64,000 nt of DNA from Pedobacter sp. FW305-3-2-15-E-R2A2 (GCF_038446955.1 NZ_CP151803.1:2976001-3040000); one strand, 5' to 3'. Counted from the first letter of the stretch, positions 1 through 64,000 are shown. Notes: generated by a model from the sequence alone, not told the origin. Numbers and translations: made by a program.

Positions 1-1
1 C

Positions 2-529
2 ATGCGTGATGCGATGATTGCAGGGGCCACGTTAAATATTTTCAATAACCATAGCGACCGTGTTAAAATAGCGAATCTTGCACAATGTGTCAATGTTTTA
101 CAGGCGGTAATTCTGACCAGCGGAGAAAAAATGTTGCTTTCTCCAACCTACCACGTAATGGAAATGTATAAAGTACATCAGGATGCCACTTTAATCCCGG
201 TAGAGGTTAAAACAGCCGATTATGTTTTTGGCAATGAGAAACTGCCCTCAGTTTCTGTGTCGGCATCAAAGGATGCCGCCGGTCTGACGCATATTTCTGT
301 GGTCAACGTCAATAGAAATAAAGAAGAAGAAATACAAATTGACTTGGCCGGAAAAACTTATAAATCTGTTTCCGGGCGTATTCTGACTGCTGCAAAAGTC
401 GATGATCATAATACGTTCGAAAACCCGGAAGCCATTAAACCGGCGGCCTTTAAAGCTGCGGTTTTAAAAGAGGGGAAATTGAAAATTAAACTTCCGCCAT
501 TTTCGGTGGTAGTGCTGGAATTGAAGTAG
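2..529 (+). CDS. GH51 alpha-L-arabinofuranosidase, C-terminal part (5' end outside window)
   Basis: The 175 visible residues match the C-terminal part of GH51 arabinofuranosidases. They contain the family stretch ANLAQCVNVLQAVILTSGEK followed by LSPTYHVMEMYKVHQDA, which joins the end of the (beta/alpha)8 barrel to the C-terminal beta-sandwich, and end with a hydrophobic strand (PPFSVVVLELK). The catalytic acid/base and nucleophile glutamates lie upstream and are not visible. The ATG at the window edge is internal. The enzyme family removes terminal L-arabinofuranose from arabinan or arabinoxylan. Whether this copy is exported cannot be told without its N-terminus. The family call is firm; substrate is inferred from the family. 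Confidence 0.9.
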   Translation: MRDAMIAGATLNIFNNHSDRVKIANLAQCVNVLQAVILTSGEKMLLSPTYHVMEMYKVHQDATLIPVEVKTADYVFGNEKLPSVSVSASKDAAGLTHISVVNVNRNKEEEIQIDLAGKTYKSVSGRILTAAKVDDHNTFENPEAIKPAAFKAAVLKEGKLKIKLPPFSVVVLELK

Positions 530-541
530 ATTCGTTAAATA

Positions 542-1837
542 ATGACGCCTATGTACCTGAAAGATATTACGACAATGATGTCGCTTTACTGGTCCAATTA
601 TAAAACCTTTGTCAGCGCATCTACCCATACGGATCACAGCCTTGCTTCTGAACATGTTGTTTATTGGAAGGAAAAGCTTTTTACGAATTTTATTACCTAT
701 CTGCTCCCTTTCTGTCTTGTCGCTATAGTTCCCGGAATTTGGATTTCTATCGTAGAAGGTTATTATATATTTGCCTGCTTCGGCGTATTTACAGCTGTAG
801 CTACCGGGATGATTGTGCTAAAAAAGAGCTGGAATTTATTGATGCGCAAAATCATCGTTTTTCTGATGATCTACGGCCTTTCCCTGATATTGATGCTATA
901 TCTGGGACTGTTCGGACTTGGGATGGTTTACCTGTTGGCACTGAGTGTATTGGTTGCATTGCTATTGCCGAAAAATCTGGCGTATTGGGCGATTGCGATG
1001 AATCTGGTGGTATGCATAGGCTGTGTAACCCTGCGGACCTTAAATTTGCTGGAAACCAGAGTTGCAAGTCCTTATAATGTCGGGATTTGGATTGCGTTCA
1101 TTGCCAACCTGATTTTCCTGTGTTTGGTGATCACAGCCCTGATCAACAAAATGATTTCTCACATGGAGAAAGCGATGACGACCAGGTTTAAATTAAAGTA
1201 TCTGCTAAGGCAGGAAACAGCTAAAGGAACGCTTAATGATGAATTGATTAAAGAATCGGAAGCAAACTATAAACGTCTTTTTTTTCTTAGTCCATTACCT
1301 ATGATTGTACTTGATCCCGATACGTTAAAGTTCCTCCAGGTCAACGAAGCAGCGATGTTAGAGTATGGGTATGACACGGATGAATTCTTAACAATGAATT
1401 TCTCCGACATTAAAGTGGAAGAGGATATGACGCCGCCGGAGCGACATTTTATTCCAGATTTGAACATCGGTCAGCCTTTAAAAGTCATCACCAGACATCG
1501 TCGCAGGAACGGCGAGACATTTCGTGTGGAAGTGCGGTCCGATATCATTATTTTTGGGGGTAAACAAGCCTCTCTGCTCATTATTCGTGACATCACTAAG
1601 GAAGTCAATTATCTTGAGGCTATTGAAGCTCAGAACCAGCAACTCCGCGAAATTGCCTGGACTCAATCCCATTCTGTAAGAAAACCGCTTGCAAATATTT
1701 TATCATTGACAGCACTCATCAGTGCTAAACCTACAGAGCTTCCCGATACCCAGCTGCTGACCTACCTGAGTGCATCCGCAAACGAACTGGACAGGTCTAT
1801 AAAAAGCATAATTGAAAATGCACGGAGTGTCCATTGA
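542..1837 (+). CDS. Membrane PAS protein with kinase-like H-box but no ATPase domain
   Basis: This 431-residue protein has about six hydrophobic segments in residues 50-205, a PAS domain at roughly 240-350 (LFFLSPLPMIVLDPDTLKFL onwards), and a C-terminal HisKA-like helix with REIAWTQSHSVRKPLANIL. It stops about 45 residues after that histidine. No HATPase N-box or G-box follows, and the next 100 bases carry no remnant, so this seems to be the natural end. Similar short PAS/H-box proteins without an ATPase domain are, as I recall, known in Sphingobacteriaceae. It could be a phosphotransfer or dimerisation partner of another kinase, or a non-phosphorylating sensor. The start is uncertain: in-frame ATGs also lie at 551 and 575. 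It is only 12 bases after the arabinofuranosidase gene. Confidence 0.7.
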   Translation: MTPMYLKDITTMMSLYWSNYKTFVSASTHTDHSLASEHVVYWKEKLFTNFITYLLPFCLVAIVPGIWISIVEGYYIFACFGVFTAVATGMIVLKKSWNLLMRKIIVFLMIYGLSLILMLYLGLFGLGMVYLLALSVLVALLLPKNLAYWAIAMNLVVCIGCVTLRTLNLLETRVASPYNVGIWIAFIANLIFLCLVITALINKMISHMEKAMTTRFKLKYLLRQETAKGTLNDELIKESEANYKRLFFLSPLPMIVLDPDTLKFLQVNEAAMLEYGYDTDEFLTMNFSDIKVEEDMTPPERHFIPDLNIGQPLKVITRHRRRNGETFRVEVRSDIIIFGGKQASLLIIRDITKEVNYLEAIEAQNQQLREIAWTQSHSVRKPLANILSLTALISAKPTELPDTQLLTYLSASANELDRSIKSIIENARSVH

Positions 1838-1938
1838 ATTGAACTAACCCTTATTTTGCCTTTTTTATCTGTTCCTCAAAACATTTCTTCATCTTTGAAC
1901 ATTCTTCCCGGAATTTTTTGTAAATAGTAAAATATAAT

Positions 1939-2529
1939 ATGACCACTGAGCAAAAGGCATGGGATGAATTTAGGTACGGGGATGAGCGCGCGCTAAAGTT
2001 TATATTTGATACCTATTACAAACTCCTCTTTAACTACGGACATAAGTTTACACCGGATGATCATATCATAGAAGATGTGATCCAGGACCTGTTTGTTAAA
2101 CTTTGGGTAGACAAAGAACGGATTAATCCCACCGATTCTGTAAAGAATTATATCTACAAAGCTTTTAGACGGAGACTGATCAGAAAATTAGATTATGCCC
2201 CCAGAATTATGGCTTTTCCTGCAACGGAAGAAAAAATCGGGTTTGAAATAGAGCTGGGCCATGACCATCGCATGATCAGTTCTGAACGTACCATTAAGAT
2301 TCAACACAACCTCGCTATTGCACTTGGTAAAATGACTCCGCGTCAGCGTGAGGTAATCCATTTGCGGTACTTTGAAGAAATGGATTTTAATGAAATTGCG
2401 GAGGTAATGCAACTTTCAACGAAAGCGACTTATAAACTGCTCTATCGGGCAATCGATGCGCTTAAACAACATCTTCCCAGGTTTGATTACCTGGTGATAC
2501 TTTATTTGCTGGATCTCTCCAGGAAGTAG
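1939..2529 (+). CDS. ECF-type RNA polymerase sigma factor (locus 1)
   Basis: A 196-residue extracytoplasmic-function sigma factor. Region 2 is near residues 10-75 (FDTYYKLLFNYGHKF, then EDVIQDLFVKLWVDKERI) and region 4 near 130-185, with the helix-turn-helix MTPRQREVIHLRYFEEMDFN and a second helix STKATYKLLYRAIDAL. It is followed by a FecR-type anti-sigma gene and a SusC gene with an STN domain. This is the FecI/FecR/FecA-like order in which substrate binding at the outer membrane releases the sigma factor for local transcription. It is expected to direct transcription of FecR and SusC downstream, but no repeated promoter pair like those of loci 2 and 3 was found here. Confidence 0.92.
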   Translation: MTTEQKAWDEFRYGDERALKFIFDTYYKLLFNYGHKFTPDDHIIEDVIQDLFVKLWVDKERINPTDSVKNYIYKAFRRRLIRKLDYAPRIMAFPATEEKIGFEIELGHDHRMISSERTIKIQHNLAIALGKMTPRQREVIHLRYFEEMDFNEIAEVMQLSTKATYKLLYRAIDALKQHLPRFDYLVILYLLDLSRK

Positions 2530-2621
2530 CCTGCTTACGTGGATAATTTACCGCCCTCAAAAAAAAAATAAATTGACTGGGGTAAAATCTGAATCCCGTG
2601 TGTATATATCATTAACAAATC

Positions 2622-3656
2622 ATGAATGACTTGAATGCAACTGACTACAGCAGCTATGATACGCTGGATTTTTTTGAGGATGAAAACTTTATCCACTACA
2701 TTTTGCATCCCGACGAAGGAAGTAAAGCCTATTGGCAGGACGTTTTGTCGAGACATCCCGATCGTGCCGTTGATATGAACGAAGCGGAGAACTGGATTGT
2801 GATGTTGCATGCACAGCAGGTATACACGCCTGAAAATAGCAGTGAGCCCTCATGGCAGCAAATCAGCGAACGTATTGCCAGACATGAGCACATCACAGTT
2901 AAATATGTGATTCCGCTTAAACGCGTAGGTAAGTGGGCCTCGGCTGTTGCCGCAGTCCTGATGGTCTATTTCATGGTCGCCGAACTGATGCAACAGGGTA
3001 AACAGGTTGTTCAATCCAGATACGGAGAACTGCGTAGCATTACCCTTCCGGATGCGTCAGTAGCTACATTGAACGGGAACAGTAAGATTCATTACGTTCG
3101 CGACTGGCGTTCTGACAAGCCAAGGGAAATATGGCTGCAGGGAGAAGCTGCATTTACCGTAAAACATGTAGCCCTTAAAAACAGGTTCCAGGAAGCAGAT
3201 TCATTTAAGGTACACGTTAACGGTATTGAACTGACCGTGTTGGGCACAAAGTTTAACATTAAAGACAGGCGTGGGCAAACGGAAATATCTCTGCTGGAAG
3301 GAAGTCTGAGAATTGAAAAAACAGGAGTGTCAGCTTTTTCCAAAATCATGAAACCAGGGGATGTTTTTGTATACGATGGCAAACAAATTCAAAAGGAACT
3401 GCAAAAAAATGCAGTGGCAAATCAATCCTGGACAAAGAAAGAATTGCATGTTGATGGGTATACATTAAAAGATATCGCTGAAATCTTGGAAGATACTTAT
3501 GGCTATCAGGTTACAATCAACGCATCAGATCTGACAGGAAGGCGACTTTCGGGTACCATCCCGTCCGGTAGTCCGGAAGATATCCTCTTTGTCGTAGAGA
3601 AAGTATTCGATGTAAAAATTATTAAAAATAAAAACCAGCTTATGATCACACACTAA
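2622..3656 (+). CDS. FecR-family anti-sigma factor (locus 1)
   Basis: This 344-residue inner-membrane protein has a cytoplasmic N-terminal part of about 95 residues, one membrane helix near 103-120 (ASAVAAVLMVYFMVAEL), and a periplasmic FecR domain. The FecR signature is clear: LPDASVATLNGNSKIHYVRD, then EIWLQGEAAFTVKH, then TVLGTKFNIKD, then ISLLEGSLRIEK. The C-terminal part (LKDIAEILEDTYGYQVTINA) is the usual DUF4974-like domain that contacts the STN domain of the partner SusC. The family holds the neighbouring ECF sigma factor at the membrane until signalled. It lies about 90 bases after the sigma gene and 52 bases before SusC. Confidence 0.93.
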   Translation: MNDLNATDYSSYDTLDFFEDENFIHYILHPDEGSKAYWQDVLSRHPDRAVDMNEAENWIVMLHAQQVYTPENSSEPSWQQISERIARHEHITVKYVIPLKRVGKWASAVAAVLMVYFMVAELMQQGKQVVQSRYGELRSITLPDASVATLNGNSKIHYVRDWRSDKPREIWLQGEAAFTVKHVALKNRFQEADSFKVHVNGIELTVLGTKFNIKDRRGQTEISLLEGSLRIEKTGVSAFSKIMKPGDVFVYDGKQIQKELQKNAVANQSWTKKELHVDGYTLKDIAEILEDTYGYQVTINASDLTGRRLSGTIPSGSPEDILFVVEKVFDVKIIKNKNQLMITH

Positions 3657-3708
3657 TGATAGCCTAACGCTCAACCGAAATCCTAAACCATAAACCAAAC
3701 CAAACTAA

Positions 3709-6700
3709 ATGAAAAGAAAACTACTGATTATCCTGGGAGTATTTCTCACTGTGGCCTTTGCACAACCCCTGCTGGCACAAGAGCAAATTACACTTCAAAG
3801 GGCATTAACCGAGATTCAGAAAGTCTACGGTACCAAATTTTCTTACCAGGCTGACCTTATCAATAATGTGAAGGTCAGTTTGAAGCTGCCATTATTAGCT
3901 TCAGAACCGGTAGAAAATGTGTTGAAAAGAGTATTATACCCAAATAAAATGCTTTTCCTGTACGTTCAGGAAAATTACTATACCATCATCAGAGATACAC
4001 GCGAAGATGAACAGCAACAGGAAGCTGCCCGGCAAAATATACCGGAACCAAATTATAGAACCATTTCAGGAAAGGTTACCGACGAAAAGGGTAGGCCATT
4101 AATTGGTGTGACCGTATTTCCGGAGGGGATGGCGGTTAGGCAAGGAGTGATCAGCAGCAGCGATGGCAGCTACAACCTGCGTTTACTGGGGCCTGCCGAT
4201 GCCATTGTATTTACTTACGTGGGTATGCAACCAAAAAAGATTGCCTTGGGAAAAAGCAATGTGATAAATGCCACGCTTTATAGTGAGCAGAATATGCTGG
4301 AGGAAGTTGCGGTTGTCTCTACAGGATATGCCAAAATACCAAAAGAACGTGCTACCGGCGCTTATGGCGTCATTAGTGCGAAGGAGATGAAAGAGGTGCC
4401 TTCAGTTAATCTCCTGGAGAAACTGGAAGGGTTAACTCCGGGGCTGGATGTCGACTTAAGAAACAATACCATCAGCATCCGCGGAAAAAACAGCTTTGGT
4501 TTAGGAACCAGCGTAAGCCCTTTAATTGTTATCGACGGATTTCCGGTAATGGATAACGAAGATCGTCGTCCTGCTTTATCTTACCTGGCTTCGGGTAATG
4601 GGACCAGCGGAAGCGCCATTCTGAACCGGTTTAATCCGGATGACATTGAGAGCATAACGGTGCTGAAAGATGCTGCTGCCGCTTCCATCTGGGGTGCGAA
4701 GGCCGCAAATGGGGTCATCGTCATTGAAACGAAAAAAGGAAAGAATACAGCTCCGGTAATTAGTTTTGGCACCAACCTAAGCATTTCTGCTCCGGCTGAT
4801 CTGAACAACATTAAGGCGATGAACAGTGCGCAGTACATTGACCTGGAACGCGAACTGAAAGATTTGGGGTTTATAGCAGATCCGGCCGAAAAACCAAGCT
4901 GGGCGAGTTTTAATTCTAACAGACCTCAGAGTGAAGCCCTGGAATGGATGTTTAAAGTAGACCGTGGCACCGCTACAGCAGCAGAACGCGACGCGGCCCT
5001 GGCGGCCCTGGGACAGATTGACAACAGGAGCCAGATCAGGGATCTTTTGTTGCAAAGGGCAGTTTCTCAGCAATATAACCTTTCTCTATCCGGCGGAGCC
5101 AGCAAAAGCAGCTATTACCTGTCTACCAATTATACCAAAGACATTCCTGTGTTCCGTGGTAACAAGGCGGAAAGTTTCTTTGTGAATTCTAACCTGAACA
5201 GTAAATTGTTCAATGACCGCCTGGACCTGAGTTTTGGACTGAACTATAACTATTCCAACAGCGTCAATAACCCTGCAGCTCTCGATGCAATGGGACTTGG
5301 AGAAAAAGGTTTAAGACCCTATCAGCTACTCCGGGATGCCAACGGAAACAACATCTCCCGCGCTATCCGCTATAGAGATGAGGTAGTTCAGGATTTCATG
5401 AACAAGGGATACCTGTCATGGCGTTATTCGGCATTGGATGAACTGGATAAAACTGATTATAATCTGCAGTCTAATCAGTTGCGTTTCAACATGGGGGCAG
5501 ATACTAAAATTATTGATGGCGTGAATTTCGTAGTTTCCGGAATGTTGCAGCGCAACATTGAGGAGACGAACAATGTGGATATGGTTGACAGTTATGGGGT
5601 CCGTGACATGTTGAACTACGCGACTACCTTAGACAAGAGTAGCGGGAAACTGGTAACCGGTATTCCATATGGAGGTGTTTTAGGACTGAGCAATTATAAT
5701 GGATGGGAATATAGTCTGAGATCTCAGGTTAATGTGGATAGGAATATAGGTGATCTGTTGAACATTGCTTTCCTCGGTGGGGCAGAAATTCGTCAAAATA
5801 GACACCAGTATTCTTCTCAGCAACGTTACGGTTTCAATGAAGACATTTACCAGGATCGGATTGTTAATCCAACGGTGCCGTACGACAATGTAGATGGATG
5901 GCAATCAACACTGACTTATAACAACACGCTCAGAAAAAATATCAGTCGTGCATTATCGTATTATTCCAATATTGGCTTGTCTTTTCTGAATGGGAAATAT
6001 GTGGCATCAGGAAGTCTTCGCTTTGACGATTTTACCATTACAGGCGCGTCCCGCAACCAGCGCGCAAAACCACTATGGTCTGCAGGTTTTAAATGGAATG
6101 CTAAAATGGAGCCTTTCGTTAAAGACCTCAACTGGCTTAGTGCACTTAATTTCAGACTAACTTACGGTGTTGCCGGAACTTTGCCCACCGGATCAGGGAG
6201 CGTCGTCAAGATCAACACCAGTTTGGACAACCTGACAAACGAAACTACTGCCGAAATCGAAAGTCCTGCAAACACTCAGATTTCCTGGGAAAAAGTTAAA
6301 TCCTTTAACTTTGGGGTTGACTTTGGCATACTGAACAACCGACTGGCATTTAATATAGATGCCTATGCTAAAAGGACATCTGATATTTTATACAACCTTC
6401 CTTATAACTCCACCTATGGCTGGACAATGCTGCAGTTCAATAGCGCGAGTATGAAGAGCCACGGTTTCGAGTTGGGGATGCGTGCAAATGTGATCAGCCA
6501 CAAAAATTATTCGTGGAATTCCGTCTTCAATTTCTCTTATAACACAAACGAAGTAACCGACAACAGGTTTAAGAAAAATACAACCGGCAACATCATCAAT
6601 TCGTCTTTACCTACAGTAGGTTTACCAATGGATTACGTGTATGCCTACAGGTGGGCAGGGCTTGATGAGAAAGGCCAGTCCCGGATATTCAACAAGAATG

Positions 6701-7278
6701 GTGAAATCCTGAATGCAAACGTAGGTAATAACCAGCTGACTTCGGATGACCTGGTGTACATGGGTAGGGCTACTGCGCCTTATTTCGGTGGATTTAACAA
6801 CGATTTCAGGTTCAGGCAATTCACCATGGGGGTGAGGATCTCCTATGCGATGGGCAACGTGATCAGAAAGCCTTCAGTGGAGAGCTATCCGGATTATTCA
6901 CCTTATCAGGGCGCTATCGGGATGCAGTCTGACCTGGCCCTGCGCTGGAAGCAGGCCGGAGATGAAAAGTTCACCAACGTTCCCGGCTTAAAAGACATCA
7001 GTTTCAATAGCCTGAACAGGTATAAAAATGCAGACATCCTCATGATAAGTGGAAGTTACATTCGCTTACAGCAGATCTCCTTAGGCTATATTGCAACTAC
7101 TGAACTGCTGAAACGTACCCCCTTTAAATCGGCTTCAATTAATGCCAGTGTAAGAAACCTGGGCCTGCTTTGGCGAAAAAATAAATATGGGGTAGACCCA
7201 CTCTATATGGCCAGTACCAATTACAATAACCTGGCACCGGCGAAAGCATTTTTTATCAGTATTAACACATCGTTCTAA
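3709..7278 (+). CDS. SusC/RagA-family TonB-dependent outer-membrane transporter with STN domain (locus 1)
   Basis: A 1189-residue TonB-dependent transporter. A signal peptide (cleavage after PLLA, about residue 23) is followed by an STN signalling domain (about 27-95), a carboxypeptidase-regulatory-like domain starting at RTISGKVTDEKGRPLIGVTV (about 117), the plug (STGYAKIPKERATGAYGVI; later ITVLKDAAAASIWGAKAANG) and a 22-strand-type barrel ending in INTSF. The STN domain fits the adjacent FecR and sigma genes, a trans-envelope switch. The STGYxxxPxERATG plug motif recurs in the SusC of locus 3, so the two belong to one subgroup. The substrate is not readable; neighbouring thioredoxins and a protease hint at a peptide or disulfide-containing ligand rather than a plain glycan. 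Its leader is A/C-rich with no clear Shine-Dalgarno site. Confidence 0.95.
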   Translation: MKRKLLIILGVFLTVAFAQPLLAQEQITLQRALTEIQKVYGTKFSYQADLINNVKVSLKLPLLASEPVENVLKRVLYPNKMLFLYVQENYYTIIRDTREDEQQQEAARQNIPEPNYRTISGKVTDEKGRPLIGVTVFPEGMAVRQGVISSSDGSYNLRLLGPADAIVFTYVGMQPKKIALGKSNVINATLYSEQNMLEEVAVVSTGYAKIPKERATGAYGVISAKEMKEVPSVNLLEKLEGLTPGLDVDLRNNTISIRGKNSFGLGTSVSPLIVIDGFPVMDNEDRRPALSYLASGNGTSGSAILNRFNPDDIESITVLKDAAAASIWGAKAANGVIVIETKKGKNTAPVISFGTNLSISAPADLNNIKAMNSAQYIDLERELKDLGFIADPAEKPSWASFNSNRPQSEALEWMFKVDRGTATAAERDAALAALGQIDNRSQIRDLLLQRAVSQQYNLSLSGGASKSSYYLSTNYTKDIPVFRGNKAESFFVNSNLNSKLFNDRLDLSFGLNYNYSNSVNNPAALDAMGLGEKGLRPYQLLRDANGNNISRAIRYRDEVVQDFMNKGYLSWRYSALDELDKTDYNLQSNQLRFNMGADTKIIDGVNFVVSGMLQRNIEETNNVDMVDSYGVRDMLNYATTLDKSSGKLVTGIPYGGVLGLSNYNGWEYSLRSQVNVDRNIGDLLNIAFLGGAEIRQNRHQYSSQQRYGFNEDIYQDRIVNPTVPYDNVDGWQSTLTYNNTLRKNISRALSYYSNIGLSFLNGKYVASGSLRFDDFTITGASRNQRAKPLWSAGFKWNAKMEPFVKDLNWLSALNFRLTYGVAGTLPTGSGSVVKINTSLDNLTNETTAEIESPANTQISWEKVKSFNFGVDFGILNNRLAFNIDAYAKRTSDILYNLPYNSTYGWTMLQFNSASMKSHGFELGMRANVISHKNYSWNSVFNFSYNTNEVTDNRFKKNTTGNIINSSLPTVGLPMDYVYAYRWAGLDEKGQSRIFNKNGEILNANVGNNQLTSDDLVYMGRATAPYFGGFNNDFRFRQFTMGVRISYAMGNVIRKPSVESYPDYSPYQGAIGMQSDLALRWKQAGDEKFTNVPGLKDISFNSLNRYKNADILMISGSYIRLQQISLGYIATTELLKRTPFKSASINASVRNLGLLWRKNKYGVDPLYMASTNYNNLAPAKAFFISINTSF

Positions 7279-7303
7279 CCGGGCGCATTCAAAGATATTT
7301 AAA

Positions 7304-8653
7304 ATGAAAAAATTAACTTATAAAATCTGTCTTGGCCTGTTCCTCGTAGCCATCAGCTCCTCCTGCAGAAAATACGTCGAGGTGGACCGGTACGGTGAAC
7401 GTACTTTGAAATATACGGAAGACTTTCAGTACCTCGTGAACAACCGGGGCAACTTTGAGAAATCTTATATTCTTCCGCTGGTAACCAATGATGACATGGC
7501 CAGCACAGACCTGAACCATCAAAATTCTATGGCTGCCGAAATCAAAGCGGCATATGTATGGGGTTCGGCTTTTTATGGTGATACACAATCAGACATTGGA
7601 TGGAATAACCTCTATAAAAGTATCTATACCTGTAATGAGATTATTTTTAGTGTAATGTCCAGCCAGAAGGGGACTGATGCACAGAAGAAGGAAATTTATG
7701 CCGAGGCACTGGTGCAAAGGGCATTTGCCTATCTGATGCTGGCCAATCAATATGGCGAGGTTTACGATCCGGCAAAAGCGCAAAGTCAGGTTGGCATTCC
7801 TTTATTGACGACTCCTGATTTGTTTCAGAAACTGGAACGCAGTAGTCTTAAAAAGATATATGAGCAGATAATTTCAGATGTGGAACAAGCTATTCCTTCA
7901 TTGCCTGATAGGGGAACCAATAATGGACATGCTGCAAAAGTATCCGCGTATGCTTTATTGTCGAGAACTCACCTATATATGAGGAACTTTAATCTTGCGG
8001 GAGAATATGCAGATAAAGCCCTGGCGATTAACAGTTCGCTCAACACTTTGGAAACGTATATTGGAAACACTGCATCTTTTCCGAGAAGACATGAGGACCC
8101 GGAAGTTTTGCTGTCAAGGCTTTCTGCAGGAAGTTTCTTTTCTCAGCTGAATCCGGAGCTGATCAACTTGTTTACTCCCGGAGATGTTAGGCGGGAACTG
8201 TTTACCGGTACAACTTTTGGCGTGCCGGGCACCGCATACATCCGTCCTCAGTTTAATGAATTTGCCAGCCATACCGGTCTTTCTGTACCGGAAATGATGC
8301 TCAACAGGGCAGAAGTATATGCCCGGGCCGGCGATGTATCGAAAACATTGGAACTATTAAATAAACTTAGAAAAACGAGAATCAAAGTGGCTGATTACCA
8401 GGAACTGTCGGTTTCCGGTCCTGCTGATCTGCTCCCGGCTGTGATCAACGAACGCAGAAGGGAACTGATGGGAACTGGTTTGCGTTGGTTTGACCAACGC
8501 AGATTAAACCTGGATCCTGAATTTGCAAAGCCTTATGTGCGTACGTTCCTCGGACAACAATATACTTTAAGTCCAGGCAGTAATCGGTACATCTACCCAA
8601 TTGCACCTGCGGTGCTGGACCTCAACCCTGAAATACAACAAAGCCCAAGATAA
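7304..8653 (+). CDS. SusD/RagB-family surface lipoprotein (locus 1)
   Basis: A 449-residue lipoprotein with lipobox SSSC at Cys21, expected to sit as a lid on the SusC barrel on the cell surface. TPR-like helices typical of SusD are visible (EALVQRAFAYLMLANQYGEV; KVSAYALLSRTHLYMRNF), and the C-terminal block ELMGTGLRWFDQRRLN matches the conserved SusD end where substrate-side helices pack. At about 450 residues it is on the short side for SusD, and it resembles the locus 3 SusD more than that of locus 2. It starts 25 bases after SusC, and its stop abuts the start of the following thioredoxin gene, so translation is probably coupled. Confidence 0.92.
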   Translation: MKKLTYKICLGLFLVAISSSCRKYVEVDRYGERTLKYTEDFQYLVNNRGNFEKSYILPLVTNDDMASTDLNHQNSMAAEIKAAYVWGSAFYGDTQSDIGWNNLYKSIYTCNEIIFSVMSSQKGTDAQKKEIYAEALVQRAFAYLMLANQYGEVYDPAKAQSQVGIPLLTTPDLFQKLERSSLKKIYEQIISDVEQAIPSLPDRGTNNGHAAKVSAYALLSRTHLYMRNFNLAGEYADKALAINSSLNTLETYIGNTASFPRRHEDPEVLLSRLSAGSFFSQLNPELINLFTPGDVRRELFTGTTFGVPGTAYIRPQFNEFASHTGLSVPEMMLNRAEVYARAGDVSKTLELLNKLRKTRIKVADYQELSVSGPADLLPAVINERRRELMGTGLRWFDQRRLNLDPEFAKPYVRTFLGQQYTLSPGSNRYIYPIAPAVLDLNPEIQQSPR

Positions 8654-10531
8654 ATGAAAAAAACACTTTTTAGCACCTTATTTGTCCTTCTGTCCATATT
8701 TAGCTATGCACAGGACAGTAAACATAGATTAAACCTGAACCCCGCTTTACCAGTCGCGGGTAAACAATTAACACTGAAGTATGATGCCAGAGGAACTGAC
8801 CTTGAATTTAGTGATGAGGTATCGGCCGTGGTACTCCTTTTTCATAATGCCACTCAATGGAAAGCCCATCCCATTACGCTGAGCAAAGTAAACGGAAGCT
8901 GGACCGGCAATCTGGTATTGCCTGCAGACGTTTCCTTTTTAACCTTAAGGTTTTTTCAGGGAAATGCAGACCAGCCTGAAGCTGCCGATAATAACGGCGG
9001 GAATGGATTTTACAGCCAGGTGCTGAGCCCTAAAAACAAACCGGTACAAGGAAATTACCTGGGAGAGGCAATGCTTTGTGTTGCGACAGACGAATTAAGA
9101 CTATTTGCTACGCCTGAAAAGGACGGTGCAAGAGTGGAGCGCTTGCTGAAAAAGGAATCACAGATTCGGGGCGCAATCCCTACTGAAGATCAGTTGTCCG
9201 ATATACAGCGCTACTATCAGTTTACCATTAAAGATACCCTTCGTGCAGAACAGTTGCAATCGGAAATTAAGTCCCGTTTTCCCAAAGGAAATACCGCGAG
9301 ATTCATCAGTTTTCAGCGCGCGAATCAGGAAAAAGATCAGATGAAGTTTGTAGCTGGCCTGGAGCATTTCCTGGAAGAGTTTCCACTGGAAAAATGGCGT
9401 GAAAATCCAGGCTCCCAAGCCTACATCTATTATACGGTGTACCGTGCCTTAGCGACTGCGTATTTCGAGAATAAAGATTTTGATAAATTCCTGACCTTGT
9501 TTAAGCACATCGATTTCAAAACGGCCAACGAAATTTACCGCTGGAATCTGACAAAGACAGAAATGATGGGATCTGACGAGGAAAAGAAGGCACTTTTGCC
9601 TTTAAGCAGTAAGATCATGCCTTATCTGCTGGAACGGAAAAATGATGGTTCCTACAGGGAGGATTTTGCTGGCAATGATTCGCTGATAAACCAAAATGTG
9701 AAGGAGCAGTTGAGCGATAGGATTTTTACGCACATTTCTTTGTGTAAAGCTGCTGGGACTTATCAGGAAGCCGCTGATTATTTGCAGGAGCTTCCTGAAG
9801 ACAAGAAATATGCTAATGCTGATCTGAATGAGATGCATTTGTATATACTGGAGAAATTAGGCAATCTGAAAGAAATCAAACCTTTGCTGGAAGCAAGCAT
9901 AAAAAGCAATGCGGTTACCCCATTAATGTTCGATAAACTGAAAGAGATTTACCTGGCAGAACACAATGGCCTTGTTCAGGGATACGACAACTATCTGGCT
10001 TCACTGAAGTCTTTAGATGCCTTAAGTGCCATGCGCCATCATGTGATGGAAAATATGGTGAGCCATCCACTGATTCCTTTCTCATTGGAAAATGCAGAGG
10101 GTAAAATGGTAAACTCTGCAGATTGGAAAGACAAGATTGTAGTGATTGATTTTTGGGCAACCTGGTGCAGACCTTGCATCATGGCTTTTCCTGGTATGCA
10201 ATTGCTGGTAGACAAGTATGCGAATGATGCAGCAGTAGCAATTTATATGATTGGCACAATGCAATTCGGTGACTATAAGAAAAAATCGGTAGACTATGTG
10301 AAGAGTAAAGGGTTTCGTTTCAACTTATTGCATGATGCGGTTGGTGAAAAAGGCGAGCAGAATCAGGTATTCAAAAGCCTGACTCCTTTGTTTAACTCTT
10401 CAGGTATCCCCCGCAAGATTATTGTCAAAAATGGTATAGTACGCTATAGTTCTGAAGGTTATTCCGGTAGCCCGAGTCAGCTGATGGACGAGTTGTCGAT
10501 GGCGATAGAAATATTGAGAGCAGAAAAATAA
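8654..10531 (+). CDS. Exported TlpA-type thioredoxin-fold protein with large N-terminal region
   Basis: A 625-residue secreted protein: signal peptide MKKTLFSTLFVLLSIFSYAQ, a beta-rich N-terminal region, a helical tetratricopeptide-like middle (about 150-460), and a C-terminal AhpC/TSA-thioredoxin domain with the active site FWATWCRPC near residues 499-507. TlpA-type proteins reduce or isomerise disulfides in the periplasm. The extra 480 residues before the domain are far longer than in a simple TlpA and may hold a substrate-binding scaffold. Its ATG follows the SusD stop codon directly. The operon position next to an S41 protease and a second thioredoxin suggests that the imported ligand is reduced and cut in the periplasm; this is inference. 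Confidence 0.88.
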   Translation: MKKTLFSTLFVLLSIFSYAQDSKHRLNLNPALPVAGKQLTLKYDARGTDLEFSDEVSAVVLLFHNATQWKAHPITLSKVNGSWTGNLVLPADVSFLTLRFFQGNADQPEAADNNGGNGFYSQVLSPKNKPVQGNYLGEAMLCVATDELRLFATPEKDGARVERLLKKESQIRGAIPTEDQLSDIQRYYQFTIKDTLRAEQLQSEIKSRFPKGNTARFISFQRANQEKDQMKFVAGLEHFLEEFPLEKWRENPGSQAYIYYTVYRALATAYFENKDFDKFLTLFKHIDFKTANEIYRWNLTKTEMMGSDEEKKALLPLSSKIMPYLLERKNDGSYREDFAGNDSLINQNVKEQLSDRIFTHISLCKAAGTYQEAADYLQELPEDKKYANADLNEMHLYILEKLGNLKEIKPLLEASIKSNAVTPLMFDKLKEIYLAEHNGLVQGYDNYLASLKSLDALSAMRHHVMENMVSHPLIPFSLENAEGKMVNSADWKDKIVVIDFWATWCRPCIMAFPGMQLLVDKYANDAAVAIYMIGTMQFGDYKKKSVDYVKSKGFRFNLLHDAVGEKGEQNQVFKSLTPLFNSSGIPRKIIVKNGIVRYSSEGYSGSPSQLMDELSMAIEILRAEK

Positions 10532-10536
10532 AGACG

Positions 10537-12159
10537 ATGAGAAACATATATAAAATTACACTATCTGTATTGGGCTCAATGCTTGCTTTTTCGGCCCAGG
10601 GACAGATGAACCCTAAATTCAAATTTGAAGAAGCATTGAAGCTGATTCAAAAGAATTATGTGGATGAAGTGCAGGACGAACGTCTGGTAGATGCAGCGAT
10701 TAAAGCTATGGTTAGCGATCTTGATCCGCATTCCAGTTACATCAACAGAGAGGAAGCTGAAGCAATGAAAGGTGCAATGAGTGGCAGTTTCGCAGGCATT
10801 GGCATCAGTTTCATGATGGTAAACGACAGTACGTTCGTTACTGGGTTGAATCCCGAAGGTCCGGCTTTGCGGGCCGGGTTAAGATTAGGCGACCGCATCA
10901 CCGCAATTGATGGTCAGGGTATTTTTGGAAAGGGAATAAAGAACCAGCAGGTAATGATGATGTTGAGAGGGGAGAAAGGGAAAGAAGTTGTACTGGATGT
11001 GATGCACCAGGGCAATACTGTTCCTGCCAGATTAACCATTATGCGCGAGCAAATTGCAGACCTTTCCGTGCATTCCAGTTATATGGTGGACAAGGAAACT
11101 GGCTATATCTCCCTATCCATTTTCAGTGCTTCTACACGCAGGGAGATGGATGCAGCGCTAAAAAAGCTAAAAGAACAGGGAATGAAAAAACTAATTCTTG
11201 ATTTGCAGGGAAATGGTGGTGGTTATGTGGAAGCGGCCATAGGTGTTGCAGATGAGTTTCTGCCTAAAGAAACCATGGTTTTCTATGCTGTAGGAAATGA
11301 TGGGGTAAAGGACCATTATGCGACCGGCGGTTTTGGTCAGTTTATGGAAGGCAATATGGTGGTGTTGATTGATGAGTCTACCGCTTCGTCCAGCGAAATT
11401 GTAACCGGTGCTTTGCAGGATTGGGACAGAGCTGTAGTGATTGGACGCAGAAGCTTTGGAAAAGGCTTGATGCAAAGGCCATTCACCATGGCCGATGGCG
11501 CTGTTTTACAGTTAACAGGCGCGCGTTATTACACCCCTTCAGGACGGTCAATCCAAAAGTCATATGTTAAAGGAAAAGCCGACTACTATGAAGATTTTAA
11601 GCGTCGGATGGCATCAGGTGAGCTAAAGGAAGAAGGACATTTTAGTTTCCCTGATTCTTTGAAGTATACCACTATGAAAAATAAAAGAACAGTATATGGC
11701 GGTGGTGGTATTATGCCAGATCGGTTTGTACCAATTGATACAAATGAATATAGTGTATGGATGGGTAATATTATGAATAGCGGATTGGTTACGAAAACCA
11801 GCTTCGACTATGTACAACAGCATCGTGTGGCCTTGCTTGCAGGCTACCCGGATTTTGCTGCATTTAATGCCGCATTCGTTGCGCCTGCCGATGTGCTTGA
11901 CCAGCTTTTTGCTGATGCAGGCAGAAGAAAGATTCAAATGCCGGATAAATCAGACGTCTCTGCACGTAAAGTACTTGCCGTAGAGCTGAAAGCACAGATA
12001 GCTACACTGGTTTACAGTGGAACAGACTTTCCATTAAGGGTGCGTAATGAAGCCAATGGTAGTTTCTTGTTCGCAGTGTCCGTTTTGAAAGATCAGGCCT
12101 TGTATAACCGGCTGTTGAAGGGGCAGGAGAAGCCTAAAAAATTAAATAAAAAGAAGTAA
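10537..12159 (+). CDS. S41-family C-terminal processing peptidase (CtpA-like)
   Basis: A 540-residue exported serine protease. After a signal peptide (ends near SAQGQ, residue 24) come the N-terminal helices, a PDZ domain at about 80-165 (GLNPEGPALRAGLRLGDRIT) and the S41 catalytic domain. The expected Ser/Lys dyad is present: Ser284 in STASSSEI and Lys309 in SFGKG, 25 residues apart as is usual for the family. CtpA-type enzymes cut unfolded or C-terminal peptide tails in the periplasm. The basic C-terminus (KKPKKLNKKK) is unusual. It lies 5 bases after one thioredoxin gene and 17 before another, so the three are one transcription unit with the SusC/SusD pair. Confidence 0.93.
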   Translation: MRNIYKITLSVLGSMLAFSAQGQMNPKFKFEEALKLIQKNYVDEVQDERLVDAAIKAMVSDLDPHSSYINREEAEAMKGAMSGSFAGIGISFMMVNDSTFVTGLNPEGPALRAGLRLGDRITAIDGQGIFGKGIKNQQVMMMLRGEKGKEVVLDVMHQGNTVPARLTIMREQIADLSVHSSYMVDKETGYISLSIFSASTRREMDAALKKLKEQGMKKLILDLQGNGGGYVEAAIGVADEFLPKETMVFYAVGNDGVKDHYATGGFGQFMEGNMVVLIDESTASSSEIVTGALQDWDRAVVIGRRSFGKGLMQRPFTMADGAVLQLTGARYYTPSGRSIQKSYVKGKADYYEDFKRRMASGELKEEGHFSFPDSLKYTTMKNKRTVYGGGGIMPDRFVPIDTNEYSVWMGNIMNSGLVTKTSFDYVQQHRVALLAGYPDFAAFNAAFVAPADVLDQLFADAGRRKIQMPDKSDVSARKVLAVELKAQIATLVYSGTDFPLRVRNEANGSFLFAVSVLKDQALYNRLLKGQEKPKKLNKKK

Positions 12160-12176
12160 TACTGCAAAATTAAGAA

Positions 12177-13331
12177 ATGAGAAAAATGAGAAAGACAATT
12201 TTATGTTTATTAGCGGGAATGGCACCTTTAGGTCTTGCTGCACAAACGGGATACACAATTAATGGGCAGATTGGCAAGCTAAATAAACCAGCAAAAGCTT
12301 TTCTGATGGTGAGATTTGGTGATAAAATGCAGCTCGACTCCACTTTTCTGACAAACGGGAAATTTCAATTCAAAGGGGTGATGGAATCTCCAATGGAAGC
12401 TCATCTGCGTGTCAGACATGATGCAACGCCAGACCATCCTGGCAAGGTGCGAACCTATGATGTAAAACCGATCCTGCTTTCAAATGAGACGATTACACTT
12501 ACGAGTAAAGATTCCATCTCAAAAGCGGTGATAACCGGTTCGGCATTGAATGCGGAAAATGATAAGGTAACCGCTTACCTAAAACCGATCTATGACAAAT
12601 ACGAGGCGCTAAACACAGAATTTAATGCGCAACCAGAGGCAAAAAAACAAGATCAGGCTTATATCCAGACGCTGGAGATACGGGCAAAAGACATTGAAAA
12701 TGAAATCCTTGAGGCGAAGATGTCTTACATTACTAAAAATCCTGATCAGTATATGTCGGTAATGGCACTTAGCTCATTAGTAAAGCCTGATTTTGATATA
12801 CTCGCACTGGAAAAAGTTTTCCTGACCATCAACGAAAATCTAAGGTCATCTTATCTTGGCAAGCAGGTCGCTGAAAAAATTGCTACACTTAAAAAAACGC
12901 TGGAAGGTGTTGAAGCTGCTGATTTTGCTCAGCCCGGCGTAGATGGAAAGATGGTGAAATTATCTGATTATCGTGGTAAATACGTTCTGATCGATTTTTG
13001 GGCTTCCTGGTGTGCGCCTTGTAGAAGAGAAAATCCAAATTTGGTAAAGGCATATGAGCAATACAAATCAAAGGGCTTTGAGATATTGGGTGTTTCTATG
13101 GACAAAGCCAGTGATAAAGCGAAGTGGCTAAAAGCAATAGAAGATGATAAATTAAGCTGGAAGCAGGTTGGTGACATGAAGGGTTGGGATAACGAAGCAG
13201 GACTGTTATACGAAGTAAAAGCCATACCAATGAATTTCCTTATTAATCCCGAAGGTAAAATCATTGCGAAATATCTGCGTGGGGAGGAACTTTCCAAAAA
13301 ACTTGAAACGATCTTCAACCCGAAGTCATGA
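12177..13331 (+). CDS. Exported TlpA-type thioredoxin with DUF4369-like N-terminus
   Basis: A 384-residue secreted protein with signal peptide (LLAGMAPLGLAAQ), an N-terminal beta domain resembling DUF4369 (YTINGQIGKLNKPAKAFLMV; DSTFLTNGKFQFKG), a helical linker, and a C-terminal thioredoxin domain with active site FWASWCAPC near residues 273-281 and cis-proline region VKAIPMNFLINPEG. This layout is very common in Bacteroidota periplasmic thiol-disulfide proteins. The two alternative starts at 12177 and 12186 differ by three residues. It is the last gene of locus 1 and is followed by a perfect hairpin. With the first thioredoxin it frames the S41 protease, so thiol chemistry and proteolysis are paired in this uptake locus. 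Confidence 0.92.
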   Translation: MRKMRKTILCLLAGMAPLGLAAQTGYTINGQIGKLNKPAKAFLMVRFGDKMQLDSTFLTNGKFQFKGVMESPMEAHLRVRHDATPDHPGKVRTYDVKPILLSNETITLTSKDSISKAVITGSALNAENDKVTAYLKPIYDKYEALNTEFNAQPEAKKQDQAYIQTLEIRAKDIENEILEAKMSYITKNPDQYMSVMALSSLVKPDFDILALEKVFLTINENLRSSYLGKQVAEKIATLKKTLEGVEAADFAQPGVDGKMVKLSDYRGKYVLIDFWASWCAPCRRENPNLVKAYEQYKSKGFEILGVSMDKASDKAKWLKAIEDDKLSWKQVGDMKGWDNEAGLLYEVKAIPMNFLINPEGKIIAKYLRGEELSKKLETIFNPKS

Positions 13332-13382
13332 TCTTTATGTTTTTAAATGCTGTACTCAGTTTTTAGATCAATAGAAGCTGTT

Positions 13383-13418
13383 GAAAGAGAGAATTTCACT
13401 TTGGAAATTCTCTCTTTC
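13383..13418. terminator. Perfect 15-bp hairpin between convergent genes
   Basis: GAAAGAGAGAATTTC and its exact reverse complement are separated by a 6-base loop (ACTTTG). It lies between the end of the locus 1 operon and the stop of the minus-strand MocR gene 12 bases further on. A weak TCTTAT tract follows on the plus side. It is probably a bidirectional terminator for the two converging transcripts. Confidence 0.8.
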
Positions 13419-13429
13419 TCTTATAGCAT

Positions 13430-14845
13430 TTAAATCGCTGCTTTAACAATCTTACCCAGACGTTTAAGGTCAGCCTCCAACTTAACGTTCCATCCCAGGG
13501 CAAAATTCAGTCGCATACAATTGTTGTATTGGTTGTATTGACTGAACATCCTGCCGGGTGCAAAACTTATATTTTGCTGGAGTGCCCGGTCATACAATTT
13601 TGCGGTATCAATTTTCTGGTCCAGCTCTAACCATAACATGAAACCACCCTGAGGCTGAGAGATTTTGGTGTTATTAGGGAAATACGCTTCTATTGCCCCC
13701 TGGTATTTCAGACAATTGGTATACAGCTTACTTCTGATGGTCCGTAAATGGTGGTCATACCTGCCGTGTTCCAGAAAATCAGCAATCACTTCCTGATATA
13801 AGGTAGGGGTGGAAATCGTCTGTAATAACTTTTGCCTGATGATTTTCTCTTTATATTTTCCCGGAGCAACCCAGCCTACCCGATAGCCCGGTGCCAGCGT
13901 TTTAGACACTGATCCGCACCACATCACGATTCCGGCCTCGTCAAAAGCTTTGCATGGCTTGGGCCTTGTCGCGCCAAAGAAAAGGTTGCCATACAAGTCG
14001 TCCTCAATTAAAGGGATATCGTATTCGGTCAGCATTCTTACGAGTTCCTTTTTATGTTCCTCCGGCATCATACAACCCAATGGGTTACTGAAATTGCTGA
14101 TAAAGCAGCAGGCATTTAACCGGGGCAGTACTTTTTTTATGGCCTCTAAATCCACCCCTGTGATGGGATGTGTTGGGATTTCTATCGCTTTTAATCCCAA
14201 TGATTTTATGATTTGCAGGATCCCAAAATAAACCGGGCTTTCTATAGCCACGGTATCACCGGGTTTCGTCACGGCCATCAGGCAGTTAAAAATAGCGTTC
14301 ATTGCACCGGAGGTCGTTACAATATCATCTTCAGTAATTTTGCCTTCCAATACATAGGACCATTTGGCGACCGATCTTCTGAGGTTAAGATTGCCCTGTA
14401 CCGGTTCGTAACTTGTCCCGCCATCAGCCAATCGCTGTACGACACTAATCACGCCCTTGTTCAGTTTTGCGATGGGCAATAGACTTTTGTCCGGGACACC
14501 CAGCGAAAATTGGGTAATCTGATCATTGGTCAGGGTATTGAAAACCTTGCTGATCAAGTCTTCGGGATCCTTTGTCTGCGCTGAGGTTTTTAGTGCGGTT
14601 ACAGAGGGAAGCAGGAATTTTCTCATCGAGGCTTTGCTCACAAAATATCCCGATTTGGCTCTGGGTTCAATAAGTGATTTACTCTCCAGTTCCAGATAGG
14701 CCTGTTTAACTGTCGTCAGACTTACATTATAAAGCTTTTGCACCGTTCGGATGGAGGGCAGCTTATCACCAAGTTTTAAAGTTTTACTCGCAATCTGCTC
14801 CTCCATTACTTTCGCAATTTTAAGGTATAAGGATTCCTTTTTCAT
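13430..14845 (-). CDS. MocR-type GntR / class I aminotransferase-fold transcriptional regulator
   Basis: A 471-residue fusion typical of the MocR/PdxR family. The N-terminal GntR winged helix (about 1-70) contains GDKLPSIRTVQKLYNVSLTT and a wing ending PRAKSGYFVS. The aminotransferase-fold domain (about 110-470) has the PLP-lysine motif SVSKTLAPGYRVGW with Lys315, plus SNPLGCMMP and EDDLYGNL. Members bind PLP or a PLP-amino-acid adduct and control vitamin B6, GABA, taurine or other amine pathways; which one applies here cannot be said. Unusually for the family, no divergent target gene adjoins it: the 5' neighbour is a small unknown gene on the same strand ending 6 bases before this start. 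Confidence 0.9.
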   Translation of the reverse strand: MKKESLYLKIAKVMEEQIASKTLKLGDKLPSIRTVQKLYNVSLTTVKQAYLELESKSLIEPRAKSGYFVSKASMRKFLLPSVTALKTSAQTKDPEDLISKVFNTLTNDQITQFSLGVPDKSLLPIAKLNKGVISVVQRLADGGTSYEPVQGNLNLRRSVAKWSYVLEGKITEDDIVTTSGAMNAIFNCLMAVTKPGDTVAIESPVYFGILQIIKSLGLKAIEIPTHPITGVDLEAIKKVLPRLNACCFISNFSNPLGCMMPEEHKKELVRMLTEYDIPLIEDDLYGNLFFGATRPKPCKAFDEAGIVMWCGSVSKTLAPGYRVGWVAPGKYKEKIIRQKLLQTISTPTLYQEVIADFLEHGRYDHHLRTIRSKLYTNCLKYQGAIEAYFPNNTKISQPQGGFMLWLELDQKIDTAKLYDRALQQNISFAPGRMFSQYNQYNNCMRLNFALGWNVKLEADLKRLGKIVKAAI

Positions 14846-14851
14846 ATCAAT

Positions 14852-15229
14852 TTATTGACAGGTGTTCAGCCAGTCAACTAATTTATGGATAGATTTCTTT
14901 AATTTGGTATTGTCATCCTGTAAGTCGCCAAATGTAGCATAAAGCGTTCTTTTGGCCTCTTCTATTAGCTCATCACCGATATCGGAAGGAACCTCTTGTT
15001 GCAGACCACGGGAATTCAATACCACTTCATCTTGTTCATTGATGGTCGCAAAGGCAAAACCGATGACCTCTTTATCCTCACTGACGATACTTAAAGGAAG
15101 GCCAAAATCTGCGGTTAGTTTTATGGTTTTACCTTGGGTGGGTTGATATATATTGATAACCGACCTCATGTCGGATAGGTACACTTTTCGAAATTCTAAA
15201 TTTGTACTTCTATGATTTTGTTTATTCAT
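14852..15229 (-). CDS. Small unknown protein cotranscribed with the MocR regulator
   Basis: I do not recognise this 125-residue protein. The start chosen is the ATG at 15229 (MNKQNHRSTNLEFRKVYLSD); a longer form from 15268 would add 13 residues without support. The N-terminal half reads as alternating strands (FGLPLSIVSEDKEVIGFAFA) a little like the core of an acetyltransferase fold, but no acetyl-CoA loop is visible. The C-terminal half is a charged helix (ELIEEAKRTLYATFGDLQDD). No signal peptide or membrane segment is seen. It ends 6 bases before the MocR start, so the two are probably translated from one mRNA. Confidence 0.55.
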   Translation of the reverse strand: MNKQNHRSTNLEFRKVYLSDMRSVINIYQPTQGKTIKLTADFGLPLSIVSEDKEVIGFAFATINEQDEVVLNSRGLQQEVPSDIGDELIEEAKRTLYATFGDLQDDNTKLKKSIHKLVDWLNTCQ

Positions 15230-15314
15230 AACCTGGTATTTGACTACAAAGCTAGGCAGGAACAACATTTAGATACAGATACAGAAAACAGTTTATTCTA
15301 GGGTACAGATGTAT

Positions 15315-15809
15315 TTATCTTTTCTGTCTGAAATTGTTAACGTCCAGAAATGGATTGCTTGCATATCTGAAATCAAATAGCTTTGTAAGCTTAAATTCTG
15401 CGTATAAAATGTTAGAAATGGCACTATGGCCTGCATGTTCCTCAAGGGCATGTAAATTTTGGTTATCCCAGACATTATTGGCCCAGACATAGCCCTCTAT
15501 ATTTTCTTTTAGCATGCAACCCTTTCCGAAAATAAACCCATTAATATTATCTTCAAATTCAAGAATTCCAGGCAATTTTCCTTCGATTAATAAGCTCAGT
15601 TTCATCATGGTTGGAACGAGTTTTAAATTGCTCATTGAAGTACTCAACATCAGCTGAATTGCAGCGTGTAAACTTTCCAAAGACCTCACAATACCAGGAT
15701 TCAGGATGATCCGGGGTTTGTTTAGTTTTATAAATCCAAATGCAATGATCGACTTATGCGCTATATAAGAATTGTTTTTTTTTAAACCAGGTTTAGGTCC
15801 AGTTTTCAT
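15315..15809 (-). CDS. Unknown protein
   Basis: Open frame of 164 residues from ATG 15809 (MKTGPKPGLKKNNSYIAHKS); an earlier in-frame ATG at 15845 would add 12 residues. No family is recognised. The N-terminus is basic; the middle contains strands (PRIILNPGIVRSLESLHAAI) and a helical stretch with several methionines (LMLSTSMSNLKLVPTMMKLS). No signal peptide or membrane helix. Codon use looks like that of a genuine but weakly expressed gene, and it lies 86 bases upstream of the small gene at 15229 on the same strand. The call that it is a real gene is moderate. Confidence 0.45.
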   Translation of the reverse strand: MKTGPKPGLKKNNSYIAHKSIIAFGFIKLNKPRIILNPGIVRSLESLHAAIQLMLSTSMSNLKLVPTMMKLSLLIEGKLPGILEFEDNINGFIFGKGCMLKENIEGYVWANNVWDNQNLHALEEHAGHSAISNILYAEFKLTKLFDFRYASNPFLDVNNFRQKR

Positions 15810-16032
15810 ATGATTTCGATGAGGGTACGGTGAGAAAAAATCCAAAATAGCATTGATGGTTGTACCAGGTTAATCAATACTGACTACATAAGGAACAAAT
15901 GAATATGACTAATGTTTCATTTGTTTATGTTTTTGTTTAGTAATTTAAACAAAATGTATTGCCAGATGTTGTTAAGCGTAACCTCTGAATATGGAAATTC
16001 CAGCTCTCAACACTTTTAACCTTTTCAGGATA

Positions 16033-16055
16033 ATCCAGGATAGCCTGTCCTGGAT
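16033..16055. promoter_or_regulatory. Perfect inverted repeat upstream of ECF sigma gene of locus 2
   Basis: ATCCAGGA and TCCTGGAT are exact reverse complements separated by 7 bases. CAGGATA also occurs twice, 10 bases apart, at 16026 and 16036. The dyad ends 20 bases before a TTTG -33 candidate and 64 bases before the sigma start codon, a typical operator position. The region from 15846 to 16119 otherwise shows only A+T-rich sequence. Confidence 0.45.
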
Positions 16056-16075
16056 GGAATGGTCTTTTATTTCCA

Positions 16076-16106
16076 TTTGCTTTTTTGTCCGCTAACTTTT
16101 ATATTG
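16076..16106 (+). promoter_or_regulatory. Possible Bacteroidota housekeeping promoter of the locus 2 sigma gene
   Basis: TTTG at 16076-16079 is followed after 20 bases by TATATTG at 16100-16106, close to the Bacteroidota -33/-7 pattern TTTG-N19/20-TAnnTTTG but one T short. The start codon lies 13 bases after the -7 box, so the leader would be very short. Confidence 0.35.
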
Positions 16107-16119
16107 TTAAACATTGTGT

Positions 16120-16656
16120 ATGAGGGACGAAGACCAAATCTTATTAGATCGGCTCAGGAATGGAGATCACTCTGCCTATGAAGCCATATTTAAGAAGTAT
16201 TATAAAATGCTCTCTGCAAAAGCTTATTTTATGCTTGACGACGAGATGGAGGCGGAAGATCTGGTTCAGACCTTGTTTGTTTCCATTTGGCAAAAAGCCC
16301 GGTTTCATAGCATTAATACTTCTTTAAATGCTTATTTACTTCGGGCAGTACACAACCAGTGTATCATGTATCTTAGAAAAAGAAAGGTTTCGGAACGCAG
16401 ACTCAATGAATATAGCCTTAGCCTTGATGAGCCGATACAAGAAGAAGAGACTGAATCGGACAGAAATGAGGATAACCTTAACCTGGCTTTTAATGAACTG
16501 CCCGTTCAACGACAGAAAGCATTTAAGCTGGTGTATATAGAAGATAAAAAATATAAGGAGGCAGCACACGAGATGGGGCTTTCGGTGAATTCAATAAAAA
16601 CACATTTAAAGCTTGCAGTAAAGGCTTTACAAAAAAAACTGATCAATTTTAAATGA
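16120..16656 (+). CDS. ECF-type RNA polymerase sigma factor (locus 2)
   Basis: A 178-residue ECF sigma factor starting at ATG 16120; the TTG two codons earlier is not needed. Region 2 is near residues 20-75 (YEAIFKKYYKMLSAKAYFML, then EDLVQTLFVSIWQKA) and region 4 near 120-172 (NELPVQRQKAFKLVYIEDKK; MGLSVNSIKTHLKLAVKAL). An acidic linker rich in Glu and Asp (EPIQEEETESDRNEDN) joins the two. It is followed at 16699 by FecR and at 17901 by an STN-containing SusC, the standard sigma-switch arrangement. Two near-identical elements, before FecR and before SusC, look like its target promoters. Confidence 0.93.
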   Translation: MRDEDQILLDRLRNGDHSAYEAIFKKYYKMLSAKAYFMLDDEMEAEDLVQTLFVSIWQKARFHSINTSLNAYLLRAVHNQCIMYLRKRKVSERRLNEYSLSLDEPIQEEETESDRNEDNLNLAFNELPVQRQKAFKLVYIEDKKYKEAAHEMGLSVNSIKTHLKLAVKALQKKLINFK

Positions 16657-16657
16657 A

Positions 16658-16686
16658 CATTCACCTGAACTGGGAATAAATGCGTC
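16658..16686 (+). promoter_or_regulatory. Candidate ECF promoter before FecR (locus 2), copy 1
   Basis: CATTCACC at 16658-16665 and GCGTC at 16682-16686 are 16 bases apart. The same two words with the same 16-base gap stand before SusC of this locus at 17842-17870. Such -35/-10 spacing is normal for ECF sigma factors, and GTC within the -10 word is typical of the class. The FecR start codon is 12 bases downstream. Confidence 0.6.
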
Positions 16687-16698
16687 TAATAGTTAGTA

Positions 16699-17826
16699 AT
16701 GGAATATAACAAGGAATACATACAGGGACTTTTATTTGAAAAGATCACCGGGACAATTAGTGAGGAGGATAACTTCATTGCTGAACAAGCGATTGAGCAG
16801 GATGCCGCGCTGAGGGAATTCTGGGAAACTTTACTTGTGAAAATGAAAAGTGCCAAAGGAAGTTCATTTTTATCGGGATTAGATGCGGATGCCGCATGGG
16901 ATAAAACTGAGCCTCGTTTTAATGAAATGTCAGATTCGTTTTTTAACCGGAACCGGCTGCTGCTTTATGGTGCAGCTGCAGTATTGATATTTGCGCTTCC
17001 TTTTGTATGGTATTTTAGTGCTCCATCAGATACTGCATTAGTGCTTCCCGAAAAAATCGCTAAACAGGTACACCTTAAAACCGAAAATGGTACTGCCGTT
17101 GACCTATCCTCTGATCGTATTGTTACGGTAGGGCAGACCCATTTTAATGCCAATCAAAAGGAACTAAGCTATACCTCCGGTAATGCCGGGCATAAGGAAT
17201 GGGCAACACTGATCGTGCCCCCTGCAAAAGACTACAGGATTCGTTTATCAGACGGCACACAGGTTTGGCTAAATGCGGCTTCCAGTTTGCGCTTTCCCGT
17301 TCAGTTTGGACCTCAGCAGGCACGGGAGGTTTATTTGTCAGGGGAAGCTTACTTCGAGGTTACGAAAAACCCAAAACAGGAATTTATAGTGCATACTACC
17401 GGCCCGGACATTCATGTTCACGGAACCTCCTTTAATGTTAATGCCTACGAACAGGGGCGTTTTGCAGCTGCCCTGGTCGCGGGTTCTGTGTCGGCCACGA
17501 CTAAAAATCAAAGCATTAAATTAAAGCCGGGGCAGGAAGCCATACTTGAGCGGGGCAACTTACAGACCAGACCATTTGAGGTACAGGATGCACTTTCCTG
17601 GAGAAACGGAACTTATTTTTTTCATAAACAACCTTTGTCCGAGATTGCAGCCGTGATTAGCCGTTGGTTTGACGTAAAGATCGCCTGGCAAACACCTGAA
17701 GTTGCGGAACAGACTTTTACCGGAGAGATCGATAAAAAACTGCCAATCGAGGTCGTCATTGCTAATTTACAGCTATCTTCAGGTATTAAAGCAGAGCTTA
17801 AAAATGGGACGCTGACCTTCCGGTAA
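16699..17826 (+). CDS. FecR-family anti-sigma factor (locus 2)
   Basis: A 375-residue FecR-like protein: a helical cytoplasmic N-terminus (about 1-85), one membrane helix near 88-107 (LLLYGAAAVLIFALPFVWYF) and a periplasmic FecR domain. Signature blocks are LSDGTQVWLNAASSLRFPVQ, REVYLSGEAYFEVTKNPKQE, HGTSFNVNAYEQ and LKPGQEAIL. The C-terminal DUF4974-like domain ends in SSGIKAELKNGTLTF. The expected role is to hold the locus 2 sigma factor inactive and release it when the STN domain of the adjacent SusC reports substrate binding. An ECF-type promoter element lies just before it. Confidence 0.94.
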   Translation: MEYNKEYIQGLLFEKITGTISEEDNFIAEQAIEQDAALREFWETLLVKMKSAKGSSFLSGLDADAAWDKTEPRFNEMSDSFFNRNRLLLYGAAAVLIFALPFVWYFSAPSDTALVLPEKIAKQVHLKTENGTAVDLSSDRIVTVGQTHFNANQKELSYTSGNAGHKEWATLIVPPAKDYRIRLSDGTQVWLNAASSLRFPVQFGPQQAREVYLSGEAYFEVTKNPKQEFIVHTTGPDIHVHGTSFNVNAYEQGRFAAALVAGSVSATTKNQSIKLKPGQEAILERGNLQTRPFEVQDALSWRNGTYFFHKQPLSEIAAVISRWFDVKIAWQTPEVAEQTFTGEIDKKLPIEVVIANLQLSSGIKAELKNGTLTFR

Positions 17827-17841
17827 ATTTTTTTAAAATTC

Positions 17842-17870
17842 CATTCACCCATTTGGGCAAGTGCAGCGTC
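17842..17870 (+). promoter_or_regulatory. Candidate ECF promoter before SusC (locus 2), copy 2
   Basis: CATTCACC at 17842-17849, a 16-base gap, and GCGTC at 17866-17870 repeat the element before FecR at 16658. TGGG also occurs inside both spacers. The SusC start codon is 30 bases further on. Two copies with fixed spacing, at the two expected targets of the local sigma factor, support a real promoter. Confidence 0.6.
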
Positions 17871-17900
17871 ATTAGGCAAACCTTTTATAAACCTAAATGT

Positions 17901-20900
17901 ATGCTTAAACAACTTACCCGATCGGGCCGGCTTGTGTTGCCGGTTGTTTTCTTGCTGCTGCTGGCCTTAGCGGGCCAAAGCCAGACGAGTAACAGCAAGA
18001 TCAATCTTAAAGGCAGGAACATCAGCCTGGCCGAAGTATTCAAATCTATAAAGAAGCAAACGGGATTCACCGTATTTTACAGCAACAAGCTGTTGGACGA
18101 TTCAGAACTCATCTCTGTGGATTTTACCGGAGAAGCGCTGAACACGGTCATGAATCGTATTTTGAAGGACAGACAGCTGGACTGGCTGATTAAGGAAAAG
18201 TACATTGTATTGCAAAGAGCCACACCAGCAGCCCCAGTTCAACAACGTAAAGCGGAACCCGCTAATGTGGACAAGGCACAGCAGCTCAGGGGAACGGTAA
18301 CGGATGGAACCGGAAGTCCTTTACCTGGTGTCAGCATCAGACGGAAAGAGGTCAATTTAGGAACAGTGACAGATACGCAGGGCCGTTATGTAATTGAGGC
18401 TCCGGCCGGTACTGCTCTGGTGTTTTCCTATGTAGGCTATAATAGCCAGGAAATAACGGTTGGCAGTCAGGCTACACTTGATGTAAAACTGTTGGAAGAC
18501 AATGCCGACCTGGCTGAGGTCGTGGTGGTGGGCTATGGAACTCAGAAAAAAGTAAACCTTACCGGAGCAGTTTCCATGGTTTCCGGAAAGGAGCTGGCTG
18601 CACGGCCCATGGGTCAGACTTCTGCTGCCTTGCAGGGGATGGCACCCGGTGTTACGGTGAAACAAAGCTCCGGGAGGCCCGGCGCTGATGGAGGAAATAT
18701 CCGCATTCGGGGGGTAGGTACCATAAGCGCTTCTGCCAGTGATCCTACTGCATTTAATGGCGCCAATCCCCTGGTGATGATCGATGGAATCGAAGGCTCC
18801 ATGAACAATATAGATCCCAACCTGATTGAATCCATCTCCGTACTTAAAGATGCAGCTTCTTCTTCCATTTATGGTTCCAGAGCTGCGAACGGTGTAATCC
18901 TGATCACCACCAGGAGAGCAACAGCAGATCAGGTCAGCATTTCCTATAACAATTATATCGGATGGCAGGATCCAACCAATATGCCAAAATTGGTGAATGC
19001 CCTGGATTACATGCTGCTGATCAATGAGGCCTATGTAAATACGGGCCGTACGCCTCTTTACGCAGATGCATTGGTTCAGAAATACCGTGAACAGAATGGC
19101 GTTAATTCGGATCTGTATCCGAATACAGACTGGCAAAAGGAAACCTTAACCGGATCTGGTTTGCAGCAAAGCCATTTTCTTACCATTCAGGGAGGCACGC
19201 AAAAAGTGAGAATGCTGGGCTCTTTTGGCCTTTTTGATCAGAAAGGAATCATTGAAAATTCAAGCTTCAAACGGTATACGATACGCAATAATGCCGACAT
19301 TACTTTTTCGGACAAGCTGAAAGCAAAGATCGATCTGCAATATGTTAATGCGATCACGACTGATCCCGCTGTCGGTTCCGGTGAAATCTTCCAATGGATG
19401 AATGGCCTTCCCGCAAACCTGATTGGGGTTAATGAAAGCGGTCAATGGGGCGTAGGCTGGAATGGTAACAATCCGATGTCGGCCAGTAAAGACGGAGGCA
19501 CGAACAGAACAAGAGCGCCATTTGGAAGTATCAATGCCATTGTCAATTATAAACCACTGGAATGGCTGGAAGCAGAAGCCGCTTATTCTCCAAAATATGC
19601 ACTTTCCTCTGGCAAGAACTTTAGAAAAGCAATTCAGTCTTACCTGCCCAATGGCAGTCTCAGTTTCCGTACTCCGGCGCTGACTTCCCTGAATCAGTCG
19701 CAGACACAGTCTTTCTTTAACAATCTCCGGGCTACGCTCACTGCAAGTAAAAACCTAAAAGACCATACCTTTAAATTGCTGGTTGGTGGGTCCAGAGAAG
19801 ATTTTTATGCAGAATGGATTTCTGCTTACCGGGATACCTATGTTCTTCCGGAATATCCTGTGCTGGATGGTGGCTCAGCTTCGAACCAACAGGCCAAAGG
19901 CAGTGCGGAGGAATGGGCATTACAATCACTGTTCAGTAGATTCAATTACAGTTATAAAGGGAAATACCTGTTGGAACTGAACGCACGCTATGATGGCTCC
20001 TCCCGCTTTTCAAAGGGCAATAAATATGGATTCTTTCCCTCTGCTTCGGCAGGATGGAGAATTTCAGAAGAAGGTTTTTTCAGTGGATTGAAAAAGACCA
20101 TCAATGAAGCGAAACTGAGGTTTTCCTGGGGAAAACTTGGCAATCAGAACATAGGAACTTATCCTTCTACAGCTGCACTGGTACTTGAATCCACAGCTAT
20201 GGGTAAGCAGATTGTGAACACCGTGGCGTTAAATGACCTCTCTAATAAAAACATATCCTGGGAGACCACTGAAGAAAAAAATATAGGTATTGACCTGACG
20301 CTTTTTAATCACCTGAGCATAACGGCCGACTATTACCGCAGGCGCACCCGGGATATCCTGTTGTTACTGGATATCCCTTTGATCATCGGCCTGAACAGGC
20401 CCAATCAAAATGCAGGTACAGTAGACAATACAGGCTGGGAGCTGGGTATAGCCTATAAAGGAAGCCTGAAGGACTTCAATTACAATATGAGCTTCAATTT
20501 GTCGGACGTAAAAAATACAGTGGCTGACATGAAGGGAATTAACCAGACCGGACTTACGGTAAACCGTGAAGGGCATTCCAGTTTATCTCTTTTTGGATAT
20601 GAGGCACAAGGTCTGTTCTCTTCTGATGAGGAAGTGGCTGCGCATGCCAAACAATTCGGTACGGTGAAGGCGGGCGATATTAAATACAAAGATCAGAATG
20701 GTGATGGTTTGATCAATGAGCGTGATAAAGTAATCATTGGTGGAACCATTCCCAGGCTTACTTATGCGGCCAGCCTTGGGGCTTCCTATAAAGGTTTTGA
20801 TTTATCAGTACTGCTGCAGGGGGTGGGTAAAGCTAATGGTTACCTGAATGGACCGGGTGTTCAGCCTTTCAGCGTTGGAGGTGCACTGGGTGGGACGATC

Positions 20901-21233
20901 CGTGAAGAAAACAAGGACCGCTGGTCAGTGGCGAATCCCAATGCGAAATACCCAAGGTTAGCTTTCGGAGAATCGAATAATGAACAGGCTTCCAGTTTCT
21001 GGGTGAGGGATGCCTCGTATTTGCGTATCAAAAATATCCAATTGGGATATACCTTATCTGCCGGCCTCGCAAAAAAACTGAGTATCAAACGCCTCAGGCT
21101 TTTTGCCAATGGTTCAAATCTGGCTTCATTTGACCGCTTTCTTAGCGGATATGATGTGGAAGCACCAGTAGGCTCAGGAAGTATTTATCCCCAGGTTAAG
21201 TTATACAGCCTTGGCTTGGAAGCAACATTTTAA
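17901..21233 (+). CDS. SusC/RagA-family TonB-dependent outer-membrane transporter with STN domain (locus 2)
   Basis: A 1110-residue transporter; the start is ATG 17901 (MLKQLTRSGRLVLPVVF), since the longer frame begins at a TTG inside the promoter element. The signal peptide is followed by an STN domain (about 33-110), a carboxypeptidase-regulatory-like domain (LRGTVTDGTGSPLPGVSIRR), the SusC marker VVVVGYGTQKKVNLTGAVS, the plug with ISVLKDAASSSIYGSRAANG, and a beta-barrel. VVVGYGTQKK is the most widespread plug type and differs from the STGY type of loci 1 and 3. The locus includes an FAD oxidoreductase and is followed by an alpha-fucosidase operon, so a plant or microbial glycan is a reasonable guess for the ligand. 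Confidence 0.95.
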   Translation: MLKQLTRSGRLVLPVVFLLLLALAGQSQTSNSKINLKGRNISLAEVFKSIKKQTGFTVFYSNKLLDDSELISVDFTGEALNTVMNRILKDRQLDWLIKEKYIVLQRATPAAPVQQRKAEPANVDKAQQLRGTVTDGTGSPLPGVSIRRKEVNLGTVTDTQGRYVIEAPAGTALVFSYVGYNSQEITVGSQATLDVKLLEDNADLAEVVVVGYGTQKKVNLTGAVSMVSGKELAARPMGQTSAALQGMAPGVTVKQSSGRPGADGGNIRIRGVGTISASASDPTAFNGANPLVMIDGIEGSMNNIDPNLIESISVLKDAASSSIYGSRAANGVILITTRRATADQVSISYNNYIGWQDPTNMPKLVNALDYMLLINEAYVNTGRTPLYADALVQKYREQNGVNSDLYPNTDWQKETLTGSGLQQSHFLTIQGGTQKVRMLGSFGLFDQKGIIENSSFKRYTIRNNADITFSDKLKAKIDLQYVNAITTDPAVGSGEIFQWMNGLPANLIGVNESGQWGVGWNGNNPMSASKDGGTNRTRAPFGSINAIVNYKPLEWLEAEAAYSPKYALSSGKNFRKAIQSYLPNGSLSFRTPALTSLNQSQTQSFFNNLRATLTASKNLKDHTFKLLVGGSREDFYAEWISAYRDTYVLPEYPVLDGGSASNQQAKGSAEEWALQSLFSRFNYSYKGKYLLELNARYDGSSRFSKGNKYGFFPSASAGWRISEEGFFSGLKKTINEAKLRFSWGKLGNQNIGTYPSTAALVLESTAMGKQIVNTVALNDLSNKNISWETTEEKNIGIDLTLFNHLSITADYYRRRTRDILLLLDIPLIIGLNRPNQNAGTVDNTGWELGIAYKGSLKDFNYNMSFNLSDVKNTVADMKGINQTGLTVNREGHSSLSLFGYEAQGLFSSDEEVAAHAKQFGTVKAGDIKYKDQNGDGLINERDKVIIGGTIPRLTYAASLGASYKGFDLSVLLQGVGKANGYLNGPGVQPFSVGGALGGTIREENKDRWSVANPNAKYPRLAFGESNNEQASSFWVRDASYLRIKNIQLGYTLSAGLAKKLSIKRLRLFANGSNLASFDRFLSGYDVEAPVGSGSIYPQVKLYSLGLEATF

Positions 21234-21244
21234 AGATAAAACAG

Positions 21245-22927
21245 ATGAAAACAAATTTATACTTCACTATACTGGTGGCTGTTTTAATAACAGTGAGCCC
21301 ATCCTGCAAAAAAGGATACCTGGATAAAAATCCATTGTCTGGACCTTCAGATGAAACATTTTTCGTGAACCAGGAGGAACTCCTGCTGGCAGTTAATGGC
21401 CTGTACAGGTATGCTGCCTATTCGCCACTGGATGGAATGCCCCTGAACCTTACGATAGATGATGGCACTGATATCGGGTGGGACCGTAACAACAGCGCCC
21501 TGCAAAGTCTGGGCAAGGGGAATCACGACAGCAATAACCTCTATGCAAGAGAGGTCTGGACCCAGGCTTACGTCGTAATTGCCAAATGTAATTTTGTACT
21601 TGACAATATTGAAAAAGTAAGAGATAAGACTACACCGGCAATATTTAACCGGTCGAAAGCCGAAGCCCGGTTTTTGCGTGCCTATACTTATCAATACCTG
21701 TCGGACCATTTCGGTGGTGTACCACTGGTGACCCATATGTTAAGACTGGAAGATGCGCAGATTGCCAAAACTCCGAAAGCAGCGATAGTAGATTACGTCA
21801 TGCAGGAGTTAACGGAATGTGCTCCTGATCTTCCGGTAGTTTATACCGGAACTGATGTAGGAAGAGCAAGCAGAGGTGCCGCACTGGCAATAAAAGCGCG
21901 CACCGCATTGAACAATGGCAGGTGGGCCGAAGCTGCAGATGCCGCGAAAGCGGTGATGGACCTGAATGTTTACAGCCTGCACGACAACTTTGGCGCTTTG
22001 TTTAGTTATGCAGGGCAGAATTCCAAAGAGATCATCTGGGCTTTTCAATACCTCCGTGCTTCAAAAACTAAAACCCACTCTACACCCAATAACCTTCTTT
22101 CCAGGAACGGACAGGGATTCTCAAATAAGGTGCCTTCACAGTCTTTGGTCGATGTATATCCTTGTACAGATGGCTTAAACATTGATGAATCTCCGCTTTT
22201 TAACCCTGCTGACCCTTATAAAAACAGGGATCCAAGACTTGGATTTACCATTGCATTGCCAGGATCAGTATTTTACAATTATCAGTTTGAAACCCATAGG
22301 GACAGTTTGAAATGCTGGAATTACAATACCACACCGGCTACGCGGGTAGACAATCAGGAGGCGATTAATGCTTTTGCAACCTTTACAGGCTATTGCTGGA
22401 GGAAATATGTTGACCTTGAAGATAAACCCGACCGGACCAATTCTGAACTGAACGTGATTCAGATCAGGTATGCTGAAATTCTGCTGATCTATGCGGAGGC
22501 AAAAAATGAACTCAACCAGCTGGATCAGTCGGCCTACGATGCCATCAACCTGATCAGAACCCGGCCAGGAGTAAATATGCCTGTGATCGTTGCAGGAAAA
22601 ACACAACCGGAGTTTAGGAGCCTGGTGCATAAAGAACGTATTTATGAACTCGCTATGGAAGGCTTCAGGATGTCTGACCTGCGCAGATGGAAAATTGCCG
22701 AAAAGGCCATGAACGGAAATTTTTATGGCAGGGTACAAAGGGGATTACTTGCTGCTGCACCTCATATTGACGAAAATGGTTTAGCAGATTATTCTGCCTT
22801 GCCAAACCGTGCAGATCTGAGGGTGATAGAGCAGCGCAGTTTTAATAAGGAACGGGATTATCTCTGGCCAATTCCGAATATCGAGACGGTTACCAATACG
22901 AAACTAATTCAAAACCCCAACTATTAA
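21245..22927 (+). CDS. SusD/RagB-family surface lipoprotein (locus 2)
   Basis: A 560-residue SusD homologue with lipobox SPSC at Cys21, expected to be the surface glycan-binding lid of the SusC encoded 11 bases upstream. SusD hallmarks are visible: KAEARFLRAYTYQYLSDHFG, a TPR segment RAALAIKARTALNNGRWAEA, LIYAEAKNELNQ and the C-terminal ERIYELAMEGFRMSDLRRWK. The length is normal for carbohydrate-type SusD proteins, unlike the shorter SusD of loci 1 and 3. Confidence 0.95.
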   Translation: MKTNLYFTILVAVLITVSPSCKKGYLDKNPLSGPSDETFFVNQEELLLAVNGLYRYAAYSPLDGMPLNLTIDDGTDIGWDRNNSALQSLGKGNHDSNNLYAREVWTQAYVVIAKCNFVLDNIEKVRDKTTPAIFNRSKAEARFLRAYTYQYLSDHFGGVPLVTHMLRLEDAQIAKTPKAAIVDYVMQELTECAPDLPVVYTGTDVGRASRGAALAIKARTALNNGRWAEAADAAKAVMDLNVYSLHDNFGALFSYAGQNSKEIIWAFQYLRASKTKTHSTPNNLLSRNGQGFSNKVPSQSLVDVYPCTDGLNIDESPLFNPADPYKNRDPRLGFTIALPGSVFYNYQFETHRDSLKCWNYNTTPATRVDNQEAINAFATFTGYCWRKYVDLEDKPDRTNSELNVIQIRYAEILLIYAEAKNELNQLDQSAYDAINLIRTRPGVNMPVIVAGKTQPEFRSLVHKERIYELAMEGFRMSDLRRWKIAEKAMNGNFYGRVQRGLLAAAPHIDENGLADYSALPNRADLRVIEQRSFNKERDYLWPIPNIETVTNTKLIQNPNY

Positions 22928-22963
22928 TTCATCGGTTTTATCTGACCATATACTTATTCAATT

Positions 22964-24970
22964 ATGAAACGTTTTCTTTTAAATACGCTGCTGCTTTTAA
23001 TCGCGTTGCTGTGGTTCAAACCTTTAAATGCCCGTCAACCCCAACGTCAGCACTACGATATTTGCATTTACGGAGGTACCTCATCGGGAGTAATTGCTGC
23101 CTATACCGCTGCCAGAATGGGCAAGTCTGTCCTGTTGATTGAACCCGGAAAGAATCTGGGAGGGATGAGCTCCGGTGGCTTAGGACTCACTGATATCGGG
23201 AATAAGTACGCCATCAGTGGTTTGGCTCTGGATTTTTACAGAAGAATTGGCCTGCATTATGGCAAATTTGAGCAGTGGATCTTTGAACCTCATGTTGCTG
23301 AAAACCTGTTTCTTGATTATATCAAAAGGGCTAAAGTGGAAGTCCTGTATGAAAGCCGTTTAGCTGCGGTAAGCAGGGAAGGCAAGCTGATCACCGGAAT
23401 AACGCTGGAGGGCTCGAATAAAACAGGGCCGGGAAATCTGGTTAAAGCGAAAATGTTTATCGATTGTTCTTATGAAGGAGACCTGATGGCAAAGGCTGGC
23501 GTATCCTACACGGTAGGCAGGGAGGCAAATGATTTATATCAGGAAATGTTCAATGGCGTACAGCTGATGAACGGCCATCAGTTTCCAGATGGAATAGACC
23601 CCTACAAAACTCCTGGCGACCCCTCAAGCGGACTGCTATGGGGGATTCAGCCAGGCGTGTTGGAAAAAGAGGGTACTGGCGATAAAAAGGTCCAGGCTTA
23701 CAACTTTCGCATATGTTTAACGAATAACAAACAGAACCTGATACCGATCACAAAACCGGAAAATTATCAGCCTGAAAAATATGAATTGCTACTCAGACAA
23801 ATGGAAAAGAGACCATGGAAGTCCTTACAGGATGGTTTTATATGGAGTGCAATGCCCAATGGAAAAACAGACATCAACAACAGAAATGGTTTTTCAACAG
23901 ATATGATTGGAATGAACTGGGCGTATCCGGATGCAGACTATCACAAACGAGCGGAAATCTGGAAGGCTCATGTCGATTATACAAAAGGTCTGCTCTATTT
24001 TGTTGGAAACGATCCGCGTGTTGCGGAGCACATCCGGCTCGAAATTGGTCAATGGGGATATCCTAAAGACGAATATACAGACAACGGGAACTGGTCTCAT
24101 CAGCTCTATATCAGGGAGGCCCGTAGGATGGTCGGTAGCCTGGTGATGACCCAGGATCATTGTCAGGGGAGGGCGCGGGTTACAGATGGAGTTGGCATGG
24201 CGGCCTATACCATGGATTCGCATAACTGCAACAGGCTGGTCATAAATGGAATGGTGAAAAATGAAGGAAATGTTGAGGAGGGGGGCTTTGGACCTTACCC
24301 TATTTCTTACCGGGCAATTGTTCCAAAAGCAAATGAGCTGAGCAATCTTTTAGTGCCGGTTTGCCTTTCTGCGAGTCATATCGCTTATGGCTCTATTCGT
24401 ATGGAGCCTGTTTTTATGGTACTTGGACAAGCTGCTGCGGTTGCCGCTGTACAAGCCATAGACCATAAAAAAACGGTACAGGAGGTAGATGTAGCAGCAG
24501 TACAGACCCTGCTTAAAAACGATCCTTTGGTGGATGGAAGTACTCCGGAAATTCTGGTGGATAATAATGATACGCTAAAAGTGAAAAAGAAAGGCGACTG
24601 GACCCTTCAGCGCCAGGGGGGATATGGACCTGATTATTTTCTGAGTGAAACCGGAGGACCGGAAAATAGCATAAGATACCTGCCGGAGATCATTAAAGAA
24701 GGAAAGTATGAGATTTATACCTATTATCCCAAGCAAAAGAATGCGGGAGCTTCGACGAGCGCAGCAGTCTATGATGGCAAAAGAACGAAAGAGATTTTAA
24801 TCGCAGATGAAGAGGTTAAAGTACTCGGACAGACCTCAGGCGAGTGGATCAGTTTAGGCCAATATACGTTGGCGGCAGGAAAGGGGGCGTATGTTCAGCT
24901 GTCAGGAAAAGGCAGAACCGGACGTGTGGTTGCGGATGCCGTATTACTTGTGCCTCTGGATAAGCGGTAA
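22964..24970 (+). CDS. Exported FAD-dependent oxidoreductase with C-terminal golvesin/xanthan-lyase-like domain
   Basis: A 668-residue protein with a signal peptide (to about residue 24), then an FAD-binding Rossmann motif at 36-61 (YGGTSSGVIAAYTAARMGKS) and GGMSSGGLGLTDIG, which mark the FAD_oxidored family. The C-terminal 130 residues (from about 535) form a beta-sandwich with YEIYTYYPK and GRVVADAVLLVP, like the golvesin or xanthan-lyase carbohydrate-binding-like module. Members are frequent in Bacteroidota polysaccharide loci, often labelled xanthan lyase, but their reaction is mostly unknown; an oxidation of a sugar is a plausible inference. It starts 36 bases after SusD and is probably the last gene of locus 2. 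Confidence 0.85.
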   Translation: MKRFLLNTLLLLIALLWFKPLNARQPQRQHYDICIYGGTSSGVIAAYTAARMGKSVLLIEPGKNLGGMSSGGLGLTDIGNKYAISGLALDFYRRIGLHYGKFEQWIFEPHVAENLFLDYIKRAKVEVLYESRLAAVSREGKLITGITLEGSNKTGPGNLVKAKMFIDCSYEGDLMAKAGVSYTVGREANDLYQEMFNGVQLMNGHQFPDGIDPYKTPGDPSSGLLWGIQPGVLEKEGTGDKKVQAYNFRICLTNNKQNLIPITKPENYQPEKYELLLRQMEKRPWKSLQDGFIWSAMPNGKTDINNRNGFSTDMIGMNWAYPDADYHKRAEIWKAHVDYTKGLLYFVGNDPRVAEHIRLEIGQWGYPKDEYTDNGNWSHQLYIREARRMVGSLVMTQDHCQGRARVTDGVGMAAYTMDSHNCNRLVINGMVKNEGNVEEGGFGPYPISYRAIVPKANELSNLLVPVCLSASHIAYGSIRMEPVFMVLGQAAAVAAVQAIDHKKTVQEVDVAAVQTLLKNDPLVDGSTPEILVDNNDTLKVKKKGDWTLQRQGGYGPDYFLSETGGPENSIRYLPEIIKEGKYEIYTYYPKQKNAGASTSAAVYDGKRTKEILIADEEVKVLGQTSGEWISLGQYTLAAGKGAYVQLSGKGRTGRVVADAVLLVPLDKR

Positions 24971-24994
24971 AAGGAAATGTTTGTGTACATCAGC

Positions 24995-25030
24995 TGTCGC
25001 AAATCCCCTCTAAATTGTCGCATTATCCCC
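24995..25030. repeat. Two 21-bp-spaced TGTCGCA..CCCC repeats upstream of the SRPBCC gene
   Basis: TGTCGCAAATCCCC at 24995-25008 and TGTCGCATTATCCCC at 25016-25030 start exactly 21 bases apart, two helical turns, about 80-120 bases before the SRPBCC start codon. This looks like a tandem regulator site on one DNA face. No regulator gene adjoins. The rest of 24971-25112 shows nothing else. Confidence 0.5.
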
Positions 25031-25112
25031 CTTTCCATTTGCGTTTTTACCAGGATCTTTATTAAAGCAAAGGTAGGGTAACTGCCACAATCAAAAACTA
25101 AAAAACAAGCTT

Positions 25113-25565
25113 ATGTCAGACAATAAAGTTTCATTACACAGAGTGATCAAGGCCAGTCCCGAAAAGGTGTATCGTGCCTTCACAGAAAGTACAGCGATCG
25201 CTTCATGGTTACCACCTTACGGTTTTCTTTGTACGGTACAGGAAATGAACGTTAAGGTAGGGGGTACTTTTAAAATGTCCTTTCAGAATTTTACCACCGG
25301 TAATGGTCATTCATTTGGTGGTGAATATTTAGAGCTCAAACCCAATGAGTTTCTTAAATACACCGACATATTTGATGATCCAAACTTGCCAGGTGTCATG
25401 ACGACGACCATTTCGCTTCAAAAGACAATGGTAGGTACAGACCTGAAAGTATTGCAGGAAGGAATTCCTGCAATGATACCGGCCGAAATGTGTTACCTGG
25501 GCTGGCAGGAATCACTGGAAAAACTGATTAAACTGGTGGAGCCTGAAATACCGGATGCCGGATAA
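25113..25565 (+). CDS. SRPBCC / AHSA1-like small-ligand-binding protein
   Basis: A 150-residue START-superfamily protein of the AHSA1-like type. The N-terminal VSLHRVIKASPEKVYRAFTE, the strand FKMSFQNFTTGNGHSFGGEY, and the final long helix (CYLGWQESLEKLIKLVEPEI) match the helix-grip fold. These proteins bind hydrophobic or small aromatic ligands; the function here is unknown. It stands alone, with its own upstream repeat pair and a strong terminator directly after it, so it is probably a single-gene transcript unrelated to the flanking sugar loci. Confidence 0.88.
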   Translation: MSDNKVSLHRVIKASPEKVYRAFTESTAIASWLPPYGFLCTVQEMNVKVGGTFKMSFQNFTTGNGHSFGGEYLELKPNEFLKYTDIFDDPNLPGVMTTTISLQKTMVGTDLKVLQEGIPAMIPAEMCYLGWQESLEKLIKLVEPEIPDAG

Positions 25566-25575
25566 ACGCTTGGTG

Positions 25576-25612
25576 AAAGCTCCCTGAAAATGAAATTCAG
25601 GGAGCTTTTTTT
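25576..25612 (+). terminator. Rho-independent terminator after the SRPBCC gene
   Basis: GCTCCCTGAA (25579-25588) pairs perfectly with TTCAGGGAGC (25596-25605) around a 7-base loop and is followed by seven T residues; flanking AAA/TTT extends the stem. It begins about 10 bases after the stop codon. Confidence 0.93.
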
Positions 25613-25702
25613 ATGCAGTTTTGCGGTCAATGTCATCAACAACTAAAGCTCCTGTTGTCTCCCAAAGTCTTCGATAAACAGGCCCAATCTTAATTTTATC
25701 TG

Positions 25703-25768
25703 GTCAGATATAATTTACAAATAGTCAGCTGTAATTTACAAATAGTCGGATTTGTACACAAAAGAGTC
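25703..25768 (+). promoter_or_regulatory. 21-bp-period repeat array upstream of the fucosidase operon
   Basis: GTC recurs at 25703, 25724, 25745 and 25766, and the first two units are nearly identical: TAATTTACAAATAGTC occurs at 25711-25726 and 25732-25747, exactly 21 bases apart. A third, degenerate unit follows. Direct repeats two helical turns apart just upstream of a promoter are the usual pattern for AraC-family activators, and an AraC gene ends this operon. Confidence 0.65.
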
Positions 25769-25801
25769 AATTCCCTACAAAAGATAATATCGGCCATATG
25801 A

Positions 25802-25809
25802 TAAATTTG
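25802..25809 (+). promoter_or_regulatory. -7 promoter box of the fucosidase operon
   Basis: TAAATTTG fits the Bacteroidota -7 consensus TAnnTTTG exactly. No TTTG lies 19-20 bases upstream, so the -33 element is poor, consistent with dependence on an activator bound at the 25703-25768 repeats. The start codon is 41 bases downstream. Confidence 0.5.
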
Positions 25810-25850
25810 TAACCAGGCTAACGCTACAACCTAACCAAATAATTTAAAAG

Positions 25851-27506
25851 ATGAACAGAAGAAAGCTGCTTCAAAGTATTGCTATTGGCATACCTGGTCT
25901 ATTGCTATCTAAAAATTTTGCGGCACTGGCTCATGAATTCCCAGAAATTTCAGAAAAAGTCTTATCAGGCCCTTTTAGTCCTACCTGGAAATCACTGCAG
26001 TCTTACCAGACCCCGGACTGGTTCAGGGATGCTAAATTTGGCATGTGGGCACATTGGGGCCCCCAATGTCAACCTGAAGCCGGCGACTGGTATGCCAGGG
26101 AGATGTACATGGAAGGCAGTCATAAATACAAATTTCATCTTGAAAAATACGGACATCCTTCCAACTTTGGCTTTAAAGATGTGATCCATAGCTGGAAAGC
26201 TGAAAACTGGGATCCGGAAGAATTGGTTTCGCTGTACAAAAATGCCGGTGCCCGGTACTTTATGGCGCTGGCGAACCATCATGACAACCTCGATCTTTAT
26301 GATAGTAAATATCAAAAAAATTGGAATGCTTTAAAAATGGGACCTAAAAAAGACCTGATAGCCGGTTGGGCAGCAGCTGCAAAAAAGAACGATCTTTTCT
26401 TTGGGGTCAGTGTACATGCCGCCCATGCATGGAGCTGGTATGAAGTGGCCCAGCGTTCCGACCAAAGCGGGAAATATGCGGGAATAAGCTACGATGGCAA
26501 ATTAACAAAGGCTGATGGAAAGGGGAAATGGTGGTCGGGTTTAGACCCACAGGAGCTTTACGCCCAAAACCATCCGCTAAGTAAAAACAGCCTGGACAAC
26601 GGAGCAATCCACAGGCAATGGCACTGGGGAAATGGCGTGAACCGACCAACTAAGGCCTATATTGAAAAATTCTACAACAGGACGATTGATCTGATCAACA
26701 ACTACCATCCGGATCTGGTCTATTTTGATGATTCCCAACTTCCGCTGTGGCCGGTTAGCGATGCCGGGCTTCGCATCGCCGCTCACCTTTACAATAAAAG
26801 CATCAAAGAAACAGGGAAGCTAAATGCAGTGATCACCGGAAAAATATTAGATGAAAATCAGCGTAAAGCAATGGTCTGGGACATTGAAAGGGGCCAGAGC
26901 AACGCTATTGAACCACTTCCCTGGCAAACGGACACCTGCATAGGAGATTGGCATTATGACCGAAGCATTTACACCAGAAAAGGGTATAAAACAGCTAAAA
27001 CCGTGATTCATACCCTGGTCGATGTGGTGAGCAAAAATGGAAACCTGATGTTGAATATTCCGGTGAGGGGAGATGGGACAATTGATGAACTTGAACGTAA
27101 AGTGGTAGAAGATATAGGGGTATGGATGAAGGCAAACGGGGTTAGCATCTATGGTACCCGTCCCTGGAAAATATTTGGTGAGGGGCCGGCGCAACAGGGA
27201 GCCGCGAAACTAAGCGCACAGGGTTTTAATGAAGGAAAAGGAAAACCTTTCACGGAAACGGATGTTCGTTTTGCGGTTAAAGGGGAGCAGCTTTTTGCTA
27301 CGGTGATGGGCTGGCCGGCTTCCGGTTACGCATTAATTACCAGCCTTAAAGAAGACAGTAGCTATTATCCGGAACAAATCAACAAAGTGGAATTGGTGGC
27401 AACCGGACAGGAGCTGAAGTTTGAAAGAAATGCAGCCGGGTTAAAGGTCTATTTTCCTGAATCGGCGCCCACAGCTTCCTACGCTAACGCCTTAAGGATA
27501 ACCTAA
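25851..27506 (+). CDS. GH29 alpha-L-fucosidase, exported
   Basis: A 551-residue glycoside hydrolase of family 29. The N-terminus has a Tat-like MNRRKLLQ followed by a hydrophobic stretch ending ALA, so export in folded form is likely. Family blocks include WFRDAKFGMWAHWGPQCQPE, the strand ARYFMALANHHDN, and YHPDLVYFDDSQLPLW with the likely nucleophile Asp293. The C-terminal part is beta-rich and resembles the usual GH29 sandwich. GH29 enzymes release terminal L-fucose by a retaining mechanism. The two dehydrogenase genes behind it, the first resembling fucose dehydrogenases, support fucose as the product. It is the first gene of a four-gene operon. Confidence 0.93.
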   Translation: MNRRKLLQSIAIGIPGLLLSKNFAALAHEFPEISEKVLSGPFSPTWKSLQSYQTPDWFRDAKFGMWAHWGPQCQPEAGDWYAREMYMEGSHKYKFHLEKYGHPSNFGFKDVIHSWKAENWDPEELVSLYKNAGARYFMALANHHDNLDLYDSKYQKNWNALKMGPKKDLIAGWAAAAKKNDLFFGVSVHAAHAWSWYEVAQRSDQSGKYAGISYDGKLTKADGKGKWWSGLDPQELYAQNHPLSKNSLDNGAIHRQWHWGNGVNRPTKAYIEKFYNRTIDLINNYHPDLVYFDDSQLPLWPVSDAGLRIAAHLYNKSIKETGKLNAVITGKILDENQRKAMVWDIERGQSNAIEPLPWQTDTCIGDWHYDRSIYTRKGYKTAKTVIHTLVDVVSKNGNLMLNIPVRGDGTIDELERKVVEDIGVWMKANGVSIYGTRPWKIFGEGPAQQGAAKLSAQGFNEGKGKPFTETDVRFAVKGEQLFATVMGWPASGYALITSLKEDSSYYPEQINKVELVATGQELKFERNAAGLKVYFPESAPTASYANALRIT

Positions 27507-27511
27507 AAAAA

Positions 27512-28525
27512 ATGGCGAACATCAAAATTCCTCCTGTTGTATTTGGAACCAGTGGTTTGGGCAACCTCTACCATGCCCTGGACTACGGAACAAAAAAGGC
27601 AATCGTCAATGCATGCCTGACCTCCTCGTCTGACCTCACTTTTTTTGATACCGCTGGTAAATACGGCGCAGGGCTTGCCCTTGAAGTGCTGGGATCTTGC
27701 CTGAAAGATTTGAGAATTGATCCCTCAAAGGTATTGATCAGCAATAAACTGGGATGGTACCAGACGGAGCTGAAGGATCCGGAACCTACATTCGAACCTG
27801 GCATATGGAAAAATCTGAAAAATGATGCAGTTCAGCGCATCAGCTATCAGGGAATCCTGGATTGCTTTGAACAGGGAAACAAGCTGCTTGGAGGTTATCC
27901 TGCAAACTTTGTTTCTGTTCACGATCCCGACGAGTACCTGCGTTCAGCAGAAAATGAAAGGCAAAGCCGGCAGCGATATGCGGACATTATGGATGCCTAT
28001 CAGGCATTACATGAGCTGAAATCAGCCGGAAGCGTTGCTGCTGTAGGCATTGGTGCTAAAGACTGGAAGGTCATCAGAAAAATCGAACAGGATGTTCAGC
28101 TGGATTGGGTGATGATTGCAAACAGCCTGACCGTTAAATCTCACCCGAAAGAACTCATTCAGTTTATTGAAACACTGGATAAGAAAAATATTCCGGTCAT
28201 CAATTCTGCAATTTTTAATGGGGGCTTTTTAACCGGAAGCGAATTTTACAATTACCGCCGGATTGACGCCAACAATGCAGATGACCAGGCACTATTGAAT
28301 TGGCGTAGCGATTTTTTCGACATTTGCAGTCAATATGGACTGCTGCCAGCTGAAGCTTGCTTTAATTTTTGCAGGCATTTTTCAGGTATAAAGAGTATTG
28401 CAATGAGTACGACAAGAGTTGAAAAAGTAGCACAGAATCTAGCGATGACATCAAAGCAGGTTCCCCGGGAATTCTGGATAACTATGTATAAAAACGGATT
28501 AATTGAAACCCCCATCATCTTATGA
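27512..28525 (+). CDS. Aldo-keto reductase, probable L-fucose (D-threo-aldose) 1-dehydrogenase
   Basis: A 337-residue aldo-keto reductase. The tetrad is complete: Asp46 and Tyr51 in DTAGKYGAG, Lys79 in ISNKLGW, and His137 in VSVHDPD. The sequence resembles the D-threo-aldose / L-fucose 1-dehydrogenase branch, which oxidises L-fucose at C1 to fuconolactone, the first step of the non-phosphorylating fucose pathway. It follows the fucosidase by 5 bases and overlaps the next gene by ATGA, so the operon is tightly coupled. The lactonase and dehydratase steps are not in this window. Confidence 0.82.
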   Translation: MANIKIPPVVFGTSGLGNLYHALDYGTKKAIVNACLTSSSDLTFFDTAGKYGAGLALEVLGSCLKDLRIDPSKVLISNKLGWYQTELKDPEPTFEPGIWKNLKNDAVQRISYQGILDCFEQGNKLLGGYPANFVSVHDPDEYLRSAENERQSRQRYADIMDAYQALHELKSAGSVAAVGIGAKDWKVIRKIEQDVQLDWVMIANSLTVKSHPKELIQFIETLDKKNIPVINSAIFNGGFLTGSEFYNYRRIDANNADDQALLNWRSDFFDICSQYGLLPAEACFNFCRHFSGIKSIAMSTTRVEKVAQNLAMTSKQVPREFWITMYKNGLIETPIIL

Positions 28526-29538
28526 TCACACTATCTTGTGAAACCCCCGGTAAATTTGAATTTAAAGAAAGTACCCTTCCAAAGCCAAAGAAAGGATACG
28601 CGCTCCTGAAAATTAAGAGAATAGGCATTTGTGGAACGGACTATCACGCTTTCGAAGGAACACAACCTTTTTTTAATTATCCCCGGATCCTTGGTCATGA
28701 GATTGCTGCAGAAATCGCCGGTCTTGAAACTGAACAGGAATTCCGTATCGGCGAAAAGGTCACCATTAACCCTTATTTCTCCTGTGGTCAATGTATTGCA
28801 TGTAGAAATGCCAAACCCAATTGCTGTGAACACATCAGCGTATTTGGTGTGCACGAAGATGGTGGCATGCAGGAATATATTTCCGTACCGGAATCAGCGC
28901 TCATTCATGGCCAGGGCCTGAGTTTTGATGAACTGGCACTGGTGGAGCCCTTAGCTATAGGCGCTCATGGCATTAGACTGTCTGAGCTTAAAACAGGCGA
29001 ATTTGTTTTGATCTTAGGCGCCGGACCAATAGGATTGGGTACCGCCAGCCTAGCACAAATAGCTGGTGGGGAAGTTATTGTAGCGGACTATAATACCAAC
29101 CGACTGGATTTTTGTCGTAATCAACTCGATATCTCTCATACGATCAACCTTTCAGAAACCGATATGTATACCAGCCTGAAGGAAATTACCCATGGTGACA
29201 TGCCAACGGTGATTATCGATTGTACAGGAAATCAGGAGGCCATAAACGGAGCCTTGAAATTTCTCGCTCATGGCGGAAAACTAATTCTGATCGGACTTCA
29301 GAAAAAAGAGATCAACATCAGTCATCCCGAGTTTCATAAACGTGAGGCGACACTGAAAAGTAGTAGAAATGCCTTATCTGATGATTTTTCGCATGTCATT
29401 AACTGTATCAGCAAGGGGCTGATTCATCCATTGGATTTTATCAGTCACCGCGTAGCCTTTGAAAGCTTACCGGGGAATTTTGAAAAGCTACTGAACTCGC
29501 AGCAATCGGTCATCAAGGCAATGGTGGAATTTGACTAA
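28522..29538 (+). CDS. Zinc-dependent medium-chain alcohol dehydrogenase
   Basis: A 338-residue MDR-family dehydrogenase. Catalytic zinc ligands are expected at Cys37 (GICGTDYH) and His59-Glu60 (LGHEI). The structural zinc site has Cys88, Cys91, Cys94 and Cys102 with normal spacing. The NAD-binding Rossmann motif GAGPIGLGTASLAQ lies near residue 167. Relatives oxidise polyols or sugar acids (sorbitol, galactonate, threonine types). In this operon a role on a fucose-derived alcohol or acid is likely, but the exact substrate is inference. It overlaps the aldo-keto reductase stop by 4 bases. Confidence 0.85.
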   Translation: MITLSCETPGKFEFKESTLPKPKKGYALLKIKRIGICGTDYHAFEGTQPFFNYPRILGHEIAAEIAGLETEQEFRIGEKVTINPYFSCGQCIACRNAKPNCCEHISVFGVHEDGGMQEYISVPESALIHGQGLSFDELALVEPLAIGAHGIRLSELKTGEFVLILGAGPIGLGTASLAQIAGGEVIVADYNTNRLDFCRNQLDISHTINLSETDMYTSLKEITHGDMPTVIIDCTGNQEAINGALKFLAHGGKLILIGLQKKEINISHPEFHKREATLKSSRNALSDDFSHVINCISKGLIHPLDFISHRVAFESLPGNFEKLLNSQQSVIKAMVEFD

Positions 29539-29566
29539 TTGTTTTTATTTTTAGCGGCAACTTGCC

Positions 29567-30454
29567 ATGACCAGAAAACTCATCAAAAACTATTTTCATC
29601 TGTTAAACACAGATTATGTCAAACTGGGGGCCAAATGGAACTTCAGCAATGTGATGAGTCCATACTATAGAATATATTACATCGATGAGGGAGAAGGAGT
29701 GATTTCCAGCTTAGCGGGGAATGTAATTTTGAAGCCCGGAAACTTATACCTTATTCCGAGCTTCACCCTTTGCGACCTTTCCTGCAGCCACTTTTTAAGT
29801 CAGTATTTTGTGCAGTTTTTCGAGGAGTCTCCTGATGGCTTATCGCTGTTCGCAAATTGCAGAAAAATCATGCACTTAGCCGCAACACCAATTGACATTG
29901 CAAATATCAACAGGATACTGGCCATAAACCCAGGAAGAGGCATCAACCGGTCTGACGATCCCAAAGTTTATGAAAAAGACATTTACTACAAAGAGTATAC
30001 GGAGCTCAATAATTTACAAAGCGTATCAGCTCAATATGAAACGCAGGGCATTATCTTACAATTAATTTCAAGATTTCTAAAACCCGAGATCTTCAGGCAG
30101 GATAAACTCGCTGTAATTCCCTCGGTAATTCTTGATGCCATAAGTTATATACAGATCAATATCAGTTCGGTATTAAAGGTAAGTTATCTGGCAGACCGTG
30201 CAAACCTGAATACCGATTATTTTTCCAGGATATTCCACCGGTATACCGGAAAAAGTCCGGTTGCCTATATCCTGGAAAAAAGAATAGAGCGTGCACAATA
30301 CCTGATCATCACCACAAACTACCAATATGGCGATATTGCTCAGCTAACGGGCTTTGAAAACTCCCAGTATTTTTCCAGAATTTTCAAACGTTTAACTGGT
30401 CTCACACCGGGAGCATACAGAACACAGAACCAAACAATGAACCTGATCGATTAA
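29567..30454 (+). CDS. AraC-family transcriptional regulator of the fucose operon
   Basis: A 295-residue regulator with an N-terminal cupin-like sensing domain ([32 protein letters not shown]) and a C-terminal double helix-turn-helix: [20 protein letters not shown] and [20 protein letters not shown], closing with TGLTPGAYR. It lies 28 bases after the dehydrogenase gene, and is expected to sense a fucose-type sugar and activate the operon. The tandem 21-bp repeats at 25703-25768 are the obvious binding-site candidate. Its stop codon overlaps that of the convergent oleate hydratase gene within a shared TTAA. Confidence 0.9.
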
Positions 30455-32394
30455 TGGTCTTTTAGCCCTTTCATCCAATCTTTGAATTTGTTGACTTGCT
30501 CCATGATAAAAGACTCATGTTCTTCTTCTCCTTCCGGGCCTGCCGGTAAAATGTGTTCAAAATAAGTTCCTTTCAATACGCTGCGTAAGATACCTTCACC
30601 CAAAAATGGCTTATTGTCATTTAGTGTTTTTGCGGCTTTGAGTAAATGGCGGATATCGTATTGTAAAGGATTAATATCGGGTACCTGTTTATTGAGGTCC
30701 AGCAGTTCATAGACGGCAATCCTGGCTGTCCTTACGGAGCTTTCCATGGTAAATACCACATCATTGTTGGTTTCTACAAACTGTCCGATCAGTCCCAGGT
30801 TTTTGCAACCTTCCGGAACCACTCTTGGACGATCACCTTTTGCCCTCGGCATAAACATAGAAGTAATATAGGGCATGAAAGCCGTGCGGACGATCGTGTG
30901 CTTTACCACATCATCCAACTGATCAATGATGCCCATATGGTAACACAATTCCGCAAGAATCTCATCTCCGGTACATTCAGGCATTACTTTTTTGACCTGA
31001 TTTCCTTCCTTATCCATGAACAGGGCGTACACCCACAGGACTAAAATATCATCTGGTTGTTCCGGGAAATGAGGTTGCCTGTTACAGGTAAAACTCATTA
31101 ACCAATTGGAATCTGTAATGGTCACGATTCCACCGGTAGCTGTTTTTCCGGAATAGGGGTCATTTACACAATATTCCTTTAGTTTTTCAACCAACGCAGA
31201 AGGCCTGCAGGTTAAAGTCACGGATTCCCAGGCCGACTTTTCGATATTGCTGCAGAATTTCTCCGGTTTACCAAAGACAGGTGATTTGGCAGCAAGGTTT
31301 TTCCAGAGCTTCCATCCACCGCTCTTTCCGCTCGTGTTGTTGTCGACAGTGATGACAGGTGCTTTTTTGTTATCCCCATAGAAAGTATCTTCGGTCATCG
31401 AACCAGTGGTCACAATCACATAGTCGTCTTTTCCAACGGGTATTTTAACTTCTTTTCCATTTTGCGTTGTAATGATCCCTTCCACTACTTTTCCCTCGGT
31501 ATTGATATGAATATCCAGGTCATTAATGAGTGTATTAAACTGGATGTTCACCCCTTTGTCTTTTAGGAAATTGCGTAAAGGCGTTACAAAGGTGTCGTAT
31601 TGGTTATATTTAGGGAATACCAGGGACGAAAAGTCATGTAATCCATCAATCGCATGGAGGAACCGGTGCATGTAAAGTTTTAATTCCAGCAGGCTGTGCC
31701 AGTTTTCAAATGCAAACATCGTGCGCCAGTAGGTCCAGAAATCACTGCTCAGGAAGCTTTCACTAAAATAATCTTCAATGGTCAGATCGTCCAGGTCTTC
31801 TTTTTTCTTCAGCAGAAGCTTGATAATAGCCATCTGGTCTTTTTTGTTCAGGCCGAATTTGCTGAAATCTTTTATTACGCCCTGCTGATGGATCAGGCGG
31901 GCTTTGGAGTAATTAGAGTCGTTGTCATTGATTAAACGGTATTCATCCAACACGGTATAGGGAGCCGGCATTTCAAGCGCCGGAATGTCCTGAAATATAT
32001 CCCAAAGGTTTTCATAGGTCATGTCCATTTCCCGGCCACCCCTGATGATATAACCTTCCTTCGCATTACCTGCACCATCCAACGACCCTCCATCGATGTG
32101 CAATTGTTCTAAAAATGTGATGTTTTTCGCGGGCACCTGTCCATCACGAATAAAATAATATGCAGTAGCCATGCCGGCAATACCGCTGCCTATGATATAG
32201 ATTTTACTGTCCTTATAGGATTTACGGGGGATTCCTCTGTTACGTTGATAGTTTCCAATCTGATCCGAAAAGGGCATAGATTTTTGCGGGGTATTGCGTT
32301 GCTGCTCTTTGCTGGAATCAGGTTCATGATTCACATTTCCATCGTTAGGGGAAGTGTTTAATATGTTACTGAATTTAGAGGTGATTGCTTTCAT
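30451..32394 (-). CDS. ohyA: Oleate hydratase (FAD-dependent fatty acid double-bond hydratase)
   Basis: A 647-residue protein of the oleate hydratase / myosin-cross-reactive antigen family; Elizabethkingia enzymes have nearly the same length. The FAD-binding motif is [20 protein letters not shown] near residue 66, and the flavin-loop [17 protein letters not shown] includes Glu122, matching the proposed catalytic position of the Elizabethkingia enzyme. Family members add water to the cis-9 double bond of oleate or linoleate to give 10-hydroxy acids, with FAD in a structural role; they are thought to detoxify unsaturated fatty acids. It is a single-gene unit that converges on the AraC gene. Confidence 0.95.
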
Positions 32395-32606
32395 TGTTTA
32401 TGATTTAATTTAATGATAACAGGAAAAACAAGATATAGCTCAAGTTTAAAACAAAAGTAACCGCAAAGGCTAATGCTTTAAATGCATAGCATCATACAAA
32501 ATGATGATGCATATCATACTCTTGAATCAATTGGATAGGAGAAAGCTTTGCTGGCTAAGATTGCTAATTCAAGCATTTTTTAATAATATTGTGTAAAGTA
32601 GGGGAC

Positions 32607-33188
32607 ATGATAGATTATACCGTAATAACTGACCAGGAGCTGGCCAAAATGCTTGCATTAGGGGATCAGACTGCCTTTGCGGAAATCTATAGTCGCTACA
32701 AATTTATCCTTTACAACCATGCCTGGAACAAAACCCGGGATAAACAGGAAGCACAGGATACCTTACAGGAGGTTTTTGCAATGATCTGGTCTAAAAGAGC
32801 AACGATCAATATTGGCAATAATCTTTCCGGTTACCTTTATACCTGTGTTCGAAATCACATCCTAAATGTCATTGTCCGCAGGAACACCCACAATAAATAC
32901 ACCTCTTCGATATTGAAATTTGCGCAAACAGGGCAGGTGCTTACCGATCACCTGATCCGTGAAAATCAATTGAAAGCTTTGATCGACAGGGAGATTGCTG
33001 CACTTCCTCCACGCATGCGTGAGGTATTTGAGCTGAGCAGAAAACAACACCTGAGCCATAAACAGATCGCTGAAATAATGGGTACGAGTGAAGAAACGGT
33101 TAAAAAACAAATGTCCAGAGCGTTAAAATCACTACGCTTAAAGTTAGGGCTTCCCGTTTTCATCCTCATGCTGTTGTTTTACCGGTAA
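32607..33188 (+). CDS. ECF-type RNA polymerase sigma factor (locus 3)
   Basis: A 193-residue ECF sigma factor. The start chosen is ATG 32607 (MIDYTVITDQEL) with the GGGG-containing site AGTAGGGG just before it; the frame also opens at a TTG 18 bases earlier. Region 2 spans about 20-80 (FAEIYSRYKFILYNHAWNKT; AQDTLQEVFAMIWSKRA), region 4 about 130-180 (LPPRMREVFELSRKQHLSHK; MGTSEETVKKQMSRALKSL). The C-terminal hydrophobic tail GLPVFILMLLFYR is common in SusC-linked sigma factors of Bacteroidota. Its anti-sigma factor is not next to it: an ABC transporter lies between the two. Two identical-spacing promoter candidates flank that transporter. Confidence 0.93.
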   Translation: MIDYTVITDQELAKMLALGDQTAFAEIYSRYKFILYNHAWNKTRDKQEAQDTLQEVFAMIWSKRATINIGNNLSGYLYTCVRNHILNVIVRRNTHNKYTSSILKFAQTGQVLTDHLIRENQLKALIDREIAALPPRMREVFELSRKQHLSHKQIAEIMGTSEETVKKQMSRALKSLRLKLGLPVFILMLLFYR

Positions 33189-33207
33189 CACATTTATTTT
33201 TTTTCCT

Positions 33208-33241
33208 TGTACCACCCCGGCCATCCTTAGTTTGTCTAACT
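33208..33241 (+). promoter_or_regulatory. Candidate ECF promoter before the ABC transporter (locus 3), copy 1
   Basis: TGTACCAC at 33208-33215, a 16-base gap, then TTGTCTAACT at 33232-33241. The same words with the same gap recur before FecR at 36465-36498. The ATPase start codon lies 16 bases downstream. Confidence 0.72.
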
Positions 33242-33256
33242 GCCAGACTAAACTAA

Positions 33257-34195
33257 ATGATGACAACCAGTATTGTAAAAATCGAAAACCTTTCCCACCG
33301 CTACAGTCTTGACTGGGCCATACGGGATATTAATTTTGAGATCAGCCCAAGAGGAGTCCTCGGGTTGCTGGGCTCTAACGGCGCAGGAAAATCGACTACG
33401 ATGAACATTCTTTGCGGGGTACTCAACCAAACGGAAGGAAATGTGTTCATTGATGGGATCGACACCAGACTGCATCCCGAACAGGCGAAACGAAAACTTG
33501 GATTTCTTCCCCAGCATGCTCCTTTACACCTCGACCTGAATGTCGATGAGTACCTGACCTATTGTGCCCACATCCGGGACGTTCCCGCAAAAAAGGTGCG
33601 AATGGCAGTCGCAGAAGTGAAAAATAAATGCGGCATCAGCCATTTCAGTAAACGCCTGCTGAGCAACCTTTCCGGAGGCTATAAACAACGGGTCGGCATT
33701 GCACAGGCAATTATTCATCATCCGCTCCTGGTGGTACTGGATGAGCCTACCAACGGGCTCGATCCCAACCAGATTCTGGAGGTACGGAAACTGATCAAAG
33801 AAATCTCTGAAGAGCGCTCGGTGCTCTTTTCCACGCATATCCTCTCGGAAGTGCAGGCCACCTGTAAGGAAATCAGAATGATAGAAGGCGGGCGAATGGT
33901 CTTTGCCGATACCATGGAAGCCTTTAACAATTACATCATGCCAAATTCTGTGCTGATCTACCTGGACAATCCTCCATCCATGGAGACCCTCAGTCGCCTT
34001 CCGGACATTACGAGTGCCGAAGCGCTCAGCGACGGTGGTTTAAGACTCCATTTTAAGGGCTCCCAAAAGAACATTTCGGCAAAGATCATTGAAGCCAGTA
34101 TCAGCAATGGCTGGCAGCTCAGCGAGATTATGCTCGAGAAAAGCTCCCTTGACGAAATATTCGCCCAACTTTCCAACCATAAAAAGCCAGTATAA
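33257..34195 (+). CDS. ABC transporter ATP-binding protein, GldA-like
   Basis: A 312-residue ABC ATPase: Walker A GSNGAGKST (39-47), signature LSGGYKQR (138-145), Walker B LVVLDEP (158-164) with D-loop NGLDP, and a switch histidine in LFSTHIL. The C-terminal 90 residues resemble the extension found in GldA and drug-exporter ATPases. Together with the next gene it gives a complete GldA/GldF/GldG-like system. In Flavobacterium, GldAFG is needed for gliding and is thought to act in secretion or cell-surface assembly. Here it is inserted between a sigma factor and its anti-sigma gene and has the same promoter element as the latter. The first two codons are both ATG. Confidence 0.9.
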   Translation: MMTTSIVKIENLSHRYSLDWAIRDINFEISPRGVLGLLGSNGAGKSTTMNILCGVLNQTEGNVFIDGIDTRLHPEQAKRKLGFLPQHAPLHLDLNVDEYLTYCAHIRDVPAKKVRMAVAEVKNKCGISHFSKRLLSNLSGGYKQRVGIAQAIIHHPLLVVLDEPTNGLDPNQILEVRKLIKEISEERSVLFSTHILSEVQATCKEIRMIEGGRMVFADTMEAFNNYIMPNSVLIYLDNPPSMETLSRLPDITSAEALSDGGLRLHFKGSQKNISAKIIEASISNGWQLSEIMLEKSSLDEIFAQLSNHKKPV

Positions 34196-34199
34196 GCGC

Positions 34200-36452
34200 A
34201 TGAAGAAAATACTAAAAATCGCAAAATTAGAACTCAGCATCTTATTCTTTGCACCCGTAGCCTGGCTGGTCCTGATCATCTTTTTCCTGCAGAGTGGCAA
34301 CCGCTTTCTGGGCCTGTTTGGCAGTTACCAGGAGGCCATATCCATGGGCAATCAGGTTACTGACCTGAGTTTCGCCATGTTCCCGGGTACAGGCGGCCTT
34401 TTCGAACAAACCTTGCAGAACATTTACTTTTACATCCCCTTACTCAGCATGGGGCTGATGAGCCGGGAAATCAGTAGTGGCTCCATTAAATTATTGCTTT
34501 CTTCGCCCGTTACTGTTAAAGAAATCATTTTCGGGAAATACCTGGCCATAACTCTATATGGTTTCTTATTGGTCATGATATTGCTGGTATATGCGCTTAC
34601 CGGTGGGGTCTTGATCCGCAATGCAGATTATGGATTGATCGGATCGGGCCTTCTGGCTTTATTCCTCCTCATTTGTACTTATGCGGCAATCGGACTTTTC
34701 ATGTCCAGCCTTACCGGTTATCAGGTGGTTGCAGCGATCAGTACATTGGCTGTATTTGCAGCCTTACAATACGTAGGAAGTGTTGGCCAGGATATTGATT
34801 TTGTAAGGGATTTCACTTATTTCCTTTCCATTTCGGGTAGAACGGACGACCTGCTGAAGGGACTCATCAGCAGCAGGGATGTGATCTATTTTCTCCTTAT
34901 TATTGGCTTATTCCTTTCGCTCTCCATTCTGCGGCTGAAAGCGGCCAGATCTCCTCAGTCTGCCGGTATGTTGTTGATGAAATACACAGGCATTGTTACA
35001 GCGGCACTTTTGATGATTTACCTCAGCTCGAGGCCACAGTTCATTTGGTATAAAGACCTGACCGCAAATAAGGTCCGCACACTGACGCCCAATAGTCAGG
35101 CGGTTGCAAAGCAGATCAAGGGCGATTTGAGCATCACAACCTATGTGAATCTGCTGGATCAAAATGTTTATGCCGGCCTGCCGGTCTCCAGAAATCTGGA
35201 TATGTCCAGGTTCGATGCTTACCGCAGGTATATTCCGGGCCTGAAGATGAAGTACGTTTATTATTACGACATCACTGATCTTAAAAACAATAGAAACATG
35301 GTCTACCAGGGCGATCTGACAGGTTTGACCGTAAAACAGGTGGCAGAAAAAGTGGCCGATAATATGGGACTGGAGGTCAATGATTTCCTGTCTCCGGCCG
35401 ACATCCGTAAGCGCATTGACCTGCGAAGCGAAGACAATAATTTTATTCGTATCCTGGAATACCAGGGAAGAACGAGTAAGTTGAGGCTGTACGATGAAAT
35501 GGATGCCTTTCCTTTAGAAACAGAAATCACGGCAGCCATAAAACGCCTGATCGTTCCGGCACCGCGAATCGGAGTCATCACCGGACACAACGAACGCAGT
35601 ATTTTGAAAACAGGAGAACGCAATTATGAATCCTTCCTCAACGCAAAAAAAGTAAGGCGCTCGCTGATCAATCAGGGTTTTGAAGTGGCTGCGGTCACAC
35701 TGGATTCCGGTTCGGTTCCAGTTGGTCTGAGCCTGCTGATCCTGGCAGATCCGGCTACGACATTAAAGCCTGCTGAACTCACGGCATTAAAATCGTATAT
35801 TGACAATGGAGGCAACCTGATGATCACTACAGAACCCGGACAGCAACAACTGATCAACCCGATATTAAAATGGGTTGATATCCGGTTAAAGGAAGGCGCC
35901 CTGGTGATGCCGAGTAACGACAATCTGCCAGACCAGGTGATCGCAACAACCTTCAGGGAAGGAATGCCGGTGGCGATGCCAGGGGTATCCGCATTGCAAT
36001 ATGACAACAGCGGAGCTTTCCTTGCCGATACCTTACTGGTGAGTGCTGCCAATGGCTGGAACAAACAGGGCGAGCTGGCCAAAGGGGCGACTGAGATTTC
36101 CTATCGTCCGGATCAGGGAGATGTCAAAGGAAGTTACCCAACAGCTATCGCACTCCACCGGACGATCAAAGGGAAAATGCAAAAGATCTTGGTATCCGGA
36201 GATGCCGATTTTATGTCTAATAAAGAGTTGAGCCAGCCAAAAGGAATGAATCAAAGGTTCAGTACTACTGTGTTCAAATGGTTTGTCAACGGGGAGTTTC
36301 CGGTAGATACCCGGCGCCCCGAACCTAAAGACAATGAAATTTTGCTTAAAAAACGACAGATTTCAACGCTCAAGTTGGTGTTTACAGGTTTAATTCCTTT
36401 ATTAATCGGCCTTCTGGGGGCCTACATCATCATCAGCAGGAAAAGAAAATAA
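34200..36452 (+). CDS. Fused GldF-like permease and GldG-like substrate-binding protein
   Basis: A 750-residue protein starting at ATG 34200; the longer open frame runs back inside the ATPase gene. Residues 1-235 form an ABC-2 permease with six membrane segments (IAKLELSILFFAPVAWLVLI; GLMSREISSGSIKLLLSSPV). A further helix at about 265 leads into an extracytoplasmic GldG/DUF4350-like region (SLLILADPATTLKPAELTAL; LKSYIDNGGNLMI) and a C-terminal helix (LVFTGLIPLLIGLLGAYIII). GldF and GldG are separate genes in the gliding literature known to me; here one chain carries both. It starts 4 bases after the ATPase stop. Confidence 0.88.
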   Translation: MKKILKIAKLELSILFFAPVAWLVLIIFFLQSGNRFLGLFGSYQEAISMGNQVTDLSFAMFPGTGGLFEQTLQNIYFYIPLLSMGLMSREISSGSIKLLLSSPVTVKEIIFGKYLAITLYGFLLVMILLVYALTGGVLIRNADYGLIGSGLLALFLLICTYAAIGLFMSSLTGYQVVAAISTLAVFAALQYVGSVGQDIDFVRDFTYFLSISGRTDDLLKGLISSRDVIYFLLIIGLFLSLSILRLKAARSPQSAGMLLMKYTGIVTAALLMIYLSSRPQFIWYKDLTANKVRTLTPNSQAVAKQIKGDLSITTYVNLLDQNVYAGLPVSRNLDMSRFDAYRRYIPGLKMKYVYYYDITDLKNNRNMVYQGDLTGLTVKQVAEKVADNMGLEVNDFLSPADIRKRIDLRSEDNNFIRILEYQGRTSKLRLYDEMDAFPLETEITAAIKRLIVPAPRIGVITGHNERSILKTGERNYESFLNAKKVRRSLINQGFEVAAVTLDSGSVPVGLSLLILADPATTLKPAELTALKSYIDNGGNLMITTEPGQQQLINPILKWVDIRLKEGALVMPSNDNLPDQVIATTFREGMPVAMPGVSALQYDNSGAFLADTLLVSAANGWNKQGELAKGATEISYRPDQGDVKGSYPTAIALHRTIKGKMQKILVSGDADFMSNKELSQPKGMNQRFSTTVFKWFVNGEFPVDTRRPEPKDNEILLKKRQISTLKLVFTGLIPLLIGLLGAYIIISRKRK

Positions 36453-36464
36453 ATTTTATTCCCA

Positions 36465-36498
36465 TGTACCACTTTGATAGCCACTATATTGTCTAACT
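36465..36498 (+). promoter_or_regulatory. Candidate ECF promoter before FecR (locus 3), copy 2
   Basis: TGTACCAC at 36465-36472, 16 bases, TTGTCTAACT at 36489-36498, identical in both words and in spacing to the copy at 33208. CCA is also conserved inside the spacer. The FecR start codon is 28 bases downstream. Confidence 0.72.
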
Positions 36499-36525
36499 AT
36501 TTAATCAGCTTTTCCAACCACCAAC

Positions 36526-37650
36526 ATGACAGAGGAAGAATTACAGCAAATACTAAAAAGGTACAGCGAGGGCAAGGCAACCGAACAGGAAAAAGCATTG
36601 CTCGAAAGCTGGTATCTGAATTACAATAGCGACCATTCCGAACAGGCTCAAATGCCCGAGTTGCTGGAAGCGGTGGATAGGGTATGGGCAAACGTAAATC
36701 CGATTACGGTAGTGGCCAGGCAGCTTTCCTTGTTTGCAAAATTGAGCATCGCTGCTGCGGTTCTTTTAATTTTGTCTTTTGGTACCTGGTTTATCCTGCA
36801 AAAACAGGAACCGGCAGTATTTGAGCTGAGTGTTGCTAAAGATATTGCCCCTGGACAGAACAAGGCGACGCTTACGCTCGCTTCCGGCAGGAAAATCATT
36901 TTGGCGGAGACTGCAGTCGGCGAGATTCTCAGGGAACCAGGGGGGCTCAGCATCAGTCATACCAAATCGGGAGAACTGATCTATACCTCAAAGGCAACCG
37001 GGAAACAGACAGCCGGCGCAGCATGGAATACACTCGAAACCTTTAAAGGGGAGCAACATCAGCTGATGCTTCCGGATGGTTCTCATGTCTGGCTGAATGC
37101 AGCTTCTTCCATTACCTTTCCTGATTCATTTTCAGCTACGCGGGAAGTGTCGGTCAGCGGTGAAGTGTATTTTGAAGTCGCCCATGACCCATCGAGGCCG
37201 TTTATCGTAAAAAGTAAGGGGCAGCGGGTCGAGGTATTGGGGACACATTTTAACATCAACGTTTATCCGGATGAACTTTCAGGTAAGACAACCTTGCTGG
37301 AGGGTGCGGTCAGGATCAGTACTGATGCCAACGGTTCCAGCCTGCTGAAACCAGGAGAACAGGCCAGTCTGACTGCCGGAAAGATCAGGGTTGCCAAAGT
37401 ATCCACGGATGAAGTCATCGCCTGGAAGAACGGTTATTTCATGTTTGAAAGCGAAGACATCCGCTCGGTGATGAGAAAAATATCGAGGTGGTATAACGTA
37501 GAGGTGGTCTATGAGGGAGAAGTCCCTCAGGATACCTTTGGCGGTACAATTGACCGTTTTGCCAAAGTCTCCCAGGTCCTTAAAAAATTACAACTGACCG
37601 ATAAGGTCCATTTCAAAGTAGAAGGAAGGAGGATTATCGTTACGAAATAA
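36526..37650 (+). CDS. FecR-family anti-sigma factor (locus 3)
   Basis: A 374-residue FecR homologue with a cytoplasmic helical N-terminus (ILKRYSEGKATEQEKALLES), one membrane helix near 70-88 (LSIAAAVLLILSFGTWFIL), and a periplasmic FecR domain: LPDGSHVWLNAASSITFPDS, REVSVSGEVYFEVAHDPSRP, VLGTHFNINVYPDELSG and LLKPGEQASLTAGK. The DUF4974-like C-terminus is complete. It should regulate the sigma factor at 32607, although 3.3 kb of ABC transporter genes separate the two. It lies 190 bases before the SusC start. Confidence 0.94.
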   Translation: MTEEELQQILKRYSEGKATEQEKALLESWYLNYNSDHSEQAQMPELLEAVDRVWANVNPITVVARQLSLFAKLSIAAAVLLILSFGTWFILQKQEPAVFELSVAKDIAPGQNKATLTLASGRKIILAETAVGEILREPGGLSISHTKSGELIYTSKATGKQTAGAAWNTLETFKGEQHQLMLPDGSHVWLNAASSITFPDSFSATREVSVSGEVYFEVAHDPSRPFIVKSKGQRVEVLGTHFNINVYPDELSGKTTLLEGAVRISTDANGSSLLKPGEQASLTAGKIRVAKVSTDEVIAWKNGYFMFESEDIRSVMRKISRWYNVEVVYEGEVPQDTFGGTIDRFAKVSQVLKKLQLTDKVHFKVEGRRIIVTK

Positions 37651-37841
37651 CAAATCCCGCGATGATCCATAAAAAAGGCCAGAAGTGCTTGCAACACAAC
37701 CGGCCAAATGACTGGATCATTTACATACAATTTGCGATTCTATTCCATAAACCAGACAAACAAACTTAGACATTATTGCCCGATAAAGCAATAAGAATGG
37801 TCCTTCATCGGCCACTGGGTTTTTGTCACAAACAAGATGAA

Positions 37842-40800
37842 ATGTATAAAACCTATACTTATAAACTATTGTTCATGATGCGACTCACCACCGTCATTTT
37901 AATAGCAACCATAATGCAGGTCAGTGCTGCGGGCTTTGCCCAGAAGATTACACTGTCTGAAAAGAAAGCGAACCTGAAATCCCTTTTTAAGGAGATTCGC
38001 AGGCAAAGCCAGTATAATTTCCTGTATACCGATGCACAGCTGGCCAGTACAAAGCCAATTGACATTAAGGTCAGTAACATGGAACTTAAAGCAGTCCTGG
38101 ACCTGATCTTTCGCGATCAGCCACTGACCTATACCGTGGATGAAAACACAATCGTAGTCAGTGAAAGGAAGTTGTCGCTGATCGACAAAATCAGTGAATA
38201 CCTGCGTGCCATCGACCTGAGCGGACAAGTGCTCAACGAAGCGGGATACCCCATGCTTGGAGCAATCGTACGGGTAGGGGGAACGAAAAAAGTAACCAGT
38301 ACCGATGTGGAAGGTAAGTTTTTTCTGAAAGATGTGGACCCGCAGGGAACGCTGATCATCTCCTATGTCGGTTATCGTACAGATACCATCGCCATTGCCG
38401 GAAAAACGAGAATTAATGTGAAAATGGACCCTCAGCTCAATCAGATCCAGGAGGTTCGTATTGTGTCTACAGGTTACCAGGATTTACCGAGAGAACGGGC
38501 AACAGGCTCATTTGAGTCGATCAGTAAAGTACAGTTACAGCACAGTACCGATCCAAACCTGATCCGCAGACTGGAAGGAATCACGACCGCTATGGATTTC
38601 AGAAATGACCTCAGACCCATAAATTCCAGTAATCCCAACGCACAACGCTCACCCTTGGTAAACCTCACCATCAGGGGAAAGAACACCCTTAACGAAAATG
38701 AAAATGCAGACCTGAACGGGAACTTCAGCGGCCAGGTGTTGGTGGTGATCGATGGGATTGCCAGCCCGTATTCTATCGATAAGGTAAACCCCAATGATGT
38801 GGAAAGCGTTACGATCCTTAAAGATGCTGCTGCGGCTTCGATCTGGGGATCCCGTGCCGCCAATGGAGTGATTGTGATCAAGACAAAAAAAGGAGGATAC
38901 AACAGCAAACTCAGGGTATCGCTGAGCAGTAACCTGAACGTTACGGAAAAGATTGACCTGTTCTATAATAAAACAATGCGGATCGGGGATTTTGTGGAAG
39001 CACAGAAATTACAGTTTCTAAATGCCAATAAACCTCTTCCGGCGGTCAGCATTAGCAGTCTGTACGGACAGGAAACGGTTTCGCCGGTGGCGGAGATCCT
39101 GGATGCCTGGAAATTCAAAGGGCTGAGTACGGAACAGGAAGCAATGGCGCAACTGGAAGCACTTAAAAACAACGACATCAGACGAGACTATACCAAATAC
39201 TTTTTGCGCAATGCGCTGACTCAGAGTCATGCACTTGCCATCGATGCCGGTTCGGAAAAATTTAATTACCGCATATCAGGTGGCTACGACAAATCCATCA
39301 ACAATACCCGGAATTCCGGACTGGACCGGATCGTGCTGACGTACAGTGCCTCAGCCCGGCCGCTAAAAAACCTGGAATTTCAGGGGAATATCAGTTACAA
39401 TGTCCAGAACAATGAAGAACAGGCCGAGGAAAACCGGATCAGTGGGGTAGCGAACAGCACATTTTTCCCTTATTCCCGATTGGCGGATGACCAGGGCAAT
39501 CCACTCGAGTTGACCAAAACTTACCGGCCGGGTTTCATAGATCTTTTCGAAAGTACTTATACCGGAGGCCAGTTTTTAAGCTGGAGGTATAAACCCCTGG
39601 AAGACATCAACGAAGGTTACAATACGCTTAAATCACAAAACCTGAACCTGAATTTCAGCAGTACCTATCAGCTGTTGGAGGGGCTGTCCCTGCAGGCCAC
39701 TTATAATTACAATACCGGTAGAAATGAGGACAATTCGCTGTATCGGCAGAATTCATTCTATATGCGGAACCTGATCAATTATTTCACGACTTCGCTGGCT
39801 TCCACAGATCCTAAAACGGGCAATCCGGTAACGCCGTATGTGCGTCAGATCCCTCTGGGCGGACAATACACGACCGGTCTTACCAAATCGAACAACCAAA
39901 CCTTAAGGGGTCAACTGAACCTGAACAAAAGCTGGAGCGAAAAACATGAAATCTCGGCCATTGCCGGTATAGATCTGGCGCAAAACTACAGCATCCTCAA
40001 AACCGATGGTTATTATGGCTACAATGAAAGTACACTGAGAAGCGATAACAGGCTGGATTATAAAACAATGATCCCTATTATTTTTGCGGAAGATTTTAGC
40101 GGTTATAATGGAGAGTACATTGCAAACCTGTCCAGGGGCTTTCTGGACAACAAAATCCGGACCTTCAGTTGGTATGCCAATGCGGCGTATACTTTCAATA
40201 GAAGATATACCTTTTCGGCAAGCGTCAGAAAAGACCTTTCCAGCGAATTTGGCAGGGGGACGAACCAAAAAGGAACGCCTTACTATTCTGTTGGTGGAAG
40301 CTGGAACATTGCTGCCGAACCTTTTTACCATTCGGAGCTTTTTCCGGTGCTGACTTTCCGCTCTACATTTGGTTATAACGGAAACGTGAACCCATCCATA
40401 CTGGCGCGTCCGCTGATTACTTATTCTGATGTGAATGGCGACAATGACCTGCCTTATGCCTATACCAGTTATGGAACAGGAATCTCCAACAGCAAACTAC
40501 GACCGGAGAAAACAGGAATCTGGAACATTGGTTTGGATTTCGGACTGAAAGGAAACCGGTTGTCTGGAAGTTTGCAATACTATAACAAAAAGACCACTGA
40601 CCTGTTGGCCAATGGCGAACTGGATCCGAGTACGGGTTATACCAACATCACGTATAACACCGGAAACCTGCGGGGTTACGGAATAGACCTGAGCCTGAAT
40701 TCCCTGAATGTGCAAAGCGGACTTTTCAAATGGAACAGCAATTTGTTATTCAGCTATAATAAAGTGAAGGTGACCAAACTTTATGCAGCTACGGCAAGTC

Positions 40801-41516
40801 TTGCAGGAGCCGTGGTTTCTAACAGCAGTGGCTCCTATAATGAAGGCTATGACTTGTCGCGCGTGTTTGGTTACAAATGGGCAGGACTGGATCCTAAAAC
40901 CGGTGATCCCAGAGGTTATCTTGATGGTGCAATCGTGACGATCGCAGATAACGCGGAAGGAAATGCTGCTTACCAGGGCATTCAAAATGGAGCACTTAGC
41001 TCAGTAAAGTACTTCGGTTCGGCAGTACCGGTATATTATGGTGCCTTTCGCAATACCTTCAGCTACGGGAATTTTTCGGTTTCCGCAAACCTGATGTATA
41101 AACTGGGTTATTACTTCCGCAGACCTGCTTCGCAAATCGTAAACTATAGCCAGCTGAACAGCAATATTCCGCTGATTCAGGGCATCGAATACCAGAACAG
41201 GTGGCAAAAGGCCGGAGATGAGCTAAATACCAATGTGCCTTCCGCGATTTTTACCTCCAGCAATCAGAACCGCGACAATTTCTACAAGTACGCGGAGATC
41301 AATGTGCTTAAAGGTGACCATATCCGCCTGCAGGAACTTAACTTTTCTTACACCATTACGCCTGGAAAAAGCTGGTTTATTAAAAATCCCAGGATTTCTG
41401 CTAACGTAAATAACCTGGGGATCATTTGGAAAGCAAACGATCAGGGTATAGATCCCGAAGTCTTCGATTATCCCAATCCAAGATCTTACAGCTTTGGTTT
41501 TTCTGCTAACTTTTAA
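37842..41516 (+). CDS. SusC/RagA-family TonB-dependent outer-membrane transporter with STN domain (locus 3)
   Basis: A 1224-residue transporter. The start chosen is ATG 37842 (MYKTYTYKLLFMMRLTTVIL), the usual Sphingobacteriaceae SusC opening; the frame opens 66 bases earlier at a TTG. After a signal peptide ending GFAQ come an STN domain (ITLSEKKANLKSLFKEIRRQ onwards), a carboxypeptidase-regulatory-like domain (LSGQVLNEAGYPMLGAIVRV), the plug with STGYQDLPRERATGSF and VTILKDAAAASIWGSRAANG, and the barrel. The plug is of the same subgroup as locus 1. There the SusD is followed by thioredoxins and a protease; here those genes are absent and an ABC transporter lies upstream instead. Confidence 0.95.
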   Translation: MYKTYTYKLLFMMRLTTVILIATIMQVSAAGFAQKITLSEKKANLKSLFKEIRRQSQYNFLYTDAQLASTKPIDIKVSNMELKAVLDLIFRDQPLTYTVDENTIVVSERKLSLIDKISEYLRAIDLSGQVLNEAGYPMLGAIVRVGGTKKVTSTDVEGKFFLKDVDPQGTLIISYVGYRTDTIAIAGKTRINVKMDPQLNQIQEVRIVSTGYQDLPRERATGSFESISKVQLQHSTDPNLIRRLEGITTAMDFRNDLRPINSSNPNAQRSPLVNLTIRGKNTLNENENADLNGNFSGQVLVVIDGIASPYSIDKVNPNDVESVTILKDAAAASIWGSRAANGVIVIKTKKGGYNSKLRVSLSSNLNVTEKIDLFYNKTMRIGDFVEAQKLQFLNANKPLPAVSISSLYGQETVSPVAEILDAWKFKGLSTEQEAMAQLEALKNNDIRRDYTKYFLRNALTQSHALAIDAGSEKFNYRISGGYDKSINNTRNSGLDRIVLTYSASARPLKNLEFQGNISYNVQNNEEQAEENRISGVANSTFFPYSRLADDQGNPLELTKTYRPGFIDLFESTYTGGQFLSWRYKPLEDINEGYNTLKSQNLNLNFSSTYQLLEGLSLQATYNYNTGRNEDNSLYRQNSFYMRNLINYFTTSLASTDPKTGNPVTPYVRQIPLGGQYTTGLTKSNNQTLRGQLNLNKSWSEKHEISAIAGIDLAQNYSILKTDGYYGYNESTLRSDNRLDYKTMIPIIFAEDFSGYNGEYIANLSRGFLDNKIRTFSWYANAAYTFNRRYTFSASVRKDLSSEFGRGTNQKGTPYYSVGGSWNIAAEPFYHSELFPVLTFRSTFGYNGNVNPSILARPLITYSDVNGDNDLPYAYTSYGTGISNSKLRPEKTGIWNIGLDFGLKGNRLSGSLQYYNKKTTDLLANGELDPSTGYTNITYNTGNLRGYGIDLSLNSLNVQSGLFKWNSNLLFSYNKVKVTKLYAATASLAGAVVSNSSGSYNEGYDLSRVFGYKWAGLDPKTGDPRGYLDGAIVTIADNAEGNAAYQGIQNGALSSVKYFGSAVPVYYGAFRNTFSYGNFSVSANLMYKLGYYFRRPASQIVNYSQLNSNIPLIQGIEYQNRWQKAGDELNTNVPSAIFTSSNQNRDNFYKYAEINVLKGDHIRLQELNFSYTITPGKSWFIKNPRISANVNNLGIIWKANDQGIDPEVFDYPNPRSYSFGFSANF

Positions 41517-41528
41517 CTGTTGACTATC

Positions 41529-42929
41529 ATGAAAATAAACAGACTTATATTTTTGCTCTCTGCACTTGGTATCCTGGTCTCTTCCTGTCAAAAATATGTT
41601 GACATTAAGAAAAGTGGGGCACAATCGTTTATAGAGTCAGCGAACGATTGCCAGTTGCTGATGGACAATTATGAATTGTTCAATACCGGATATCCGATAG
41701 ATGGAGAGGTTTCTGCCGATGATTACTATATGAACGATGCCAGATTTGGTTCGGACCAGATCAGTATCGAAGACCGGACGATTTATACCTGGCAATCCGG
41801 AGCCATCAGAACTGCTTCACAGCAATGGGTAGACATCTACAATAAGGTCTATCATGCGAATTTGGTACTGGAAGCCGTACAGGAGCTCAATGGCAAAGAA
41901 CAACCTGCCGTACTGAATAATTTAAGGGGCAGCGCCTTGTTTTTAAGGGCTTATGCCTTTTGGAATCTCGCACAGTTGTATACAAAAACCTATGATGCTG
42001 CTACGGCTCAGAGCGATCCCGGAATCCCTATCGACCTCAGTTCAGACATCAATGACGCGCCTGGCAGAGGAACGGTTCAGGAAACTTATAACCGCATTGT
42101 TCAGGACCTGACTGAGGCTGCAGGCCTGATGAACCCGGTTTCTTCTGTGGCCTCACGCCCTAACAAAGCGGCTGCATATGCCATGCTGGCGAGGGTGTAC
42201 CTTTCCATGAGGGATTATCCGAATGCGTTAAGCAGCGCTAATGCTGCATTGACGTTGCGGAATACGCTGATCAATTTCAATACGCTGGACAAGGGATCAT
42301 TCTCACCTTTCAGAAGGTTCAATGAAGAGGTCATTTTTCACTCCACCTTGTACAGTAAAAACGGTTCATTAGAGCCGGGTTATGGTTATGAAGACCTGGC
42401 CATCATCAATCCGGAGCTGGTCTCTTCCTATGCGGCTAATGACCTCAGGAAGACCATCCTGCTGAAGGAAAACACCGATGTTCCCGTACCTGCAGGAACC
42501 TATAGGTTTACCGGGAATTATGAGGGGGCGGTAGCTTCGGCAAAACTTTTTAACGGGCTTGCAGTGGATGAACTCTACCTCATCCGGGCAGAATGTTATG
42601 CAAGGGCAGGCAATATGGGCTCAGCGATGGGCGACCTGAATACTTTGCTGCGCAGCAGATGGACCGAAGGTGCTTTTACAAACCTGGAGGCCGGTAATGC
42701 CGACAATGCCTTGTCCATCATTCTGGCTGAACGACGTAAAGAATTGTTGATGCGTGGCCAGCGCTGGACGGACCTGCGCAGGTTAAACAAGGATCCCAAA
42801 TCTGCTGCAACCCTAAGCAGGACGGTTCAGGGAATCACGCATACGCTGCCTGCAAATGACCTGCGGTATACCTTACTCATCCCGCAGGAAGTGATCATGA
42901 AATCGAAACTCCAGCAGAATCAACGATAG
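41529..42929 (+). CDS. SusD/RagB-family surface lipoprotein (locus 3)
   Basis: A 466-residue SusD homologue; the start is ATG 41529 (MKINRLIFLLSALGILVSSC) with lipobox VSSC at Cys20. SusD blocks seen are LRGSALFLRAYAFWNLAQLY, KAAAYAMLARVYLSMRDYPN, ELYLIRAECYARAGNMGSAM and the C-terminal ERRKELLMRGQRWTDLRRLN. It is close in size and pattern to the SusD of locus 1. It starts 12 bases after SusC. Nothing belonging to the uptake operon follows; the next gene is a toxin-antitoxin-like unit 275 bases on. Confidence 0.93.
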   Translation: MKINRLIFLLSALGILVSSCQKYVDIKKSGAQSFIESANDCQLLMDNYELFNTGYPIDGEVSADDYYMNDARFGSDQISIEDRTIYTWQSGAIRTASQQWVDIYNKVYHANLVLEAVQELNGKEQPAVLNNLRGSALFLRAYAFWNLAQLYTKTYDAATAQSDPGIPIDLSSDINDAPGRGTVQETYNRIVQDLTEAAGLMNPVSSVASRPNKAAAYAMLARVYLSMRDYPNALSSANAALTLRNTLINFNTLDKGSFSPFRRFNEEVIFHSTLYSKNGSLEPGYGYEDLAIINPELVSSYAANDLRKTILLKENTDVPVPAGTYRFTGNYEGAVASAKLFNGLAVDELYLIRAECYARAGNMGSAMGDLNTLLRSRWTEGAFTNLEAGNADNALSIILAERRKELLMRGQRWTDLRRLNKDPKSAATLSRTVQGITHTLPANDLRYTLLIPQEVIMKSKLQQNQR

Positions 42930-42983
42930 TTAAGCAATATCATAATTAGGATACAGCTGTGTAATTTGTATTATGATTTAGCG

Positions 42984-43019
42984 ATTTAAGTACTGTAGTT
43001 CTTCATGCAGTACTTAAAT
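42984..43019. terminator. Perfect 12-bp inverted repeat after locus 3
   Basis: ATTTAAGTACTG and its exact reverse complement are separated by 12 bases, 55 bases after the SusD stop. The stem is A+T-rich and the tract after it is A-rich on the plus strand, so it is a weak terminator at best. It may also mark the left edge of the A+T-rich toxin-antitoxin segment. The rest of 42930-43204 is A+T-rich with no gene. Confidence 0.5.
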
Positions 43020-43204
43020 TAAAAACCGAAATTTTATTGAAATGGTAATTATCATATATGGACCTTTATTGTATTCTATTTATTCCTTTTCCTGAATTAA
43101 TTATTTGTTGATAAATAGTTTCCTTTAGGTTAACTATTGTTTTCGTAAATGTGTAGCTTCGTATGAGCTGGGGTCAAATTGCGTTATATAACTATCTTTG
43201 TTAA

Positions 43205-44335
43205 ATGGGAACAGAAATCAATATCAATCCGACTATGCTTACCTGGGCGATTATAAGAGCAGGATATGTCCTTGGAGATTTTTTGGAGAAGTTCCCAAAT
43301 GTAAAAAAGTGGATTGAAAAAGCTAAAAGTCCAACCGTTAAGCAATTAGAGGATTTTTCCCGGCGTGTTCACATTCCTTTTGGTTATTTATTTCTCCAGG
43401 AACCACCTAAAGAGCAAATTCCTTTTCCTTTTTTTAGAACCGGTAACCATCAAACTAACCAGGTTAGTTTAAATGTTTACGATACTATTTTAATATTACA
43501 ACGCAGGCAGGATTGGCTTATTGATTATTTATTAGATAATGATGGAAGCGCACTTCCTTTTGTAGGTAAATTTGATCATAACGCAAGCTTTGAAGCCATT
43601 GTTGAGGATATTAGAAATACTTTAAATCTAGATCCTGAATGGGCTAATGATTGTCAAACCTTTGAGGACACATTAAACTTCATCACTAAAAAAATTGAGG
43701 AAGTTGGCATTATGATTAATTTCAATGGTGTCGTTGAGAATAATACCCATAGGGTAATTCCTGTTAATGAATGTAGAGGGTTTGTTTTAGTGAATAAAAT
43801 GGCCCCTTTTATGTTTGTAAATGCTGCTGATGCTAAAGCTGCTCAGCTATTTACTATTATTCATGAACTTGCTCATATTTGGTTAGGTGAAAGCGCCGGA
43901 TTTGATAACCAAAATTTATTACCGGCAAACAATCCCGTGGAAAGGTTATGCGACCAGGTAGCTGCAGAATTTTTAGTTCCCGCTATTTCTTTCCATAAAC
44001 GCTGGGCTAACAGTGCTGATATTAACAAATTGGCTAAATATTTTAAAGTTAGCTCAATTGTCATCGCCAGGCGAGCCTTAGATTTAGGCAAAATGAATAA
44101 AGCTGCGTTCTTTCAGTTTTATAATCAATATATGGAAGGGGTTCGGATAAAAAAGGAAGGTCAGGGAAGCGGAGGTGATTTCTATGCTACTGCCAGGAAA
44201 CGAATAAGTGTAAGTTTCGCTGCATATGTAGATCAAGCTGTTAGACAGAACAAGCTTTTATATCGGGATGCCTATAAGATTACAGGATTGAGAGGAGATA
44301 CTTATCAAACTTTTGTGACTAAACATATTTTCTAA
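43205..44335 (+). CDS. XRE-type / ImmA-IrrE metallopeptidase-domain protein (antitoxin-like, COG2856)
   Basis: A 376-residue cytoplasmic protein. The first 75 residues resemble an XRE helix-turn-helix (MLTWAIIRAGYVLGDFLEKF; SPTVKQLEDFSRRVHIPFGY), followed by LFLQEPPKEQIPFPFFRT, a linker typical of this architecture. The ImmA/IrrE zinc-peptidase domain has HELAH at 220-224 and a downstream glutamate, Glu255, in CDQVAAEFLVP. XRE-COG2856 proteins next to DUF4411 genes have been predicted as toxin-antitoxin pairs, and that partner follows after 9 bases. The gene is visibly richer in A+T than its neighbours, suggesting acquisition by transfer. It could alternatively regulate by proteolysis of a repressor. 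Confidence 0.88.
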   Translation: MGTEININPTMLTWAIIRAGYVLGDFLEKFPNVKKWIEKAKSPTVKQLEDFSRRVHIPFGYLFLQEPPKEQIPFPFFRTGNHQTNQVSLNVYDTILILQRRQDWLIDYLLDNDGSALPFVGKFDHNASFEAIVEDIRNTLNLDPEWANDCQTFEDTLNFITKKIEEVGIMINFNGVVENNTHRVIPVNECRGFVLVNKMAPFMFVNAADAKAAQLFTIIHELAHIWLGESAGFDNQNLLPANNPVERLCDQVAAEFLVPAISFHKRWANSADINKLAKYFKVSSIVIARRALDLGKMNKAAFFQFYNQYMEGVRIKKEGQGSGGDFYATARKRISVSFAAYVDQAVRQNKLLYRDAYKITGLRGDTYQTFVTKHIF

Positions 44336-44344
44336 TTATAACCA

Positions 44345-44842
44345 ATGGCAGCTCCTTTCGTTTTAGATAGTAACTTTTTTATTCAAGCTCATAGAATGCA
44401 TTATCCAATGGATGTCGTGCCGCGTTTTTGGTTGAAAATTACTGAATTAGCGGAAAAAGAATTAATCGTTTCTATCGATAAAGTAAGAGATGAGCTGCAT
44501 TTAAATAAGGACGGTTTGACATTATGGTGCGACGAGAATTTGCCAAAAGATTTCTTTAAAGACACTGATCCTATTATACATGAGTATGTTGTTGTTTCAA
44601 ATTGGGTGAACTCAAAATCTGGTCACTATAATTTAGCGGCTTTAAATGAATTTTTAGATTCAAATGAAGCAGATGCGTGGTTAGTTGCCTATTCCCTGGC
44701 AAATGGAAGCGAAATCGTTACTCATGAGACAAGAGAGCCTAACAGAAAGAGTAAGGTTAAAATTCCGGATGTATGCTTGCCATTTGGAATAAACTGCGTT
44801 AATACTATTGAAATGTTTAGATCATTAACTGAACAATTCTAA
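44345..44842 (+). CDS. DUF4411 PIN-like putative RNase toxin
   Basis: A 165-residue protein of the DUF4411 family, thought to have a PIN-like nuclease fold. The N-terminal FVLDSNFFIQAHRMHYPMDV contains the first acidic residue (Asp8). Later acidic positions typical of the fold are seen in SIDKVRDELHL and SNEADAWLVAYSLANG, followed by VTHETREPNRKSKVKIPDVC. PIN toxins cleave RNA with a metal-binding acidic cluster. It follows the COG2856 gene by 9 bases, and shares its A+T-rich composition, so the pair is probably a single acquired unit. Confidence 0.88.
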   Translation: MAAPFVLDSNFFIQAHRMHYPMDVVPRFWLKITELAEKELIVSIDKVRDELHLNKDGLTLWCDENLPKDFFKDTDPIIHEYVVVSNWVNSKSGHYNLAALNEFLDSNEADAWLVAYSLANGSEIVTHETREPNRKSKVKIPDVCLPFGINCVNTIEMFRSLTEQF

Positions 44843-44992
44843 GTATAAGCCATCACCTAAAGATCCCATAATTACCGAAGGTTGCACTCACAAACTATGC
44901 AGATATAGTCGACGGAACTCGTTTGTAACATAAAAGTTAATATTCTGGGAATATCGGACAATATGCTAATCCTATATCTGCGTTTTTGCCTC

Positions 44993-45019
44993 TAGTTTTG
45001 GTTTAGTACTAAACCAAAA
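44993..45019 (+). promoter_or_regulatory. -7 box overlapped by a perfect 24-bp palindrome before SusC of locus 4
   Basis: Positions 44996-45019 form a perfect palindrome: TTTTGGTTTAGT followed by its exact reverse complement. TAGTTTTG at 44993-45000 fits the -7 consensus TAnnTTTG and overlaps the left arm. The palindrome ends 10 bases before the start codon at 45030. A repressor bound here would cover the transcription start; alternatively the arms form an mRNA hairpin that hides the start region. No TTTG lies at the usual -33 distance. Confidence 0.6.
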
Positions 45020-45029
45020 ACAAACAGGG

Positions 45030-48000
45030 ATGAAAATCAAATTAATTATGTTACTCATTTGTGCCTTCGCGATCAACCTCGCAAAGGCACAAACCAATGT
45101 CATCAGAGGGAAAGTTTCTGCTGATACCGGGATCGGGATACCAGGTATCTCGATAAAAGTAAAAGGCACCTCCATTGGAACAGCAACGGATGCAAATGGC
45201 AATTTTAGCCTTCAACATGCTGTTCCCGCTACGCTTGTGATATCCGGAATCGGCTATCTGACAAGAGAGGTCGTGTTTAACAACCAGGCAAATTTTAACG
45301 TCGTTATTAAAAACGACATGCAGGACCTGAACGAAGTGGTGGTCACGGCATTGGGGATTAAAAGAGAAAAGAGAATCCTTACTTATAGTTCACAGGAAGT
45401 AAAGGGTGATCAGCTGACACAAGCCAAAGAACCCAATCTGGTGAATGCCATCGCGGGAAAGGTTTCCGGTGTGCAGATCACAAGCTCTTCGGGTACCCCG
45501 GGAAGTTCATCACGGATTGTGGTGAGGGGTGCAAATTCATTCTATGGAAATAACGAAGCCTTAATGATCATTGACGGAATTCCGGTCGACAATAGCGAGA
45601 GAGGAAACCTCAATTCTGGCCCCGGTACAAACAGGATCGCAGATCTTGATCCTAATATTATCGACAACATCAACGTGCTGAAAGGTGGTGCGGCAACGGC
45701 TTTATATGGTTCAGATGGTGCAAAAGGAGTGATCATCATCACCACTAAAGCCGGACAGAAAAATAGAAAACCAACGCTGAACATCAGCTCTGGTTTTTCA
45801 TTTGAGAACCCATTGCTGCCAGAGTTACAGAATAAATATTCTTTGGGAACCAATGGGAAATATTTTGATGGGGTAACACAAAAAACGAGTACCTCCTGGG
45901 GAGCTTTGATGGATACCTTAAAGATTAACGGACAGGCTGCAAAAGTCTATAACCAATCCGACCTGTTCTTTAAAACAGGAAAAACCTATAGCAATACCAT
46001 GAGCGTTGACGGAGGGAGCAATATCGCTTCTTATTTCGTTTCTTACTCCAACCTGAAACAGGAAGGAACAGTTCCATCAACCTCATTCAACAGAAATACA
46101 CTTTTTGCAAAATACAACATGCAGGTGATCAAGGACCTGAACATGACCTTTTCATTGAACTATGCCAATACTAAAAATGACCGTCTGCCAGAAGGTTATG
46201 CTTTGGAAAGCCCGGTTTGGACAATATTTTCTGCGCCGGTATCTTATGATTTAAAACCTTCCCTGAATGAAGATGGGACCCAGCGACTGTTTAGGTTTTC
46301 CCGCAATAATCCGTATTGGGTGACGGAAAATATCAAGAACAAATCGGTAGTGAACAGGTTTATTCCAACTTTTACTGCTGATTATAAACCATTAGAATGG
46401 TTAACGATCACCGAACGCTTTGGTGCAGACGTCTATGTGGAACAGGATAAATACAAAGAATCGAGGCTGTCGGTGTCAAACCCTAACGGTCGTCTGGTAG
46501 ACAATAACGTCAATTTCAGACAGTACAATAACGATTTTATGGTGAATGCCAACAAAACGATTGGTGATTTTACCATGGATCTGCTACTTGGAAATAACAT
46601 CATCTCTACCTATTTACAAACCATCTATGCGAATGGTTTAGGAATTACGGTTCCAGGTCTTGACAATATGAGGGCTGCATCCAACGTCACTTATAAAGAG
46701 GAGAGCTTTATCAACAGAAAGATTGGTTTTTATGCGCAGGCCAATATAGATTATAAAAAGTTTTTGGTATTTTCCTTAACAGGAAGATATGATGGGAATT
46801 CCGTGCTGGCCAAAAAGAGTAGCTTTTATCCTTATGGCTCTGCAGCAACAAGCTTCATCTTCTCCAATTTCTTCTCTCAGGGATTGTCGGAGGTGATGAA
46901 CTTCGGTAAGTTGAGGCTTTCCTATAGTACAGTTGGAAATGCGAGTATTGGCGCCTACAGCTTACTAAATCCTTATGAAAGCCAAACGATCAGGAATATC
47001 GCTTTCCCTTATAGCGGGCAGTCCGGGTTTTTAATCAGTGACGTATTGAATGATCCAAATTTAAAGAATGAGCGGATCAATGAAATTGAACTGGGTTTAG
47101 AAACCGGATTTTTCCGGAACAGGATTAACCTGGAACTGACTTATTTTAATAAGAAAACAGTGGATGGCATCATTCCAACTGTAGCAATTGCCCCTTCAAC
47201 AGGCTATAATTCCACGAGTGTGAACTCTGCTGAAATGCGCAACCAGGGGATAGAGGTTTTGTTAAATGTCAAACCGGTAAAAACAGAAAACTTTAGCTGG
47301 GATTTTACTTTGAACTACAGCCGGATCCGCAACAAAGTATTGGCGATCTATGGAGATTTAAAACAAATCGGGAATGGCTTCACCAATATTATTTTAAACC
47401 AGCCATATGGGGTGATTTATGGAACGAGGTACGACAGAAATGCGGAAGGAAAACTGCTCATCGATGATAGCGGACTACCAGTTGTTGCAGAAAAACAAGG
47501 AATTATAGGCGACATCAATCCCGATTGGATGGGAGGTCTGGTGAACAATTTCCGGTATAAACAATTTGGCCTCAGCTTTTCTTTTGACGTTAAAAAGGGT
47601 GGCGACATCCAAAATAATGTAGACGGTTACGGTTACTTCTATGGTACGCCTAAGGTGACTGAAAATCGTGGTCCAAGGGTAGTAGATGGGGTAAATATCA
47701 ATACCGGAAATCCGAATCAGGTGGAAGTAAACGGACAGAGTTATTACCAGCGCATCAACGGAATCCTGGAATCTGTAATTCAGGATGGAACCTACGTTAA
47801 ATTAAGAAATGTAAGTCTCGGTTATACGGTTAAACCTTCATGGATTGCCAAAAGTCCGTTCAAAGCGATGTCATTTAACATCACTGGCCGCAACCTCTGG
47901 ATCTATGCACCACACTTTACCGGTGGTGATCCTGAAGTAAGTTCATTTGGTTCCTCTAACGGATCGCAGGGGATATACTCTTTCTCTACGCCAACATCGC

Positions 48001-48035
48001 GCTCCTTTGATTTCAGTTTAAAGCTAACCTTGTAA
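45030..48035 (+). CDS. SusC/RagA-family TonB-dependent outer-membrane transporter, no STN domain (locus 4)
   Basis: A 1001-residue transporter with signal peptide MKIKLIMLLICAFAINLAKA, then directly a carboxypeptidase-regulatory-like domain (VIRGKVSADTGIGIPGISIK), the plug with LNEVVVTALGIKREKRILTY and NAIAGKVSGVQITSSSGTPG, and the barrel. The missing STN domain fits the lack of sigma and FecR genes here. The VVTALGIKRE type of SusC usually pairs with the SusD-like_2 lipoprotein type, as here. The substrate is unknown. The start lies just after a 24-bp palindrome that overlaps the probable promoter. Confidence 0.95.
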   Translation: MKIKLIMLLICAFAINLAKAQTNVIRGKVSADTGIGIPGISIKVKGTSIGTATDANGNFSLQHAVPATLVISGIGYLTREVVFNNQANFNVVIKNDMQDLNEVVVTALGIKREKRILTYSSQEVKGDQLTQAKEPNLVNAIAGKVSGVQITSSSGTPGSSSRIVVRGANSFYGNNEALMIIDGIPVDNSERGNLNSGPGTNRIADLDPNIIDNINVLKGGAATALYGSDGAKGVIIITTKAGQKNRKPTLNISSGFSFENPLLPELQNKYSLGTNGKYFDGVTQKTSTSWGALMDTLKINGQAAKVYNQSDLFFKTGKTYSNTMSVDGGSNIASYFVSYSNLKQEGTVPSTSFNRNTLFAKYNMQVIKDLNMTFSLNYANTKNDRLPEGYALESPVWTIFSAPVSYDLKPSLNEDGTQRLFRFSRNNPYWVTENIKNKSVVNRFIPTFTADYKPLEWLTITERFGADVYVEQDKYKESRLSVSNPNGRLVDNNVNFRQYNNDFMVNANKTIGDFTMDLLLGNNIISTYLQTIYANGLGITVPGLDNMRAASNVTYKEESFINRKIGFYAQANIDYKKFLVFSLTGRYDGNSVLAKKSSFYPYGSAATSFIFSNFFSQGLSEVMNFGKLRLSYSTVGNASIGAYSLLNPYESQTIRNIAFPYSGQSGFLISDVLNDPNLKNERINEIELGLETGFFRNRINLELTYFNKKTVDGIIPTVAIAPSTGYNSTSVNSAEMRNQGIEVLLNVKPVKTENFSWDFTLNYSRIRNKVLAIYGDLKQIGNGFTNIILNQPYGVIYGTRYDRNAEGKLLIDDSGLPVVAEKQGIIGDINPDWMGGLVNNFRYKQFGLSFSFDVKKGGDIQNNVDGYGYFYGTPKVTENRGPRVVDGVNINTGNPNQVEVNGQSYYQRINGILESVIQDGTYVKLRNVSLGYTVKPSWIAKSPFKAMSFNITGRNLWIYAPHFTGGDPEVSSFGSSNGSQGIYSFSTPTSRSFDFSLKLTL

Positions 48036-48046
48036 ATTATAATACG

Positions 48047-49450
48047 ATGAAGATGAAAAAGATATACCTGGTTTTAACGGTCATCAGTCTGGTGATGAGT
48101 TCAGGATGTAAGAAATATATTGATGTAAATAATGACCCCAACAGGCCGATCAATGTGGGTGAACCCTTGATGCTGGCACCGATTGAAATGCTGATCTCCC
48201 AAAATATAAATGCTGCCGGTGATGGCAATTTAAGCATCGTTTTGCAGCAATACCTACAGGTGATTGCACTGAATCAGGTGGCCCCAAATTTCGGTACCTA
48301 TTTGATGTACAACCAGGACATGGATGGCGACTGGTACAACATGTATGTAAGGACACTGAACAACCTTTCGATACTCAAAGGTAAAGCTGCTAATAATGGT
48401 AATTCTAATTATTCGGGGATTGCCAAAATTTTAACGGCTTACTGTTTAGGAACAGCTAGTGATGCATGGGGAGATATCCCTTATTCAGCGGCTTTTAATG
48501 GCAAAGGTAACCTGACACCAGTGTACGATAGTCAGGAGTCGGTGTACAAACAAATCGACGCCTTGCTGGCGGATGGAATCGCAGATATCGCAAAGAAGGC
48601 GGGCCTGAAACCAGCAAGCGACGACTACTTTTACAATGGTGATATGGACAAATGGACAAGGCTGGCTTATACTTTAAAAGCCCGTTACCTGATGCACCTG
48701 ACGAAAGCGCCGGGCTATAACGCCACTACACAGGCTCAACTGGCAATCACTGCACTGAACAACGGGATGACGGGGAATGATGATGATCTGAAAATGATTT
48801 TTGTGGGTACTCCGGGTACAGAAAACCCATGGCAGCAAAACTTTCTTCCTGCCAGCACTTTGGTACTTGCCAATACCTTTGTGGATGGGTTTAAAACAAG
48901 AAATGATCCGAGGTTAGCTAAAATGGTGGCACCGGCAAAAGAAACCGGACTTTATACCGGCAGGGAAGCAGGTTTGGACGAAATTGGAAGTCTGGAATCT
49001 TATTCCATCCCTGCAGCTTTCTATGCAGCGCCAAATGCATTTAACTACCTGGTAAACTATTCGGAAGCACTGTTTTTAAAAGCAGAGGCCACATTGATCA
49101 TATCCGGTGCTGCAACAGCTCAACCGATATACACGGAGGCGGTTAAAGCACATATGGCAAAAGTTGGTGTCAGCACAGGCGATGCAAATACTTACCTGAC
49201 CAGCCGCGGAAACTTAACTTCAGCAAATGCCTTAAAACTGATTATAGAAGAAAAATCAATTGCTAACTTCCTGAATGCGGAGAATTATACAGACTGGCGC
49301 CGCACAGGATTTCCGGTATTAACAAAGGTTAAAAATGCCCTCTCGGAAATTCCTAGAAGGGTATTGTATCCAAATACAGAAATCATTTCCAACCCACAAC
49401 CTCAGCAGAACGCGAAACTGACCGATAGGGTATGGTGGGATAAAAATTAA
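48047..49450 (+). CDS. SusD-like lipoprotein, SusD-like_2 type (locus 4)
   Basis: A 467-residue lipoprotein with lipobox SSGC at Cys21 and the characteristic opening KKYIDVNNDPNRPINV of the SusD-like_2 group. Other matching blocks are LTAYCLGTASDAWGDIPYSA, LAYTLKARYLMHLTKAPGYN and the C-terminal FPVLTKVKNALSEIPRRVLY. It should be the surface partner of the SusC encoded 11 bases upstream. A second in-frame ATG lies 6 bases after the first. A strong hairpin follows. Confidence 0.93.
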   Translation: MKMKKIYLVLTVISLVMSSGCKKYIDVNNDPNRPINVGEPLMLAPIEMLISQNINAAGDGNLSIVLQQYLQVIALNQVAPNFGTYLMYNQDMDGDWYNMYVRTLNNLSILKGKAANNGNSNYSGIAKILTAYCLGTASDAWGDIPYSAAFNGKGNLTPVYDSQESVYKQIDALLADGIADIAKKAGLKPASDDYFYNGDMDKWTRLAYTLKARYLMHLTKAPGYNATTQAQLAITALNNGMTGNDDDLKMIFVGTPGTENPWQQNFLPASTLVLANTFVDGFKTRNDPRLAKMVAPAKETGLYTGREAGLDEIGSLESYSIPAAFYAAPNAFNYLVNYSEALFLKAEATLIISGAATAQPIYTEAVKAHMAKVGVSTGDANTYLTSRGNLTSANALKLIIEEKSIANFLNAENYTDWRRTGFPVLTKVKNALSEIPRRVLYPNTEIISNPQPQQNAKLTDRVWWDKN

Positions 49451-49461
49451 TACAATTCGTC

Positions 49462-49503
49462 GAATAAAAATTATATCACAAATATGTGGTATAATTTTTA
49501 TTC
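49462..49503 (+). terminator. 18-bp hairpin after locus 4
   Basis: GAATAAAAATTATATCAC (49462-49479) pairs with GTGGTATAATTTTTATTC (49486-49503), with a single G-T pair, around a 6-base loop. It begins 12 bases after the SusD-like stop and ends in a T-rich arm, so it is the probable terminator of locus 4. Confidence 0.75.
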
Positions 49504-49513
49504 TGATTTAGCA

Positions 49514-50188
49514 ATGAAACTAAACCTATCAAACCAGGATTTCTGTCTATACCTGATCAGTCAGTTTCCTTTCGCTGCAGATGATGAAAAGGAAATCATG
49601 CTTACTGATTATCTGATGGAGCATTTTGAAATGCCTGCAAAGGACTGGCTTGAAGAACTGACAGGCCAAACAGAGGAAGACGGAGGGGAGCCGGATCCCT
49701 GGACTGGATATACCTATATCCATGAAGTAAATGATAAGGTGACTCTTTTTGCAGAATTTCATTCCTTCAATACGGTCTATTTTTTCAATGATATCTATTT
49801 AGGAAACACCGGAGGACATTTTCACCTGTCTTTACTAACCTGGACGGAGCTAAAAGAAATCATCGCAAATGATAAGACCGAAGGGTCTCCGCTATTTTTA
49901 TTGTTGCTTCCCCTGGTTATCGGCAATGAGTCGGAAAAACCAGAAATTGAAAGTAAGATTTTAGAGGCCTTGCAACAGACCGCGCTTCACCTGAATGAGG
50001 TGCATTTGGAGCAGATCACCAAATTTCTGACGAGTCATTTGATTTTCGGGGAGAGTGAGAAAAACAGATTCACACCTAAGGAACATATCGGCCTGACCAC
50101 CACCCGTAACCATTCAGAAAGAAATGAGCAACATCGTGATGAAGAGCTGCAACAAATCAATGAAATCATCAGTTTGGCCAGTACCTAA
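49514..50188 (+). CDS. Unknown acidic cytoplasmic protein
   Basis: I do not recognise this 224-residue protein. ATG 49514 (MKLNLSNQDFCLYLISQFPF) is chosen because the earlier in-frame ATG at 49484 lies in the loop of the preceding terminator. It has no signal peptide. It is acidic, with strands and aromatic residues in the middle (FAEFHSFNTVYFFNDIYLGN; HFHLSLLTWTELKEII), a hydrophobic stretch SPLFLLLLPLVIGNESE, and a charged polar tail. The general look is that of single-domain immunity or stress proteins of mixed alpha/beta type, but no toxin partner is adjacent. The stop overlaps the stop of the convergent next gene. Confidence 0.6.
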   Translation: MKLNLSNQDFCLYLISQFPFAADDEKEIMLTDYLMEHFEMPAKDWLEELTGQTEEDGGEPDPWTGYTYIHEVNDKVTLFAEFHSFNTVYFFNDIYLGNTGGHFHLSLLTWTELKEIIANDKTEGSPLFLLLLPLVIGNESEKPEIESKILEALQQTALHLNEVHLEQITKFLTSHLIFGESEKNRFTPKEHIGLTTTRNHSERNEQHRDEELQQINEIISLAST

Positions 50189-51027
50189 TGGTTTGCTTTA
50201 CTGGATTTTACCCATACCAGTTTATTCGGGCCATTAAATCGGTATACATCCTGCCACCAGCTGGCTCCCCCGCGACAAGACGTAAAAAGCAGCTTCTTTT
50301 TGTGATCAATCCTGACATCACAAAGCTCTGAACAGTTAGACCTGGAATAATCCGGGTCAGCTAGTTTTTCAAACTGCGCGGATTTTGGCTGGTACAGCCA
50401 GATGCTGAATATCCGGTACACACCCATCCCGGCATCGGGAATGGAAAAGGCAACATCATCATAGCCATCGAAATTGTAATCGGCAATAATGCTCTGCCTG
50501 CTCTGATCCGGATGATCTCTGTCGGGCAATTGCATTACTTTTTTTCTTCCGTCAGGATATTCGATGTGGAGCCGCTCATGATTGGTATGATTGAAGGAAA
50601 GCAAAGCGCCATGCAAAAGATACTTATCCTCGCCATCATAACTGTCTGATTTTTGAGCTGTGGATTCCAATGAAAAGCGCTTGCCATCCTTTTTTCTCAA
50701 ATACCAGATGTCCGAAGTCTCTCTTAAGCCCAGCGTTAATCCGTAGCTCCCCGTTACCTTCCCATGGATCACTTCATTCCACACATAGGTCGTAAAATCA
50801 GGTTGCCCGCTTTTTCGTTCCGTGCTGTCTACCGTCCGGCTTTTTACCTGTAATGGAATGATCCCTTTCTGACCCTGATATTGTACGAAAGCACCTTTGC
50901 CTTGTGTTCCGAAGTAAATCCGGAGTCGAAATGTCCTGGCCTCGCCAACTGATTTCAAGTCGAAAGGCTGAGCATTGGCATTGGCAATGATCAAAAATAG
51001 AAATATAGTAGTCAGCATTCTTTTCAT
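50185..51027 (-). CDS. Exported protein with FG-GAP/XAC2610-like C-terminal part
   Basis: A 280-residue secreted protein with signal peptide MKRMLTTIFLFLIIANANAQ. The C-terminal half has DYNFDGYDDVAFSIPDAGMG, a calcium-loop-like FG-GAP/EF repeat, then YQPKSAQFEKLADPDYSRSN, which resembles the XAC2610-type module of unknown function. The N-terminal half is beta-rich (RLRIYFGTQGKGAFVQYQGQ). It is probably a periplasmic or surface protein. It is convergent with the unknown gene at 49514 and divergent from the lipoprotein gene at 51090, with 62 bases between the divergent start codons. Confidence 0.68.
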   Translation of the reverse strand: MKRMLTTIFLFLIIANANAQPFDLKSVGEARTFRLRIYFGTQGKGAFVQYQGQKGIIPLQVKSRTVDSTERKSGQPDFTTYVWNEVIHGKVTGSYGLTLGLRETSDIWYLRKKDGKRFSLESTAQKSDSYDGEDKYLLHGALLSFNHTNHERLHIEYPDGRKKVMQLPDRDHPDQSRQSIIADYNFDGYDDVAFSIPDAGMGVYRIFSIWLYQPKSAQFEKLADPDYSRSNCSELCDVRIDHKKKLLFTSCRGGASWWQDVYRFNGPNKLVWVKSSKANH

Positions 51028-51089
51028 CGGTTAAATATAAAAAGATCAAATTTATATTTTAGGTACTTTTTTTGCTCTTCTAATAATTA

Positions 51090-51965
51090 ATGAAAAAAAT
51101 CTTATTATTACTCTCCAGCTTGCCATTTATTTTTTCTTGTCAGAAAGAAAGCAGCAAACTCACAGATATCGAAAAGATCAGTTTTGATCATTTCTCTCCG
51201 GAAAATTTTTATAAAACCTACCACATCCTCAACTCGAAAAAAGTGAATGTGGATTCGTTAAAAGCCTACAATAGAGATACCTTAATTGGAGGTTCATACG
51301 AACTTAGTCCTTTTGACGCCTATCCTAAGGAAATTCAATGTTATCCGAATTATAGCTATTACGCGCAAACGGAAGAAATGCAAGACCACATCACAGAAGA
51401 AGACATCAAAGAGAAAAGGGTATTTGGCGTTACCCCGGTAAAGGAAATTGCATTGTTCAAAAATATAAAATTCAATTATGCCGACTTTGTAGTAGATAAG
51501 CGCAATAACAAAATAGTGGGCTGTATTTTCAGTACAAGAAATCATGCTGAAGTTGATTACTACAAAAAGAATATAGACTTGCTGCGTGAAAAATTAGGGA
51601 ATCCTAAAGCGACTTACAGAGGCTTCATAGACGACAACGGTGGTCCGGTCCATTACCCCTTACTATATGACATCTGGTTTTTGAATGGCAAAATGTTTCA
51701 GTTCCAAATGAACTTAAAAGAAGAAGGAGCTGAAAAATACGAATCTATCACGCTATTGATTTTAAATGAAAATCTGACAGATACTTTTGACAGCTCATTC
51801 AATATGAATTTTACGGTTTTCAAAGATTATTTTGATAAAGAGCGGGCAGGCAGGTTTAACATTGAAAATTTACTGTCAGAACGTGTGGAACGAAAAGATC
51901 AAGATCTAGACGAAGCCGGCAAAAGGGCGCAGAAAGTGGTAGACTCGATTAAAAGACCCCGATAA
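51090..51965 (+). CDS. Unknown lipoprotein
   Basis: A 291-residue lipoprotein with signal peptide MKKILLLLSSLPFIFSC and the lipid-modified cysteine at 17. The mature part has a mix of strands and helices, including a segment NKIVGCIFSTRNHAEVDYYK and a following helix IDLLREKLGNPKATYRGF, and a very charged C-terminal helix. No family is recognised. Its only near neighbours are a divergent exported protein and a convergent histidine kinase, so context gives no function. Confidence 0.65.
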   Translation: MKKILLLLSSLPFIFSCQKESSKLTDIEKISFDHFSPENFYKTYHILNSKKVNVDSLKAYNRDTLIGGSYELSPFDAYPKEIQCYPNYSYYAQTEEMQDHITEEDIKEKRVFGVTPVKEIALFKNIKFNYADFVVDKRNNKIVGCIFSTRNHAEVDYYKKNIDLLREKLGNPKATYRGFIDDNGGPVHYPLLYDIWFLNGKMFQFQMNLKEEGAEKYESITLLILNENLTDTFDSSFNMNFTVFKDYFDKERAGRFNIENLLSERVERKDQDLDEAGKRAQKVVDSIKRPR

Positions 51966-51989
51966 AAACTTCCGCGAAAAGTGTAAAAA

Positions 51990-54464
51990 CTATCTTTCTG
52001 CAGAAATCAACTCAAATTCAATGCTGATCGAGAGTCCATGATCAGATACGATCTCCGCTGTTCCGCCAAGTTGTTCGGCCAATCCCCGGATCAGTGTCAT
52101 TCCCATAGTCTTACCCTGATCGAGATCCTTCGGCAGACCTGTGCCGTTGTCTTTGATCTGAAAAATGTACTTTTCATTTGAGCCTTTGCGGAGACTGATC
52201 TGGGTTTCTCCCGGACGATCATCGGGAAATGCATATTTAATGATATTGGTAATGGCCTCATTAATGATCAGTCCGAGGGGAGTAGCCTGCGTAATATCGA
52301 AAGATATTTTAGGAATGTCAATGATAAAATTGATCCTTTGACCAACATGAAAAGTATCGCAGAGAAACTTCATCAGGTCATGGATATAGGCATGGATATC
52401 TACGATATTCAGGTCCTCAGATTGAAAAAGTTTTTGATGGATCAGAGAGATCGACTGGATCCGGTTCTGGCTGTCCTTAATGGCAAGCCTGGCCTCTTCA
52501 TTGTCCAGATAATTGAGCTGTGAATTCAATAAACTGGCAACCACTTGCAGGTTGTTTTTGATCCGGTGATGGATTTCCTTAATGAGCCATTCCTTTTCAT
52601 TCAGGAGCTTTTCCTGACTTGCGAGCAGCAGCTCGAGGGAATGGTTCTTATTGGTAATGATCTGCTGTTGCGCTACAAGTTGCTGATTGGCTTTTTTACG
52701 GTGGTAGTAGTTGCGGTAAATCAGGCCCATAATGAGCAATAATGCAGCAATACCGGCCCATGTGATTTTGTTGGTGAGGTCTGCTTTTTGCAGTTTACCC
52801 AATTGAAGGATGCTTTCCTTCCGCAGCAACTGGTTGTCTTTCTCCTGTTGTTTAGACTGGTAACGAAGGGCAAGTTCGGAAATGGTCCGGTTTGCAGAGG
52901 CATGTAACAGGGAATCTGAGATTAACTTATAAAGTTTATAATGTACAATTGCCGAGTCCAGTCTGTTTGTAGCAGAATCCAGCTGGTACAAAGAGTGGTA
53001 GGCATCTTTAATTTTGGAAAGGGGATAGGTTCCCGCAGGCAGTAAAGCTATTTTGTTGAGATAAGTTCTGGCTTTGGCAAAGGATTTAATGTGCATGTAA
53101 AATGCGCCGATCATGTAAAAGCTTTCTGCTTTATGAAAAGAATGGCTGGGTATCTTCTTTCCCCAACGGATCATCTCCAGGAAATGCGCTTCTGCAAGGG
53201 CATTTTTTTTCAATGCCGCATAACATTCTCCCCTGATGCCGGAAATGATCATCCAGCCCAGCTCGGATACTTCTACTTTTCTGATGTTGGCATCCACGAT
53301 CTTGAATACTTCTGCGATCTTCCCTTGGGTAATTAGTTGATCTGCAAGGTTTTTGACTGCGGTAAGTCTCGCGTCACTTTCCCTGGGATTGGTCCGGTCC
53401 ACCGCCTTCCGGAAATAGTCAATGCTTCGCTGTGTATCTCCCATAACTCCATAAATCCTGGCCAGGTTGCTATAAAAATAACCTGCGGAAGCATCGCTTT
53501 CCGTCAGCTCCATATAGTCTATCGCGGAAATTGCATAAGATAAGGCCGCTTTCTGGGCTCCGCTGAATTGGTTAATCGCCGACAACAGGTCGTAGGTAAA
53601 TTGCAGGTTTTTATACCCCAGCTGCTGGTATCTTTTGAGCACCGAAAGAAGTTGCTGTTCCGCGAGTTTAAGATTCCCCAGATTTAGGTTTACATCCGCA
53701 ATTCCTTTCGCCATCCCGATTTCCTGTTCCGTCCGGCCAATTTTTTTATAATACGCTAGTGCAAGTTCATAGAACCTGATTTTCTCCGTTCCAAAAGGCA
53801 GATGGTCTCCAATTCTTGAAGCGGTGGCTGCTGCCACCTCCTCATCTTCGCTGGATTCGCAATCCTTTAAAAGCCGGGCAAAATGTTCGTCTGATTTTTG
53901 CCGCTGACCGCCTTCCCGGTAGCAGTCGCAAAGGTAAAGTTCGGCCTCATGTACCAATTTAAGGGCTTTCTTAGCGCCGGCGATTTTTTTTGCCTGTAGG
54001 AGAAAGTTAGCCGCAGTATCGAGATCGGTCTTATATTCTGCTCTTTTGTAAATAAAATAGCTGCCTGCATTGATGAGCATTCTGGCTTTGGTCAGCTCGT
54101 CCATACCTGAGGTCAGGGCAAGGGCAGCTTTAGTGGCGCCTTTCCTCAACAGTACTTCTGCAAGGACAGTCCTGCTTTCTTTATCGACTGCAGTGAGCTG
54201 ACCGCTTTTACCGGCATCTGTCGCCGCGACTGCAAAGAAATAAGCACTGTCCAGATTTTGTTTCGTATCGGACTTATTATAGAGGTAAAACCTGCTCAGC
54301 TTGATCTGGTAAACGGCTCTGTTTTCTGCATCCTTCTGTTTGGACAACAAGGCCCTGAGCTCGGACAGGCTATTCCGCAGATTGGTCTGGGCAATACCTG
54401 GCAGGTAGTGCAGACATAAAATCAAGCATAGAATAAGATAGCGATGCTTAATCGGTAAATTCAT
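51990..54464 (-). CDS. TPR-containing sensor histidine kinase, HisKA_2 type
   Basis: An 824-residue sensor kinase: signal peptide (LILCLILCLHYLPGIAQ), a periplasmic TPR array of some 500 residues, one membrane helix near residue 575 (TWAGIAALLLIMGLIYRNYY), then a HisKA_2 dimerisation domain with phospho-acceptor motif KEIHHRIKNNLQVVASLLNS, and an ATPase domain with N-box NEAITNIIKYAFP and G1 box DNGTGLP. HisKA_2 kinases phosphorylate a response regulator, here surely the product of the upstream gene, whose end overlaps this start by 17 bases. The regulator-first gene order and overlap point to a matched two-component pair. Confidence 0.93.
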   Translation of the reverse strand: MNLPIKHRYLILCLILCLHYLPGIAQTNLRNSLSELRALLSKQKDAENRAVYQIKLSRFYLYNKSDTKQNLDSAYFFAVAATDAGKSGQLTAVDKESRTVLAEVLLRKGATKAALALTSGMDELTKARMLINAGSYFIYKRAEYKTDLDTAANFLLQAKKIAGAKKALKLVHEAELYLCDCYREGGQRQKSDEHFARLLKDCESSEDEEVAAATASRIGDHLPFGTEKIRFYELALAYYKKIGRTEQEIGMAKGIADVNLNLGNLKLAEQQLLSVLKRYQQLGYKNLQFTYDLLSAINQFSGAQKAALSYAISAIDYMELTESDASAGYFYSNLARIYGVMGDTQRSIDYFRKAVDRTNPRESDARLTAVKNLADQLITQGKIAEVFKIVDANIRKVEVSELGWMIISGIRGECYAALKKNALAEAHFLEMIRWGKKIPSHSFHKAESFYMIGAFYMHIKSFAKARTYLNKIALLPAGTYPLSKIKDAYHSLYQLDSATNRLDSAIVHYKLYKLISDSLLHASANRTISELALRYQSKQQEKDNQLLRKESILQLGKLQKADLTNKITWAGIAALLLIMGLIYRNYYHRKKANQQLVAQQQIITNKNHSLELLLASQEKLLNEKEWLIKEIHHRIKNNLQVVASLLNSQLNYLDNEEARLAIKDSQNRIQSISLIHQKLFQSEDLNIVDIHAYIHDLMKFLCDTFHVGQRINFIIDIPKISFDITQATPLGLIINEAITNIIKYAFPDDRPGETQISLRKGSNEKYIFQIKDNGTGLPKDLDQGKTMGMTLIRGLAEQLGGTAEIVSDHGLSISIEFELISAER

Positions 54465-56391
54465 ACGAAATCCCCAGTTTTTTAATTTTAGAATTTAGCG
54501 TCGTGGAAGGAATATTCAACAACTCGGCGGCCCCTCCCGGACCAGATATCTTTCCTTTACATAAATGGAGGATTTCCAGGATATATGCTTTTTCCACTTC
54601 TTCAAGGGTCTTCATTTTTCCGGTTGCAGGCTGACTTCCGGTAAGGTTCAGATTTCCGTTCATAGGCTGTTCAGTCTGCACTCCCGGCGCAAGTCCGGTA
54701 TCGGTTATTTCAGTTCCGGAACTCAGTAATACTGCCCGCTCAATCAGGTGTTCCAGTTCCCTGATATTACCGGGCCAGTCGTAATCGATCAATTGCTGAA
54801 GTGCCGCAGCAGAAATGGATTTGACCGGCCTTTCAGATTTGCTGCTGTACTTTTCGATGAAATGAATGGCAAGGGCTTCGATGTCTTCTTTCCGTTGTCG
54901 TAAGGAGGGAAGTTCGATCGGAAATACGTTGAGCCTGTAATAGAGGTCCAGCCGGAACCTTCCTTCTGCCACTTCTTTTTCCAGGTTGCGGTTGGTCGCG
55001 GTAATGATCCGTACGTTTATCTTTTTCGTTTGATTTGCCCCAAGGCGTTCAATCTCTTTTTCCTGAAGGACACGAAGGAGCTTAACCTGAGCCTCCAATG
55101 GCAGTTCGCCGATTTCATCTAAAAACAGGGTTCCACCATCTGCCTGCTCAAATTTCCCGATCCTTCTGTCGCTGGCACCGGTAAAAGCACCTTTTTCATG
55201 ACCAAAAAGGGTAGATTCAATTAAGGGGAGCGGCAAGGCTGCACAGTTTACCGTCACCATCTTTTTCCCTTTTCTAGGGGAGAGTTCATGCAGGATCTGA
55301 GCAATACGTTCTTTACCCGTTCCACTTTCCCCAAGAATGAGCACAGAAGTATCATCCGGAGCAACGATCTTCACCTTGTCAAATACAGAATTTAACAGTG
55401 GACTGTGGCCAATAATCCCATAAAAATGGGAGGGAGGCGATGGATTTACCTTGACCTCTTTAATTTCGGTCATTGGTTTGCTGAAGAATACTTCATCGAT
55501 CATTGCACTAAAAGGCGCCATGATCTGATTGGCCAGGTCTACATGAATGCTGTTGTAAAGTTCTCCTTCTTTGCTGAAGAATACGGCTCTGTACATGTCG
55601 CCGTTAGGAGCCGTAATGCTGGCGACAATCGCAGATTCGAGTCCGAATTTATCTGAGATCACTTGCGTCCAGCGGTCTTCCATGCGTAGTTTTCTGAATT
55701 CGTAAGCGCAGTACAATTGCTTGTCGAGCTGCAATCCCAGCGGGTTCCAAAGTTTATAGTCGCGGGTAGATACGGAAAGCAGTTTGAGCATCGATTCTGT
55801 AGATTCCAGCTGATAGTTTCCGGAGGCTGATTTGATAACGTTGCAATCGCGCGAAGGGCTCCGGGGATTCATCCTGGTCAGAAACAGCTGATCGAAAGGT
55901 AAAACAGGTTGCAGCAATTGCGCAATTTGCTTTACTTTTTCTGCACTGGCTTCCTTTTTTACAGTGATCCCTGCCAATTGCTGTACCAGTCCCATCTGGT
56001 GCCCGATGTTATACTTGATGTTTTGCCCATGCCGGTATTGTGCGATATCGAGCATGACCAACAGATCTTTCTCCCGGAATGGTTTGACCAGAAATCCATA
56101 GGGCAATGTCGCTTTAGCGGCCTGAAGAATGCTCTGGTTGGTATTTGCAGAAATGTAAATGAAGGGTATGTCCATATTAGAGAGCTGAATCCCTAAGTCT
56201 ATTCCGGTACGGTCCCCCTGCAGGAAAATATCAATAAGTACCCAGTCGGGCTGTTGTTCAGCGATGAGTTCCAAGGCCCTTGCTACTGAAGGTGCAATGC
56301 CACAGCTGTCGTACCCTGCTTTTTTTAGCATCAGGCTGAGGTCATTGGCGACGATAAACTCGTCCTCTACGATCAAAATCTTATCTTTCAT
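54448..56391 (-). CDS. Sigma-54-dependent response regulator (receiver, middle domain, AAA+, Fis)
   Basis: A 647-residue enhancer-binding regulator. The receiver domain (1-120) has phospho-acceptor Asp54 in VLIDIFLQG, the acidic pair Glu9-Asp10, and the conserved Lys in VKPF. A 190-residue middle region of GAF-like size follows. The AAA+ domain (about 325-560) has Walker A GESGTGKE, the sigma-54 contact loop GAFTGA, Walker B GGTLFLDEIGEL and an arginine-finger region. The C-terminal Fis-type helix-turn-helix is SGPGGAAELLNIPSTTLNSK. It should activate sigma-54 promoters when phosphorylated. Its own upstream region has a matching -24/-12 candidate and a TTTACGA dyad, suggesting autoactivation. 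Confidence 0.95.
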   Translation of the reverse strand: MKDKILIVEDEFIVANDLSLMLKKAGYDSCGIAPSVARALELIAEQQPDWVLIDIFLQGDRTGIDLGIQLSNMDIPFIYISANTNQSILQAAKATLPYGFLVKPFREKDLLVMLDIAQYRHGQNIKYNIGHQMGLVQQLAGITVKKEASAEKVKQIAQLLQPVLPFDQLFLTRMNPRSPSRDCNVIKSASGNYQLESTESMLKLLSVSTRDYKLWNPLGLQLDKQLYCAYEFRKLRMEDRWTQVISDKFGLESAIVASITAPNGDMYRAVFFSKEGELYNSIHVDLANQIMAPFSAMIDEVFFSKPMTEIKEVKVNPSPPSHFYGIIGHSPLLNSVFDKVKIVAPDDTSVLILGESGTGKERIAQILHELSPRKGKKMVTVNCAALPLPLIESTLFGHEKGAFTGASDRRIGKFEQADGGTLFLDEIGELPLEAQVKLLRVLQEKEIERLGANQTKKINVRIITATNRNLEKEVAEGRFRLDLYYRLNVFPIELPSLRQRKEDIEALAIHFIEKYSSKSERPVKSISAAALQQLIDYDWPGNIRELEHLIERAVLLSSGTEITDTGLAPGVQTEQPMNGNLNLTGSQPATGKMKTLEEVEKAYILEILHLCKGKISGPGGAAELLNIPSTTLNSKIKKLGISYEFTD

Positions 56392-56417
56392 TCCTGCTCA
56401 TTTCAGGGTTATCATTT

Positions 56418-56433
56418 ACCAAATAAAATGCCA
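56418..56433 (-). promoter_or_regulatory. Candidate sigma-54 promoter of the response regulator-kinase operon
   Basis: Read on the minus strand: TGGCATTTTATTTGGT, fitting TGGCAyn-N4-TTGsw of sigma-54 promoters with the -12 word TTGGT in place of TTGCT. The same variant and spacing occur at 57751-57766 before the divergent operon. The start codon lies about 27 bases downstream of the -12 word, so the leader is about 17 bases. Confidence 0.58.
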
Positions 56434-56494
56434 TGCCTTAAGGCTTTGATTTGCTTTGCTTTAGGTGTTTCCGGCAAAGTACAATTGATGATAT

Positions 56495-56510
56495 ATCGTG
56501 AATTTACGAT
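56495..56510. promoter_or_regulatory. TTTACGA dyad, putative enhancer of the response regulator promoter
   Basis: ATCGTGAATTTACGAT is a 16-base near-perfect palindrome (one mismatched pair) built from two TTyACGA half-sites. It lies 62-77 bases upstream of the -24 word at 56433, a normal distance for an enhancer-binding protein. The same half-site recurs at 57643-57684. Confidence 0.55.
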
Positions 56511-56519
56511 TTCATTCTG

Positions 56520-57647
56520 CTAACGCAGTATATGTTTTCTCAAGATGTTCAGTTTCTTGAGTTTAGAGTTTAAGGTTGTGGCCGGGACACCGAGTATTTT
56601 TGCGGCTCCTGCCGGACCCGATATTTTACCGGCACAAAGCTTCAATACAGACAGGATATGACTGCGTTCATTTTCAGCGATGGTCTTAATGTTGGAAACC
56701 TGATCTGTTGCAGGGATTCTTCCCGCTGCAACCGGAAGGGAGACGTCTTTGATGACTGCTCCTTTTGTCAGGAGTACACTCCGTTCCATCACATGTTCCA
56801 GTTCTCTGATGTTTCCTGGCCATTCATGCGCCATGAGCATTTTAAGCGCCTTTTTAGACAACTGTTTAGGCTTGTCTGCGTTTTTCATGGCCAGCTTGCG
56901 GAGAAAATGAGAAGAAAGTTGCTCAATGTCTTCTTTTCTTGCTCTTAGCGGAGGCAACTGGATTGGAAAGACATTTAGCCGGTAGAAAAGATCGCTTCTG
57001 AACCTCCCTTCCTGTACCTCTTTCAGCAGGTCAAGATTGGTTGCGGCGATGATCCTTGCATCGGTATGAATCACTTTTTGTCCGCCCAGACGTTCGATTT
57101 CTTTTTCCTGTAAGGCCCGGAGTAGTTTTCCCTGAAGCTCCAGCGGGAGCTCGGCAATCTCATCGAGGAACAACGTACTGTTGTCGGCGAGTTCGAATTT
57201 ACCGATCCTGCGTTCCAGAGCACCGGTAAAGCTTCCTTTCTCATGTCCGAAGAGCTCGCTCTCGGCCAGATTGGAGGGTATGGAGGCACAATTGAGCTTA
57301 ACCATCGTTTTAAGCTTTCTGGAAGAGGCCTGGTGAATCGCTTTTGCAATCAGCTCTTTTCCAGTCCCAGTTTCGCCCAGAATCAATACCGTACTGCTGG
57401 AAGTGGCCACCTGTGCTACGGATCTCAACACCTGCAGGATCAAAGGACTGCTGCCCACGATATCCTCATCAAGGTAATTAAGGGATATTTCTTCCGCCTG
57501 CAGTAATTTTTCTTCTTCCAGTTGTTGTTGATAATCCGTAATTTCCTGTTGCTGCTTTGCGATAATTTCCCTTGCTGCCTTAAGCTCCTCAGAAAGTTGA
57601 ATGAGCATATCTGGTTCCCCGTATTTCATTACCCGAAGATAGGTCAT
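56520..57647 (-). CDS. Sigma-54-dependent activator without receiver domain
   Basis: A 375-residue enhancer-binding protein: a short coiled-coil N-terminus (residues 15-50, many Gln and Glu), then an AAA+ domain (about 60-300) with Walker A GETGTGKE, the loop GSFTGA in place of GAFTGA, Walker [12 protein letters not shown], and a C-terminal Fis helix-turn-helix ([20 protein letters not shown]). That last motif is nearly the same as in the neighbouring response regulator, so the two may share target sites. Having no receiver, it may be constitutive or controlled by another protein, or form mixed hexamers with the neighbour. Start alternatives are at 57647, 57629 and 57608; the first overlaps a palindromic site. 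Confidence 0.9.
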
Positions 57648-57684
57648 TTTACGATTATACGTAAATCGCTCTTCGTAAAATGAC
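57643..57684. promoter_or_regulatory. 12-bp inverted repeat with TTTACGA half-sites, putative enhancer of the stress operon
   Basis: GTCATTTTACGA (57643-57654) and TCGTAAAATGAC (57673-57684) are exact reverse complements separated by 18 bases; a further CGTAAA at 57660 makes an inner dyad with the left arm. It lies 67-108 bases upstream of the -24 word at 57751 and overlaps the start of the divergent activator gene. Confidence 0.6.
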
Positions 57685-57750
57685 GAAATAAAGTAAATTT
57701 TAATTTATGAAAATAAGATCAATGTGCTGTATTTCAGTGTCTTGATCCCT

Positions 57751-57766
57751 TGGTATGTTTGTTGGT
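57751..57766 (+). promoter_or_regulatory. Candidate sigma-54 promoter of the isochorismatase-amidohydrolase operon
   Basis: TGGTATGTTTGTTGGT: -24 word TGGTATG, 4 bases, -12 word TTGGT, the same variant as the minus-strand element at 56418-56433. The ATG at 57792 is about 26 bases downstream of the -12 word. It is placed next to two sigma-54 activator genes. Confidence 0.58.
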
Positions 57767-57791
57767 TAGTCCAGTTCAAAAATTTAAAATT

Positions 57792-58424
57792 ATGAAACCA
57801 TCACCAGATCTTTTATCGCCGGAAAACCATGCTTTAGTATTAATCGACTTTGAAGGCCAGATGGCTTTTGCTACAAAAAGCATTTCAATTACGGAATTGA
57901 GAACCAATGTGGCCATTATTGCCGGTGCTTCTCAGATTTTCAAGGTACCTACCATTGTGACCACAGTGGCAGAAGATTCTTTTGCCGGACCTGTATTTCC
58001 GGAAATCGAAGAATTCTATCCTCAGGCAACTTCAGGTTATATCGACCGGACTTCTATGAATACCTGGGAAGACGGACCGGCTTACAAAGCCATCACCGGT
58101 ACAGGAAAACAAAAATTGGTGCTTGCCGGCTTATGGACGGGCGTATGTATTGTAGGCCCTGCATTGTCTGCGTTGTCAGAAGGATTTGATGTTTTTGTCG
58201 TTACGGATGCCTGTGGAGATGTCAGTGCAGAAGCACACGAAAGAGCCATTCAAAGAATGGTCCATGCAGGGGTAAAACCGATTACTTCGGTTCAGTACAT
58301 CCTGGAACTGCAAAGAGACTGGGCAAGAACCGAAACTTATGTTGCGGTAACTGACCTGATGAAAAAGTATGGCGCAGGATATGGCCTGGGAATTCAGTAT
58401 GCACATAAAATGATCAAACACTAA
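57792..58424 (+). CDS. Isochorismatase-like cysteine hydrolase (YcaC type)
   Basis: A 210-residue isochorismatase-fold protein; the start is ATG 57792 (MKPSPDLLSPENHALVLIDF), since the longer frame opens at a TTG inside the promoter. Asp19 and the catalytic Cys119 (LAGLWTGVCIVGP) match the positions of the triad in YcaC. The lysine of the triad is not evident; RTSMNTW occupies its region. The reaction of YcaC-type proteins is not settled. It heads an operon with an amidohydrolase and is probably under sigma-54 control. Similar YcaC/amidohydrolase pairs are common in bacterial stress gene sets. Confidence 0.85.
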   Translation: MKPSPDLLSPENHALVLIDFEGQMAFATKSISITELRTNVAIIAGASQIFKVPTIVTTVAEDSFAGPVFPEIEEFYPQATSGYIDRTSMNTWEDGPAYKAITGTGKQKLVLAGLWTGVCIVGPALSALSEGFDVFVVTDACGDVSAEAHERAIQRMVHAGVKPITSVQYILELQRDWARTETYVAVTDLMKKYGAGYGLGIQYAHKMIKH

Positions 58425-58442
58425 TTGTCATTTCAGCTAAAA

Positions 58443-59822
58443 ATGAATATTAATTATCCTCATTTGGCGAAGGTACTGGCCATTTGTATTTGCTGTTCAA
58501 TGGCAACTGCATATGGCCAGGGCATTAAACTGATGCGCTACGATGAGGATTATAGTCAGCTGAAAGATTCGGTCAGGAATTTCTACAACACTTTGAAGTT
58601 CCTGCCGCTTTCGGCGGATAAAAAGGTATACCTCAGTTTTGGGGGGGAGATCAGGGAAGAATTCGGAGGGAAAATCAATGAGGATTGGATCAGAAATCAA
58701 GGGTTCAATTCTTCTTTTTTACAACGTTATTCGCTATATGCTGATTTGAATATTGGCGAAAGACTGCGCTTTTTTACACAGGTAAACAGTGCCCTGGAAA
58801 ATGGCAGTAAATATGGCCCTTCTCCGGTTGATGAAGATCAGCTTGCTGTTCAAAACCTGTTTGCGGAGTACCGGATCCTTAAAGATTCGTCCAATACACT
58901 GGTCCTTCGTGTGGGCCGGCAGGAAATCAACTATGGCTCAGGGAGGTTAATTTCAGTTAGAGAGGGGACAACGGTCAGGCAGTATTTTACAGGAGCTAAA
59001 GTTGGGTATGCGACACCCCGGTTTTCAATTGATGCCTTTGTTTTGGCCGCTGATGAAGTCAATTTTGGGGTCTTCGATAATCGCCCAAGCCATCAGGCCA
59101 ATCTTTGGGGTGCCTATTCAAATCTCCATATTCAAAAAGCCGGAAACTTCGATTTTTACTACTTAGGCATCAGACGCGACCAGGCGGAATTTGAGGAGGG
59201 CATCGCAAAGGAAGTCAGGCATACTGTAGCTACCCGATATTGGAAAAGTGGTGGCGGTTTTATCTATAATTTAGAGGCTGCCTATCAGTTCGGAAAATTT
59301 GGAAAGGGTGATATTGATGCCTGGACACTGGCCATTGAGTTGGGGTATACTTTTGAGAATACCAGATTTAAGCCTTCGATTAACCTGAGAAATGATTACA
59401 TCTCGGGAGATAAAAAAGCAGGAGACGGGAAACTGCAAACCTTTAATCCTTTATTTCCTAAAGGGGGCTATTTTGGTTTTAATCCGCTTATCGGGCCTTC
59501 TAATTTAATGGATTTACATCCTTACTTAACACTTGCCATCACGGATAAATTAACCGCTCAGGCGGATGTTGTTTTCAACTGGAGGTATTCATTAAAGGAT
59601 GGGATCTATCGCCCGGGCGGAAATTTTAACACCGCAGGTTCCATATCTAACCACCGCTTTATCGGTACTACTTATTTGTTAAGTGCAGATTATCAATTCA
59701 ATAAACACCTTTCGTTTAGTGCCGGCGGACAATATTTCCGGGTTGGCGATTTCATCAAAGACATCGTTCCGCTTTGGGACAATTCAAAGTTTTTTAATGC
59801 TCAGGTATCCTATAAATTTTAA
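58443..59822 (+). CDS. Alginate-export-family outer-membrane beta-barrel protein
   Basis: A 459-residue exported barrel; the start is ATG 58443, giving a signal peptide ending ATAYGQ. The motifs FGGEIREEFGGKINEDWIRN and RVGRQEINYGSGRLIS are typical of the alginate_exp family, and the chain ends in VSYKF as expected for an outer-membrane barrel. AlgE exports alginate in Pseudomonas, but most Bacteroidota members have no known substrate and may act as general or organic-acid porins. It starts 18 bases after the hydrolase, so it probably admits or releases a compound handled by the enzymes in this operon; that is inference. Confidence 0.85.
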   Translation: MNINYPHLAKVLAICICCSMATAYGQGIKLMRYDEDYSQLKDSVRNFYNTLKFLPLSADKKVYLSFGGEIREEFGGKINEDWIRNQGFNSSFLQRYSLYADLNIGERLRFFTQVNSALENGSKYGPSPVDEDQLAVQNLFAEYRILKDSSNTLVLRVGRQEINYGSGRLISVREGTTVRQYFTGAKVGYATPRFSIDAFVLAADEVNFGVFDNRPSHQANLWGAYSNLHIQKAGNFDFYYLGIRRDQAEFEEGIAKEVRHTVATRYWKSGGGFIYNLEAAYQFGKFGKGDIDAWTLAIELGYTFENTRFKPSINLRNDYISGDKKAGDGKLQTFNPLFPKGGYFGFNPLIGPSNLMDLHPYLTLAITDKLTAQADVVFNWRYSLKDGIYRPGGNFNTAGSISNHRFIGTTYLLSADYQFNKHLSFSAGGQYFRVGDFIKDIVPLWDNSKFFNAQVSYKF

Positions 59823-59833
59823 ACCATAAGAAA

Positions 59834-60541
59834 ATGAAAAACAACTTCAGAATAGCCATGATTATATTTTCTGTATTCGTTACAGGAACAGCATTTGGAC
59901 AAGCCAGCACCGCCATCGGGACGGCCAAAGTTTGGGGTACGATGGATGGAATTGCCATCGAAGGCGTCGTTCAGGGACCATCGGCGCAGCTGAGCGATTT
60001 GCAGATCGCTTGTGTTTTCGAATATACAGAAGGTGATATTTTTAATACGCCACCGGCACTTCCTCCGGCTTTAAATGGCCTGGTGCACTTAGATCAGGAT
60101 ATGAAAGGCCTGCTGACCGAAATCCGCAAAAGCGGGAAATTTCATGGTCATGCGAACGAAACGATTTTAATTTCCCCACCAAAAGGGACGATAGGTGGTA
60201 AAAAACTGCTTTTAATCGGTCTTGGCGACAGGAATAAATTTAGCCCGGATTTGATGACGGGAGTGGGGAGCGTTGCGATGAGAGAAGCGATTAAACTAGG
60301 CGTAGACAATTTTTCTTTTGCAAGTGATTTAAAAGATGCAGGAATTGACTCGCCAACGGCACTGGTTGCCGGAAACGTAGTGAGGGGTATTTTTGAAGCT
60401 TACCGGACACAAACCTGGTTAAAAGAAAAGAAGATGTCCACTTTTAAGCCGGTCTCAAGAGTAATCCTTCTGGCTGGTCCGGCATTTTTTACCACTGCGG
60501 GTGAAGGAATTCAGGAAGCAATCGCTGCCCTGAAAAATTAA
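59834..60541 (+). CDS. Exported M17 aminopeptidase N-terminal domain protein without catalytic domain
   Basis: A 235-residue secreted protein with signal peptide ending GTAFG. The mature part resembles the N-terminal macro-like domain of M17 leucyl aminopeptidases: ISPPKGTIGGKKLLLIGLGD, VGSVAMREAIKLGVDNFSFA and VAGNVVRGIFEAYRT. The chain ends before the M17 metal-binding catalytic domain, and no remnant of it follows. In M17 enzymes this domain aids oligomer assembly and substrate access; alone and in the periplasm its job is unknown. It lies 11 bases after the porin gene and 30 before the amidohydrolase. Confidence 0.78.
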   Translation: MKNNFRIAMIIFSVFVTGTAFGQASTAIGTAKVWGTMDGIAIEGVVQGPSAQLSDLQIACVFEYTEGDIFNTPPALPPALNGLVHLDQDMKGLLTEIRKSGKFHGHANETILISPPKGTIGGKKLLLIGLGDRNKFSPDLMTGVGSVAMREAIKLGVDNFSFASDLKDAGIDSPTALVAGNVVRGIFEAYRTQTWLKEKKMSTFKPVSRVILLAGPAFFTTAGEGIQEAIAALKN

Positions 60542-60571
60542 GAAATCAAATGGTAGCTAAATAAAGAAAAT

Positions 60572-62458
60572 ATGACGACTGCAGATATCATTTTATTCAA
60601 TGGTAAGATACATACCATTGCAAAACACAAAGAAGAAATAACCGCTGTTGCGATTAAAGACGGGAAATTTATCGCCACCGGTAAAGACACCGACGTGATG
60701 AATTTTTCGGGTGCTGCAACAAAATTGGTTGATCTTCAAAAAAGAAGGGTAGTTCCGGGAATTAACGATTCCCACATCCACCTGATCCGTGGAGGATTAA
60801 ATTTCAACCTGGAATTGCGTTGGGATGGCGTTCCATCACTTGCGGATGCCTTAAGAATGCTTAAAGAGCAGGTTGATATTACTCCATCGCCGCAATGGGT
60901 GCGGGTAGTTGGAGGCTGGTCTGAATTTCAGTTTGCGGAAAGAAGAATGCCGACGCTGGAAGAAATAAATGCCATTGCACCGGAAACGCCGGTGTTTATT
61001 CTTCATTTGTACGACCGTGCTTTTATGAACCGTGCCGCGCTTAAGGCAGTTGGTTATACCAAAGATACCCCAGCTCCTCCGGGTGGGGAGATCCAAAGGG
61101 ATTCAAAGGGAGAACCTACGGGATTGATTATCGCGAGTCCAAATGCGATGATTTTATATTCCACACTGGCCAAAGGTCCTAAACTTTCTTACGAACATCA
61201 GGTGAATTCTACCCGTCATTTTATGACCGAGCTGAACCGTTTCGGCATCACCAGTGTGATCGATGCCGGTGGCGGTTTTCAAAATTTCCCTGATGATTAT
61301 AAAGTCGTAAATGAATTGAATGAGCAAAAACAACTGACCGTTAGGATTGCCTACAACTTATTTACACAACGCCCGAAACAGGAATTTGAAGATTTTGACA
61401 ATTGGACAAATACAGTAGAACTTTACCAGGGGGATGACATGTACCGCCATAACGGGGCAGGGGAAATGCTGGTTTTCTCGGCCGCAGATTTCGAGGATTT
61501 TCTTCAGCCAAGACCAGACCTTTCAGACAATATGGAACCTGAACTGGAGCGTGTGGTTCGCTTGCTGGTGGAAAAAAGATGGCCATTCAGACTTCATGCT
61601 ACCTACAACGAGAGCATCAGCCGTTTTTTAACTGTTTTTGAAAAGGTAAATCAAGACATTCCTTTTGCAGGATTGCCCTGGATTTTTGACCATGCGGAAA
61701 CGATAGACGAAAGAAATATTGAACGGGTAAAAGCATTGGGTGGCGGGATTGCAGTTCAAAGCAGAATGGCTTACCAGGGCGAATATTTTACAGACCGCTA
61801 TGGTGTAAAAGCGGCGTTGCAAACACCACCAGTTAAAAAAATGCTCGAGATGGAAGTGCCTGTCGGCGGAGGTTCTGATGCCACAAGGGTAAGCAGTTAC
61901 AATCCCTGGGTTTCCATGTTTTGGTTAACGGCAGGAAAAACCGTTGGCGGACTGAAAATCTATAATGAAGATACGGTCCTGAGCAGAGAAACGGCTTTAG
62001 AACTTTACACCAGAGGCAGTGCCTGGTTTTCCAATGAACAGCAAAAGAAAGGCGATATCGAAGTGGGGATGCTGGCCGATTTAGCGGTACTGAATCAGGA
62101 TTACTTTGAAGTTTCTGATGAAGAGATCAAAAGCATTGAATCTGATTTAACCGTTGTTGATGGTAAGATTGTGTATGCAAAAGGTGATTTCTCTTCCTTC
62201 TCCCCACCAAAAATACCGATTCTGCCGGACTGGTCGCCAACCAATAGTTATAACGGCTACTATTCTCCGATAACCCATCAAACAAATCAACGGGGAAAGA
62301 CAAATGGTGCTGATTCGGTTTTATCGATGGTCCACGCTTGCGCTGGCAGCTGCGATGTACACCAGCACCATCACGATGCCGTCAGAACCAGTAACCTGCC
62401 TGTGAACAATTATACCGCATTCTGGGGTGCATTGGGCTGTTCGTGCTTTGCTTTTTAA
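60572..62458 (+). CDS. Amidohydrolase, YtcJ-like (COG1574), with Cys/His-rich tail
   Basis: A 628-residue metal-dependent hydrolase of the amidohydrolase_3 type. The first metal-binding motif is SHIHLIRGG with His68 and His70; later HATYNES, FDHAETIDERN and GGSDATRVSSYNPW match the family's further metal and Asp positions. There is no signal peptide, so it should act in the cytoplasm. The last 60 residues are unusual: four cysteines and several histidines (HACAGSCDVHQHHHDAV, later LGCSCFAF), probably a bound-metal or thiol site. The substrate is unknown; family members hydrolyse amides or related bonds. Confidence 0.88.
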   Translation: MTTADIILFNGKIHTIAKHKEEITAVAIKDGKFIATGKDTDVMNFSGAATKLVDLQKRRVVPGINDSHIHLIRGGLNFNLELRWDGVPSLADALRMLKEQVDITPSPQWVRVVGGWSEFQFAERRMPTLEEINAIAPETPVFILHLYDRAFMNRAALKAVGYTKDTPAPPGGEIQRDSKGEPTGLIIASPNAMILYSTLAKGPKLSYEHQVNSTRHFMTELNRFGITSVIDAGGGFQNFPDDYKVVNELNEQKQLTVRIAYNLFTQRPKQEFEDFDNWTNTVELYQGDDMYRHNGAGEMLVFSAADFEDFLQPRPDLSDNMEPELERVVRLLVEKRWPFRLHATYNESISRFLTVFEKVNQDIPFAGLPWIFDHAETIDERNIERVKALGGGIAVQSRMAYQGEYFTDRYGVKAALQTPPVKKMLEMEVPVGGGSDATRVSSYNPWVSMFWLTAGKTVGGLKIYNEDTVLSRETALELYTRGSAWFSNEQQKKGDIEVGMLADLAVLNQDYFEVSDEEIKSIESDLTVVDGKIVYAKGDFSSFSPPKIPILPDWSPTNSYNGYYSPITHQTNQRGKTNGADSVLSMVHACAGSCDVHQHHHDAVRTSNLPVNNYTAFWGALGCSCFAF

Positions 62459-62461
62459 ACT

Positions 62462-62893
62462 ATGGAAAATATCATCAAATACCTGCTTTATTCTGATTTA
62501 GGATCAGAAATTAACAACTGGGCCGTACTCATTTTCAGGGTTTTGCTCATGCTCGAACTCTTCAGGGTGCATGGAATGAAAAAGTTTCGTGTTCAAAACG
62601 GAGAAAAGGAGCATGTGCCCAATCCGCTTGGCTTGCCGGATAAACTGAACGGATTGGTGGCTACATTTTCTGATACTGTTGTCCCAATTTTCGTTGCCCT
62701 GGGCTTCGGAACAAGAGTTTTCCTCTTGCCATCTATTGGCGTAACGGCAATCGGTTACTTCCTGGTACACCGGAAAGATTCAATTGAGGTTCGGGATGTG
62801 CCCTACATGTACACCCTGGCGATGCTCTTTTTATGGGTAATCGGTGCCGGAACTTATTCAATAGACCACTATTTAATCAATACATTTTTTTAA
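62462..62893 (+). CDS. DoxX-family membrane protein
   Basis: A 143-residue protein with four hydrophobic segments, including WAVLIFRVLLMLELFRVHGM near the N-terminus, VPIFVALGFGTRVFLLPSIG and LAMLFLWVIGAGTYSI. GMKKF and the GLPDKL segment fit the DoxX family, small inner-membrane proteins linked to redox or thiosulfate metabolism and oxidative stress in other bacteria. It begins 3 bases after the amidohydrolase, so the two are translated as a pair. The function here is unknown. Confidence 0.82.
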   Translation: MENIIKYLLYSDLGSEINNWAVLIFRVLLMLELFRVHGMKKFRVQNGEKEHVPNPLGLPDKLNGLVATFSDTVVPIFVALGFGTRVFLLPSIGVTAIGYFLVHRKDSIEVRDVPYMYTLAMLFLWVIGAGTYSIDHYLINTFF

Positions 62894-62918
62894 TACATCA
62901 CATCGAAATCACAACATC

Positions 62919-63392
62919 ATGGAAGCAAAAATTGGAATCAGCGCGGAAAACCTCGCAGAGGTGGCACATTCACTCAGCAAAATTCTCGCAGATGAATACG
63001 TCTTATATACAAAAACAAGAAAAGCACACTGGAACGTAGAAGGACCAGACTTTTACAACAAACACAAATTCTTTGAAGCGCAATACACGCAATTGGAAGA
63101 GGTGGTGGATGAAGTCGCAGAACGCATCCGCAAACTTGGTCATTATGCACCGGCATCACTTAAAGAATTTCTGGCTTTAACACACCTGACCGAAGATGAC
63201 CGTGGCAAAAATGATGCAACCACCTATATCAAAGCGCTGCTTGCTGATCATGAAAGCATTTTAATTCATTTAAGGGGAAACATCGATAACTATGCTACAG
63301 CGTTAAAAGATGCTGGCACAAGCGATTACATCACAGGTTTAATGGAAAAACATGAATCCATGGCCTGGATGTTGAGGGCGCATTTATCTTAA
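62919..63392 (+). CDS. dps: Dps-family ferritin-like DNA-protection protein
   Basis: A 157-residue ferritin-like protein. The Dps signature KTRKAHWNVEGPDFYNKHKF contains the ferroxidase-site His37, and LEEVVDEVAERIRKLGHYAP supplies the acidic residues of the neighbouring subunit's half-site. Dps dodecamers oxidise and store iron with peroxide and protect DNA in stress or starvation. It is 25 bases after DoxX and probably belongs to the same operon, which marks the operon as a stress response. Confidence 0.93.
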   Translation: MEAKIGISAENLAEVAHSLSKILADEYVLYTKTRKAHWNVEGPDFYNKHKFFEAQYTQLEEVVDEVAERIRKLGHYAPASLKEFLALTHLTEDDRGKNDATTYIKALLADHESILIHLRGNIDNYATALKDAGTSDYITGLMEKHESMAWMLRAHLS

Positions 63393-63402
63393 TCATCACG
63401 AT

Positions 63403-64000
63403 ATGGAAACCAGTAAAAACATCAATTTCGTCACCTTGCTGCTGACTGCAATTGCAGGCTTTTGTGATACCATTACCTTCGTGGCGGCAGACCGGATTTT
63501 TTCAGCGCATGTCACCGGAAACTTTATCGTATTTGCCTATCAGATGATCAAAGGTGCAGATGCGGATGCCTGGATCAAATTGCTCACTTTCCCGGTGTTC
63601 ATACTCGCCGTAATTGTGGGCGGATGGATTTCATCCAGATTCAAAAACAACCATTTCCTGCTGTGCTGCGAAGGGATCATCCTGATTCTTGCAGGAGTCC
63701 TGGCTTATAGTTCAGCTGGGGCAGGAGCGCAGCTGCTAACCGTTCAGATGTATGTGATCACGATGATGATTGTTTTTGCGATGGGATTCCAGAATGCATT
63801 CGGAAAACTCTACGTGAAAGAAACCCATGGACCTACTACGATGATGACGGGTAATGTGACCCAGTTTTCGCTTGACCTGGGTGCTTTGCTGAGCAGCGGC
63901 TTTGCAGATCTGAGTTACCTGACAGGTTTGAAAAAAGGCCTGGTTACCCTGGGCGGATTTTTATTGGGCTGTGTTTTGGGTGCTTACGTGGGGAAGGTTT
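63403..64000 (+). CDS. DUF1275 (YoaK-like) membrane protein, cut by the window end
   Basis: The frame opens at ATG 63403, 10 bases after the Dps stop, and stays open to the window end (199 codons seen, no stop). The protein begins METSKNINFVTLLLTAIAGF and continues with CDTITFVAADRIFSAHVTGN and KETHGPTTMMTGNVTQFSLD, the conserved family marks of DUF1275, and it has about six membrane helices in the visible part. The function of the family is unknown. It follows the operon spacing and probably belongs to it. Confidence 0.88.
   Translation, partial: METSKNINFVTLLLTAIAGFCDTITFVAADRIFSAHVTGNFIVFAYQMIKGADADAWIKLLTFPVFILAVIVGGWISSRFKNNHFLLCCEGIILILAGVLAYSSAGAGAQLLTVQMYVITMMIVFAMGFQNAFGKLYVKETHGPTTMMTGNVTQFSLDLGALLSSGFADLSYLTGLKKGLVTLGGFLLGCVLGAYVGKV

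Follow-up and report, generated by a model that had tools for sequence, protein, structure and literature searches.

The locus described here raises the question of whether an ABC transporter encoded between an ECF sigma factor and its FecR-type regulator is expressed together with the SusC/SusD uptake pair further downstream. The stretch of DNA analysed, referred to as the window, is 64,000 nucleotides long and corresponds to positions 2,976,001-3,040,000 of a Pedobacter chromosome of 7,588,365 bp (7.59 Mb, one contig). An earlier note, made from the sequence alone, had proposed that a word pair occurring twice in the locus represents promoters of the local sigma factor, and that substrate sensing would thus switch on the transporter as well as the uptake pair.

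The gene assignments of that note were borne out by Pfam and NCBIfam searches. All genes of the locus lie on the plus strand in the order sigma, ABC ATPase, GldF-GldG-like permease, FecR, SusC and SusD. The sigma factor (32607-33188) is of the FecI-like Bacteroidota type (TIGR02985 Sig70_bacteroi1, 132.6 bits against a cut-off of 126.4) and contains both regions 2 and 4, with Sigma70_r2 and r4_2 above their cut-offs. The GldA-like ATPase (33257-34195; PF00005, 105.6 bits) has intact Walker A (GSNGAGKS), signature (LSGGYKQR) and Walker B motifs, and the fused permease (34200-36452; PF09822, PF12679) consists of a GldF-like ABC-2 membrane domain, a periplasmic GldG/IFT52-like (GIFT) domain and a C-terminal membrane helix. 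The FecR-type anti-sigma factor or sigma regulator (36526-37650; PF04773 70.1 bits and PF16344 74.2 bits, both over their cut-offs) shows one membrane helix by hydropathy, at residues 62-80. The SusC/RagA TonB-dependent receptor (37842-41516; TIGR04056, 515.8 bits against 368.25) carries a CarbopepD_reg_2 domain and an N-terminal STN signalling domain (PF07660, residues 60-109 of the translation used, 35.1 bits against 28.4), and is followed by a SusD-like surface lipoprotein (41529-42929; PF14322 105.1 bits, PF07980 43.6 bits). The regulated unit thus comprises the ABC genes, fecR, susC and susD only. We found no carbohydrate-active enzymes in its gene content by Pfam, and despite the SusC/SusD pair the locus was rejected as a polysaccharide utilization locus. 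Directly behind SusD (43205-44842), an M78 peptidase/antitoxin-like gene and a DUF4411 gene look like a toxin-antitoxin type pair. On the other side, an oleate hydratase gene (30451-32394, minus strand; PRK13977, 805.6 bits) is divergent to the sigma gene; the promoter words do not occur in its vicinity.

The word pair TGTACCAC-N16-TTGTCTAACT was indeed found twice, exactly at the coordinates given earlier. The predicted promoter copy 1 (33208-33241, TGTACCACCCCGGCCATCCTTAGTTTGTCTAACT) lies upstream of the ABC ATPase gene and the predicted copy 2 (36465-36498, TGTACCACTTTGATAGCCACTATATTGTCTAACT) upstream of fecR, both on the plus strand and with the same words, of which TGTACCAC is -35-like and TTGTCTAACT is -10-like. 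Allowing gaps of 14-18 bases, a search of the window returned positions 33208 and 36465 only, with a gap of 16 at both, whereas shuffled sequence gives a chance expectation of 0.00 for TGTACCAC..TTGTCTAACT. Pattern searches of the complete genome (7,588,365 bp) found two perfect matches, both in the locus, the next best match having two mismatches; at up to three mismatches there were 6 matches against 9 for a reversed-pattern control. With the relaxed pattern TACCWC-N15..17-TTGTCTWAC, the genome again contained two matches, both in the locus, and the control none. Many unrelated copies across the genome would have spoken against the earlier proposal, and the genome-wide search did not find them. 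The spacers of the two sites are unrelated in sequence, and the sites are therefore not the product of a simple recent duplication. No copy of the site was found ahead of the sigma gene's own start.

The function of the sites was judged from a comparison of related loci, which the earlier note had called for. P. steynii DSM 19110 and P. hiemivivus contain the locus (L037, L038) at 92% identity. We identified 10 further Pedobacter loci (L135-L144) with the gene order of the window, and all 11 loci have paired sites, one ahead of the ATPase gene and one ahead of fecR. The sites have the form TACC[T/A]C[C]-N-TTGTCT[T/A]AC with a box-to-box distance of 21-22. An ungapped comparison of the best 34/36 bases in the intergenic spacers was powerless against A/T runs and was replaced by a held-out matrix and a box-versus-spacer test. 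Trained without the locus under test and without its close relatives, the matrix ranked the two sites first and second in 11/11 loci (both strands, 14.5-64 kb); in the window, copy 1 came first (20.9 bits) and copy 2 second (19.7 bits), the next non-site scoring 9.8.

The words are also specific to one group of sigma factors. Scanning 144 Pedobacter genomes with TACCWC-N14..17-TTGTCTWACT gave 19 matches, against 5 for the reversed control. Thirteen of these fall in the ABC loci, four lie between a sigma gene and its fecR, one lies between a sigma gene and the start of an ATPase gene that is cut off by the end of the contig, and the remaining one, in coding DNA, is a chance match. Four sigma-fecR sister loci have exactly one site each, between sigma and FecR, and no ABC transporter of this kind within the 15.5 kb examined. 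The sigma factors paired with these words, the window sigma among them, group in a single clade (support 100/97), and the consensus for the clade is TACC[T/A]C[C]-N15/16-[C]TTGTCT[T/A]AC. L120, a further locus with a sigma of this clade, has only one related site, which follows the sigma gene, and its ABC genes come after SusD. In loci with the ABC genes behind SusD, we found no second site, and joint control there would thus rest on read-through.

These patterns bear on a first alternative, that the paired words are operators of an activator or repressor other than the local sigma factor, or promoters used mainly by another sigma. The genome does encode additional ECF sigma factors, including two within the window. 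However, the two other ECF sigma loci of the window are without these words, the words go with the sigma clade and are located without exception just after that clade's sigma gene, and no other regulator gene is common to the 11 loci. ECF promoters typically consist of two boxes separated by 15-17 bases, with a GTC in the downstream box, and the sites have this layout. We consider this alternative improbable.

A second alternative, somewhat less probable still, is that only copy 2 matters, copy 1 being a relic of the ancestral sigma-fecR promoter that stayed in place upon insertion of the ABC genes. Copy 1 is in the ancestral place, as the single site of the sister loci comes directly after the sigma gene, and in L138 and L139 it matches less well than copy 2. 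Against this, none of the 11 loci has lost copy 1, whereas the spacers have been randomised, and in the window group it scores slightly above copy 2. Within loci, the boxes of sites 1 and 2 are 84% identical (22 columns) and their spacers 30% (12 columns), and the boxes are conserved even though permease identity among the loci is only 54-69%. The locus-specific box variants are, moreover, mostly shared by both sites. These include TACTACC in L139, TACCTCT in L141, CCTGTCT in L144 and TACCAC/TTGTCTAACT in the window group; in each of L139, L141 and L144, a private or rare variant is present at both sites. An exact permutation test, run on nine loci with all 362,880 pairings and making no correction for their relatedness, gave a sum of matches of 166 for the boxes in comparison with 153 expected (p=0.0008); for the spacers it gave p=0.58. 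A recent, functionless duplication or gene conversion could produce two identical words of 8 and 10 bases, but near-random spacers beside boxes held alike across such diverged loci make this explanation next to negligible.

The reading that we favour, with a probability of about 0.84, is that the two sites are promoter copies of the local ECF sigma factor. The earlier proposal to this effect is supported by the comparison, through the pairs in 11/11 loci, the joint drift of the boxes, the match to a sigma clade and the one-site sister loci. If the sites are the cognate promoters of the local sigma, the ABC transporter belongs to the SusC/SusD regulon, and the second part of the proposal, that it is switched on with the uptake pair, follows from the promoter assignment. 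Copy 1 would then drive the two ABC genes and copy 2 fecR, susC and susD. As the sigma gene is without such a site, the sigma factor would be produced in some other way and kept in check by FecR. In the FecA/FecR family, the signal is established to pass from the STN domain to FecR. By analogy, ligand at SusC/SusD would act through the STN domain of SusC on FecR and free the sigma factor, which would raise both units together, its own brake FecR included; with fecR inside the regulated unit, negative feedback would be expected. The ABC transporter would then be part of the ligand-handling programme, handling or clearing something linked to the SusC/SusD cargo. The distance from the permease stop to site 2 is about 7-20 nt in most loci, making read-through from copy 1 into fecR likely. 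The ABC unit and the fecR unit may thus not be separate transcripts, and copy 2 probably adds output for fecR-susC-susD.

To place the transporter, permease homologues were collected regardless of their neighbours, and 73 of the loci were of sufficient length for assessment. Each of the 73 has a same-strand ATPase; SusC and SusD were each found in 69, FecR in 52 and sigma in 48. The commonest order in Bacteroidota is sigma, FecR, SusC, SusD, (DUF4843, PKD-like), ATPase and permease, often followed by M16 peptidases or pairs of MutS-like ATPases. In the Sphingobacteriaceae genera other than Pedobacter, the ABC genes come after SusD in the loci seen, one locus having too short a flank. The remark in the earlier note that the arrangement was not a known one therefore holds for the position between sigma and anti-sigma, which is rare; it does not hold for an ABC transporter beside SusC/SusD, which is widespread, usually behind SusD.

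The transporter is homologous to, and yet different from, the gliding transporter GldAFG, as its parts score well below the equivalog cut-offs: 263.1 against 402.6 bits for GldA (TIGR03522, the best NCBIfam match of the ATPase), 87.4 against 288.5 for GldF and 28.8 against 389.85 for GldG. With all three so far below, we rejected an assignment as GldAFG. It shares with GldAFG of gliding flavobacteria a homologous ATPase, an ABC-2 permease and a GldG-type periplasmic domain, but its GldF and GldG parts are fused and it is linked to SusC/SusD, whereas GldAFG is linked to gliding genes. An AlphaFold2 model of the permease (28 sequences; mean pLDDT 81, pTM 0.77) was compared with known structures by Foldseek. 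The membrane domain matched NosY of NosDFY (E 1.4e-4, TM to target 0.72) and PmtCD (E 0.02-0.03), and the periplasmic domain matched IFT52. The likeness to NosDFY and the peptide exporter PmtCD is thus in the permease fold of a predicted model; identities are only ~14-20%, and the periplasmic partners and the gene context are different. Judged from this model, the transporter is a predicted type-V ABC system, exporter-like or force-transmitting, and unlike the importer FecBCDE. M16 peptidases adjoin the ABC genes in relatives, and in L141-L143 they lie directly behind SusD; the window's locus itself contains no peptidase. Because of these M16 neighbours and the PmtCD match, a peptide is a fair guess for the cargo and the one we think likeliest.

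The neighbourhoods of the homologues contain further recurring genes. In roughly one locus out of three, the genes directly behind the SusC/SusD-linked ABC transporter encode proteins of ~445 aa with MutS domains III and V, paired or fused (L046:12445-15128, L093:12316-14974, L153:10368-13040). Genes for DUF4843, a PKD-like lipoprotein and M16 peptidases also recur (L085:6578-8942, L116:10231-12491, L048:12317-15142), which suggests a peptide-handling programme. L153 is a second ABC locus in the genome that contains the window (4,043,000-4,062,000), and consists of SusC, SusD, a DUF4397-like lipoprotein, ATPase, permease, MutS fusion, M16, a second permease and a fatty acid hydroxylase. Six Bacteroides loci (L062, L063, L066, L067, L087, L104) have two tandem ATPase-permease pairs ahead of SusC-SusD-DUF4843-PKD and no sigma or FecR nearby; the link between the ABC transporter and SusC/SusD persists there under some other control.

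The position between sigma and FecR is not confined to Pedobacter. Tandem ABC pairs occupy it in Sanguibacteroides (L047) and Butyricimonas (L056, L057), and sites of the form ATTCATCCTTT..GTGTTCTG (also given as ATTCATCC..GTGTTC) precede both the first ATPase and FecR, with one Sanguibacteroides copy ending in GTGTTCTC. The sigma factors of these loci form a clade of their own (100/99), and the putative promoter words, compared across loci, track the sigma phylogeny. A permease tree groups the 11 Pedobacter rows together (98 SH-aLRT), inside a set of loci with the transporter behind SusD, and places the Bacteroidales rows elsewhere; the position between sigma and FecR has thus arisen at least twice. 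In many Bacteroidota sigma-FecR spacers (e.g., L039, L049, L050, L070, L120), we also observed TACC followed ~18 bases later by a GTC box, with words differing by sigma. Control of FecR by its own sigma factor may be general in the phylum.

The spacer between fecR and susC contains an additional conserved structure. The element (37664-37764; listed as a feature at 37664-37735, with no strand assigned) is a nested stem with inner GGCCAGAAGTGCTTGCAACACAACYGGCC and outer GATCCA/TGGATC, kept in 11/11 loci and unique in the genome of the window. The outer stem covaries, with compensatory changes among the 11 loci, and the minus-strand fold has an energy of -24.9 kcal/mol (z -3.6). In the minus-strand reading, a T-run comes after the inner hairpin and is spanned by the pairing of the outer stem, and TTTG-N-TANNATC is found upstream in most loci. 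Changes in the inner stem (window, L137, L139) favour the minus strand, while one outer-stem change (L140) favours the plus strand. An Rfam search of the window gave no matches. The element is a candidate mRNA element, or may represent a DonS-like RNA antisense to the susC leader.

The regulatory logic proposed here is already known from the fec paradigm. In E. coli, a FecI-type sigma co-controls a TonB-dependent receptor and an ABC transporter, and fecIR form one operon that is outside FecI control and not autoregulated (PMC9249621). The window locus resembles FecIRA and FecBCDE in its FecI-like sigma, its FecR, its TonB-dependent receptor with a signalling domain and the ABC transporter in the predicted regulon, and its sigma gene is also without sign of autoregulation. 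It differs in that fecR is within the regulated unit and the ABC genes are between sigma and fecR with a predicted promoter copy of their own; the E. coli transporter is a binding-protein importer encoded behind fecA, whereas that of the window is predicted to be a type-V exporter-like pump. Host-glycan utilization loci of Bacteroides likewise combine an ECF sigma, a FecR-type anti-sigma and SusC/SusD in one locus (PMC11697453, PMC12596196), but the window unit is without glycan-degrading enzymes and has an ABC transporter inside. Our literature search found no description of a SusC/SusD-linked ABC system, which is not proof of absence. Within the literature searched, the kind of transporter, its phylum-wide pairing with SusC/SusD and the move of its genes to a place between sigma and FecR, together with a predicted second promoter, are new. 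More tentatively, and at slightly less than even odds, SusC/SusD pairs across Bacteroidota would have a dedicated GldAFG-like type-V ABC partner with a periplasmic GIFT domain, often accompanied by M16 peptidases or MutS-like ATPase pairs and locked to SusC/SusD expression by ECF promoters copied at rearrangement, the two possibly forming one trans-envelope peptide-handling device.

The set of predicted cognate sigma-promoter pairs is likewise new within the literature searched, in a phylum with very few. B. thetaiotaomicron has 50 ECF sigmas (PMC12596196), and a transcriptome paper of 2020 knew of no motif for any alternative ECF sigma there (PMC7366714). Dozens of ECF sigma factors are linked to SusC/SusD in Bacteroidota and very few of their promoters are known; the comparison yields cognate sigma-promoter pairs and a rule that can be read from sequence, with the sites just after the sigma gene and one per unit.
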